Below, one piece after another: positions 1 to 39,417 of a DNA stretch of 39,417 bases. The first letter of the stretch is position 1; each line of letters starts with the position of its first letter. The notes beneath the pieces were generated by a model. It did no database searches, had not been told where the DNA came from, and saw only the letters and a list, made by a program, of their open reading frames with translations. The DNA is taken from the NCBI GenBank assembly GCA_937858825.1, contig CALMAI010000046.1, positions 1 to 39,417 of the forward strand, read 5' to 3'. The stretch is from an uncultured Candidatus Peregrinibacteria bacterium. Its GTDB lineage: Bacteria; Patescibacteriota; Gracilibacteria; UBA1369. The position numbers were made by a program, and so were the translations under genes.

Positions 1-730
1 CATTTTGGGCCTTTTTGTAGTAGCGTTCTACGATCTTTGACTCCTTTTTGTAGTAGTGTTTCTTTTTGCGTTTCACGTTCTTTTTCTAATACTTCTTCAT
101 TAACTTCTGGTAATTCTAATATGTCAGCTATTTCGTTCAGGATTTCTAGCGTCATGATTTTTATGACTCTACCCAAAATCATACCAGCAAAGGCTTTTCC
201 TTTTCCGTATAGAGGAAACCTCTCTTTTTCAAACCATTTTGGGCCTTTTTGTAGTAGCGTTCTACGATCTTTGACTCCTTTTTGTAGTAATGTTTCTTTT
301 TGCGTTTCACGTTCTTTACTTTCATTAATCTTTGGGAATTGCAATATATCGGCGATTTCGTTGAGGGTTTCCAATGTTACCCTTCTGATAATGCGACCTA
401 AAATGGCACCAGCAAAGGCCATTCCTTTTCCGTATGGAGGGAACGTTTCTTTTATAAACCAATCAGAACCTTTTTGCAGCAGTATTCTGCGGTCTTTGAC
501 TCCTTTTTGTAGTAATGCTTCTTTTTGCGTTTCACGTTCTTTTTCCAAGGCATTATTATCAACTTCTGCAAGATTCAAGACATCGGCGATTTCGTTGAGG
601 GTTTCCAACGTTACCCTTCTGATAACGCGACCTAAAATGGCACCAGCAAAGGCCATTCCTTTTCTGCATGGAGGGAATGTTTCTTTCATAAACCATTGTA
701 CCCCTTTCTGAAGGAGCGTCCTCCGATCTG
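1..730 (-). repeat. In-frame coding repeats of about 234 bp in protein B
   Basis: Three full units and the start of a fourth, continuing past the window edge. Bases 1-83 and 235-317 differ at about one position, and the blocks around 415-470 and 650-700 are also alike. The unit length equals that of protein A, so both genes belong to one expanding repeat family. Confidence 0.8.
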
Positions 731-1142
731 AAACTCCTTTCCCCTCTAATATTTCTCGGCAGTGGGCATAAAAAACTTCATTCAGCTGTTCTTTTGCTTC
801 TTCTCGCATTTTATTGATCCGCGCCAACCCTCTACCGAAATATTCATCAACGAGCAGGGGGACTTTGTTGGCTTCGATCATGGCATCGACGGCTTCGCAG
901 AGTACAGGGACTTCATCTGGTAATATTGGCAATTCCTCTTCGTTTCTTTGCTCCTGGAAATCGTTGAGAACTTTTGCCAGTTCAGCCCGAAAGTGTGGGA
1001 CTACAATGGCTTCAACAATTTCCCGCTCTGCTTTCTTTTTGTAAAGCTTGGGCAGTGCTACCATGAACTGCTGGTCGTATTGCGTGACCAATTCTGCAAG
1101 AGAGCTATTAGTCTTTATGTTTTCTTTCTTAGATTTTGGCAT
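1..1142 (-). CDS. Tandem 78-residue repeat protein B (partial, runs off left edge)
   Basis: The frame opens at an ATG at 1142-1140 and stays open to base 1, so the C-terminus is missing. I do not recognise the family. Residues 1-135 closely match the N-terminal domain of the gene just upstream (1153-2913), with the same stretches around SLAELV, KLYKKK, ANKVPLLVDEYFG and NEVFYAHCRE. From about residue 139 come repeats of about 78 residues, at least three complete and the start of a fourth. Each has the pattern R-x-LLQKG, WF, FPPYGKG, AFAGAILGR, then LNEIADIL and a charged KERETQKE linker. The repeats are nearly identical to each other in DNA (bases 1-83 versus 235-317, offset 234). The gene follows its paralogue after a 10-base gap and is probably cotranscribed. 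It looks like a scaffold or binding protein; no catalytic motif is visible. Confidence 0.85.
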   Translation of the reverse strand, partial: MPKSKKENIKTNSSLAELVTQYDQQFMVALPKLYKKKAEREIVEAIVVPHFRAELAKVLNDFQEQRNEEELPILPDEVPVLCEAVDAMIEANKVPLLVDEYFGRGLARINKMREEAKEQLNEVFYAHCREILEGKGVSDRRTLLQKGVQWFMKETFPPCRKGMAFAGAILGRVIRRVTLETLNEIADVLNLAEVDNNALEKERETQKEALLQKGVKDRRILLQKGSDWFIKETFPPYGKGMAFAGAILGRIIRRVTLETLNEIADILQFPKINESKERETQKETLLQKGVKDRRTLLQKGPKWFEKERFPLYGKGKAFAGMILGRVIKIMTLEILNEIADILELPEVNEEVLEKERETQKETLLQKGVKDRRTLLQKGPK

Positions 1143-1152
1143 ATGATTTTCT

Positions 1153-2913
1153 TTAATCTGGTAGTTCCAAAACGTCGGCGATTTCGTTCAGGATTTCTAG
1201 GCTCAGATACCCAGGAGGGCGCCCAAGAATCGCTTTGGCAAAAGCTGATCCCTTTCCATATGGAATAAATACCTCTTTTTTAAACTCTACAGGACCTTTC
1301 TGCAATAATGCTCTTCGACTTGTTATGCCATGATTTACCAGCACTTCACGCTGCCTTTGATGTTCTCCATTTAGTACGCTTTCATTTGTATCCGGCAGCT
1401 CTAAAATGTCAGCTATTTTATTAATAACCTCTATACTTGGGTATTCAACAACATAGCCAAGTATTGCTCCAGCAAAGGCCCCTCCTTTTCCATAGGGGAG
1501 GAATGTCTCTTTTCTAAACCATTCAGATCCTTTCAGGAGTAATGTTCTCCGATCTGTGACTCCATGCTCTGCTAACACTTCACGTTGCTTTTGATGTTCT
1601 TCTTGTAGCACACTTTCATCTGTGTCTGGCAACTCTAAAATGCCAGCTATTTTGCTGAGAAAGTTGGTAGTTATGGCGGAATGCGGAATTCGGGACTGGA
1701 CAATTGCTCCAGCAAAGGCCCCTCCTTTTCCATAGGGGGGAAATGTCTCTTCTCTAAACCATTGAGGTCCTTTCAGGAGTAATGTTCTCCGATCTGTGAC
1801 TCCATGCTCTGCTAACACTTCACGTTGCTTTTGATGTTCTTCTTGTAGCACACTTTCATCTATATCTGGTAACTCTAAAATATCAGCTATTTCACTGAGA
1901 GTCTTTTTACTTATGTTGCTGACGCTTTGCCCCAAAATAGCTCCGGCAAAAGCTGATCCCTTTCCATATGGAATAAATACCTCTTTTTTAAACTCTACAG
2001 GACCTTTCTGCAATAATGCTCTTCGACTTGTTATGCCATGATTTGCCAGCACTTCACGCTGCCTTTGACGTTCTTCTTCTAGTATACTTTCATTTGTATC
2101 CGGCAACTCCAGTATATTGCATATTTCAGTGAGAGTGCTTAGAGTTATAGCAGCACCGACGCTATACCCTAAAATGGATTTTGCAAAAGCTGCACCTTTC
2201 CCATAAGGGGGGAAGGTGCCTTTATAAAACCACAAAGAACCTTTTTGAAGCAATGTTCTCCCATCCATGATTCCTTTTTGTTTCAATACTTCTCTTTGCT
2301 TTTCACGTTCTTCATTTAGGACACTTTCATCTATATCCGGCAATTCTAAAGTAGTGGCTACTTCATTGAGTTTTTCTACCGTTATGTATCCAATGCTACA
2401 CCCTAAAATCAATTTTGCAAAAGCTGCACCTTTCCCATAGGGTGAATATGTTTTCTTCATAAACCACACGGGGCCTTTTTGAAGTAGTGCCTTACGATCC
2501 CAAATTCCTTTTTCCGCCAAAACCTCCCGACAGTGGGCATAAAAAACTTCATTCAACTGCTCCTTTGCTTCCTCTCGCATTTTATTGATCCACGCCAATC
2601 CTTTGCCAAAATATTCGTCCACGAGCAAGGGGACTTTGTTGGCTTCGACCATTGTATCGATGGCTTCGCAGAGCGCGGGGACTTCATCTGGCAACACCGG
2701 CAATTCCGCATCTTTTCTTTGCTCCTGAAAATCCGTGAGAACTTTTGCGAGTTCAGCCCTAAAGTGCGGAATTACAATGGCTTCAACAATTTCTCGCTCT
2801 TCTTTCTTTTTGTAGAGTTTGGGCAAGGATTCCATGAATTCTTGGTCGTACTGCGCGACCAATTCTGCAAGCGATCCTCCTATATTCATGTTTTCTTTCT
2901 TGGCTTTTGCCAT
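1153..2913 (-). CDS. Tandem 78-residue repeat protein A
   Basis: 586 residues, family not recognised. Residues 1-135 form a helical, charged N-terminal domain shared with the next gene. From about residue 139 to the end there are six repeats of 78 residues; the last lacks the linker and the protein ends right after ELPD. The repeat core is LLxKG, a WF or EF pair, an aromatic-PYGKG turn, AFA, ILG, a variable stretch of 5-8 residues, then L-x-E/K-I-A-x-I-LELPD and ESVL. No signal peptide or membrane segment is seen, so it is probably cytoplasmic. It starts 3 bases after the stop of the SNF2 helicase gene, so the two are almost certainly cotranscribed and may work together. The scaffold is conserved while one site varies between repeats, as in modular binding proteins, but the ligand is unknown. 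Confidence 0.88.
   Translation of the reverse strand: MAKAKKENMNIGGSLAELVAQYDQEFMESLPKLYKKKEEREIVEAIVIPHFRAELAKVLTDFQEQRKDAELPVLPDEVPALCEAIDTMVEANKVPLLVDEYFGKGLAWINKMREEAKEQLNEVFYAHCREVLAEKGIWDRKALLQKGPVWFMKKTYSPYGKGAAFAKLILGCSIGYITVEKLNEVATTLELPDIDESVLNEEREKQREVLKQKGIMDGRTLLQKGSLWFYKGTFPPYGKGAAFAKSILGYSVGAAITLSTLTEICNILELPDTNESILEEERQRQREVLANHGITSRRALLQKGPVEFKKEVFIPYGKGSAFAGAILGQSVSNISKKTLSEIADILELPDIDESVLQEEHQKQREVLAEHGVTDRRTLLLKGPQWFREETFPPYGKGGAFAGAIVQSRIPHSAITTNFLSKIAGILELPDTDESVLQEEHQKQREVLAEHGVTDRRTLLLKGSEWFRKETFLPYGKGGAFAGAILGYVVEYPSIEVINKIADILELPDTNESVLNGEHQRQREVLVNHGITSRRALLQKGPVEFKKEVFIPYGKGSAFAKAILGRPPGYLSLEILNEIADVLELPD
1156..2499 (-). repeat. Six in-frame coding repeats of about 234 bp
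   Basis: The repeats encode the 78-residue units of protein A. Some copies are nearly identical in DNA: about 100 bases near 1238-1336 recur at 1946-2044 (offset 708, three units), and about 120 bases near 1500-1620 recur near 1740-1860 (offset 240) with only a few differences. This points to recent duplication or gene conversion inside the gene. Confidence 0.85.
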
Positions 2914-2916
2914 GGA

Positions 2917-5900
2917 CTAAGAAAAGTTAAATTGGATGCCACCGTCTTCATCGAATAGTTCAGGATCCTGGGCGATTCCGTTATTCAGGATTTCGAAACT
3001 TACCCGTTGGGCGGCCAGACGTTGCATTTGTACTTCGTGGTATGTCCCCTGTTTAAACCATTTATCGTAGGCCGTTTCCCCTGTCTCTTCATCAATGACC
3101 ATTTCATCGGTGCTCTCTAAAAATTCCGGGGAGTAGTGGGCAACCATGGTGTAGTATCGAACTTTGTACTTTTTATGTTGCCTGTCCATTCGATGGATGC
3201 GGTCTTCGGCCTGGTACTCTTCTATGGCGTCGGTTGGTATGCCGTCTTTAATCATGAAGTCCGCGGCGGTGAAGGTAACACTCGTCGAACCCGCGGCGTA
3301 GGTACAGAGTGCTATTTTTACATTTTCATCATTTTGGAAAATAAGTCTTTCATAATCCAACGCGAGTATGGGGGCTGAATCTTGATTCCTTCTGGCCACG
3401 ACTGGCCTCCCTTTTTGCAGGATAAAGCTTCCGTATTCATCAACGCGGTACTTGATCTGTTTGCCCTGTCCATTCACTTTGTATCCTTTATTATCCGTTC
3501 CTTTCCCTTTCACCACTTCTCCGTAATAGGTTGCGAATTGAATACCTCTTTCCTCCAAAAGTTCAGCATAATCTTCTACCTGGTTCTGGTATCGACAGAA
3601 AATAATTCCCTTATTTCCACTGGTAAGTTCCCGACCCAGGATGTCCATGACAGCTTCATGCTTTGGTGAAGGCTCCTCGGATCCCACATGTCTGGGGTGG
3701 TTCATCATGTATCGGAGTGCGTGAATTTTGGAAAGTTGGTCGTTGCTTCGACGAAGTCCATCTACTTGAGCTGTTTTTCCTTTGGGCATGTATTCATCAT
3801 ATTCCTTAACCCATTCCTTCCAATCCTCAAACAAGAGCCATATAGCTTCTTCCTGTTCTCGGGTTAGCTGGTAATGTCCGATTCCTGTTTCGATGGGATT
3901 AATATACTCTTTTTGTGGTAACCCCTCCTGCTCATCCAGTGGAATCTCCGGGTCAAATGTCGGCATAACATCCTGCTTTAAGAAACGGATAACGTATTGA
4001 TTCATCATTACGAAAAGAGATTTCATTGCTTCAGGGTCTCCAGAGGGAAAAGCATTGCGGAAGGCTTTTGCATTTTTAAAACGCGCATCGTTTGGAAGAA
4101 CTTTTGCCATTACTTCCCGCACCGCGTCCGGACTGCGCCATGGCGAGGCCGTGAGCAATAAATCGTAATCTCCTGTTAGCTGGCTGTATCCTGCAGACTG
4201 GTGAGATGTGTTCTTTAAAAAGTGTGCTTCATCGATGATTGTAATTCTTTCGCGTTCCGGGTGGTGGCGGCTGTTGAGCGCATTGAACTTTCGATTTGTC
4301 CGTGATTCTTCTTTGTGGCGGATGAATTCAACATTAGCGATAACACCGGGGACACTTCTCCCTTCAATCATGTCTGTACCTCTGACAGTTCCGGATCCTG
4401 CGATATTGGTCAGAAAAGGCTCTCTAAAAAATTTTGCCTGTTCTTCCACCCAGGTTGAAGCGGCCTGATTCGGACAGATAACAATTGGTTCCATGTCATG
4501 CGCTATAGCTAGGGCAGTTACCGTTTTCCCAAGTCCTGGTTCGTTCGCCAGGATGATCGCTCTATTTCCAGCAGCCATCATCTTTTCGGCTTTGTAGATA
4601 CAGTATTTCTGGAAAAACGCCAATTCAACTGGTTTCCCATAGGAGTCTCTTTCTTTTATGAAAGGGTATTGCTGTCGTTGCACTCGTTCAAAGGTTGCCA
4701 ACACTTCATTCAAGCATTGAACTATAATCTGAGAGCCCTTTCCTTTTTGCTGTTTCTTAAGGGCATCAATATATTTAACTCCTTCTTCAAAACTATTCAC
4801 AAAACGCTTAATGGTGGACTCTTCCAAACATCGGACAAAAAGACGTTTTCTTTCTGAATCTCTTCTAAGGTTGGCAATGATATCCTCCGATAAAAGCCGG
4901 AGAAATTCTGTCATTATATCCGTATCATCTTCCGAGGTTTGTCGTATAGAAAAGCTAAGCATAGGTGATTTTCTGACCTTTCCCGCTGTATCCGAAGTAA
5001 GTGATCCATCTACAGCAATAATGCGTATAGTGTTTTGTTGCCCGATTTTTAATGGAATTTTCAGCTCTACCTCCCGTTCTCCATTGACTTTTTTATTGCG
5101 ATTCCAGGGGCCAAAGACCAATAACCGTTGCGTTCCTTCTGGAACGCGTACCGTAAAGCTCGCTCTCTTTTCATCTGTTCTTCGAGGTGGTGTTTCAATG
5201 ATTTTAATCGGATCCAGAGATTCCTTACATTCCTTTACCAGTTCCTCCATATTAGCGTCGGGAGTAGCAATTCCTCCAAAGGCAACCTGAATAATTCTGC
5301 TGTTGGTTTGACTGTCATTAAATCCTCCCAAGTCCAAGAATATCCCCAATTTTTTGGGATCTTTTCCGAGGACAGCAACCGCTTCCTGAAGGTTATTTTC
5401 ATCGATAACATCTTTGGTGTGTTCTACTGCCGCCTCTCTTCTTGCCTCTCTTGAAAGGTTTTCAGCTTCAAATAAACTCTGTAGATCTCGTGGTAACCTC
5501 TCTCTTAATAGTTCCCAGTCGAATTCGTACTCCTCCCCGCATTCCTGCGCTAAAGTAATTTTGAGTGCTTTGTACAGCTCTTTATCCCGGCTACAGATAG
5601 TAGCGGGAGAAAATGGCTGTCCCTTTTCAAGGATAGATTTCAGTTGGGAAAGAAGAAAACTCCATTTAATAGACCGGCGTTGACTTAGAATTTCCTCTTT
5701 AAGGTTCGGGATACCAATGTTTTGCAGAACGCTGTCCGCGTGGACAAGTTTGGTATTGTCGAGTTCAAAACAAATATTATTGATGTTCTCCACCGTAATA
5801 CTATCTTCAGAAAAGGTCTCCAAAACGGTAAAGATTGCTTTACGGGTTGATTGCAGAACCACTTTGGCTAAATGCTTTTTTTTGTGAGGAACCTGATCCA

Positions 5901-5994
5901 ACATCTCTGCTATGTGCTGATCAATTTGTCCTTCAATATGAGTAAATTTCATGGTTCCTTCCAATTGAGGCATAAAAGGAGCGTATTTTGCCAT
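2917..5994 (-). CDS. SNF2-family (SF2) helicase/ATPase with novel N-terminal region
   Basis: 1025 residues. The ATPase core is clear: Walker A NEPGLGKT (about 484-491), motif Ia-like ICPNQAASTW, DEAH box (588-591), motif III LLLTASPW, and motif VI QAEDRIHRMDRQ (about 928-939) with an arginine finger. SNF2 enzymes translocate on double-stranded DNA and remodel DNA-protein complexes. The first 460 residues are unusual: a helical region, then a beta-rich, carbohydrate-binding-module-like stretch (about 275-352), then another helical part. No nuclease or methylase motif is visible. The annotated ATG has no SD; an internal ATG at codon 15 follows an AAGGA run and is a possible alternative. The gene leads an operon with two repeat proteins. 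Its length, N-terminus and partners differ from housekeeping RapA, so a defence or chromatin-like role is possible but unproven. Confidence 0.92.
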   Translation of the reverse strand: MAKYAPFMPQLEGTMKFTHIEGQIDQHIAEMLDQVPHKKKHLAKVVLQSTRKAIFTVLETFSEDSITVENINNICFELDNTKLVHADSVLQNIGIPNLKEEILSQRRSIKWSFLLSQLKSILEKGQPFSPATICSRDKELYKALKITLAQECGEEYEFDWELLRERLPRDLQSLFEAENLSREARREAAVEHTKDVIDENNLQEAVAVLGKDPKKLGIFLDLGGFNDSQTNSRIIQVAFGGIATPDANMEELVKECKESLDPIKIIETPPRRTDEKRASFTVRVPEGTQRLLVFGPWNRNKKVNGEREVELKIPLKIGQQNTIRIIAVDGSLTSDTAGKVRKSPMLSFSIRQTSEDDTDIMTEFLRLLSEDIIANLRRDSERKRLFVRCLEESTIKRFVNSFEEGVKYIDALKKQQKGKGSQIIVQCLNEVLATFERVQRQQYPFIKERDSYGKPVELAFFQKYCIYKAEKMMAAGNRAIILANEPGLGKTVTALAIAHDMEPIVICPNQAASTWVEEQAKFFREPFLTNIAGSGTVRGTDMIEGRSVPGVIANVEFIRHKEESRTNRKFNALNSRHHPERERITIIDEAHFLKNTSHQSAGYSQLTGDYDLLLTASPWRSPDAVREVMAKVLPNDARFKNAKAFRNAFPSGDPEAMKSLFVMMNQYVIRFLKQDVMPTFDPEIPLDEQEGLPQKEYINPIETGIGHYQLTREQEEAIWLLFEDWKEWVKEYDEYMPKGKTAQVDGLRRSNDQLSKIHALRYMMNHPRHVGSEEPSPKHEAVMDILGRELTSGNKGIIFCRYQNQVEDYAELLEERGIQFATYYGEVVKGKGTDNKGYKVNGQGKQIKYRVDEYGSFILQKGRPVVARRNQDSAPILALDYERLIFQNDENVKIALCTYAAGSTSVTFTAADFMIKDGIPTDAIEEYQAEDRIHRMDRQHKKYKVRYYTMVAHYSPEFLESTDEMVIDEETGETAYDKWFKQGTYHEVQMQRLAAQRVSFEILNNGIAQDPELFDEDGGIQFNFS

Positions 5995-5998
5995 ATAT

Positions 5999-6014
5999 AT
6001 TTACTTTTGTAAAT
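5999..6014 (-). repeat. Short inverted repeat before the helicase gene
   Basis: ATTTAC-4 bases-GTAAAT ends 5 bases before the helicase ATG. It could be an operator or a weak start-site hairpin. AT-rich symmetry of this size can also occur by chance. Confidence 0.3.
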
Positions 6015-6040
6015 GTTTATTCATGTGAAAAGCTCATAGA

Positions 6041-6066
6041 AAAAGCACTCCCGAAGGAGTGCTTTT
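6041..6066 (-). terminator. Rho-independent terminator of the TM-helix protein gene
   Basis: On the minus strand, GCACTCC-TTCG-GGAGTGC forms a 7-bp stem with a stable UUCG tetraloop, extended by A/T pairs and followed by five T. It lies 23 bases after the stop of the 6089-6772 gene, so the helicase operon downstream needs its own promoter. The flanking A run gives some plus-strand symmetry too. Confidence 0.85.
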
Positions 6067-6088
6067 GTGTGGCATTTTTGTAGAAGGT

Positions 6089-6772
6089 CTACTTACTCTT
6101 CATGGCTTTAGAGAGCCATTTTGAAGCGTGCTCTTTTCCCCCCAATCCAAAGGCAAGTCCCAGCGCCAGTGCGAGCATTGCAACGAGTCCGGTAAAGAGG
6201 ATCTCGATAAGGCTTGTTGCAACATTCAACTGCGCAAGGCTGGCCATAAATGTAAAGATAATGATCGCCCACTTTGCAAGTGCTGCGAGTGTGTCGGCTG
6301 TGTGCTTTGTGACATGAGCTGTTTTTGCAGATTTTTGGACAACATCGTAAATGAACTGTCCAACAACCAATCCAATCGCAAGAATAACAACCGCAACAAT
6401 CACGTTTGGAATGTAGAGTGCCACTTCCTGGAGGAAGAGGTTAATCTGCTCAAGCTTGAGAATGTCCACTACAGCTACGAGCGTAACGACGATGGCGAAC
6501 CATTTTACAATCCAGGCAATCAATGCCGAGATGCTCAATTTAACGCCAGCATCTTTGAGTTTTTTGGTCGCATCGATTTTACCGATGATGCTGTCGACCT
6601 TGGTGAGCTCAACCAGTTTTTGAGCGAGCTTGCTCAAACCGTGAGCAATAATAAGTCCAATAATAAGGACTAAAAGGGCCCCGAAAAGTTCGGGAATGTA
6701 GGCGACAATTTTCGCCCAGAGATTTTGAAGCGATGCCACAACCGCTTCATTCCAGTCTTCAAAGTAATTCAT
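6089..6772 (-). CDS. Conserved-TM-helix membrane protein (MscS/CmpX-like)
   Basis: 227 residues with four or five hydrophobic segments: about 27-47, 78-105, 118-142, 160-185 and 190-210. The pattern of an amphipathic start, a long glycine-containing helix ending in a polar LAQKLVELTKVDSI stretch, and a glycine/alanine-rich final helix matches proteins with the conserved TM helix found in cyanobacterial and Pseudomonas CmpX-type relatives of mechanosensitive channels. The MscS beta domain is absent, so channel activity is not certain. It ends in GLGGKEHASKWLSKAMKSK, a typical family ending. It is a single gene with its own promoter (6825-6853) and terminator. The ATG follows a leader of about 46 bases without SD. 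Confidence 0.82.
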   Translation of the reverse strand: MNYFEDWNEAVVASLQNLWAKIVAYIPELFGALLVLIIGLIIAHGLSKLAQKLVELTKVDSIIGKIDATKKLKDAGVKLSISALIAWIVKWFAIVVTLVAVVDILKLEQINLFLQEVALYIPNVIVAVVILAIGLVVGQFIYDVVQKSAKTAHVTKHTADTLAALAKWAIIIFTFMASLAQLNVATSLIEILFTGLVAMLALALGLAFGLGGKEHASKWLSKAMKSK

Positions 6773-6824
6773 ACTTTGGGTGGGTTAAGGGTATAAAAGG
6801 TTAAGAAGGTTTAATTTAATTTGT

Positions 6825-6853
6825 ACTATATCAGAAACTTGTTTTTTTGTAAA
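6825..6853 (-). promoter_or_regulatory. Sigma-70-type promoter of the TM-helix gene
   Basis: On the minus strand, TTTACA, 17 bases, TATAGT. The predicted start near 6818 gives a leader of about 46 bases. Confidence 0.6.
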
Positions 6854-6886
6854 AGAATGGCTCTTTTCTGCTTTGGAGTTTTGCGA

Positions 6887-6892
6887 TACAAT
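6887..6892 (+). promoter_or_regulatory. Minus-10 box TACAAT that decides a leaderless start
   Basis: TACAAT ends 7 bases before the ATG at 6900, where transcription should begin. The upstream ATGs at 6873 and 6891 lie before or inside the box, so the ATG at 6900 is preferred. The minus-35 region is poor. Confidence 0.45.
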
Positions 6893-6899
6893 GGCTGCA

Positions 6900-7913
6900 A
6901 TGAAAAAGAAACAAAAACAACCGGTGATTCAGAAACCACTTGTTATTGCAGGAATTTTCCTGGTTTTGATTGTGGTTCTAGCAGTGGCGGTTCAAGACTA
7001 TTCCGGGGATGGAGTTGTGAAGGTTCAACCAACAGAAGAAAAGACCGAAGTTCGGGCTGGGACGCAGGTAGCATCGATTACTATTTTGCCAGAAGATGGG
7101 GGCGCGGAAGAGGAAGGTGAGAGTTCTCCAGCGACTGAAGGTTCTGAAAAACCTGAGCGCGCTTCGCGGACAACTGGTCCTGATTCAACTTTGATCGCCG
7201 GGAAGAATGTGACGTTTGCTATTGATCGATTTCAAAAACTGGCGACACAGCCGCTGAAGTTGAACATTTTTGATGATGATGATGTGGAGTTGGGGCCGGA
7301 TTATCTGGAGACGATTCGGGGAGCCAAGGTGCACTTCTTTTTGGTTCACCATAATATGAAGTTGTTCCGGCATATTCTGCCTGACTATAGAAATGGAGTA
7401 TGGAATGCCAGCGCGAATATGCCTTGGGCTGGAACATATTATGCGTATGTGATGGTGGATCCTTTGCGTGGTGATCCTGTGACGTATCGGTATGATTTAG
7501 TGGTCCGGGGTGAATCTCCAGAAGATGAAGCGAAGGCAGATCCAACTTTGAGTGCCAATGCTATTGAGAGTTCCCGTTATAGCGCGACTATGGAAATGAA
7601 GCGGTTCGATGACTACCGCGGCTTTCTTTATGATGTGCAAAAAGATGGTCAGCCAGCTGTGGTGACTCCACATAATGATGCTCTTGGAGAGATGACAATC
7701 TTCAGCCATAAAGATCCAAGTTTCATGCGCGTGGCGACGGCAGATGTGGCGTCTCAAGAAGGGCTTGGGAAAATTTCATTCTCGATGGCAAACCTTCCAG
7801 TCGGTCGATACACCGCGTTTATGGAAGTAACGATCGATGGACAGATTCGAACGTTTGCTCATACTTTTGATATTGGACAGCCGGACAATGATGAGAAGCC
7901 GGAAGAGGCTTAG
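6900..7913 (+). CDS. Membrane-anchored extracytoplasmic protein, two beta-sandwich-like halves
   Basis: 337 residues from the preferred ATG at 6900; 346 if the first in-frame ATG at 6873 is used. The N-terminus has lysines, then one hydrophobic segment (about 13-31) and no lipobox, so it is anchored with its bulk outside. A Glu/Pro/Thr-rich linker runs to about residue 90. Two similar halves follow: one around AKVHFFLVHHNMKLFRHILP with GTYYAYVMVDP, and one around TIFSHKDPSFMRV with VGRYTAFMEV. This resembles secreted two-domain proteins seen in actinobacteria, whose halves carry an HxHP-like loop and a GxY strand; metal binding has been suggested from the histidines, but that is my inference. 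The stop overlaps the stop of rnc on the other strand by 4 bases. Confidence 0.75.
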   Translation: MKKKQKQPVIQKPLVIAGIFLVLIVVLAVAVQDYSGDGVVKVQPTEEKTEVRAGTQVASITILPEDGGAEEEGESSPATEGSEKPERASRTTGPDSTLIAGKNVTFAIDRFQKLATQPLKLNIFDDDDVELGPDYLETIRGAKVHFFLVHHNMKLFRHILPDYRNGVWNASANMPWAGTYYAYVMVDPLRGDPVTYRYDLVVRGESPEDEAKADPTLSANAIESSRYSATMEMKRFDDYRGFLYDVQKDGQPAVVTPHNDALGEMTIFSHKDPSFMRVATADVASQEGLGKISFSMANLPVGRYTAFMEVTIDGQIRTFAHTFDIGQPDNDEKPEEA

Positions 7914-8641
7914 TCATTGTTTTGGGCCTGATGAACATCCAACTGGATGTCTTCCCAGTTTTTGGCTTTGAGAGCGGCTTCAGCAGCAGACTGTTCGGCT
8001 TTTTGCTTACTGCTCCCCTCTCCTTCGGCAATTAATTCGCCGTTAAGATAGGCTCCCATAATGAATTTTTTATCGTGATCCGGTCCGCTTTCTCGCATGA
8101 CATCGTACTTTGGTGTAATTCCCAACATCTCCTGGGAGATTTCCTGGAAGCGTGACTTGGCATCAATGTGAAGTCCTTTTTCCAAAATTGATGAGAGTTT
8201 GGCAAGGATCATGTTGTCGATGAATTCATGCGCGATCTTGTACCCCTGATCCAAATAAATTGCTCCAATGAGCGCTTCGAGAGTGTTCGCAAGAATGTAT
8301 TTCTTTTTTCGTCCACCACTCCGTTCTTCTCCCCGTGAAAGATAGAGGTACACTCCCAGTTCCAATGATTCAGCAATTTCTGCCAGATGTTTTCCTTTTA
8401 CCAATGCCGCACGCCAATTGGTCAACACGCCTTCTCCTTTACTTGGGAAATTTTTGTAGAGGAATTCAGTAACAACCAGCTCCAAAACAGCGTCACCCAA
8501 AAATTCCAGGCGTTCGTTGTGTTGCGATTTCTTGTCTTTGTGCTCGTTCACATAGGACGCGTGCACGAACGCTGTGTCGAGCAATTCAGCATCTTTGAAT
8601 GTGATATTTATCTTTTTTTCGAGGTCTTGGTATCGATTCAT
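7910..8641 (-). CDS. rnc: Ribonuclease III
   Basis: 243 residues, normal length. The enzyme cleaves double-stranded RNA in rRNA and mRNA processing. The catalytic domain carries the signature NERLEFLGDAVL with E43, E46 and D50, matching E. coli E38, E41 and D45, and ANTLEALIGAIYLD with E122 matching E117. The residue equal to the E. coli metal ligand D114 is asparagine (N119, codon AAC). A double-stranded-RNA-binding domain fills about 155-232, with GEGSSKQKAEQSAA as its conserved end. It is the last gene of the operon BI-1, yceD, rpmF, nusB, rnc and lies 9 bases after nusB. The stop overlaps the convergent gene's stop (TTAG, 7910-7913), with no terminator between them. Confidence 0.95.
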   Translation of the reverse strand: MNRYQDLEKKINITFKDAELLDTAFVHASYVNEHKDKKSQHNERLEFLGDAVLELVVTEFLYKNFPSKGEGVLTNWRAALVKGKHLAEIAESLELGVYLYLSRGEERSGGRKKKYILANTLEALIGAIYLDQGYKIAHEFIDNMILAKLSSILEKGLHIDAKSRFQEISQEMLGITPKYDVMRESGPDHDKKFIMGAYLNGELIAEGEGSSKQKAEQSAAEAALKAKNWEDIQLDVHQAQNND

Positions 8642-8650
8642 GAGAACGAT

Positions 8651-9142
8651 TTATTTTTTCTTTTTCCCAAGGGATGGTTTGTCATCCTTTCCAGAGGCAG
8701 CCTTGAGTGGGGCTTTTTTGTCAGCTTCTTCTGGTCGGTATTTGTGCATAACCGAGCTGAGCACTCCATTAATGAATTTTGCAGAATTGAGATCTCCATA
8801 GCTTTTGGCGATCTCTACTCCTTCATTAATGGCAACAATCGGGGGAACATCTTTTGAGTAGATGATCTCGTAAATTCCAATAGCAAGAATAGCACGGTCC
8901 ACCGGAGCAATTCTTTCAATCGGCCATTCTGGCGCCTCTTCCTGCATGACTTTGTAGATATCCTCCTTCTCTTTCATGATCCCTTTTAAGAGATCTTTGG
9001 CAAAATCTGTGTCTTTCAGCTTGTTGGCAAACTCTTCCGTGCAATGTTCCAGCTCTACTTCCAAATCAACACCTGTTCGGAATTCGAATGCAAAGATAGT
9101 TTGCATTACCGCGATTCGAGCTAGGTGCCGATAAGATGCCAT
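8651..9142 (-). CDS. nusB: Transcription antitermination factor NusB
   Basis: 163 residues, all helical. NusB binds boxA RNA with S10 (NusE) and supports antitermination in rRNA operons. Seen here are the N-terminal [17 protein letters not shown] helix, and the family block [16 protein letters not shown] followed by [17 protein letters not shown] and SAKFINGVL. After about residue 142 there is a lysine-rich tail (about 20 residues, ending KKKK) not needed in the family. It lies between rpmF (35 bases) and rnc (9 bases). No SD precedes the ATG. Confidence 0.95.
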
Positions 9143-9177
9143 GATATGTCAAAATTAGGCGAACACAGAAACCAGAT

Positions 9178-9378
9178 TTACGCCTTCACCTTCGTGATTT
9201 TTTCGATTTCTTTGTTCTTCTTTGCTTCGTCTGTCAGAGATTCTGCTTTCTTGTAGGTGTGATTTCGTCCATCAATCAATCCCTGCAACTTTTCGAGCTT
9301 CTTGCGCTTGAAACTTGCGTAGCGGGCACGTGTCTTTGACTTGGGTGTTTTATATTTCGGTACTGGATGTTTAGCCAT
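9178..9378 (-). CDS. rpmF: Large-subunit ribosomal protein bL32
   Basis: 66 residues. The start MAKHPVPKYKTPKSKTRARYAS matches the bL32 N-terminus, which lies on the 50S surface near the peptidyl-transferase region. The usual Cys-x2-Cys zinc pair is absent, so this is the cysteine-free form; the C-terminal half is a lysine-rich helix. It follows yceD by 4 bases, the standard yceD-rpmF order of bacteria, which supports both assignments. The plsX/fabH lipid genes that often follow are replaced by nusB and rnc. Confidence 0.88.
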   Translation of the reverse strand: MAKHPVPKYKTPKSKTRARYASFKRKKLEKLQGLIDGRNHTYKKAESLTDEAKKNKEIEKITKVKA

Positions 9379-9382
9379 GGCT

Positions 9383-9922
9383 TTACTTGATTAGTTTTTT
9401 GAGATCTTTAAATGGTTTGTTCTCTTCTGCGATTTCCGGCTCTTTGCACTTACACTTTTTCTTGTTTCTATTAACGCCACATTGAGGGCAAAGGCCTTTG
9501 CAGCCTTTAGAGCATACTGAAATAAGTGGAAAATGCAAGATTATTTCTTGTCGTATCATCTCGTAGAGGTCGATAGTCAGATCTTTGAGGTTAATGAGGA
9601 AAATACCGTCGAAATCGGCGTCATTGTCTGGTTTTTGTGAATAGAAGGTTCTTTCGCAGCTTTCGATGTCGATGTCGTAATCGTATTTGGTAAGACATCG
9701 TTCACATTCCAGTTCTACAACTGTCTCGATTTCGCTTAACACAACAGTTATTTCTCCTTTTGATTTTACCAGAAGAATATGGCCAACAATGACTGACTTG
9801 GGAACAATCTCTTTTGGATTAAAGTCCAGTTCCCGCTCAAAATCTTCTTCAACAACGCTTCCCTCTGGTCCATTCCAGAGTTTTCCAATGTGAATAATAA
9901 AGCTGTTTTTGGGTTCTTTCAT
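9383..9922 (-). CDS. yceD: YceD/DUF177 family protein, 23S rRNA accumulation factor type
   Basis: 179 residues. DUF177 proteins are needed for normal 23S rRNA levels in bacteria and plastids. The central CERCLTKYDY motif is the family hallmark, followed by ERTFYS and DLYEMIRQEIILHFPL. The C-terminus has a cysteine cluster (CSKGCKGLCPQCGVNRN then CKC) that probably binds zinc, as in many family members. The ATG directly abuts the stop of the BI-1 gene (TAAATG), and rpmF follows after 4 bases, so translation is probably coupled. Confidence 0.92.
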   Translation of the reverse strand: MKEPKNSFIIHIGKLWNGPEGSVVEEDFERELDFNPKEIVPKSVIVGHILLVKSKGEITVVLSEIETVVELECERCLTKYDYDIDIESCERTFYSQKPDNDADFDGIFLINLKDLTIDLYEMIRQEIILHFPLISVCSKGCKGLCPQCGVNRNKKKCKCKEPEIAEENKPFKDLKKLIK

Positions 9923-10594
9923 TTAGTCTCGTGATACTGCCCCCATAAGGCGGAGGATGTAAATAAAGAGGTTGAAGAGGTCTAAATAAAGGTTGAGCGC
10001 AGCCTCCATGGGGCTCATTCCCTGCATCATTTTTATTCGTTGGATGTCGTACATGGTAAACGCGCTAAAGAGCACGACTCCGATCCCTGCAAAAACCATT
10101 TCAAAGGTGTTGCCCCAAGGTACGAAAATACCAATAACTGAGACGACAATCATCCCTAGAAGTCCCGCCCACAAGAAGCCTGACATTCCCGAAAGGTTTT
10201 TCTTGGTCACCCATCCGAAAATGGCTGTGGCAGCAAAGGTACATGTGGTTGCCAAAAGTGCTTTGATAATAATTGCTGGCCCGAATTCCACAAGAAAGAG
10301 TGCCAGAAGCGGAACGATAGTTACTCCTGTAATAAAGGAAAAGGCTATAAACAAGAGGTAGTTGAGCGGCCGTTTTTCCGCCCAGAGGCGTGAAGTGAAA
10401 ATGATAATGAGTTCAACAGCAAAGAGCACATACATGCTTATTGGGTTGGCGATGAAGAGTTCTGCCAGATACGTGAAGCCGGTATAGGTTCCTGCTGCCG
10501 ACGTAAGGACCGCAAGACCAAAGTAGAAAAACACTTTTGACACGTAGGAATAGTCCTGCGCGTAGTTGGCGGTTTGTGAGAGTGGTGATGTCAT
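9923..10594 (-). CDS. Bax inhibitor-1 (BI-1/YccA) family membrane protein
   Basis: 223 residues from the ATG at 10594. Seven hydrophobic segments span nearly the whole protein, and the C-terminal block TMYDIQRIKMMQG...NLYLDLFNLFIYILRLMG is the BI-1 family signature, including the two aspartates thought to gate the calcium leak in BsYetJ. Members are inner-membrane proteins linked to calcium or pH balance and, as YccA, to FtsH. The longer frame from 10657 was rejected: its ATG falls at the edge of the minus-35 box, and the extra 21 residues are cysteine-rich and non-membrane. It heads the operon with yceD, rpmF, nusB and rnc. Confidence 0.9.
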   Translation of the reverse strand: MTSPLSQTANYAQDYSYVSKVFFYFGLAVLTSAAGTYTGFTYLAELFIANPISMYVLFAVELIIIFTSRLWAEKRPLNYLLFIAFSFITGVTIVPLLALFLVEFGPAIIIKALLATTCTFAATAIFGWVTKKNLSGMSGFLWAGLLGMIVVSVIGIFVPWGNTFEMVFAGIGVVLFSAFTMYDIQRIKMMQGMSPMEAALNLYLDLFNLFIYILRLMGAVSRD

Positions 10595-10633
10595 AGTTTC
10601 CAGTTTATGGATGGTTTCGAAACGGTAGGAACA

Positions 10634-10662
10634 ACAGTAGCATGAAGGCTTTTGCATAGCAA
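10634..10662 (-). promoter_or_regulatory. Promoter of the BI-1/yceD/rpmF/nusB/rnc operon
   Basis: TTGCTA, 17 bases, TACTGT on the minus strand. The predicted start near 10627 lies downstream of the ATG at 10657, so translation starts at 10594. Confidence 0.6.
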
Positions 10663-10666
10663 GGGC

Positions 10667-10694
10667 TTGCGCTTTTTTAGGGCAATGGTACTAT
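10667..10694 (+). promoter_or_regulatory. Probable promoter of alr
   Basis: TTGCGC, 16 bases, TACTAT, giving a leader of about 16 bases. A second possible minus-10 (TGTAAT, 10704-10709) would make the transcript leaderless. It is divergent from the BI-1 promoter. Confidence 0.45.
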
Positions 10695-10716
10695 TTGGGC
10701 CAGTGTAATTTTTTGT

Positions 10717-11859
10717 ATGAAACAGACAGGTTTTCGGTCGTGGGTGGAGTTGTCGCGTGAAAACGCGGCGCATAATGTGAAAGTTTTGCGCTCTCTGGTT
10801 GGTGACCGGATTATTTGTAGTGCTGTAAAGGCTAATGCTTATGGGCATGGGCTGGTGGAAATGGGGCGGCTTTTGGTTGAAGGTGGGGTGGATTGGCTGG
10901 CGGTGGACTGTTTGGAAGAGGCTTTGATGTTGAGAGCGAATGATGTGAAGGTGCCGATCTACATTATGGGTTATACGCGTTTGGACGATTTGGAGACCGT
11001 GGTGGACCAGGGATTTAACTTTGTAGTGTACAATCCTGAGACCTTTGAGCGATTGAAGGATGTGACCCAAAAGCTTGGGAAGCCTGCTTTAACGCATTTG
11101 AAGCTGGAAACCGGGACCAACCGGCAGGGTGTGATGGAAGAGGATTTAGAAGAAATTGCTCGTTTTTATAAAGAGAATGATCTATTGGAGCTGATTGGTG
11201 CTGCTACGCACTTTGCGAATATTGAAGACACCACGAACCATGAATATGCACAACAACAGTTTGCTCAGTTTGAGAAAATGCTGGGGATGCTTGCGGACTC
11301 TGGTTTGAAACCCAGGTATCGGCACTGTGCAAATAGCGCGGCAGTGATCCTCTTTCCGCATACCCATTTGGATTTTGTTCGTCCTGGAATTGCCAATTAT
11401 GGTATGTGGCCTTCACGTGAGACATTTGTGACTGCACAGGAACAGAAGCGTGATATTGAACTGAGGCCGGTTTTGGAATGGAAGACTCGTGTGGCTGAAG
11501 TGAAACATATTCCGAAAGGGAGCACTATCAGTTATGGACGGACGTTTGAGACAAAAAGGGATTCTGTGATTGCCGTTTTGCCGATCGGGTATTCAAACGG
11601 GTTTCCGCGGTCACTGTCCAACCAGGCGCATGTTTTGATTGGCGGAGAGATGGCGCCGGTTGCGGGACGGGTGATGATGAATATGGTGGTGGTGGATGTG
11701 ACTGATATTCCAGGAGTTCAGGTGGAGGACGAGGTGGTGATTATTGGAAAGCAGGGTAAAAAACGTATTACGGCAGAGGATGTGGCTGCGCTGGAAGGAA
11801 CTATTAATTATGAAACAACTACGATGATTAACCCGGCGACGCCGAGGTTGGTGGTGTAG
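10717..11859 (+). CDS. alr: Alanine racemase
   Basis: 380 residues, normal length. It converts L- to D-alanine with pyridoxal phosphate (PLP) for peptidoglycan, in the cytoplasm. The PLP lysine is K38 in AVKANAYGHG; the barrel continues with LETGTNRQGV, the CANSAA block and FVRPGIANYGMWP. The C-terminal beta domain has the catalytic tyrosine in STISYGRTF, then LPIGYSNGFPR and AGRVMMNMVVVD. All key residues are present, so it should be active. It is a single gene and implies that the cell makes, or at least remodels, its own peptidoglycan. Confidence 0.96.
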   Translation: MKQTGFRSWVELSRENAAHNVKVLRSLVGDRIICSAVKANAYGHGLVEMGRLLVEGGVDWLAVDCLEEALMLRANDVKVPIYIMGYTRLDDLETVVDQGFNFVVYNPETFERLKDVTQKLGKPALTHLKLETGTNRQGVMEEDLEEIARFYKENDLLELIGAATHFANIEDTTNHEYAQQQFAQFEKMLGMLADSGLKPRYRHCANSAAVILFPHTHLDFVRPGIANYGMWPSRETFVTAQEQKRDIELRPVLEWKTRVAEVKHIPKGSTISYGRTFETKRDSVIAVLPIGYSNGFPRSLSNQAHVLIGGEMAPVAGRVMMNMVVVDVTDIPGVQVEDEVVIIGKQGKKRITAEDVAALEGTINYETTTMINPATPRLVV

Positions 11860-11907
11860 TAGTTTTGAAAAGGGAAACTTGCATTGCGTGGGCCGTTTTT
11901 GGCGTGA

Positions 11908-11938
11908 AGGGAGGCGGCCGCGTGGCGGCCGCCTCCCT
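11908..11938. repeat. Perfect 14-bp GC-rich inverted repeat (hairpin)
   Basis: AGGGAGGCGGCCGC, loop GTG, GCGGCCGCCTCCCT. Each arm holds GCGGCCGC. It sits between the stops of alr (plus) and the frame-disrupted gene (minus), so it may end transcription in both directions, but there is no T run on either side. The composition fits the GC-rich island next to it. Confidence 0.85.
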
Positions 11939-11943
11939 GAAGT

Positions 11944-12299
11944 CTAGAGATTGACGAAGAGCGTCGCGGCGATGAGTGCCAGCACGCTGATCGCTACGAG
12001 AAAGCCGGCGACGCCGATGCCGGACTCATGTGAGTTCCCGTTATTAAAGAGGAGTTCGTACTCCCCCTTCTCATCCCCCGTTGTCACCATCATCCCCGGC
12101 GTCGAAACTCCAGGGGACGCGGGTTGGCCACCCGCTGGTTGAGCCTCGCGAAGTGGAGCTGTACTCCCAATGGGGGTCGCTCCCAACGGATTCGTTGGCC
12201 AGGGTCAGCGGCTCTGCGGCCACGGGTTCGTCGTTCGCGAGCCTTCTTGAGAAGAAAAAACACACCGGTCACCACTACGATTGCGTAAAAAGTGGTCAT
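11944..12299 (-). pseudogene. Frame-disrupted small two-TM protein in a GC-rich island
   Basis: The ATG at 12299 follows the clearest SD of the window (AGGAGGT, 4 bases before ATG) and opens MTTFYAIVVVTGVFFLLKKA, a membrane helix. This frame becomes arginine-rich and stops at 12090. A second frame is protein-like, with G/C third positions, from about 12244 to 12182 (ANDEPVAAEPLTLANESVG). A third runs to a stop at 11944 and ends in a good membrane helix (VAGFLVAISVLALIAATLF). The simplest reading is one gene of about 118 residues, helix, Ala/Pro-rich linker, helix, with two frameshifts near 12240 and 12180. These may be real decay, sequencing errors or programmed shifts. The alternative is two overlapping genes, the second from the ATG pair near 12090. 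The family is not recognised. Confidence 0.5.
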
Positions 12300-12332
12300 A
12301 AAGACCTCCTATTGTTGCAATGCAAGTTTCAA

Positions 12333-12355
12333 TGAACGGGCAGCATGCCCATTCA
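12333..12355 (-). promoter_or_regulatory. Hairpin in the 5' leader of the GC-rich gene
   Basis: On the minus strand, TGAATGGGCA, loop TGC, TGCCCGTTCA: a 10-bp stem with one G-U pair. The wobble pairs only in the minus-strand RNA, which supports that direction. It lies about 20 bases into a leader of about 77 bases, upstream of the SD. Confidence 0.55.
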
Positions 12356-12382
12356 AGAAATGAGCATTTTACCATCTCGCAC

Positions 12383-12410
12383 ATTTTACTATATTTTTAA
12401 TTTTTGTCAA
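12383..12410 (-). promoter_or_regulatory. Strong promoter of the GC-rich small gene
   Basis: A perfect TTGACA, 16 bases, TAAAAT on the minus strand, in a very AT-rich stretch. The predicted start is near 12376. This is the best minus-35 in the window together with the one at 16772. Confidence 0.65.
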
Positions 12411-12448
12411 TGTTTGTAATTGATTTTGCGTGAGTTCTTGAACTCGGC

Positions 12449-12477
12449 TTGACGCTGGGGGCGCATTTCCATACAAT
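12449..12477 (+). promoter_or_regulatory. Promoter of the FtsA-like operon
   Basis: TTGACG, 17 bases, TACAAT. The predicted start near 12484 rules out the in-frame TTG at 12449, which is part of the minus-35 box, and leaves the ATG at 12503. Confidence 0.7.
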
Positions 12478-12502
12478 ACGAAAGCTATATTTTCCCTTTA
12501 TT

Positions 12503-13753
12503 ATGCCTCTTTTTCGTCGCGCTGTTAGCGGACCGGGAAATCATTACTTGGCTCTGGATATTGGAACTGAGTACGTTAAAGCTTTGGTTTGCGTGCCGGA
12601 GGGAACCAAAACACGGGTTTTAGGCGTGGGCCGAAAAAGACAGCGACTGGGAGAGATGCAGAGTGGAGCTGTCACCGACATCGCCGCTGTGATTAACAAT
12701 TGCCAGGATGCTATTCGCGAAGCGGAAAAAATGGCTGGTGCTACAACAGGGCAAATGATTATGGGTATTGCAGGAGAATTGGTCAAAGGAGCCACAACGA
12801 CTATTAACTATACCCGTCGGGAACCGGATACAAAGATCGACCTGGCTGAACTGAAAAACATTGTCCACAAGGTGCAGTGGAAAGCGTTTGATGAGGTTCG
12901 TGCAGAATTAGCCTATGAAACCGGATACAACGAAATCGATGTAAAGCTTGTGAATGCTGCTATCACAGATGTCCGAATTGATGGCTATAAAGTGGCTAAT
13001 CCTCTTGGTTTTCAGGGAAAAGACGTGACTATCTCTATTTTCAATGCGTTCGCTCCACTGGTCCACTATGGGGCACTCCAAACTATTGCTGCAGAATTGG
13101 ATATGGAACTTTTGGCCGTGACATCGGAACCGTATGCTGTTGCACGGTGTATGGGATTTGAAGATGGGGGAAGTTTTAGCTCGATTTTTGTGGATATTGG
13201 AGGTGGAACCACCGATATTGCGGTTGTGAATTATGGTAGTGTTGAAGGGACAAAAATGTTTACGCTTGGAGGACGGACCTTTACCAAACGTCTCGCTCAA
13301 TCATTGAACATCTCTTTTGAAGAAGCTGAAGAGATTAAGTTGGCTTATAGTGCAGAAAAACTGGAAAAACAGTCACACCGAGTGGTGCGTGAAGCCATGA
13401 AGAGCGATTGTGAAGTATGGCTTTCTGGTGTCGCGCTCACCTTAAGCGAGTTCGAGCATGTGGATGTTCTTCCGGCACGAATTCTTCTTTGTGGAGGAGG
13501 ATCGCATCTTCCAGAGATTAAAGAGGTGATGGAAAGCCGTGAATGGGTCCAATCTTTGCCATTCTCGCACAAACCACAAATATCGTTCCTTCATCCTAAA
13601 ATGGTGACGAATGTGATTGATGAAACCAAAGAGTTGAAAGACCCACAAGACATTACCCCTATGGCTTTAGCCAATATTGCATTAGAATACATCAGTGAAG
13701 AACAGGTACTCTCGAAGATTTTGAAAAAGGTAGTGCGGCTTATGCAGATTTAA
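12503..13753 (+). CDS. FtsA/PilM-family actin-like ATPase
   Basis: 416 residues from the ATG at 12503, close to the FtsA length. Actin-fold motifs are present: phosphate-1 LALDIGTEYVKAL, phosphate-2 FVDIGGGTTDIAVV and adenosine ILLCGGGSHLPEI. A middle segment with DGYKVANPLGFQGKDV and a following 1C-like subdomain resembles FtsA. The C-terminal LSKILKKVVRLMQI can form an amphipathic helix, like the membrane-targeting tail of FtsA. FtsA tethers FtsZ to the membrane; the related PilM recruits type IV pilus parts. No ftsZ or pil genes are in view, and the gene is cotranscribed with a membrane-anchored partner 10 bases downstream, so either role is possible; I slightly favour FtsA-like. No SD is seen. 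Confidence 0.85.
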   Translation: MPLFRRAVSGPGNHYLALDIGTEYVKALVCVPEGTKTRVLGVGRKRQRLGEMQSGAVTDIAAVINNCQDAIREAEKMAGATTGQMIMGIAGELVKGATTTINYTRREPDTKIDLAELKNIVHKVQWKAFDEVRAELAYETGYNEIDVKLVNAAITDVRIDGYKVANPLGFQGKDVTISIFNAFAPLVHYGALQTIAAELDMELLAVTSEPYAVARCMGFEDGGSFSSIFVDIGGGTTDIAVVNYGSVEGTKMFTLGGRTFTKRLAQSLNISFEEAEEIKLAYSAEKLEKQSHRVVREAMKSDCEVWLSGVALTLSEFEHVDVLPARILLCGGGSHLPEIKEVMESREWVQSLPFSHKPQISFLHPKMVTNVIDETKELKDPQDITPMALANIALEYISEEQVLSKILKKVVRLMQI

Positions 13754-13763
13754 TACGATTTTT

Positions 13764-15641
13764 ATGGCAGAAAAAAAGAAAACAACAAAAAAGACGACAG
13801 AAAAAACTCCTGAACCAAAAATCTCTAAAAAACGGATTGGCGATAATTCGCCAAAGAAGAAGAGTACATCTTCCCGCGTGAAAGCCCAATCAAAGCCTCG
13901 TAGAACAAAAAAAGTTCTTTATATAGAGATCGATGATGAGGTGACCACAATTTACGATCGGATCAAGAGTCAGAATATTACGAATCTTTATTTGGTTGTT
14001 CCAAAGCGGGCGATTCTTTTTCAGAGTATTGTGAATTTGAAGATCTTAAAGCGGAAAGCTGAAGATCTGGAAAAGAATATTTTTATTGTGACCAATGATC
14101 AGAATGGAATTCATCTGGCCAGCAAAATAGGGCTGCCGGTTTACGATAAACTGGATGGGCGGGAACACCCTTCTTTGGTGGAAGGAAAACCGCAGGATGA
14201 TAAGGATATCACACCTTTGCAAGCCAGTGTTAATTCGTTGGATGATGACACTCCAACCCGTCGAAAAGAGAAGAAATATTCTATTTCTGAGATGATTCGG
14301 AAAGGAACCAAAAAAGCCGGACTTTCAACGATTGCCGACAATATGCGGCGGGTGAAGGATCGACCAAAGAAAGAGAAAAAACAGAAGAGCGATAAAGGGA
14401 AACTGGTGCTGGTTGCGCCGAACCGGCAAGCATTGGTGTCTCTGGTGATTGTCTGTTTGCTGATTTTAGTGACGATTACCTACATTGCGTTGCCTGGGGC
14501 GACTATTGCTCTGACCCCAAAATCCAATGTGATTGATACTTCTGTGAATGTGACATTGGCCGATATTGAATTGAATCGGGCAGAACTGGATACACGTCCG
14601 GTGAACATGATTCCGAGTTATAAACTGACGAAAAAAATCCAAAAAGTGCTGACGTATCAGGCAACTGGAAAACATTTTGAAGGACGGAATGCCACCGGGA
14701 AATTGACTATTATGAACGATTCCGGGAATCCATGGCCTTTAGTGGCGGAAACGCGTTTCCAGACGGATGATGGAATCGTTTTCCGTATTAAAAATGCTGT
14801 GACAGTGCCGGCATCTGGAGGTAGTGAGCCAGGAAAACTGGAAGTTGATGTGGTCGCCGATGAGTTTGATGCCTATGAACAGGCTGTTGGTGAACGTGGG
14901 AATATCCCTCCTTCCAAATTTTTCTTGCCCGGGCTTTCTGAAGACAACCAGCAACGGTTGCGTGCAGAAAGTTTTGCCGACTTTTCTGGCGGTGAAACAC
15001 TGGTGATTAAAGAGGTTTCTGCAGAAGATCTTGAAGCTGCAAGAGTCAAAATGGTTGCCGATCTGCAGGCTTCTGCCGAGGCTGAATTGAAGGCTTTGGT
15101 TCAGGAACGAAATGAGAACCAAAATACAAACCTGGAACTCTTAACCGGTAGTGATGTGATTGAAATGAGTGAGCCCGTCGTAAATATCCCAGGTGGTCTG
15201 GAAGGCCAGAGGATCGATAATTTTGAAGTTTCTGGTGAGGTTATTGTGAGTGGCGTTGCCTACAATAAAGATGATCTTCTGGGCATTTTAAAGACCGAGT
15301 TGAAACTCAAGAAAAATCCACAAAAACGGCTCTATAGAATCGATGAAGAGTCTCTAACATATAGGACTGTTGAGTCTGATGGGGCTGCCGGAAAGATTAA
15401 GATTACCGCTACCCTGAAAGGTATTGAAGAGTATGAACTGAGTCCGGATAAAGAGAATGGTGAGCGGTTGATCCGGAAAATTAAAGATCATGTTCTGAAT
15501 ATGCCGATTGATGAGGCCGAAGTGTATATTCAGAATCTTCCAGAAATTGATAAGGTTTATATTGAAAGCTGGCCAGCATGGGCTCCGAATATGCCGGGGA
15601 TCCCTGACAATATCAAGATTGATGTGCGTCGGGGCGATTGA
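13764..15641 (+). CDS. Single-pass membrane protein, baseplate-J-like type
   Basis: 625 residues. Residues 1-48 are very lysine-rich. A small alpha/beta domain (about 49-128) contains VPKRAILFQSIVNLKILKRKAEDL, and then comes a charged linker. One membrane helix (about 223-245) is followed by a large extracytoplasmic part: an immunoglobulin-like GKLTIMNDSGNPWPLVAETRFQ stretch near 310-345, helical EVSAEDLEAARVKM, and a C-terminal beta region ending IKIDVRRGD. In CPR genomes such proteins are often named baseplate J/gp47-like from the middle segment; that is recall, not a search. The cytoplasmic domain and the operon with an FtsA/PilM-like ATPase suggest an envelope-spanning complex. The stop is TGA, which argues against UGA recoding. 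Confidence 0.78.
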   Translation: MAEKKKTTKKTTEKTPEPKISKKRIGDNSPKKKSTSSRVKAQSKPRRTKKVLYIEIDDEVTTIYDRIKSQNITNLYLVVPKRAILFQSIVNLKILKRKAEDLEKNIFIVTNDQNGIHLASKIGLPVYDKLDGREHPSLVEGKPQDDKDITPLQASVNSLDDDTPTRRKEKKYSISEMIRKGTKKAGLSTIADNMRRVKDRPKKEKKQKSDKGKLVLVAPNRQALVSLVIVCLLILVTITYIALPGATIALTPKSNVIDTSVNVTLADIELNRAELDTRPVNMIPSYKLTKKIQKVLTYQATGKHFEGRNATGKLTIMNDSGNPWPLVAETRFQTDDGIVFRIKNAVTVPASGGSEPGKLEVDVVADEFDAYEQAVGERGNIPPSKFFLPGLSEDNQQRLRAESFADFSGGETLVIKEVSAEDLEAARVKMVADLQASAEAELKALVQERNENQNTNLELLTGSDVIEMSEPVVNIPGGLEGQRIDNFEVSGEVIVSGVAYNKDDLLGILKTELKLKKNPQKRLYRIDEESLTYRTVESDGAAGKIKITATLKGIEEYELSPDKENGERLIRKIKDHVLNMPIDEAEVYIQNLPEIDKVYIESWPAWAPNMPGIPDNIKIDVRRGD

Positions 15642-15650
15642 TTTGCTCTG

Positions 15651-15659
15651 TGATATACT
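15651..15659 (+). promoter_or_regulatory. Extended minus-10 in the gap after the FtsA-like operon
   Basis: TGATATACT matches TGnTATAAT at all but one position; no minus-35 is seen. Transcription would start near 15667 and cross a structured stretch. Confidence 0.35.
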
Positions 15660-15744
15660 GGCAGCAAGCTCATGAAACTTTTTATTCTCTTGGAGTGACT
15701 CCGCGCCTTCCATTAAAATCTTTGAGATATAAAGGTCGGCGCTA

Positions 15745-15774
15745 TGTACAATAAGCCAATAAGAGTATTGTGCA
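15745..15774 (+). terminator. Hairpin, possible terminator or structured RNA element
   Basis: TGTACAATA, 12-base loop, TATTGTGCA: a 9-bp stem with one G-U pair, followed by TTATTCC. It may end the FtsA-like operon or belong to a small RNA. The stem is AT-rich and the T tract is broken, so termination is uncertain. Confidence 0.35.
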
Positions 15775-15864
15775 TTATTCCTGTCATCCTTTTGTAAGGC
15801 CCCTCATTGACATTTGGTCATAAAATGCGGAAATATAAGACACTTAATTATTTCTCATCCTCCT

Positions 15865-16077
15865 ATGGGTAAAAATATTAACAACCCAGATGCAACAGTT
15901 GATGTTCAGCATATCATTGATGGTATTGCGAATGGTGGATCCAAAGAGGCTCTCAATGATCTGGATAATATTGTTGAAGGTCTAACGAATGATCAAAGAC
16001 GTAGAGTTGTTCAGGCTCTTCTTTGGTTTGGTGAGCTTGATTTCTCTCAAATCGAAAGAGTTACCGAGGTTGCCTAA
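15865..16077 (+). CDS. Small acidic helical protein of unknown function
   Basis: 70 residues from the ATG at 15865; the 17 extra residues from the ATG at 15814 overlap the promoter-like AT-rich stretch and look untranslated. Not recognised. The sequence predicts three helices: IIDGIANGGSKEALNDLDNIVEGL, NDQRRRVVQALLWFG and DFSQIERVTEVA. There are no cysteines and no membrane segment. TATAAG at 15834-15839 may be its minus-10. It lies 63 bases before the receiver-domain gene, which has its own promoter, so a functional link is only possible. Confidence 0.6.
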   Translation: MGKNINNPDATVDVQHIIDGIANGGSKEALNDLDNIVEGLTNDQRRRVVQALLWFGELDFSQIERVTEVA

Positions 16078-16101
16078 GTATGACATTTTAGTGTCAAACC
16101 A

Positions 16102-16129
16102 TTGACTTATTTATCTTTTTTGGCATAAT
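16102..16129 (+). promoter_or_regulatory. Promoter of the receiver-domain gene
   Basis: TTGACT, 16 bases, CATAAT. The box ends 11 bases before the ATG at 16141, so the leader is only a few bases. Confidence 0.55.
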
Positions 16130-16140
16130 ACTTATCTTTA

Positions 16141-16758
16141 ATGATAAGTTTTATGTTCCCAAACGACCCAAACAATAAGGAAAAGAAATTAACACAACCA
16201 GAAAACATTGTAGATGACCAATCCCAGAGGGCGGAGACTGTAGCGATTGATGACAGACAAAAAACGACTGCAGAAGCGACTAATGAAGTTCTAGAACAGG
16301 TAAAGGGGTCAATTACATTTGAAGAGGCTCTTGAAGTTTTCAAGCAAGTGCCGGCGATAATGGTGGTTGATGATGAACCTCTTCTTTTGAGGAGTATTGC
16401 ACGAATCTTTGGTTCATATGTGAATGATCGAAAAAATATTGTTACTTTTCCCGGACCTGAAGAGGCTTTAGCTCATGTTGGAGAACTTCCGAATGGTTCA
16501 TTGATTGTTTGTGATAATTCTATGAACTCCCCTATCAAGGGATTGGATTTGGCGCAGCAAATAAAGGAAGTGGCGGCTGATAAAAATTTAACTTTTATCC
16601 TTCATACTTCTGATGGTGGTCATGACTTTGATTCACTTCTAAACCAGGGACGGGCTGATGGTTCAATTAATGGATATATTGAAAAACCAGCAAGTTCTAC
16701 TAAAATTCTTGAAACTTGCGCTCTGGCTTTAAAGCCTAAGCTTTTCAAGAAGGATTAA
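16141..16758 (+). CDS. Stand-alone response-regulator receiver-domain protein
   Basis: 205 residues. Residues 1-68 are polar and probably disordered or a short helical adaptor. Residues 70-200 form a CheY-like receiver: acidic pair D77-D78 in IMVVDDEP, phospho-acceptor D125 in LIVCDNSM, T156 in ILHTSDGG, and K182 in YIEKP. All the conserved phosphorylation residues are in place, so it should accept phosphate from a histidine kinase. No output domain follows, and no kinase is encoded nearby, so it probably acts by protein contact, as CheY or Spo0F do. A second ATG at 16153 is a possible start. Confidence 0.88.
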   Translation: MISFMFPNDPNNKEKKLTQPENIVDDQSQRAETVAIDDRQKTTAEATNEVLEQVKGSITFEEALEVFKQVPAIMVVDDEPLLLRSIARIFGSYVNDRKNIVTFPGPEEALAHVGELPNGSLIVCDNSMNSPIKGLDLAQQIKEVAADKNLTFILHTSDGGHDFDSLLNQGRADGSINGYIEKPASSTKILETCALALKPKLFKKD

Positions 16759-16771
16759 CTTCACTCAACCA

Positions 16772-16800
16772 TTGACAAAATATCTTTTTTATGCTATAAA
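16772..16800 (+). promoter_or_regulatory. Promoter of the PKD-domain gene
   Basis: TTGACA, 17 bases, TATAAA: near consensus with ideal spacing. The predicted start near 16807 gives a leader of about 17 bases without SD. Confidence 0.75.
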
Positions 16801-16823
16801 GAGATGCTTTTATAATATGCCCT

Positions 16824-17999
16824 ATGAGATACCTTCGTATCGTCATTTTCGTCCTTGTGGTAGCGGCAATCGTTTCTGTGCCACTCAATATGCTCCTTTC
16901 TACAGCACAGGCCGCTGATGCGCCTGTACTGGAAGAGCTTACACAAGAGAATATTCCTGTTTTTGATGAAACTGATGATGGTTCTTCCAGCCTGGCTCCC
17001 AACGTGCACACGCCAGACAGTTACGTGCCACCACAATACGATCCTTTTAGTAATAAATTTCATCCGGATGAAGACTTTCAAGAACTTATTGAAGAGGAAT
17101 ATACAGATGTTAATACTCCACCAGATGCCGATTTTACGGTTCGAAGCGAACGTGGGCTGGCGGATCAAAATAGTGGGACAACCGGCGTAGTTTTCAATTT
17201 TAGTGGTTCTCCATCACGAGATAAAGAAAGCCGGTCCGGCGCAATGCGATACCGATGGGATTTTGAGAGTGATGGCGTTTGGGATACCAATTTTTCCCGC
17301 AGCAAAACGGCTAAACATACCTTTGAAACCGCCGGAACCTATGCTGTGACACTTCAGGTTTTGGATGGAGGAGGTCTTCTTGATGAAGAGACAAAGGATG
17401 TGACCGTTGTTGAGAATACCCAACCATTTGCCTATTTTGAGTTTAAGCCCTTTACCGGAACAACCAAGCAGGTTTTCACTTTCCGTACATCTGAATCAAA
17501 TGATAGCCAATATAAAGATGCCTTTCTTGAATATCGGTTTGACTGGGATGGTGATGGGAATTTTGATACTCCTTTTGATACCAAGGATGTCTGGCATCAT
17601 GTGTTTGATGAGGCTGGTGTTCATCGTATTGTGATGGAGGTTCGTGATCCAGAAGGAGCTTCCAGCTTTGCCGAAACAACTCTTGAGGTTTTTGAGAATC
17701 ATCCACCAACGGCTTCATTTGTGATTGATGTTACCTCACAGCAGGTTTCAAAAGATATTGTCCGTAATAAGTATCATTTTGATGCTTCTGGCAGTACAGA
17801 TCCTGAAGGTGAGAAACTGCAGTATCGATGGGATTTCAACTATACCGGCGAGAATGACATTAACTTTAGTACTGGATGGACGACATCTTCACAGTATTCT
17901 GGATTCTATGATTTTACCGGATCAAAGGTCGTCCGGCTTCAAGTCCGTGATGCTGATGGTGCTGTTGATGAGACATTTCTTTCTTTAGTCGCAAATTAG
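16824..17999 (+). CDS. Secreted protein with three PKD domains
   Basis: 391 residues. A signal peptide spans residues 1-30 (cleavage after TAQA). A Pro/Glu-rich acidic linker follows to about 95. Three PKD-type beta-sandwich domains then fill the protein, each with a Y-R-W/F-D-F/W core, an H-x-F-x-x-x-G or related turn, and V-x-L-Q-V-x-D at the end: about 98-193, 194-290 and 291-391. Such domains mediate protein or carbohydrate contacts outside the cell. There is no catalytic domain, sortase motif or C-terminal anchor, so it may be released or held by other surface proteins. It starts a run of secreted proteins up to 22657. The strong promoter suggests high expression. Confidence 0.88.
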   Translation: MRYLRIVIFVLVVAAIVSVPLNMLLSTAQAADAPVLEELTQENIPVFDETDDGSSSLAPNVHTPDSYVPPQYDPFSNKFHPDEDFQELIEEEYTDVNTPPDADFTVRSERGLADQNSGTTGVVFNFSGSPSRDKESRSGAMRYRWDFESDGVWDTNFSRSKTAKHTFETAGTYAVTLQVLDGGGLLDEETKDVTVVENTQPFAYFEFKPFTGTTKQVFTFRTSESNDSQYKDAFLEYRFDWDGDGNFDTPFDTKDVWHHVFDEAGVHRIVMEVRDPEGASSFAETTLEVFENHPPTASFVIDVTSQQVSKDIVRNKYHFDASGSTDPEGEKLQYRWDFNYTGENDINFSTGWTTSSQYSGFYDFTGSKVVRLQVRDADGAVDETFLSLVAN

Positions 18000-18042
18000 T
18001 TTTCAAGAATTTCGAGGACTTTCCTTTTTCATCAAATGATGT

Positions 18043-18048
18043 TATAAT
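18043..18048 (+). promoter_or_regulatory. Minus-10 TATAAT of the S74 fibre gene
   Basis: A consensus TATAAT 26 bases before the ATG at 18075; the minus-35 (TTTCCT at 17 bases) is weak. The transcript start would be near 18055. Confidence 0.45.
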
Positions 18049-18074
18049 TATCTGATGATTTTTAATGTTCTCTT

Positions 18075-19760
18075 ATGTCTCAATTTCAACAACTCACTCC
18101 ATCGCAACGAGCGAAAATCAGGAGCCTGAGTATTGCAGGGCTTATTCTTGGAGCTCTTTTTCTTATACCGTCTCTTGGATTGGCTCAACCAGCCTCAAAT
18201 CCTCCAGGAGGTAATGTTGATGCCCAGTTTGATACTGTTACTGTTGGGCCCGGCGCTTTCTCTGTTGATTCAGATGGAACTGTGACAAATCCCGGAGGGA
18301 CAAATAGTGGGAATGTTTTTGTTGATGATGGACTCGTTGTTGAATCCAGTACTGGACATGGTGTAACTGGTACCACAACTGTTCCAGGATATTTTGGAGG
18401 ATTCTTTAGTGGACCAATTTGGGGGGTACGGGCAACTACCACTGATCCTGGTGGGATTGCTGGGTACTTTACCGGTGAAAGAGGAATCTCTGTTAATAGC
18501 TCTAATGGTGATGGGATCAATGTTGATGCTACGAATGGTCATGGTATTTATGCCAATAGCACTGGAGCAGGTTTTGTAGCAGGAATATTTCGCACTGCCA
18601 CTAATATTGGATTGATTGTGACCAACTTAGCTTCTGGAACGATTGTTAATGTGGCTACTCCAACAAATGCCATATCGGCTGTTGCCCCTTCTGGAACAGG
18701 AGGATCGTTTAGCGGTTCGACTGCTGGTGGATATTTTGAGGATAGCAACAGCACCGGCTATTCTTACATCGGTTACGGCATGAGGCCAATAGCAGGTTAT
18801 GGATCGAATGGTGGATATTTTGAAAATATTAATACCGGATCAAACGCAGAAGTAGCGGCCTTGCAATCAGGGGTAGAGGCTTATGGAAACACACAAGGTG
18901 GATATTTTCACGATTTGACTGAATCTGGTTATGCGCGCCTTGGTCATGGTGATTATGGTCTTCAGGCTTATGGAGATCTTATGGGAGGATACTTCCAGGA
19001 TAGTAACAATCTTGATACTTATGCGAATGTCGCTTACGGAGGTTATGGTATTCAAGGAATTGGAACTACCATGGGTGGATATTTCAATGATTCCAATTCA
19101 AGTGGTTATGCTTATATTGGTTATGGTGATGCTGGTGTATATGGACGAGGAGACTCTTATGGTGGATATTTCCGGGATAATAATGCTACCGGATACGCTT
19201 ATATTGGATATGGCGACCGGGGTCTTGATGCCACCGGATCATACACTGGTGGAACATTCCGAAATACCAGTGGAGTCTGGGCTGACCTTGCTTCTTCAGG
19301 TTATTCACTTATAACCAGTTCCAGCATTGCTATGAACTCCGGACAGGCATACAAACCAGGAGGAGGATCATGGGCTAGCAGCTCTGATATTCGACTTAAA
19401 GATGTCGAAGGTGATTTTGGCAGAGGTTTAAAGGAGATTCTCCAACTAAATCCTATAGAATTCCGATATAAAAAAGACAATGAACTCAATCTTCCATCTG
19501 ATGAAGATTATGTGGGATTTGTTGCTCAGGATGTCCAAAAGGTTATTCCTGAAGCTATTTCTGAAGGTGAGAAGGGTTACTTGTTCCTTGATATGCATCC
19601 TCTTAATGTGGCGGTCGTTAATGCTATTAAAGAGATTGTTTCGATGATTGATGCAGAATCGTCTGATATCCGAGCTGAACTTGCAGATCAAAAACGTGAA
19701 ATTGAAGAGCTCAAGAGTATTGTTTGCGAGCTTAAACCTGAACATCTTAACTGTAATTAA
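18075..19760 (+). CDS. Secreted fibre-like protein with GGYF repeats and a peptidase S74 chaperone domain
   Basis: 561 residues. A signal peptide ends at about A37, followed by PPGGNVDAQFDTVTVGP, shared with the 21109 gene. Residues 100-400 are low-complexity glycine-rich, with about six repeats near 30 residues: GGYF-x-D-x-N, a GYAYIGYGD core, then G-x-x-G. From about 435 is an intramolecular chaperone of the S74 type: SSDIRLKD, then NPIEFRYK, YVGFVAQDVQKVIPEAI and a tail with VVNAIKEI. S437 and K442 match the catalytic pair of endosialidase-type S74 domains (Ser911-Lys916, same spacing), with cleavage expected between S437 and D438. A coiled coil ends the protein. Such domains fold trimeric phage tail fibres and then cut themselves off, so this is probably a trimeric surface fibre. 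Confidence 0.88.
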   Translation: MSQFQQLTPSQRAKIRSLSIAGLILGALFLIPSLGLAQPASNPPGGNVDAQFDTVTVGPGAFSVDSDGTVTNPGGTNSGNVFVDDGLVVESSTGHGVTGTTTVPGYFGGFFSGPIWGVRATTTDPGGIAGYFTGERGISVNSSNGDGINVDATNGHGIYANSTGAGFVAGIFRTATNIGLIVTNLASGTIVNVATPTNAISAVAPSGTGGSFSGSTAGGYFEDSNSTGYSYIGYGMRPIAGYGSNGGYFENINTGSNAEVAALQSGVEAYGNTQGGYFHDLTESGYARLGHGDYGLQAYGDLMGGYFQDSNNLDTYANVAYGGYGIQGIGTTMGGYFNDSNSSGYAYIGYGDAGVYGRGDSYGGYFRDNNATGYAYIGYGDRGLDATGSYTGGTFRNTSGVWADLASSGYSLITSSSIAMNSGQAYKPGGGSWASSSDIRLKDVEGDFGRGLKEILQLNPIEFRYKKDNELNLPSDEDYVGFVAQDVQKVIPEAISEGEKGYLFLDMHPLNVAVVNAIKEIVSMIDAESSDIRAELADQKREIEELKSIVCELKPEHLNCN

Positions 19761-19783
19761 AAACATTTGTAACTCTTACTATT

Positions 19784-20395
19784 ATGAAAAAGGTCCCATT
19801 TATTGTCTCACTGTCGCTCTTTGCTTTAGCCGCTTGTGCTACAACTACTGATACTTCAAACGTTGATTCACTTGGCAATTCTGATTCACTTGGCAGTCTT
19901 TATACCAGTGGTCTGGATTGTGAGATGCTCAGCACTGATGAAGCCCGTCAAAACTGTGAAATACAGGTGAATGATACTATTGGCGCTTTGTTGGAGAATG
20001 ATGTTCTTTCTCACTTTGATCTTGATCGGTGTAATGCATTGAAGGATCAGATTGGTTCGAACTGCCAAGGGCAGATTGAAGCTACTGGTGTTAGAGGCCC
20101 TGTTTCCGATGAAGAGCTGGCTCTTTTTAGAGAGGCTGTTAATGGAAGCTCTCTTCCAACCAGTGATGATTCTCCTTCTTCTGAAGCTGATTCAGCCAGT
20201 TGTGATTCGCTAACGACTCCTGGATATGCTGAATATTGCCGTACAGAGATTGCTGGACGAATGGAGCTATCACTCTTTGATGAGATTACTCTATCAGGAA
20301 ATTCAGCCCGTTGCGGAGAACTAACTACGCTTCAAGAAGAATGTGAAGATTTCTTCTTCGTACGATCTGACATCCCATTACCGGATGGGGCTTAG
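19784..20395 (+). CDS. Cysteine-pair-repeat lipoprotein 1
   Basis: 203 residues. A lipoprotein signal peptide ends in the lipobox LAAC, with the modified cysteine at C18; Ser/Thr-rich residues follow. Then come four pairs of cysteines, each about 9-13 residues apart, as in DCEMLSTDEARQNC, RCNALKDQIGSNC, SCDSLTTPGYAEYC and RCGELTTLQEEC. The pattern suggests four small helical hairpins, each closed by a disulphide outside the membrane. The lipoprotein at 21989-22657 has the same layout, so they are paralogues. It follows the fibre gene by 23 bases with no visible promoter, so it is probably cotranscribed. The stop overlaps the convergent gene by 4 bases (TTAG). No enzyme motif is seen; function unknown. 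Confidence 0.82.
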   Translation: MKKVPFIVSLSLFALAACATTTDTSNVDSLGNSDSLGSLYTSGLDCEMLSTDEARQNCEIQVNDTIGALLENDVLSHFDLDRCNALKDQIGSNCQGQIEATGVRGPVSDEELALFREAVNGSSLPTSDDSPSSEADSASCDSLTTPGYAEYCRTEIAGRMELSLFDEITLSGNSARCGELTTLQEECEDFFFVRSDIPLPDGA

Positions 20396-20892
20396 AGTCC
20401 CAGCTTCTTGCGAATTTCGTCGGCTTGAGCTTCGTCTTCTTTGGTCTTTTCACCGGCTTTTTGTTCGAGTTCGATGTCCTGCCAATCTGCCCAGTGCTGC
20501 TTTTCGAGCTTCTTGAGTTGGTCGACATGCTTTGCGCTCAATTCAGCAAATTTCTGGCGTTCCTCTTCAAAAATACGAATCAGTTCGTCCACCTGTTCCT
20601 GTCGGAGCTTTGGCATAGATTCGATGATTCGCTTTTTTTCATCTTTGGTCAGCGAAATTGATCCAGCCAAAAGATGAAGAAATTTTTGCTCATCAACCTG
20701 GATGCTATGGGCCGGCATTTTTATATCAATGACTGGCGGCAGATGTTGTCCAATTTGATAGTTGGCTGGCGTTGTGTCTTCAGGTTTTGGTGGTGGAGGG
20801 GTCGGAGCTCCTCCATTTCCTCCCTGAAGTGGGTTTTGCGGTGGTGGTGTCTGTTGTCCGTCCTGCTGCTGATTGTTTTGATCGTCTGCCAT
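20392..20892 (-). CDS. Coiled-coil protein with Pro/Gln-rich N-terminus, unknown function
   Basis: 166 residues. Residues 1-42 are Gln/Asn/Pro/Gly-rich and probably disordered. Residues 60-166 are helical and strongly charged, with heptad-like stretches ELIRIFEEERQKFAEL, VDQLKKLEKQHWADW and an acidic/basic tail ending IRKKLGL. There is no signal peptide or membrane segment, so it is probably cytoplasmic. It lies just downstream of the tRNA-Val gene on the same strand, 14 bases after its CCA end, so it may be transcribed from the tRNA promoter. Not recognised. Confidence 0.75.
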   Translation of the reverse strand: MADDQNNQQQDGQQTPPPQNPLQGGNGGAPTPPPPKPEDTTPANYQIGQHLPPVIDIKMPAHSIQVDEQKFLHLLAGSISLTKDEKKRIIESMPKLRQEQVDELIRIFEEERQKFAELSAKHVDQLKKLEKQHWADWQDIELEQKAGEKTKEDEAQADEIRKKLGL

Positions 20893-20906
20893 GATAATTG
20901 TTTTAA

Positions 20907-20983
20907 TGGTGGAGTTAGGGGGATTCGAACCTCCGGCCTCAGCAATGTCAATGCTGCGCTCTAACCAACTGAGCTATAACTCC
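20907..20983 (-). tRNA. tRNA-Val (anticodon GAC)
   Basis: The minus strand folds into a full cloverleaf: acceptor GGAGTTA/TAACTCC, D stem GCTC/GAGC with loop AGTTGGTTA, anticodon stem CAGCA/TGCTG with loop TTGACAT (anticodon GAC, Val), variable AGGCC, and T arm with loop TTCGAAT. The discriminator is A and the CCA end is encoded. The T stem GGAGG/CCCCC has an A-C mismatch at its middle pair, which is unusual but still foldable. The protein gene at 20392-20892 follows it on the same strand. Confidence 0.95.
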
Positions 20984-21054
20984 TTATCCAGCTCGGAATG
21001 TATTGTAGCATATGAAAAAGCTGCTGCAAGCCGTTTGGAGTCCACTCTAATACT

Positions 21055-21083
21055 TTGCTCATAGCGGCTAATCATGGTATAAT
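21055..21083 (+). promoter_or_regulatory. Promoter of the second PPGGN-type secreted protein
   Basis: TTGCTC, 17 bases, TATAAT (perfect minus-10). The predicted start near 21090 gives a leader of about 19 bases. Confidence 0.7.
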
Positions 21084-21108
21084 GAGATGAAACCCTAAAA
21101 CTATTCCT

Positions 21109-21981
21109 ATGAGTCACTATACCTCCAACAATTCGTCTTCAAATATTTCAAAGTTTGTTCTTTTTGCCCTTAGTATTGGCCTCATGGCTGTATTGCTACT
21201 ACCAAATGCAGGACTTGCACAACCTACAACATCTCCTCCGGGTGGAAATATTGATGCCCAGTTTGATACCGTTACTGTTGGGCCATCGCTTTTTGACTTT
21301 TTGATTCGAACAGGTGGTGGATCGAATACCGAGGTTTCTACTGGAGGGAACTTGCTTTTCAATCTTCGAAGTGGAGCTGGAACGTTATTTTTCCAGAATA
21401 ATGTTGGTTCTAGTACTTTGTCCCTTAATTCTTCAGGAATCTGGGATGCACAAAACAACTTATTGCTTGCTGACAGCGTTGATATTACTGGTCGGACAGA
21501 AGTTCAGGCCAATATTGATGCCAGTGGTACACAAGGAAGTGGTTCTTTAGAGATTGCCAATGCTTTGCGATTGGATGGAAATGAGATTATTACGAACGCA
21601 AACTCGGCTCTTTATCTTCAACATGATAATAATGGAGATTTATATGTTGATAATGGGACACTTTTTGTTGATGCCAGCGCGAATTCAGTTAACGTTAATG
21701 GACATGCGACAGCAGCGAATGGCTTTGGAACTTATACGACAGCATTTTCTACAGGTGATGTTGCTCCTGGAGCCTCTTTCTATAGAGTGGCTTACTGTCC
21801 AAGTGGATATGAAGCTATTTCCTGCGGAATGATTAGTGGAATGCCAGCGTATCAGAATCCTGATGTCTACGCTTCGACAATGTCTCCTTATGGAACTTAT
21901 TGTCAGGCTCGGGGACGCAACGCAAGTGCGTATACCTACAATGTGCAGATTTACGTTCGTTGCTACGACTCTTCTGTTTAG
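21109..21981 (+). CDS. Secreted surface protein with shared N-terminal module and Cys-rich C-terminus
   Basis: 290 residues. The signal peptide ends at about A37, the same position as in the 18075 gene, and is followed by the same module, PPGGNIDAQFDTVTVGP. The middle is rich in Asn, Gly, Ser and Thr with short beta-strand-like motifs (SLEIANALRLDGNEI, SALYLQHDNNGDLYVDNGTL), a pattern common in phage tail-fibre-like and bacterial surface proteins. The last 65 residues form a compact domain with four cysteines (YCPSGYEAISCG, YCQARG, VRCYDSS), likely two disulphides. No S74 domain is present. The likely role is a surface fibre or adhesin using the same export or assembly signal as the S74 protein; the binding target is unknown. 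Confidence 0.8.
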   Translation: MSHYTSNNSSSNISKFVLFALSIGLMAVLLLPNAGLAQPTTSPPGGNIDAQFDTVTVGPSLFDFLIRTGGGSNTEVSTGGNLLFNLRSGAGTLFFQNNVGSSTLSLNSSGIWDAQNNLLLADSVDITGRTEVQANIDASGTQGSGSLEIANALRLDGNEIITNANSALYLQHDNNGDLYVDNGTLFVDASANSVNVNGHATAANGFGTYTTAFSTGDVAPGASFYRVAYCPSGYEAISCGMISGMPAYQNPDVYASTMSPYGTYCQARGRNASAYTYNVQIYVRCYDSSV

Positions 21982-21988
21982 AGTTCAA

Positions 21989-22657
21989 CTAGCCTTCTAA
22001 TGGAGCATCGCCAGGACCTCCTGGCGGCGGTGTCGTGAGAACTTCATAGTCTTCACGGCACTTTTCCTGTGTTTCCTGTGTTGTTGCCTGGTTGCAGGCA
22101 ACTGGGCTTCGTTCTTCAATAGCCTGGTTCACGAGAATGTTCAATTCACATTGTGCTATAACTGTTGGATCTGTGATTTCAGTCGAACATCGGCTAATGT
22201 CTCCGGCTACACCAATTTCATCGCTCAAGTAAAGATTGTCCTGAAGATCTTCCTGTGCCTGCTGTCTTTGTTGCTGGATCTCAACCTGAATTCTACAAGC
22301 ATCCTGAAGATCTTGAGTTGATAGCCCGGCACATGATGCTGCGTCACCATTTTTGAGTGCCTCCTCATTGAGTTGTCGATCGTTTAGTGTTGTTACACAG
22401 AATTGTCGCGCTTCTTCTGCTGTTATTCTTTGACAATATGAAGGATCGTTGAGTTCAAGTGCTCCACTAATGGCTGCCTGTTCTGTTTCTGTTAATTCGA
22501 TTGTTTCAGGGGGGATTACACTCATGGTTTCAGTTCCCTGGACAGTGCTATTGGGGGTTGGTGTGGAGTCTGAATCTGCTGTACAACCCGCAAACATTAC
22601 TGCAACGGCTGCAATAGCTATAAATTTTTGTTTCCCTTCTAATACAAATTTCATCAC
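21989..22657 (-). CDS. Cysteine-pair-repeat lipoprotein 2
   Basis: 222 residues. The signal peptide ends in the lipobox FAGC (C25). A Thr/Pro linker follows, then four cysteine pairs: YCQRITAEEARQFC, SCAGLSTQDLQDAC, RCSTEITDPTVIAQC and ACNQATTQETQEKC. The first closely resembles the first pair in the 19784 lipoprotein (S/T-x-EARQ-x-C), so the two are paralogues on opposite strands, separated by the tRNA, coiled-coil and fibre genes. A Gln-rich coiled stretch lies between pairs 2 and 3. The tail is Pro/Gly-rich. It converges on the 21109 gene with a gap of 7 bases. The ATG at 22654 is an equally possible start. Confidence 0.82.
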   Translation of the reverse strand: MMKFVLEGKQKFIAIAAVAVMFAGCTADSDSTPTPNSTVQGTETMSVIPPETIELTETEQAAISGALELNDPSYCQRITAEEARQFCVTTLNDRQLNEEALKNGDAASCAGLSTQDLQDACRIQVEIQQQRQQAQEDLQDNLYLSDEIGVAGDISRCSTEITDPTVIAQCELNILVNQAIEERSPVACNQATTQETQEKCREDYEVLTTPPPGGPGDAPLEG

Positions 22658-22684
22658 GACAAAGGTTAGAAATAACTAGCAGTT

Positions 22685-22713
22685 ATTATACTCAATACAA
22701 CATCCTCTCACAA
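22685..22713 (-). promoter_or_regulatory. Promoter of lipoprotein 2
   Basis: TTGTGA, 17 bases, TATAAT on the minus strand. The predicted start near 22678 gives a leader of about 21 bases. Confidence 0.65.
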
Positions 22714-22755
22714 GCTTTCACGCTTTTTATTTGGTTTTCATATCTCTCTGTCAGG

Positions 22756-23427
22756 ATGTATGGCGATATGAAGAGTCTATTGCTCACTATTTGGAATCTG
22801 TTTCTGGAAACTGTTTTTCCGGCGATTTGTTGTGGATGTCGTCGGGAAGGAGGTCTTCTTTGCGACGATTGTCTGAATGCTGTTCAATTAAGGGATACAG
22901 CACTGCCTGAGGTTGTTGATTCTGATTGTTTGGATGGAGTTTTGGCCTGTTCGGAATACCATGAGGGGCAGATGATGGCGAAACTTATTTATGCGCTCAA
23001 GTATGATTTTGTGGTGGATCTGGCATTGCCATTGGGCCAATTTTTAATTGATGGCTATACCAATGCAGAGATAGCTGCTGATGTAATCTGTCCAGTTCCA
23101 CTCCATGCAAAACGTTTTCGATGGCGGGGATTTAATCAGGCAGAGCTTCTGGCAAATGTTGTGGCCCAAGAGTTTGGTTTACCGGTAAGAAATTTTCTGG
23201 AGCGAATCCATTTTAAAAAGGCACAAATGGAGTTGCGGAAAGAGGAGCGAAAAGCGAATGTGGAAAAGGCTTTTCGGATGAGGGAGGATGTTGATGTAGC
23301 GGGGAAAACTGTTGTTCTTGTGGATGATGTGGCAACCACGCTTTCAACACTGGAAGCCTGCGCGTCGGTTTTAAAGAAGGCTGGAGCTCAAAAGGTATAC
23401 GGAATTGTGCTGGCGCGGGTATACTAA
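22756..23427 (+). CDS. comF: ComF-family phosphoribosyltransferase-like protein
   Basis: 223 residues from the ATG at 22756; an ATG at 22768 is a possible start. The N-terminus has a zinc-type cysteine cluster (CCGCRREGGLLCDDC), as in ComF. A type-I phosphoribosyltransferase fold follows, with CPVPLHAKRFRWRGFNQAELLA (typical ComF) and the phosphoribosyl-pyrophosphate (PRPP)-binding loop VVLVDDVATTLSTL near residue 190. ComF supports uptake of single-stranded DNA in natural transformation; its exact reaction is not settled. No other competence gene is in view. It is followed by a glycosyltransferase gene with its own likely promoter. Confidence 0.93.
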   Translation: MYGDMKSLLLTIWNLFLETVFPAICCGCRREGGLLCDDCLNAVQLRDTALPEVVDSDCLDGVLACSEYHEGQMMAKLIYALKYDFVVDLALPLGQFLIDGYTNAEIAADVICPVPLHAKRFRWRGFNQAELLANVVAQEFGLPVRNFLERIHFKKAQMELRKEERKANVEKAFRMREDVDVAGKTVVLVDDVATTLSTLEACASVLKKAGAQKVYGIVLARVY

Positions 23428-23432
23428 ATGCG

Positions 23433-23438
23433 TATAAT
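23433..23438 (+). promoter_or_regulatory. Minus-10 TATAAT of the first glycosyltransferase
   Basis: A consensus TATAAT 30 bases before the ATG at 23469, directly after the comF stop; no clear minus-35. Confidence 0.4.
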
Positions 23439-23468
23439 GGGATCTTAATTTTAATTGAAGAAAAGCTG

Positions 23469-24584
23469 ATGGTAGTCGGGATTGATGCATCACGGTATGG
23501 CCATGCGGAGGCAACAGGAGTGGAATGGTATTCTTTTCATTTGTTGAATGAGTTGATTCCATTGCTTGGGCGTGAGCACAATGCGGAAGTAAGACTCTAT
23601 GCGCGTGACGATTTTGAAGTGCAGACGGATGTTCCCTTTAATGTAAAAAAACGGATTTTGCCGGCCAAACGGTTTTGGACAGCTGTGCGCTTAACGTGGG
23701 AAATGATCCGGCATCCGGTGGATGTGCTATTCGTGCCTTCCCATACTTTCCCGGTAGTTGTTCCAAAGAAGGCTATTATCACGATTCATGACGTGGCTTT
23801 TCGATACTTTAAAGAGCTCTACAAACCGTTTGATTACTGGCTTTTGAATCGGAGCACCAAAAAGGCTGTGAAGAAAGCGTGGCATATTATTGTTCCGAGC
23901 GAAGCGACCAAAAAGGATTTAGTGGATTTGTACAAATGTGATCCGGGAAAAATTGTTGTGATTCCGCATGGAGCGCCCGATGTTCCGCGGCTGTTGAGCT
24001 GGTCGGACGGGAAGAAAATGCGCTTGTTAGAGCGATTGGGGTTAAGGAAGGATGATCTTTTTGTGGCTTATGTTGGAAGGCTTGAGGCGAAGAAGAATCT
24101 GGTGCGTTTGGTAGAAGGGTTTGCGCGGTTTGTAAAAGAGTTTCCGGATTGGAAGTTGGTATTGGCCGGGAAGCGAGGGAACGGATTTGAGGATATTGAG
24201 GCTAAGGTGCGTGAGTTGGGATTGAAGGAGCAGGTGGTGATGCCAGGGTATGTGACTGAAGAGGAAAAACAGTTTTTATTGAGTGGATGCCGCATGGTGG
24301 CATTGCCATCTTTATATGAAGGGTTTGGATTGCCGGTTTTGGAGGGGTTTGCATTCCGACGACCGGTTTTGACGTCGAATGTTTCATCTATGCCAGAGGT
24401 GGCTGGTGGCGCGGCATATTTGGTGGATCCGTTGAAGCCGGAGGAGATTGGGGTTGGCATGAAACGGCTTGCTTCTGATGGTTTTTATGTGAATAGCCTG
24501 ATTGGCAAAGGTGCCGCGCAACTCGAGAAATTCTCGTGGGAGAAGGCCGCGAAGCAAACGTTTGAAGTGCTTTTTGAAGAGTAG
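23469..24584 (+). CDS. GT4-family glycosyltransferase (first)
   Basis: 371 residues, GT-B fold. The N-terminal half starts with VVGIDASRYG and has THDVAFRYF-like acceptor-domain blocks; the C-terminal donor domain has FVAYVGRLEAKKNL, LAGKRG and the EX7E signature PSLYEGFGLPVLEGF. This is a retaining, nucleotide-sugar-dependent enzyme for surface polysaccharide or glycolipid; sugar and acceptor cannot be told from the sequence. There is no membrane segment, so it works from the cytoplasm, probably at the membrane. Downstream genes are on the opposite strand. Confidence 0.9.
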   Translation: MVVGIDASRYGHAEATGVEWYSFHLLNELIPLLGREHNAEVRLYARDDFEVQTDVPFNVKKRILPAKRFWTAVRLTWEMIRHPVDVLFVPSHTFPVVVPKKAIITIHDVAFRYFKELYKPFDYWLLNRSTKKAVKKAWHIIVPSEATKKDLVDLYKCDPGKIVVIPHGAPDVPRLLSWSDGKKMRLLERLGLRKDDLFVAYVGRLEAKKNLVRLVEGFARFVKEFPDWKLVLAGKRGNGFEDIEAKVRELGLKEQVVMPGYVTEEEKQFLLSGCRMVALPSLYEGFGLPVLEGFAFRRPVLTSNVSSMPEVAGGAAYLVDPLKPEEIGVGMKRLASDGFYVNSLIGKGAAQLEKFSWEKAAKQTFEVLFEE

Positions 24585-24612
24585 ATCGCCCGGAGCTGAC
24601 AGGGACAGCAGC

Positions 24613-25491
24613 CTATTTTTCGATGAGGGCGAGTAAGAGTTTGGCGGCGAGTTCGGCAGTTTCGTTTTCATCCATATTTTTGGATGGATTGATTTCGACG
24701 GCGTCGAGTGACGTGAGATTTTGGTTTTTGAAGCAGTGGGCGATAGTTTTGATGTCTTTTTTGAGGAGGCCGCCGGGCACCGGAGTGGAAACGTGCGGCG
24801 CAATGCTTGGGTCGAAAACGTCCATGTCAAAACTGAGGTGGATGCCTTTGGTCCCCTGCCCGGCGGCGACAATCGCATCTTCCAGAACTGCTTTTAATCC
24901 TCTTTTTTTAATCTCTTTCATGCTAAAAACATGCACATTTGTTTTCTTTAAAAGCTTTGACTCATCGGGATCTACATCCCTTGTTCCAACAATGCAAATG
25001 TTAGCTTCGTCGATAATCGCTTTATCATCACCGAAACTATGGGTTAAGCCATGTCCGGCCAAAGCTGCCAGTACCATGCCGTGAATGTTTCCACTTGGAG
25101 AGATGTCCGGCGTGTTGAAGTCGCCATGAGCGTCAAACCAGATGAGTCCAATTTTTTTATGTCTCGCGGCCTCACGAATAAACGGATAATTAACGCTGTG
25201 ATCGCCTCCCAACAAAATCGGGAAATGGCTCTTTTTAAAGATTTCATTATCCTGGAAAAATTTGGTCGCCTGATTATGGAGTGACGCAATTTCGGCCAAA
25301 CATTTTGCCTTTGAGCTTTTGAGTCCGCAAACACATGGCTCAGTTACGTTTCCATAATCCTCAAAAGGTATGGATTTTTTATCCAAAAGTGGAAAAAGCG
25401 CGTGTCGGAGCGCGCGTGGGCCTTGTTCGCATCCGTAGCGATTTCCGCCCATGCACGATGGCATCCCGACTATGGCAATGGTTTGAGGCAT
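24613..25491 (-). CDS. Arginase (ureohydrolase family)
   Basis: 292 residues, typical length. The manganese ligands are in place: H98 in GGDHS, D120/H122/D124 in WFDAHGDFNTP, and D222/D224 in SFDMDVFDP. The residues that bind the alpha-amino and carboxyl groups of arginine in human arginase (N130, S137, N139, H141) match N126, S133, N135 and H137 at constant offset, favouring arginase over agmatinase. Reaction: arginine plus water to ornithine and urea, in the cytoplasm. The start overlaps the aminotransferase gene by 22 bases, so translation is probably coupled; with the dehydrogenase upstream they form an operon that could take arginine to glutamate. Confidence 0.88.
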   Translation of the reverse strand: MPQTIAIVGMPSCMGGNRYGCEQGPRALRHALFPLLDKKSIPFEDYGNVTEPCVCGLKSSKAKCLAEIASLHNQATKFFQDNEIFKKSHFPILLGGDHSVNYPFIREAARHKKIGLIWFDAHGDFNTPDISPSGNIHGMVLAALAGHGLTHSFGDDKAIIDEANICIVGTRDVDPDESKLLKKTNVHVFSMKEIKKRGLKAVLEDAIVAAGQGTKGIHLSFDMDVFDPSIAPHVSTPVPGGLLKKDIKTIAHCFKNQNLTSLDAVEINPSKNMDENETAELAAKLLLALIEK

Positions 25492-26822
25492 ATTGAAAGA
25501 ATTTCTAATGCTTGATCAATTTCCCGTTTTTTGACATTGAGTGGTGGCAAGAATCTGAGTGCTTTTTCTCCGCACCCAATAAGAAGGAGTCCTTTTTTCA
25601 GGCAAGCATTTGCCACTTTGTCTCGTTGTGCGGATGTTTCAAACTCTATCACAATCAGGAGCCCCATTCCCCGGACATCTTCAACGCTTTTATACTGTTT
25701 TTTGAATGTTTTTAGTTCTCCCAAAAGGTACTGTCCGAGCTTTTGAGCATTTTCGAGCAGGTTTTCTTTTTGGATAATGTCGATAGTGAGGTATCCCATG
25801 GCTGAGGCAATAGCATTGCCTTCTCCCCATGTGGATCCTAACCGACCCTGAACTTTTGGGAAGAGTTCTTTTTTCCCGGCAACAGCTCCGATTCGAAGTG
25901 CTTTTCCAATGGTGATGAGATCCGGCTCTAAGCCGAGCTGCTGGGATGCCCACCATGTTCCGGTTCGTCCCATTCCGGTCTGAATTTCATCGCAAATGAG
26001 TGGAATTCCAAACTTTTTAGCGGTTTCCTGGATCTCTTTCAGCCACATTGGGTTTGGAAAGTTGTATCCTCCTTCACCCTGGATTGGTTCCAGCAAAATG
26101 TAGGCAACATCCGCCGGTTTGATTTGGCCTTTTTTTGGCTTTTTGGAAATGAGGGCAGAGATAGATTGCGTTGGATCGCTGCCAGGTTTGTAAAAGTGAC
26201 AAGTATCTCCTTTGCAGGAAAGGTATGGCAAGCGGACCACGTTTGGGATTTGTGGGATGCCATCGTTGTGGATCGATTTGCTGGAAGACATAGAGAGCGC
26301 GCCCAGCGTGCGGCCATGGAAGGCTTTTTGGAAAACGATGGCTGTTTTGGCTTTAGGTCTGGCCATGAAGCAGAGCTTGATGGCGTTTTCAACGGCTTCG
26401 GCTCCGGAATTGATGAAGAACGAGGTGTTGAATCCTAGTTGCTTGGTAATTTCTGCAATCTTGTGATGCAGGTGTGACGGCGTTGGAATCTGCATTTTTT
26501 TTGGATCCTTGCCGTAGGCAGAGATAAAGTCGGTTCCGGCATAGCGATCCGGATCTATAGCTGCCAGTTTTTGCGCGACTTTAGTGAGTTTTGGGTGATT
26601 GTATCCCAGTGGATTAGAGGCCACATGGCTGGCAAAATCGAGGAAAATATTCCCGTCTGGATCGGTGCAATATGGACCAATGGCCGGCGCTTTTCGATCC
26701 CACACAAAGTGCTTGTGATAGGTCGTTTCCGCTGCAAACTTCATGTGGAAATTGACCCACTTTTTGGTTTGCGGTCCGGGTATTTTGGTTTTGATTTTTG
26801 GTTTTGCTGTATTTCTGTTCAC
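25470..26822 (-). CDS. Class-III PLP aminotransferase, ornithine/lysine/GABA type
   Basis: 450 residues, fold type I. The start (KIPGPQTKKWV) and the YCTDPDGNIFLDF block resemble archaeal-type omega-aminotransferases. PLP motifs: FFINSGAEAVENAIK, FHGRTLGAL, LLEPIQGEGGY, ICDEIQTGMGRTG and the Schiff-base lysine K307 in ITIGKAL. It moves an omega-amino group from a diamino acid to 2-oxoglutarate. Placed between an arginase and an aldehyde dehydrogenase, ornithine is the likely substrate, giving glutamate-5-semialdehyde; 4-aminobutyrate or lysine cannot be excluded. It starts 20 bases after the dehydrogenase gene and overlaps arginase by 22 bases. Confidence 0.88.
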   Translation of the reverse strand: MNRNTAKPKIKTKIPGPQTKKWVNFHMKFAAETTYHKHFVWDRKAPAIGPYCTDPDGNIFLDFASHVASNPLGYNHPKLTKVAQKLAAIDPDRYAGTDFISAYGKDPKKMQIPTPSHLHHKIAEITKQLGFNTSFFINSGAEAVENAIKLCFMARPKAKTAIVFQKAFHGRTLGALSMSSSKSIHNDGIPQIPNVVRLPYLSCKGDTCHFYKPGSDPTQSISALISKKPKKGQIKPADVAYILLEPIQGEGGYNFPNPMWLKEIQETAKKFGIPLICDEIQTGMGRTGTWWASQQLGLEPDLITIGKALRIGAVAGKKELFPKVQGRLGSTWGEGNAIASAMGYLTIDIIQKENLLENAQKLGQYLLGELKTFKKQYKSVEDVRGMGLLIVIEFETSAQRDKVANACLKKGLLLIGCGEKALRFLPPLNVKKREIDQALEILSICLKPLP

Positions 26823-26842
26823 CTTTAAGGCCAGGTTAGCGT

Positions 26843-28366
26843 TTACTCAATACCTTGTGCTTTTTGGATGCTGCCGGAATAGTCTACTGAAATAACTTTC
26901 ATTTCGGTGTAGGTTTCAATGGCTCCTCCATCTCCACCGGCATCACGGTGGCCGTTCCCGGTGTTTTTGAGTCCGCCAAATGGTGTCTGGATTTCTGCGC
27001 CAATGGTGGAAGTGTTGATATATACGAGTCCGGTTTCCAGCTTTTCGGCTGCCTTTTCAGTATAGTTAACGTTGGTGGTAAAGATGGATGCGCTGAGTCC
27101 GTATTCAATGTTGTTGGCGTATTCAATGGCCTGATTGAAGTCTTTGGCCTTGGTAATGGCGGTGACCGGTCCAAAAATTTCTTCGCAGAAAATACGCATT
27201 TTTGGTGTTACTTCCTCAAAAACTGTTGGGAGGAAGTAGTAGCCATTTTTGAGTTTTGGATCTGATGGGCGCTTTCCCCCGCAGAGGAGTTTGGCCTTAT
27301 CGTGCTTTTGGGCCACCTCCATGTAGTGTTCTGTTTTTTTAACGGCGTCTTCGTTGATGAGCGGCCCCATGTCGGTTTTGGGGTCCAAGGCGTATCCGAG
27401 TTTGAGCTTTTTGACTGCTTTGAGGAGTTTGTCGCGGAACTGTTTGTACACTTTTTGGTGAACAATGATACGGGATGACGCGGTACATCTTTGTCCTGTT
27501 GTTCCGAATGCAGCCCAGACAGCTCCGTCTACCGCTAAATCTACATCTGCATCATCCATAACAATAATCACATTCTTTCCACCCATTTCGAGTGAGTGGT
27601 TTTTGAGATTTTTTCCGCAATGTTCGCCAATAATTTTTCCAACGTTTGAAGATCCGGTGAAAGCCACACCATCGATTCCGGGATGCTTGATAAGATAATC
27701 CCCTGCCTCTTCACCGCTTCCGGTGACCAGGTTGAGAACTCCTTTTGGCACTCCGGCCTGATGAAAGAGTTTCACGATTTCATATGCGCAGGCGGATGTG
27801 TATTTGGATGGTTTGAAGACAACAGTGTTTCCATAGACCAGTGCTGGAAAGATTTTCCAGCATGGAATGGCTGTTGGGAAGTTCCATGGCGTTACGAGCG
27901 CAAAAACGCCAACCGGCTGGCGAATGGTTCGGATCGATTTGTTTGGGAGTTCTGATGGCATGGTTTGACCAAACATGCGGCGACCTTCGCCGGCCATGTA
28001 GTAGCCCATGTCGATCGCTTCCTGCACATCACCGTAAGCCTCTTTTTTGATTTTTCCCATTTCGTTGGCAACCAGGTCGCCAAGTCGGGATTTGTTTTTC
28101 TCAATAAGTTCAGCTGCTTTGAAAAGGATTTCTGCCCGTTTTGGTGCTGGGGTTTCTGACCATGATGAAAAAGCTTTTTGGGCTGCTTTGACTGCTGCAT
28201 CAACCTCCGGCTTTCCCGAAAGCGGAGCGATACTCACAATCTGGTTCGCAAAAGCAGGGTTTTCCCGCTTGTATGTTTTCCTGGATTTCGCGGCAACCCA
28301 TTTCCCGTTAATCAAGTTTTTTACCTGGATGGTTTTTGTTTTCTTCTTGCTTCCTTTTTGAGGCAT
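26843..28366 (-). CDS. NAD(P)-dependent aldehyde dehydrogenase
   Basis: 507 residues. The ALDH core is complete: TPWNFPTAIP (N162), FTGSSNVGK, the glutamate E260 in SLEMGGKN, and the nucleophile C294 in GTTGQRCTASS. The C-terminus GAEIQTPFGGLKNTGNGHRDAGG is the variant seen in ALDHs close to the antiquitin/semialdehyde-dehydrogenase groups. It oxidises an aldehyde, here most plausibly glutamate-5-semialdehyde, to the acid. The first 13 residues are lysine-rich and dispensable. It is the first gene of the operon with the aminotransferase and arginase, with a good promoter at 28390-28418. Confidence 0.9.
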   Translation of the reverse strand: MPQKGSKKKTKTIQVKNLINGKWVAAKSRKTYKRENPAFANQIVSIAPLSGKPEVDAAVKAAQKAFSSWSETPAPKRAEILFKAAELIEKNKSRLGDLVANEMGKIKKEAYGDVQEAIDMGYYMAGEGRRMFGQTMPSELPNKSIRTIRQPVGVFALVTPWNFPTAIPCWKIFPALVYGNTVVFKPSKYTSACAYEIVKLFHQAGVPKGVLNLVTGSGEEAGDYLIKHPGIDGVAFTGSSNVGKIIGEHCGKNLKNHSLEMGGKNVIIVMDDADVDLAVDGAVWAAFGTTGQRCTASSRIIVHQKVYKQFRDKLLKAVKKLKLGYALDPKTDMGPLINEDAVKKTEHYMEVAQKHDKAKLLCGGKRPSDPKLKNGYYFLPTVFEEVTPKMRIFCEEIFGPVTAITKAKDFNQAIEYANNIEYGLSASIFTTNVNYTEKAAEKLETGLVYINTSTIGAEIQTPFGGLKNTGNGHRDAGGDGGAIETYTEMKVISVDYSGSIQKAQGIE

Positions 28367-28389
28367 GATTTTGGCTTATAGATCTTACT

Positions 28390-28418
28390 ATTTTACCATA
28401 AATCAGCCATTTTAACAA
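28390..28418 (-). promoter_or_regulatory. Promoter of the arginine-catabolism operon
   Basis: TTGTTA, 17 bases, TAAAAT on the minus strand, next to the stop of the upstream gene. The predicted start near 28383 gives a leader of about 17 bases. Confidence 0.6.
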
Positions 28419-28422
28419 TGAC

Positions 28423-28920
28423 TCACAGCTTGTACACTCTCCCATTCACTTTGGCAGGGAATTTTACTTTCAGGCCAATATGTGACCCTTTTTTGGCTTT
28501 GGCGACTGGTTTGCGATCGATCTGCATCTCTTCAATGGGTTGGGTGGCGATGAAATCGTCCCCTTCAATCAGGAGTGTGTCGCCTTTTTTGACTCCCTTT
28601 TGATCCAAAAGGATAATCGCTACATCAATGTTTTCCATGTAGTGGGTGGTATGGCCAACCTGCATAAGTTTTTTTGGTGCGATGGGAAGTTCTGCTTCAA
28701 CTACTGACTGAACTGGCACAGGAGCCGGTTCAATTGTGCGAGGAGTTGGACTGATTTTTCTTGCCGTGGCTACCCTGGAGTTGGGTTTTAAATGAGCCTC
28801 CTTCCGATCAAGAGCTGTTAAAATCAGCTGTTGCCGTGATTGCGACGTGATGGCTCTTTTCCGCATGTATGCGGGAATTTTTAACTCCTCTTCATTGATG
28901 GGTTTGATCTTTTTAGCCAT
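28423..28920 (-). CDS. EF-Tu-domain-2-like beta-barrel protein with basic N-terminal tail
   Basis: 165 residues from the ATG at 28920; the longer frame from 29055 lies across the divergent polX gene and is rejected. Residues 1-60 are basic and helical (KIPAYMRKRAITSQSRQQL), then a Pro/Thr linker. Residues 88-165 match the stand-alone translation-elongation-factor-like fold: VGHTTHYMENIDVAII, KKGDTLLIEG, EEMQIDRKPVAKAKKGSHIGLKV and the final GRVYKL. This beta-barrel binds tRNA or factor partners in EF-Tu, but its role as a separate protein is not established. It has no GTPase domain. TATACT at 28927-28932 may be its minus-10. Confidence 0.75.
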   Translation of the reverse strand: MAKKIKPINEEELKIPAYMRKRAITSQSRQQLILTALDRKEAHLKPNSRVATARKISPTPRTIEPAPVPVQSVVEAELPIAPKKLMQVGHTTHYMENIDVAIILLDQKGVKKGDTLLIEGDDFIATQPIEEMQIDRKPVAKAKKGSHIGLKVKFPAKVNGRVYKL

Positions 28921-28940
28921 ACCGTGAGTATACCAGAATG

Positions 28941-28949
28941 TGTTAAAAT
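28941..28949 (+). promoter_or_regulatory. Extended minus-10 of polX, leaderless start
   Basis: TGTTAAAAT fits TGnTATAAT. It ends 6 bases before the polX ATG at 28956, where transcription should begin. It overlaps the divergent promoter of the EF-like gene. Confidence 0.5.
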
Positions 28950-28955
28950 GCGCAC

Positions 28956-30698
28956 ATGGATAATCAACGGATAGCACAGGTGTTTCAGGAAATCGGCGAT
29001 ATTCTGGAAATTCAGGGAGCCAATCGGTTTCGGGTTTTGGCCTATCAGAAAGCATCTTTGACTATTTCTGAAATGGGTGAGGAGTTGAAAGATCTGTATA
29101 AAGGTGATCCGAAAGAGCTGGAGAAACTGCCGGGGATTGGAAAAGATCTTGCGCTGAAGATTGAGGAACTTTTGACGGTTGGAAAGTGTCAGTACCATCA
29201 GGAGCTTTTGAAAAAGTTTGATAAGGGACTTCTGGATATTTTGCGCGTGAGAGGAATCGGTCCTAAAAAGGTAAAACTATTTTTTGAGGAGTTGGGTGTG
29301 AATTCGATTGAAAAACTCCGAAAGGCTGCCAAAGATGGTAAGTTGCGTGAATTGCCAAAGATGGGCGAGAAAAGTGAGGCGGAGATTCTTGTGGCTCTTG
29401 ATGAGTTTGAAAAGCACAGTGAGCGGATGATGCTGCCTACGGCGATACATCAGAAGGATTTGATTCTGGAGTATATGAAAGGTTGTAAGGATGTAACCAA
29501 ACTGGAGTACGCCGGGAGTTTGCGGCGGATGAAGGAGACGATTGGGGATCTGGATATTTTGTGCGTGAGTACCAAGCCAGCCGAAGTGATGGAATATTTT
29601 GTGAAGTATGAACATACGGCGAATGTGATTGCGCAGGGGGCGACCAAGTCGTCGATTATCTTAGATATTGGAGTACAGGTGGATTTGCGGGTGATTCCGG
29701 CTGAGAGTTTTGGGGCGGCGATGCACTATTTTACGGGTTCAAAAGAGCACAATGTGGCACTTCGCGACTATGCGAAAAAGCATGGGATGAAGGTGAATGA
29801 GTATGGTGTTTTTAAAGGCGAAAAAATGATTGCCGGAAAGACAGAGGAAGAGATTTATAAACTGTTTGGATTGCCATACATCCCGCCGGTTTTGCGGGAG
29901 AATCGTGGAGAAATGGAGGCGGCACGAAAGAAAAAGTTGCCGAAGCTGGTTGAATTTGAAGATTTAAAGGGAGACCTGCATGTGCACAGTGAGTGGAGTG
30001 ATGGAACGGATGAAATTGGAGAGATTGCACGGGCCTATTGGGATGCCGGCTTTGAATACATGGCTTTGACGGACCATTCTCCGGCTGTGGCGGTGGCGAA
30101 TGGTTTGAGTCCGGATCGCTTTAAAAAACAGTGGAAAGAGATTGATAAAGTAAACGAAGAGTTGAAGAAAGAGGCAAAGACCAAAGGGGATTTTGTCATT
30201 TTGAAAGGGACAGAATGTGACATCATGCCGGATGGATCGCTGAACTTACCGGATTCGATCCTGAAAAATATGGATATTGTGGTGGCGTCGGTGCATTCAC
30301 GCTTTAGGATGAGCGAGAAGGAGATGACCGAGCGTGTTTTAAAGGCGTTTAAGAATCCGTATGTCACGCAGTTTGGGCATCCTTCCGGTCGGCTTATTAA
30401 TCAGCGTGAACCGTACGCGATTGATATGAATAAAGTGATTGAGGCTGCCGTGGATTTAGGTATTGCTCTGGAGATTGACGGGCAACCTTCGCGACTGGAT
30501 ATTTTTGATTATCACGCCAAAATCGCCAAAGAGAAGGGTGCCAAATTTACGATTGATTCAGACGCGCACGCGATTGGACAGATGGAGTTTTTGCACTACG
30601 GCATTAGTGTTGCGCAGCGTGGTTGGCTGGAGAAAGAGGATGTTTTGAATACGCTGCCACTGAAAAAGCTTTTACAGTTTTTCCATAAACGGCGGTGA
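28956..30698 (+). CDS. polX: DNA polymerase X with PHP domain
   Basis: 580 residues, the usual length of bacterial PolX. Helix-hairpin-helix motifs are at about 55-65 (LPGIGKDLALKIEEL) and 95-105 (VRGIGPKKVKLFFEEL). The polymerase palm has AGSLRRMKETIGDLDIL with the catalytic aspartates, and VDLRVIP as the third. The PHP domain starts at about 340 with DLHVHSEWSDGT, then LTDHS, EVDIMPDG-like (here GTECDIMPDG), ASVHSRF, FGHPSGR and IDSDAH, i.e. complete metal-binding motifs. PolX fills short gaps in base-excision repair; the PHP domain is a 3'-5' exonuclease or AP nuclease. It converges on nfo with a gap of 5 bases. Confidence 0.95.
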   Translation: MDNQRIAQVFQEIGDILEIQGANRFRVLAYQKASLTISEMGEELKDLYKGDPKELEKLPGIGKDLALKIEELLTVGKCQYHQELLKKFDKGLLDILRVRGIGPKKVKLFFEELGVNSIEKLRKAAKDGKLRELPKMGEKSEAEILVALDEFEKHSERMMLPTAIHQKDLILEYMKGCKDVTKLEYAGSLRRMKETIGDLDILCVSTKPAEVMEYFVKYEHTANVIAQGATKSSIILDIGVQVDLRVIPAESFGAAMHYFTGSKEHNVALRDYAKKHGMKVNEYGVFKGEKMIAGKTEEEIYKLFGLPYIPPVLRENRGEMEAARKKKLPKLVEFEDLKGDLHVHSEWSDGTDEIGEIARAYWDAGFEYMALTDHSPAVAVANGLSPDRFKKQWKEIDKVNEELKKEAKTKGDFVILKGTECDIMPDGSLNLPDSILKNMDIVVASVHSRFRMSEKEMTERVLKAFKNPYVTQFGHPSGRLINQREPYAIDMNKVIEAAVDLGIALEIDGQPSRLDIFDYHAKIAKEKGAKFTIDSDAHAIGQMEFLHYGISVAQRGWLEKEDVLNTLPLKKLLQFFHKRR

Positions 30699-30720
30699 TG
30701 AGATCAAAAAAATGATCTCA
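30699..30720. repeat. Palindrome at the polX/nfo junction
   Basis: TGAGATCA, six A, TGATCTCA: an 8-bp inverted repeat across the convergent gene ends (the left arm begins one base past the polX stop). It may be a weak two-way terminator, but no T tract follows either arm. Confidence 0.5.
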
Positions 30721-31549
30721 CGATTTTGATGTCATCAAAGTGTGTCATGCCATCTTTTTCCGGGGTCTCCAGGATGAGCGGGATGGATTTTTTTTCGGCG
30801 AAGTGAGCAATAGCTTTGAGTCCTTCAAGACCAATGAGTGCCTTACCAATATTGCCGTGGCGATCGACCCGGCTGCCCATTTCTTTGATGGAGTCGTTGA
30901 AGTGAAAGCAGGAAAGGGTGTCGATGCCAATGAGCTGGTCGTACTCTTTGAGTGTTTGTTCTGCGCCTTTTGGTGTAGAGATGTCGTATCCGGCTGCCCA
31001 TATATGTGCTGTATCCAGGCAGGATCTGAGTCGTGGTGAAAATCCTTTTAATCCTTTCCAGATCTGACCAAGTTCATCTAATCGGTAACCGATTTCTGTC
31101 CCCTGCCCTGCTGTGTTTTCCAAAATGTAGTCGAGCCCGGTATCTTTGGTTTCTTCAATGACTATTTTGGCGTTTTCAATGACGTTGTTTATGGCTGTCT
31201 GCCGATCCTCCTCCAAAGATTTTCCAATGTGGACGACCACTCCGTGACCGCCGAGTTGGTGGAGTCGCTTGAAATCGGTTTTGATGTCGTTGAGCGCCCA
31301 CTGAACCTGCGCAATAGGTTTGCCGAAGTTGAGCAGATATGAACTGTGCGCGACGACATGCTGGATGTTGTAGTGTTTGCAGTGATCTTTGAAATCTTCG
31401 GCATCATCCGGGTCGATGGGTTTGACCTGGCGGCTGCGTGGTGATTTGGTAAAAATCTGCATGGCGTTGCAGCCATACTCTTCGCCGGTTTTCTTTGCGG
31501 CTTGGGCAAATCCTCCAGCAATCGACATGTGAGCACCAAGAATGAGCAT
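30704..31549 (-). CDS. nfo: Endonuclease IV (AP endonuclease)
   Basis: 281 residues, full length. It cuts the backbone 5' of abasic sites using three zinc ions. The start LGAHMSIAGG and AMQIFTKSPR are typical; metal ligands appear in VVAHSSYLLNF, VVHIGKSLEE, LENTAGQGTEIG, SCLDTAHIWAAGYD, CFHFNDS and DRHGNIGKA, and LETPEKDG near the end. All family motifs are intact. It converges on polX; together they give AP-site incision and gap filling. Confidence 0.96.
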   Translation of the reverse strand: MLILGAHMSIAGGFAQAAKKTGEEYGCNAMQIFTKSPRSRQVKPIDPDDAEDFKDHCKHYNIQHVVAHSSYLLNFGKPIAQVQWALNDIKTDFKRLHQLGGHGVVVHIGKSLEEDRQTAINNVIENAKIVIEETKDTGLDYILENTAGQGTEIGYRLDELGQIWKGLKGFSPRLRSCLDTAHIWAAGYDISTPKGAEQTLKEYDQLIGIDTLSCFHFNDSIKEMGSRVDRHGNIGKALIGLEGLKAIAHFAEKKSIPLILETPEKDGMTHFDDIKIVRSFF

Positions 31550-31594
31550 GGTTTTCTTTTACGTGATTCTGCGAGAGATGTCTATCCCACCAAT

Positions 31595-31622
31595 TTGACA
31601 TGTTGGTGTATTGCGATGTAAG
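31595..31622 (+). promoter_or_regulatory. Possible promoter of the 31652 gene
   Basis: A perfect TTGACA, 16 bases, TGTAAG. The minus-10 matches at only four positions. Confidence 0.35.
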
Positions 31623-31651
31623 TAAAACCCAGTGTTTCTTAATTTTTTTCC

Positions 31652-32065
31652 ATGAGCAATCCAGATTACACTTATCCAATTGATCCATTTGAATCACCTG
31701 ACGTTCCTGAAGCTAAGATTGTTACCGAGGCTGAAACTATTATTGTTCAGGAGATTGATTTGGCAGCGAAAAACGATGTACCAGTAGAAGTTCATTCTGA
31801 TCTACAGAATTGCCCTAAATTGGAGGCCACTCAGTATATTATTTCTGCACTCGATGAAGGTGCGGCGCAGTCATATGCGCGAGGTCTAAAAACCCGTCTT
31901 CGTGACTGGGTTGAACATGATGAGAATGAAGATCCTTCTCTTGAAGTTTCTGTTGATGGGAATAAAGTGATTGTTACATCGCTGGATGGTCGACCGATTC
32001 ACGATATTTCACTGATGGCGTCTCATATTGCGTCTTCGGTCCGGTCAACGGCCTTCAAAAAATAA
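31652..32065 (+). CDS. Small acidic protein of unknown function
   Basis: 137 residues, not recognised. Residues 1-60 are acidic, Pro/Glu-rich and probably disordered (PIDPFESPDVPEAKI). Residues 62-137 look like a small alpha/beta domain: a helix ATQYIISALDEGAAQSYARGLKTRL, strands LEVSVDGNKVIVTSL, a DGRPIHDI turn and a final helix LMASHIASSVRS. There is no signal peptide or membrane segment. The downstream glycosyltransferase gene has its own promoter. Confidence 0.7.
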   Translation: MSNPDYTYPIDPFESPDVPEAKIVTEAETIIVQEIDLAAKNDVPVEVHSDLQNCPKLEATQYIISALDEGAAQSYARGLKTRLRDWVEHDENEDPSLEVSVDGNKVIVTSLDGRPIHDISLMASHIASSVRSTAFKK

Positions 32066-32071
32066 GGTTCG

Positions 32072-32100
32072 TTTACTTCACGCTCGCAAATCGTTACAAT
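32072..32100 (+). promoter_or_regulatory. Promoter of the second glycosyltransferase, leaderless
   Basis: TTTACT, 17 bases, TACAAT. The ATG at 32099 begins inside the minus-10 box, so the start must be the ATG at 32108, 7 bases after the box and at the predicted transcription start. Confidence 0.65.
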
Positions 32101-32107
32101 GCAACGT

Positions 32108-33223
32108 ATGAAAGTTGCTCTTGTTCATGATTTTCTGTTGAAGTTGGGGGGCGCTGAGCGGGTGCTTGAGGTGTTCGCTTCAATGTACCCGGATGCTCCG
32201 ATTTTTACGCTTTTGTATGATGAAGAAAAGTGTGGATCTGTGTTTCCGAAGGAACGTGTGCAGACGTCGTTTTTGCAAAAACTGCCAGGTTTTGTGCGGA
32301 GTCGGCAGCGGTATCTTTTTCCCTTGATGCCGCGGGCGATTGAGTCGTTTGATTTTTCTGAGTACGATCTGATTTTAAGTTCGAGTAATGCGTATGCGCA
32401 TGGGATTTTAACGCCATCGCATTCGCTTCATATTAGTTATTGTCATTCGCCAATGCGTTATGCCTGGGATTACACGCATGAATATATGGATGAGCAGAAT
32501 GTTGGCACGGTGAAATCCTATGTGGCATCAAAGCTTATTCATGGAGTTCGTTATTGGGATCAGATTGCGGCCGACAGGGCGGATGTGTACATTGCCAATT
32601 CTGATCATGTTCGAAAGAGAATCAAAAAATATTATCGGCAGGATGCGGATGTTATTTATCCTCCGGTTCGAACCAGTAAGTTTCGGGCATCGGATTCGAA
32701 TGAAGATTATTTTTTAATCGTTTCGGCGCTTACTCCTTTTAAGAAAATTGATCGTGCTGTGCAGCTGTTTAATAAGATTCAGAAACGGCTCGTGGTGATT
32801 GGCGGGGGAAATCAGGAAGAGTATTTAAAGGCAATGGCCGGGCCAACTGTGGATATTCTTGGACGGAAAGATGACGCGACTGTGCGGGAATATTTGAGCA
32901 ATTGCCGGGCTTACGTTATGCCGGCGGAGGAGGATTTTGGGATTGCCCCGGTAGAGGCGATGGCTTGTGGAAAGCCTGTGCTGGCTTATGGGGCGGGCGG
33001 AGTTCTGGAAACAGTCATCCCCGGAAAAACAGGAGAACTTTTTTATGATCCTTCTCTGGCTTCTATGGAAGATGCTCTTGGACGATTGATTGTTAACGAG
33101 CCTGACTACAATCCAAATGTTATCCGAAGGCATGCTCTCCAGTTCTCTGAAAAGAAATTTCAGGAACACATGCAATCGTTCATCCAGGAAAAGGTTTCAC
33201 AGTCTGGGCTTTTTTTAGTATAG
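32108..33223 (+). CDS. GT4-family glycosyltransferase (second)
   Basis: 371 residues from the ATG at 32108 (MKVALVHDFLLKLGGAERVLE, the family start); the ATG three codons upstream lies in the promoter. Donor-domain motifs: FLIVSALTPFKKIDRAV, VVIGGGNQEEYL, ILGRKDDATVREYLSNC, and MPAEEDFGIAPVEAMACGKPVLAYGAGG with the EX7E pair. The protein is close to the WcaI/WbaZ-type mannosyl- or rhamnosyltransferases that contain SYCHSPMRYAWDY, an acceptor-side signature seen here. It probably adds a sugar to a lipid-linked or surface glycan; donor not determinable. Confidence 0.91.
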   Translation: MKVALVHDFLLKLGGAERVLEVFASMYPDAPIFTLLYDEEKCGSVFPKERVQTSFLQKLPGFVRSRQRYLFPLMPRAIESFDFSEYDLILSSSNAYAHGILTPSHSLHISYCHSPMRYAWDYTHEYMDEQNVGTVKSYVASKLIHGVRYWDQIAADRADVYIANSDHVRKRIKKYYRQDADVIYPPVRTSKFRASDSNEDYFLIVSALTPFKKIDRAVQLFNKIQKRLVVIGGGNQEEYLKAMAGPTVDILGRKDDATVREYLSNCRAYVMPAEEDFGIAPVEAMACGKPVLAYGAGGVLETVIPGKTGELFYDPSLASMEDALGRLIVNEPDYNPNVIRRHALQFSEKKFQEHMQSFIQEKVSQSGLFLV

Positions 33224-33224
33224 T
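33196..33224 (+). promoter_or_regulatory. Promoter of the SLH-CHRD gene
   Basis: TTCACA, 17 bases, TATAGT, overlapping the end of the glycosyltransferase gene. The leader is about 24 bases and T-rich. Confidence 0.65.
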
Positions 33225-33254
33225 GGCAAAAGTATTTTTTAATCTTTTTACTTT

Positions 33255-33944
33255 ATGTTGAAAAGAGTTTTAGCGACTGTTGCCGTTGCCAGCATGGCGA
33301 TTGCCTCTGTTGCCTTTGCCCAATCCGTGTTCTCGGATGTGCCTTCAGATCACTGGGCCGCTGACAGTATTATGTGGGTGAGCGACGCAGAAATTATGAC
33401 CGGACCTGGTGATATGCCAGGAATGTTCGATCCAGCTGGACTTGTTAATCGTGCACAACTGGCCACTGTTCTTGATCGTTATGATCAAAGTGTGATGGAG
33501 AAGATGGCTATGATGGAAAGCGATATGGCACTGATGCAGGAACAGATTGATGCTATGGAAGCTATGCTTGCTGATAGCTCTGATACTTCCTACTTCAATG
33601 CTTCACTTGATGGAGACCAGGAGGTTCCTGCTGTAACGACTACCGGAACTGGATCTGCACTCTTCGAACTTGAAGGTAATGATCTTTGGTACAGCATCGA
33701 AGTAATGGATCTTTCTGGAGATGTTGACGCTGCTCATATCCATGAAGCTATGGAAGGTGAAAATGGTGATGTTGTTCACGAAATCACTTTCGATGGAACT
33801 ACCGCTGAAGGATGGTGGATGGATCTTACTGAAGAGCAGATCACTACACTCATGGCGGATGGATTCTATGTCAATGTTCACACTATGGATAACCCAGACG
33901 GGGAAATCCGTGGACAAATCATGATGGATTCTGCTGCTGGGTAA
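33255..33944 (+). CDS. Surface protein with one SLH-like domain and a CHRD domain
   Basis: 229 residues. The signal peptide ends at about A22 (FAQ). Residues 25-75 match one S-layer-homology unit: FSDVPSDHWAADSIMWVSDAEIM, then FDPAGLVNRAQLATVLDRY. A methionine-rich coiled coil (about 80-105) follows. Residues 112-229 are a CHRD domain: YFNASLDGDQEVPAV, LWYSIEV, AAHIHEA, and FYVNVHTMDNPDGEIRGQI. CHRD is named from chordin and is widespread in bacterial surface proteins; its ligand is unknown. SLH units bind cell-wall polymers, usually in threes, so a single unit may need oligomers. A strong promoter and a hairpin terminator (33966-33997) suggest an abundant, separately regulated protein. Confidence 0.88.
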   Translation: MLKRVLATVAVASMAIASVAFAQSVFSDVPSDHWAADSIMWVSDAEIMTGPGDMPGMFDPAGLVNRAQLATVLDRYDQSVMEKMAMMESDMALMQEQIDAMEAMLADSSDTSYFNASLDGDQEVPAVTTTGTGSALFELEGNDLWYSIEVMDLSGDVDAAHIHEAMEGENGDVVHEITFDGTTAEGWWMDLTEEQITTLMADGFYVNVHTMDNPDGEIRGQIMMDSAAG

Positions 33945-33965
33945 AGCCGGTATTGCGATAAATAA

Positions 33966-33997
33966 AAGAGCCCTGGGATCAATGATCCGGGGCTCTT
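33966..33997. terminator. Two-way terminator between convergent genes
   Basis: AAGAGCCC pairs with GGGCTCTT (8 bp), and an inner GGATC pairs with GATCC around loop AAT, with a T-G pair and one bulge between. On the minus strand the U-rich TTTATTTATC follows; on the plus strand a looser T-rich stretch. It serves the SLH-CHRD gene and the 34011-34394 gene. Confidence 0.75.
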
Positions 33998-34010
33998 CTT
34001 GTTGATTCCT

Positions 34011-34394
34011 TTATCGTCCCAGAAGGTCGTGAACTCGCTTTGCAGCCATAGCAATAGAGGCGTCAGCTGCATTCTTTTGAAGACGCTCTGCCAGTTTGTC
34101 ATGGGCAGCAGCGAGCTTGAGGTATCGAAGAATGTTTTTTTGATTTCCCATCTTTGAAAAGTGTTGGGTGTTCTTCTTGGCCTGAGCAGCAAGTCCATCT
34201 GGACCTTTCAGGCTTGCTCCTTCTTTGTGCTGATTCAGAACTTCCCGCACCTCTCCTTCAAGAGCGCCGTGGTGGCCTGCATCAAGGTTTTGTTTGAGGT
34301 TTGTAATATGCTCGTCCAGTTGTGCCCTGGCTGCATCACGGAGTTCGCTTGCTTCGTTTTTTATAGTTACACTATCTTTATTTTTGCTTTGCAT
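34011..34394 (-). CDS. All-helical charged protein of unknown function
   Basis: 127 residues, not recognised. The protein is rich in Ala, Lys, Asn, Gln and His, with helical stretches ASELRDAARAQLDEHITNLKQNL, HGALEGEVREVLNQHK, KNILRYLKLAAAHDKLAERL and ASIAMAAKRVHDLLG. There is no signal peptide, membrane segment or cysteine. It has its own promoter and the shared terminator, so it is a single-gene transcript divergent from dnaX. Confidence 0.72.
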   Translation of the reverse strand: MQSKNKDSVTIKNEASELRDAARAQLDEHITNLKQNLDAGHHGALEGEVREVLNQHKEGASLKGPDGLAAQAKKNTQHFSKMGNQKNILRYLKLAAAHDKLAERLQKNAADASIAMAAKRVHDLLGR

Positions 34395-34446
34395 GTGTAT
34401 TTTTGTTTAAAGATTTTTTTTGATCTGATGAAAATCAAATCCTGAT

Positions 34447-34475
34447 ATTGTAGCATTTTTCCTTCACCAAAACAA
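34447..34475 (-). promoter_or_regulatory. Promoter of the 34011-34394 gene
   Basis: TTGTTT, 17 bases, TACAAT on the minus strand. The leader would be about 46 bases. Confidence 0.55.
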
Positions 34476-34489
34476 TGGGGCTGCGTCAA

Positions 34490-34518
34490 TTGATAGTGAC
34501 GCAGTGGTTTGCTACAAT
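34490..34518 (+). promoter_or_regulatory. Promoter of dnaX
   Basis: TTGATA, 17 bases, TACAAT. The leader is about 14 bases, without SD, before the ATG at 34539. The in-frame-shifted frame from 34475 is excluded by this promoter. Confidence 0.7.
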
Positions 34519-34538
34519 GAGCTCCCGTAAGAATTTTT

Positions 34539-36140
34539 ATGTCTCTTTATCGAAAGTATCGGCCGCAGACCTTCGCGCATTTGGTGGGACAGGATCATGT
34601 GAGTCAGACACTTTTGAGTGCTTTGAAATTGGGGCGCGTGAGTCACGCGTACCTTTTTACCGGACCACGTGGTACGGGAAAGACTTCTTCAGCCCGATTG
34701 GTTGCCAAGGCTTTGAACTGTCTGGATGAGTCGAGCGTGGAGCCGTGTAATAAGTGTGAGATTTGTACTGAAATTGCAGAGGGAAGGCTCATCGACATTA
34801 TTGAAATTGATGCGGCTTCCAACCGTGGAATTGATGAGATGCGGGACCTACGGGAAAAGATCAACTTTGCTCCAACCCGGGCAAAGGTAAAAGTGTACAT
34901 CATTGATGAAGTCCACATGCTCACGAAAGAGGCTTTTAATGCTCTTTTGAAGACATTGGAGGAACCGCCGGAACATGTTTATTTTGTGCTCGCGACAACG
35001 GAAGTTCATAAAATTCCAGAGACTATTTTGTCACGGTGTCAGCGTTTTGACTTTCAGCGGATTCCGGTGAAAGTGCTTGTGGATCGACTTTCTTTTATTG
35101 CCAAAGAGGAGAAGATTGAGGTTGAAGAAAAGGCATTGGAAATGATTGCTCATCATGCCGAAGGTGGACTTCGGGACGCGATTGGTTTGCTTGAACAGAT
35201 GGCTGCAGATGGTTCATTGACGGTTGAAAGGGTTTCTTCGGTTCTGGGAATTGGTGGGTTTGAAAGTCTGGAACAGTTATATGATTTTTTGGAGAAGAAT
35301 GATGCTGGAGCGGCTTTGAAAGAGATTGATGAACTGTATATGAAGGGGCATGATCTGGCCTATTTCAATAAGCGATTTTTGGAATTTCTACGTGAAAAGA
35401 TGATTGATAGCGTGATGGGGAAAAATACTACTTTAACGAATCGGATTCTTGAATATATTGATGCTTTTCAAAAGGCTTCAGAGCGGGCGCGTCTGAGTTC
35501 TATTCCGCAGTTACCACTGGAGATGGCTGCTGTGTCCTGTTGCGTTGGTACGGCTCAAAAAGTGGTTGCCGTGAAGGATCAATCCTCTCCAAAACCTGTG
35601 CCGGATGAAAGCCCTGCTCCACCAACCATGAAACAAGAGCGGGTGCATAAGTCGATCCCTGTATCCGACTCCCCTCCAAAAGCGAAGGTTGAACTACCCG
35701 GCCCGGAATCTTCTGAAGATTCGGCTGAAAAAAAAAGCCTTGAATTAGATGCGATCAAACAACAATGGTCCCGGATTCTGGAAACCATTAAAAGTCCGAT
35801 TGCTCGGCGATCTGTTCAGCAGGCACAACCTTTTAAGACTGATGGGGTTTCTTTGATTTTGGCGTTTTCTACCAATTTCCATATGGAGAAAGTAATGACG
35901 CAACAACACCGGAACGATATTGAACATGCGATCCATGAAGTGACTGGGGTGAATATGAAACTTGCTGGAGAGATTCATGAGATTCAAAGACCTCCAGCCA
36001 AAAAAGAGTCGCGTGAGATTACCATGCCACCTTCCTCCACGAATTTGAATGATGTTCTCGCCTCTGGGGCCGAGGGGCAGGAAAGTTCAAAAGACCTGGC
36101 TGCCGAGGTGATGGATATGTTTGAGGGGGAGATGGTCTAG
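34539..36140 (+). CDS. dnaX: DNA polymerase III subunit gamma/tau
   Basis: 533 residues. This is the clamp-loader ATPase of the replisome. The AAA+ domain has Walker A GPRGTGKT (42-49), a zinc knot with C61, C70, C73 and C76, Walker B YIIDEVHML, sensor-1 FVLATTE with the SRC motif (ILSRCQRFDF), and sensor-2 GGLRDAIGLLEQ. A domain III follows to about 350. A Pro/Ser/Glu-rich linker (about 350-400) leads to a C-terminal domain (about 405-490) of the tau type. The protein is short for tau. It converges on ligA with a gap of 5 bases. No frameshift slippery run (A6-type) is obvious, but a run of eight A occurs near 35728-35735 within the linker region and could allow slippage to a gamma form. Confidence 0.96.
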   Translation: MSLYRKYRPQTFAHLVGQDHVSQTLLSALKLGRVSHAYLFTGPRGTGKTSSARLVAKALNCLDESSVEPCNKCEICTEIAEGRLIDIIEIDAASNRGIDEMRDLREKINFAPTRAKVKVYIIDEVHMLTKEAFNALLKTLEEPPEHVYFVLATTEVHKIPETILSRCQRFDFQRIPVKVLVDRLSFIAKEEKIEVEEKALEMIAHHAEGGLRDAIGLLEQMAADGSLTVERVSSVLGIGGFESLEQLYDFLEKNDAGAALKEIDELYMKGHDLAYFNKRFLEFLREKMIDSVMGKNTTLTNRILEYIDAFQKASERARLSSIPQLPLEMAAVSCCVGTAQKVVAVKDQSSPKPVPDESPAPPTMKQERVHKSIPVSDSPPKAKVELPGPESSEDSAEKKSLELDAIKQQWSRILETIKSPIARRSVQQAQPFKTDGVSLILAFSTNFHMEKVMTQQHRNDIEHAIHEVTGVNMKLAGEIHEIQRPPAKKESREITMPPSSTNLNDVLASGAEGQESSKDLAAEVMDMFEGEMV

Positions 36141-36145
36141 CCTTT

Positions 36146-38224
<2,079 letters not shown>

Positions 38225-38257
38225 TTAAGGATTTTATAAATCTTTCCTAGAGGTTTT

Positions 38258-38677
38258 ATGCCTGATGAAGATATCCAACAAAAAGAGGAGGCCACCAAAG
38301 AAATCCTGAAGCAGGCAAAAGTTGATTTGCCTGAAGAGGAACAGATGAAAATGGGAAAGCCGCTGAAGGATGATTCTGGCGTGAATCCGGCTGATCTGGA
38401 GTTTTTGCAGATGCTGATGAGCAAGATTGAGGATGGTGAGATCGATTTGCATGTACCAAGTTCGCTTCTGAATGAGCCTGTGTATGAAGCTCTTTCCGAG
38501 GAAGCACAGGGAAAAGCTGATTACAACGCCATGACGCTTCTTTCCACTATCCGGCAGATTCGGCAGTTGTGGGAGATGGGCGATAAGGAGTCGTATCAGA
38601 TTCAGAACCTTGTTCACCAGGTGCGTATGACGAAAGAGCGTCTGGAAGAGGTTGGTGGTGATATTTATATAATCTAA
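38258..38677 (+). CDS. Acidic helical protein of unknown function
   Basis: 139 residues, not recognised. The start is very acidic with lysines (PDEDIQQKEEATKEILKQ). Helices are predicted around ADLEFLQMLMSKIEDGEI, LLNEPVYEALSEEAQGK, NAMTLLSTIRQIRQLWEMG and YQIQNLVHQVRMTKERLEEV. There are no membrane segments or cysteines. It is followed after 4 bases by another acidic protein, so the pair is cotranscribed and may interact. AGAGG precedes the ATG. Confidence 0.75.
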   Translation: MPDEDIQQKEEATKEILKQAKVDLPEEEQMKMGKPLKDDSGVNPADLEFLQMLMSKIEDGEIDLHVPSSLLNEPVYEALSEEAQGKADYNAMTLLSTIRQIRQLWEMGDKESYQIQNLVHQVRMTKERLEEVGGDIYII

Positions 38678-38681
38678 TTTT

Positions 38682-39417
38682 ATGGCTGGAGAAGGCGAAA
38701 AACAGCTTGGGCAGGGGGCGCCTGAAGAGAAAGACAAGACTCCGGAAAAGGAGCCACAGAAGTCGGAAAAGGGCGTGCCAATTGATGCTGGAGATGAGAA
38801 AGGAGAGCAACCTGAAAAGAAAGAGGAAATCTCTTCTGATTTTGACCTGAAGGCTGAATTGGAAGATGTTCGGAATTTGAGCAATCAAGATTTGATGGCT
38901 CGACTTTTTGAAAAGCTTCAAAAGTTTTTGAAACGATTTTCGGATGGGAGCCTGGAGCAACTTTTTGGTTTGGGTGGGCCAATGTTTTCCAAAAAGGAGG
39001 TTCAGAACATTAAAGTCGATGTCGATAAGGCCGCAGAGCAGTTTGAGGCACCCGAAAAGGAAACGAATGAAACCAAAGTGGTGAAATTTGTATGTGATGC
39101 TTTGAATTTGCCAGTGAAGAAGGATGTTAACGCGCTGTGGTTTTCGCTCCAGAACAGTGAAGGGATCACTTATGAAAAAAATAAGGATCTTTTTACAGAT
39201 GAGAATGTCAAAGAGGGAGATGTTCTCTTCTTTCGCAAAGGGGAGGAATCAACCCCGTACTTAACTGCGATTGTGAGTAAAGTCGGGCCGCCAATCATGA
39301 TGAAATATGTGGATGAGAGTGGATCGGTGAAGGAGGAGGATGTTTTGAAATCTGATCTTTATGCCAAGGAGTGGTTTGGATTTATGAAAATCCCTCACAA
39401 TGATGAAAAGAAAGATG
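38682..39417 (+). CDS. Acidic protein of unknown function (partial, cut by right edge)
   Basis: At least 245 residues; no stop before the window ends. Residues 1-50 are Glu/Lys/Pro-rich and disordered. Helices lie at about 51-88 (ELEDVRNLSNQDLMARLFEKLQKF). From about 126 comes a compact alpha/beta domain: VVKFVCDALNLPVKKDVNALWFSL, VKEGDVLFFRKGEE, YLTAIVSKVGPPIMMKYV and EWFGFMKIP. The order helix with a cysteine, GDVLFF strand, and a V-like strand recalls NlpC/P60-like folds, but the cysteine is not in the DCSGF context and no catalytic histidine is clear, so this is only a hint. No signal peptide. It follows the previous gene by 4 bases. Confidence 0.78.
   Translation, partial: MAGEGEKQLGQGAPEEKDKTPEKEPQKSEKGVPIDAGDEKGEQPEKKEEISSDFDLKAELEDVRNLSNQDLMARLFEKLQKFLKRFSDGSLEQLFGLGGPMFSKKEVQNIKVDVDKAAEQFEAPEKETNETKVVKFVCDALNLPVKKDVNALWFSLQNSEGITYEKNKDLFTDENVKEGDVLFFRKGEESTPYLTAIVSKVGPPIMMKYVDESGSVKEEDVLKSDLYAKEWFGFMKIPHNDEKKD

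Follow-up and report, generated by a model that had tools for sequence, protein, structure and literature searches.

An operon of a tiny uncultured groundwater bacterium, whose genome amounts to 1.32 Mb in 46 contigs, encodes a SNF2-type ATPase followed directly by two proteins composed of tandem repeat units, and looks like a motor system not described so far, in which an exchangeable reading array selects the target. The best explanation of the observations described below, and one that is probably correct, is that SF2 motors acting on double-stranded DNA are aimed by exchangeable nucleic-acid-reading arrays which are either present in cis or docked via N-terminal domains. A search of the open-access literature found no paper on the motor-array system, and two surveys of repeat proteins are silent on it.

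The operon and its proteins

The window, by which we mean the whole stretch of DNA that was analysed (39,417 nucleotides), is the entire contig C46 of the window genome, G000. The operon lies at the contig end on the minus strand, and in the list of open reading frames the ATPase is followed after 3 bases by the first array protein, R1, which is followed after 10 bases by the second, R2 (Table 1). R2 is open at the contig edge, so that the window contains three of its units in complete form and the beginning of a fourth. The end of a second contig of the same genome, C17, encodes R2 residues that are missing from C46 on the side of window positions 1-44, including one complete unit, and it is very likely that the two contigs join inside R2, where the assembly broke because the units are near-identical; R2 thus has at least five units. 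Beyond the operon, C17 encodes by open-reading-frame content a convergent small gene, a Mrp/ParA ATPase-like gene and an S-layer protein-like gene, with nothing recognisably defensive on that side.

Table 1. Positions of the operon's genes, domains and repeat units (window coordinates unless a contig is named)
Feature	Position	Strand	Basis
SNF2-type SF2 ATPase, 1025 aa, first gene of the operon	2917..5994	-	ORF, Pfam
ATPase N-terminal helical domain, weakly similar to the array-protein N-terminal domain	5620..5952	-	alignment, hhalign
SF2 motor core (Walker A GLGKT, DEAH, LLTASP, QAEDRIHR; kept in the relatives)	3097..4569, boundaries approximate	-	Pfam, alignment
R1 array protein, N-terminal domain and six type-A units, 586 aa	1153..2913	-	ORF, unit HMM, AlphaFold
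R1 N-terminal domain, predicted helical bundle, pI 4.9	2509..2913	-	alignment, AlphaFold
R1 unit 1	2275..2508	-	unit HMM
R1 unit 2	2038..2274	-	unit HMM
R1 unit 3, 93 bp exactly in common with unit 6	1804..2037	-	unit HMM
R1 unit 4	1564..1803	-	unit HMM
R1 unit 5, modelled as a single unit, pLDDT 87	1330..1563	-	unit HMM, AlphaFold
R1 unit 6, last unit, 58 aa	1156..1329	-	unit HMM
R2, second array protein, open at the contig edge	3..1142	-	ORF
R2 N-terminal domain	738..1142	-	80% identity to that of R1
R2 units 1-3 (737-504, 503-279, 278-45); unit 4 starts at 44	45..737	-	unit HMM
R2 C-terminal 98 aa	G000:C17:4832-5128 (L015)	-	end of contig C17

The assignment of the ATPase to the SNF2-type SF2 enzymes rests on two Pfam domains that score above their curated cut-offs, SNF2-rel_dom (PF00176; 55.5 bits, cut-off 24.9) and Helicase_C (PF00271; 33.8 bits, cut-off 23.5), together with the presence of the Walker A and B motifs and motif VI. 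GLGKT and DEAH are shared with the homologue in genome G051, and motif VI is kept in three genomes. Like other members of the SNF2 family, the enzyme is a two-lobed SF2 motor with every core motif, and its nearest solved structures are Fft3, ISW1 and a Sulfolobus Rad54-like protein; unlike them, it has an N-terminal region of about 460 residues that belongs to no family, and it shares an operon with two array proteins. The core, which in PHROGs matches general phage DNA helicases, is the sole part of the operon that Pfam, NCBIfam and PADLOC recognised. Ahead of the core, at about residues 285-365 (window 4900-5142, minus strand), the SFTVRVPEGTQRLLVFGPWNRNKKVNGEREVELKIPL stretch resembles a small beta-sandwich domain, and a family search with it returned no match.

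The first-pass annotation of this DNA agrees with the detailed searches in most of its particulars. It had placed two paralogous repeat proteins 3 and 10 bases behind a SNF2-type ATPase, and the open reading frames reproduce these gaps exactly, with the ATPase intact; the 460-residue N-terminus that it could not place indeed matches no family. The repeats of about 78 residues that it described are found in R1 as six units, 75-80 aa long except for the last (58 aa), each of which scores 76-99 bits against the unit profile, and the N-terminal domain that it regarded as common to R1 and R2 is 135 aa long and 80% identical between them. The faint likeness that it had noticed between this domain and the N-terminus of the ATPase is weak, yet stronger than chance would give (hhalign P 6e-4 to 1.3e-3; none of 150 shuffled profiles reached the score). 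Its statement that no methylase, nuclease or known defence partner is present holds true for the operon by Pfam, NCBIfam and PADLOC and for the C17 side by open-reading-frame content, and the repeat unit, whose resemblance to a known unrelated family would have spoken against its proposal, matches none. No library names the repeat unit (type A) or the N-terminal domain of R1 and R2, and a sequence search of the PDB likewise matched neither. The N-terminal domains in the window are acidic and the R1 array, with a pI of 6.2, is not basic; the repeats of R2 have a pI of 9.7, and the second array protein of G051, taken whole, one of 9.3.

Exchange of arrays behind a conserved motor

Among 59 genomes of the order and its relatives, the ATPase was detected beyond the window genome only in G051, and a further homologue was found later in G451; no other searched genome yielded it. 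These genomes match the Candidatus Peregrinibacteria metagenome-assembled genomes JACPMA010000005 (G051) and JAHFJU010000025 (G451). The G051 homologue is 43-44% identical to the window ATPase, and the G451 homologue, which is split between contigs C89 and C79 with the overlap residues EKLKRG, is 51% identical across the C-terminal half; the gene is absent from the sister genome G001 and from the remaining family members searched. In all three genomes that have the ATPase, two genes with the same N-terminal domain lie directly behind it, but in G451 these two genes carry units of about 93 aa (type B) instead of type A. A common origin of the two unit types finds no support, there being no detectable homology between them (hhalign P 0.11). 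The N-terminal domain and the motor therefore stay while the array changes.

By sequence, the operon appears to sit among housekeeping-like genes in each of the three genomes: in G451 it has trmD-, rpsI- and rplM-like neighbours, in G051 endonuclease III- and PNPase-like ones, and in the window rnc- and nusB-like ones.

Recurrent linkage of arrays to SF2 enzymes

Across the 353 genomes of a class-wide search, type-A units occur in 14, type-B units in 19 and the window-type N-terminal domain in 6, one of the last hits being marginal and short. Fusions of ResIII-type SF2 helicases with type-A units are present in G015 (892 aa) and G661 (769 aa) and with type-B units in G029 (972 aa), G598 (839 aa) and G505, and in the last of these the fusion (L167:5614-9036; about 1,100 aa, with a ResIII helicase and five type-B units) opens only if TGA is read as glycine. 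The helicases of G015, G661, G029 and G598 are interrelated (E 1e-4 to 1e-133) and the G505 fragment is homologous too; arrays have thus been swapped on two motor chassis, the SNF2-type and the ResIII-type. G422 and G642 each have a ResIII helicase gene that overlaps a gene whose type-A units are flanked by HTH-like stretches. In G690 a divergent SF2 gene, recognised as such from sequence motifs and a weak helicase match in PHROGs, with none in Pfam, overlaps by one base the gene of a protein that combines five type-A units with one of type B and an HTH-like stretch.

Counted over all loci with at least two type-A units, an SF2 helicase is fused or adjacent in 7 of 12, and by a rough estimate an SF2 neighbour would occur by chance in a few per cent. 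The other five loci (G051 contig C9, G680, G683, G686 and G694) have no adjacent helicase, nor do most type-B loci, and a strict pairing of array and helicase is accordingly rejected. A TRCF/Mfd helicase near the G678 array is a housekeeping gene and was left uncounted. The outcome that the first-pass annotation named as refuting, repeat genes mostly without the helicase, is thus partly borne out for the repeats but not for the helicase, which had two array proteins behind it in three genomes of three. The proposal of the annotation, a DNA-remodelling machine with modular recognition subunits, is partly supported and is the reading that the relatives favour most, through the constant company that the helicase keeps with arrays, the array swaps and the SF2 fusions.

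Array proteins without a helicase domain also share N-terminal domains with one another or with a helicase. The helicase-array fusion of G029 and a separate eight-unit array protein of the same genome have 84 N-terminal residues in common (61% identity, E 4e-34), and array proteins on two contigs of G690 share another N-terminal domain (51%). Assembly through shared N-terminal domains would be the natural reading of these sequences. A further common N-terminal domain (NMMRKTSYTIIEIPRLNREILVCDQVGEGTFVIYG), with no helicase attached, is present in the type-B array proteins at L155:6696-8363, L156:8571-10886 and L161:7297-10563.

Variable positions within the units

The positions at which type-A units vary are the same across genomes: 3, 6, 10, 14, 17, 28, the loop 38-41, and 44-48. 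Four of the positions 3, 6, 10, 14 and 17 fall on one face of the first helix of the unit. The variable positions were cross-validated by picking them without the genome under test, and at these positions pN/pS was 1.5-2.5 times that at the other positions in every genome tested. In the window the values were 0.65 and 0.29 respectively, and 1 of 2000 random position sets was as extreme; elsewhere at most 11 of 2000 draws were, with the exception of the type-B units of G598 (292 of 2000). By this cross-validated measure the arrays consist of conserved units with a few hypervariable positions, as do DNA-binding tandem-repeat proteins. Positive selection was considered and rejected, as pN/pS exceeds 1 only in G598, where a type-B position set that was in part picked from these data gives 2.2, and by a narrow margin (1.02-1.06) in two more genomes with type B. 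The pattern would fit a recognition surface, and exposed residues under relaxed constraint could look alike. R1 units 3 and 6 contain 93 identical bases, from which it follows that units have been copied recently.

Predicted fold of the type-A unit

For the type-A unit a helical structure is predicted with confidence, and it has no clear counterpart among known folds. AlphaFold models of full-length R1 and of a single unit (from 20 aligned units) have pLDDT values of 81.5 and 87.1, the latter with most of the core at 93-96 and a pTM of 0.72, and the predicted unit opens with a leading helix and a second helix of 14 residues, after which a tight hairpin at F.PYGKG precedes a short helix and a final one. 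Foldseek searches of the PDB, whether with the whole of R1 or with a single unit, and a structure search of BFVD, returned nothing with E <= 0.001. With VIA-align the N-terminal helical bundle reached a best Z of 5.2, which is unspecific, and the unit aligned to the Oct4 POU-specific domain with a Z of 2.6 (48 residues at 3.3 A; 14 chains compared).

A lambda-repressor-like origin of the unit is possible. R2 as a whole matches the Cro/C1-type HTH family (PF13443) at 23.7 bits, against a cut-off of 22, and a G690 array protein does so at 30.9; the unit profile aligns to this family with P 5e-5 to 1.6e-4 over its last 18-19 residues, a score exceeded by 1 of 200 shuffles. The unit resembles the HTH domain in the last helix of each, but no single unit passes the cut-off, the alignment covers 18-23 residues, and a hairpin stands in the place of helix 2. 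Reading the segment YGKGxAFAxxIL as a helix-hairpin-helix (PF14520) was rejected, since the profile scored 7.9 over 1 column against 30 such domains, below shuffles. Two points, the lack of an established DNA-binding fold and the R1 array that is not basic, count against arrays that read DNA. The second array protein, which is basic in the window and in G051, speaks in favour, as do the acidic N-terminal domains beside it in the window.

Proposed mechanism

We suggest that the ATPase acts as a double-stranded-DNA motor and that R1 and R2 serve as adaptors, in each of which an N-terminal docking domain is joined to a string of recognition units. Nucleic acid, most likely duplex DNA, would be what the arrays read; they are cast as readers because the scaffold of the unit is fixed while a set of positions differs between units. 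Docking of the adaptors on the motor through their N-terminal domains would load the ATPase at chosen sites, where it might translocate or strip proteins. In the relatives the same job would be done in cis, by an SF2 helicase and an array in one chain, or with type-B repeats, and the cell would gain either an accessory function against invaders or site-specific control of its chromosome. The sequences show the gene order and its retention in three genomes, the array swaps, the recurrent link to SF2 motors, the N-terminal domain shared in G029 and the fixed set of variable positions; DNA as the ligand, docking, motor activity in the cell and the benefit to it are inferred. The loci without a neighbouring helicase and the weakness of the N-terminal similarity between ATPase and array proteins in the window itself count against the proposal.

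Comparison with known systems

In Type I restriction the HsdR motor is accompanied by a separate modular specificity subunit, HsdS. The present system may be likened to this in concept, with a modular specificity protein that is separate from the SF2 motor and aims it, but it differs in having no methylase, nuclease or HsdS domains and in having a tandem array as its specificity part; neither Pfam nor NCBIfam detected a methylase or nuclease domain in any of the three operon genes, and Type I restriction-modification was therefore rejected. DISARM, Dpd, Zorya and PbeABCD were also rejected: the NCBIfam models DrmD and DpdE score 20.2 and 13.6 bits against cut-offs of 610 and 500, the PADLOC hits are partial, and the operon contains none of the partner genes.

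TALE repeats are about 33-35 aa long, with two helices and an RVD. A TALE or TALE-like assignment was rejected on the grounds that the present units are 75-80 aa long, are predicted to have four helices and a hairpin, and have no Pfam TALE match. The motor-array system lacks the tested defining features of both Type I restriction and TALE. The DNA-binding tandem-repeat families TALE, BurrH, STAR, pTERF and MOON have been described (PMC11417379, PMC4066763), the former paper leaving candidate phyla unmentioned and containing 'helicase' as a keyword only. In common with these families the arrays have tandem units with a fixed scaffold and few hypervariable positions, and the units of pTERF are three-helix; the arrays differ in that their units are 75-80 or about 93 aa long and are partnered with or fused to SF2 motors (STAR, pTERF and MOON being set apart by their descriptions), and in that we infer DNA binding here. 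Some SF2 helicases carry C-terminal Helicase-associated repeats (PF03457) of roughly 70-90 aa, an arrangement which the fusions of G015, G661, G029, G598 and G505 share in being an SF2 core followed by repeats. This domain was rejected as an explanation, as Pfam found no match to it in any protein scanned.

Possible roles and ligands

The proposed mechanism admits two narrower forms. In one, the arrays recognise incoming DNA of phages or plasmids, which the motor then blocks or dismantles, much as in restriction by a motor and a specificity subunit, without methylation. Such a role in defence is plausible given the patchy occurrence of the system, missing from the sister genome and from other searched family members, and the turnover of the array that the recent duplication in R1 reveals, and we regard it as a serious possibility which nevertheless falls short of an even chance. 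It draws further support from weak local matches to the defence helicases PbeA, DpdE, ZorD and DrmD, from a type-B array protein of G649 whose C-terminal D...ExK-like motif may mark a nuclease, and from the high density of defence systems reported in groundwater candidate-phyla bacteria (PMC12259885). It is weakened by the absence of nuclease, methylase and toxin from the operon, by neighbours that are housekeeping-like by sequence and form no defence island, by the generic nature of the SF2 helicase similarity, and by the want of any family or structure match for the G649 nuclease guess. Phage and plasmid records, moreover, yielded no relative of R1; in IMG/VR array relatives were absent, and the ATPase query retrieved one generic SNF2 match at 28% identity.

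In the other narrower form, which is possible but doubtful, the arrays bind fixed sites in the genome of the cell itself, at which the ATPase moves proteins to new positions, in the control of transcription or of the nucleoid. The similarity of the ATPase to SNF2 remodellers, the housekeeping neighbourhood and the HTH-like domains of some array proteins are consistent with this, and the array proteins without helicases could be ordinary regulators. Recent array turnover tells against it, and almost all close relatives lack the system, which makes a core role in the chromosome less likely.

It is unlikely that the arrays bind proteins, as a scaffold or receptor, and that the helicase link is incidental: some array loci do lack a helicase, the R1 array is neutral and single units occur in methyltransferase-like proteins, but fusions and overlaps of arrays recur with at least three different SF2 lineages. 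RNA as the ligand of the arrays, with SF2 enzymes that work on RNA or RNA-DNA hybrids, is improbable, for while helical repeat arrays often bind RNA and ResIII-type enzymes may have several substrates, the window enzyme is of the SNF2 type, a family of double-stranded-DNA translocases, and partners with HTH-like domains suggest DNA.

If the arrays read DNA, they would constitute a new modular family of binding proteins that is naturally coupled to ATP-driven motors, and possibly a new targetable DNA-binding scaffold. The bacteria that have them often lack CRISPR, and such arrays would offer a testable answer to the question of how reduced cells of this kind aim SF2 enzymes without methylation or a guide RNA. 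There is a real chance that a new targeting principle is involved. The fullest version of this idea, that two unrelated and interchangeable repeat classes (A, 75-80 aa; B, about 93 aa) make up sequence-reading arrays directing SF2 motors to chosen DNA sites in candidate-phyla bacteria, with units and motors freely recombined in cis or by docking as a new programmable principle, is put forward tentatively and is on balance unlikely. Whatever the ligand, the two repeat families and the docking domains are missing from the searched libraries and deserve names.

Other array architectures

Several further arrangements were noted in the survey. Six type-B units in the G649 protein (L158:7405-10419, plus strand) precede a C-terminal region with RADFKVGETIYEVKWG, which resembles the PD-(D/E)xK nuclease motif; family and structure searches with this putative nuclease region gave no match. 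A single type-A-like unit occurs within a large methyltransferase-like protein (IYDFGVGTGKKGEI motif) in G031 (L021:3-1952) and in G057 (L033:5972-7900), and a 590-aa Rossmann/methyltransferase-like protein with no Pfam match (L020:11871-13643) is encoded upstream of the helicase-array pair of G422. Type-B arrays are also present in G528 (L166), which, like G505, reads TGA as glycine (code 25), as in code-25 Gracilibacteria. In G680 (L066:5923-14492), where no helicase was found within the 31 kb read, each of five consecutive genes encodes 4-8 type-A units and a window-type N-terminal domain, which one of the five proteins has at both ends.
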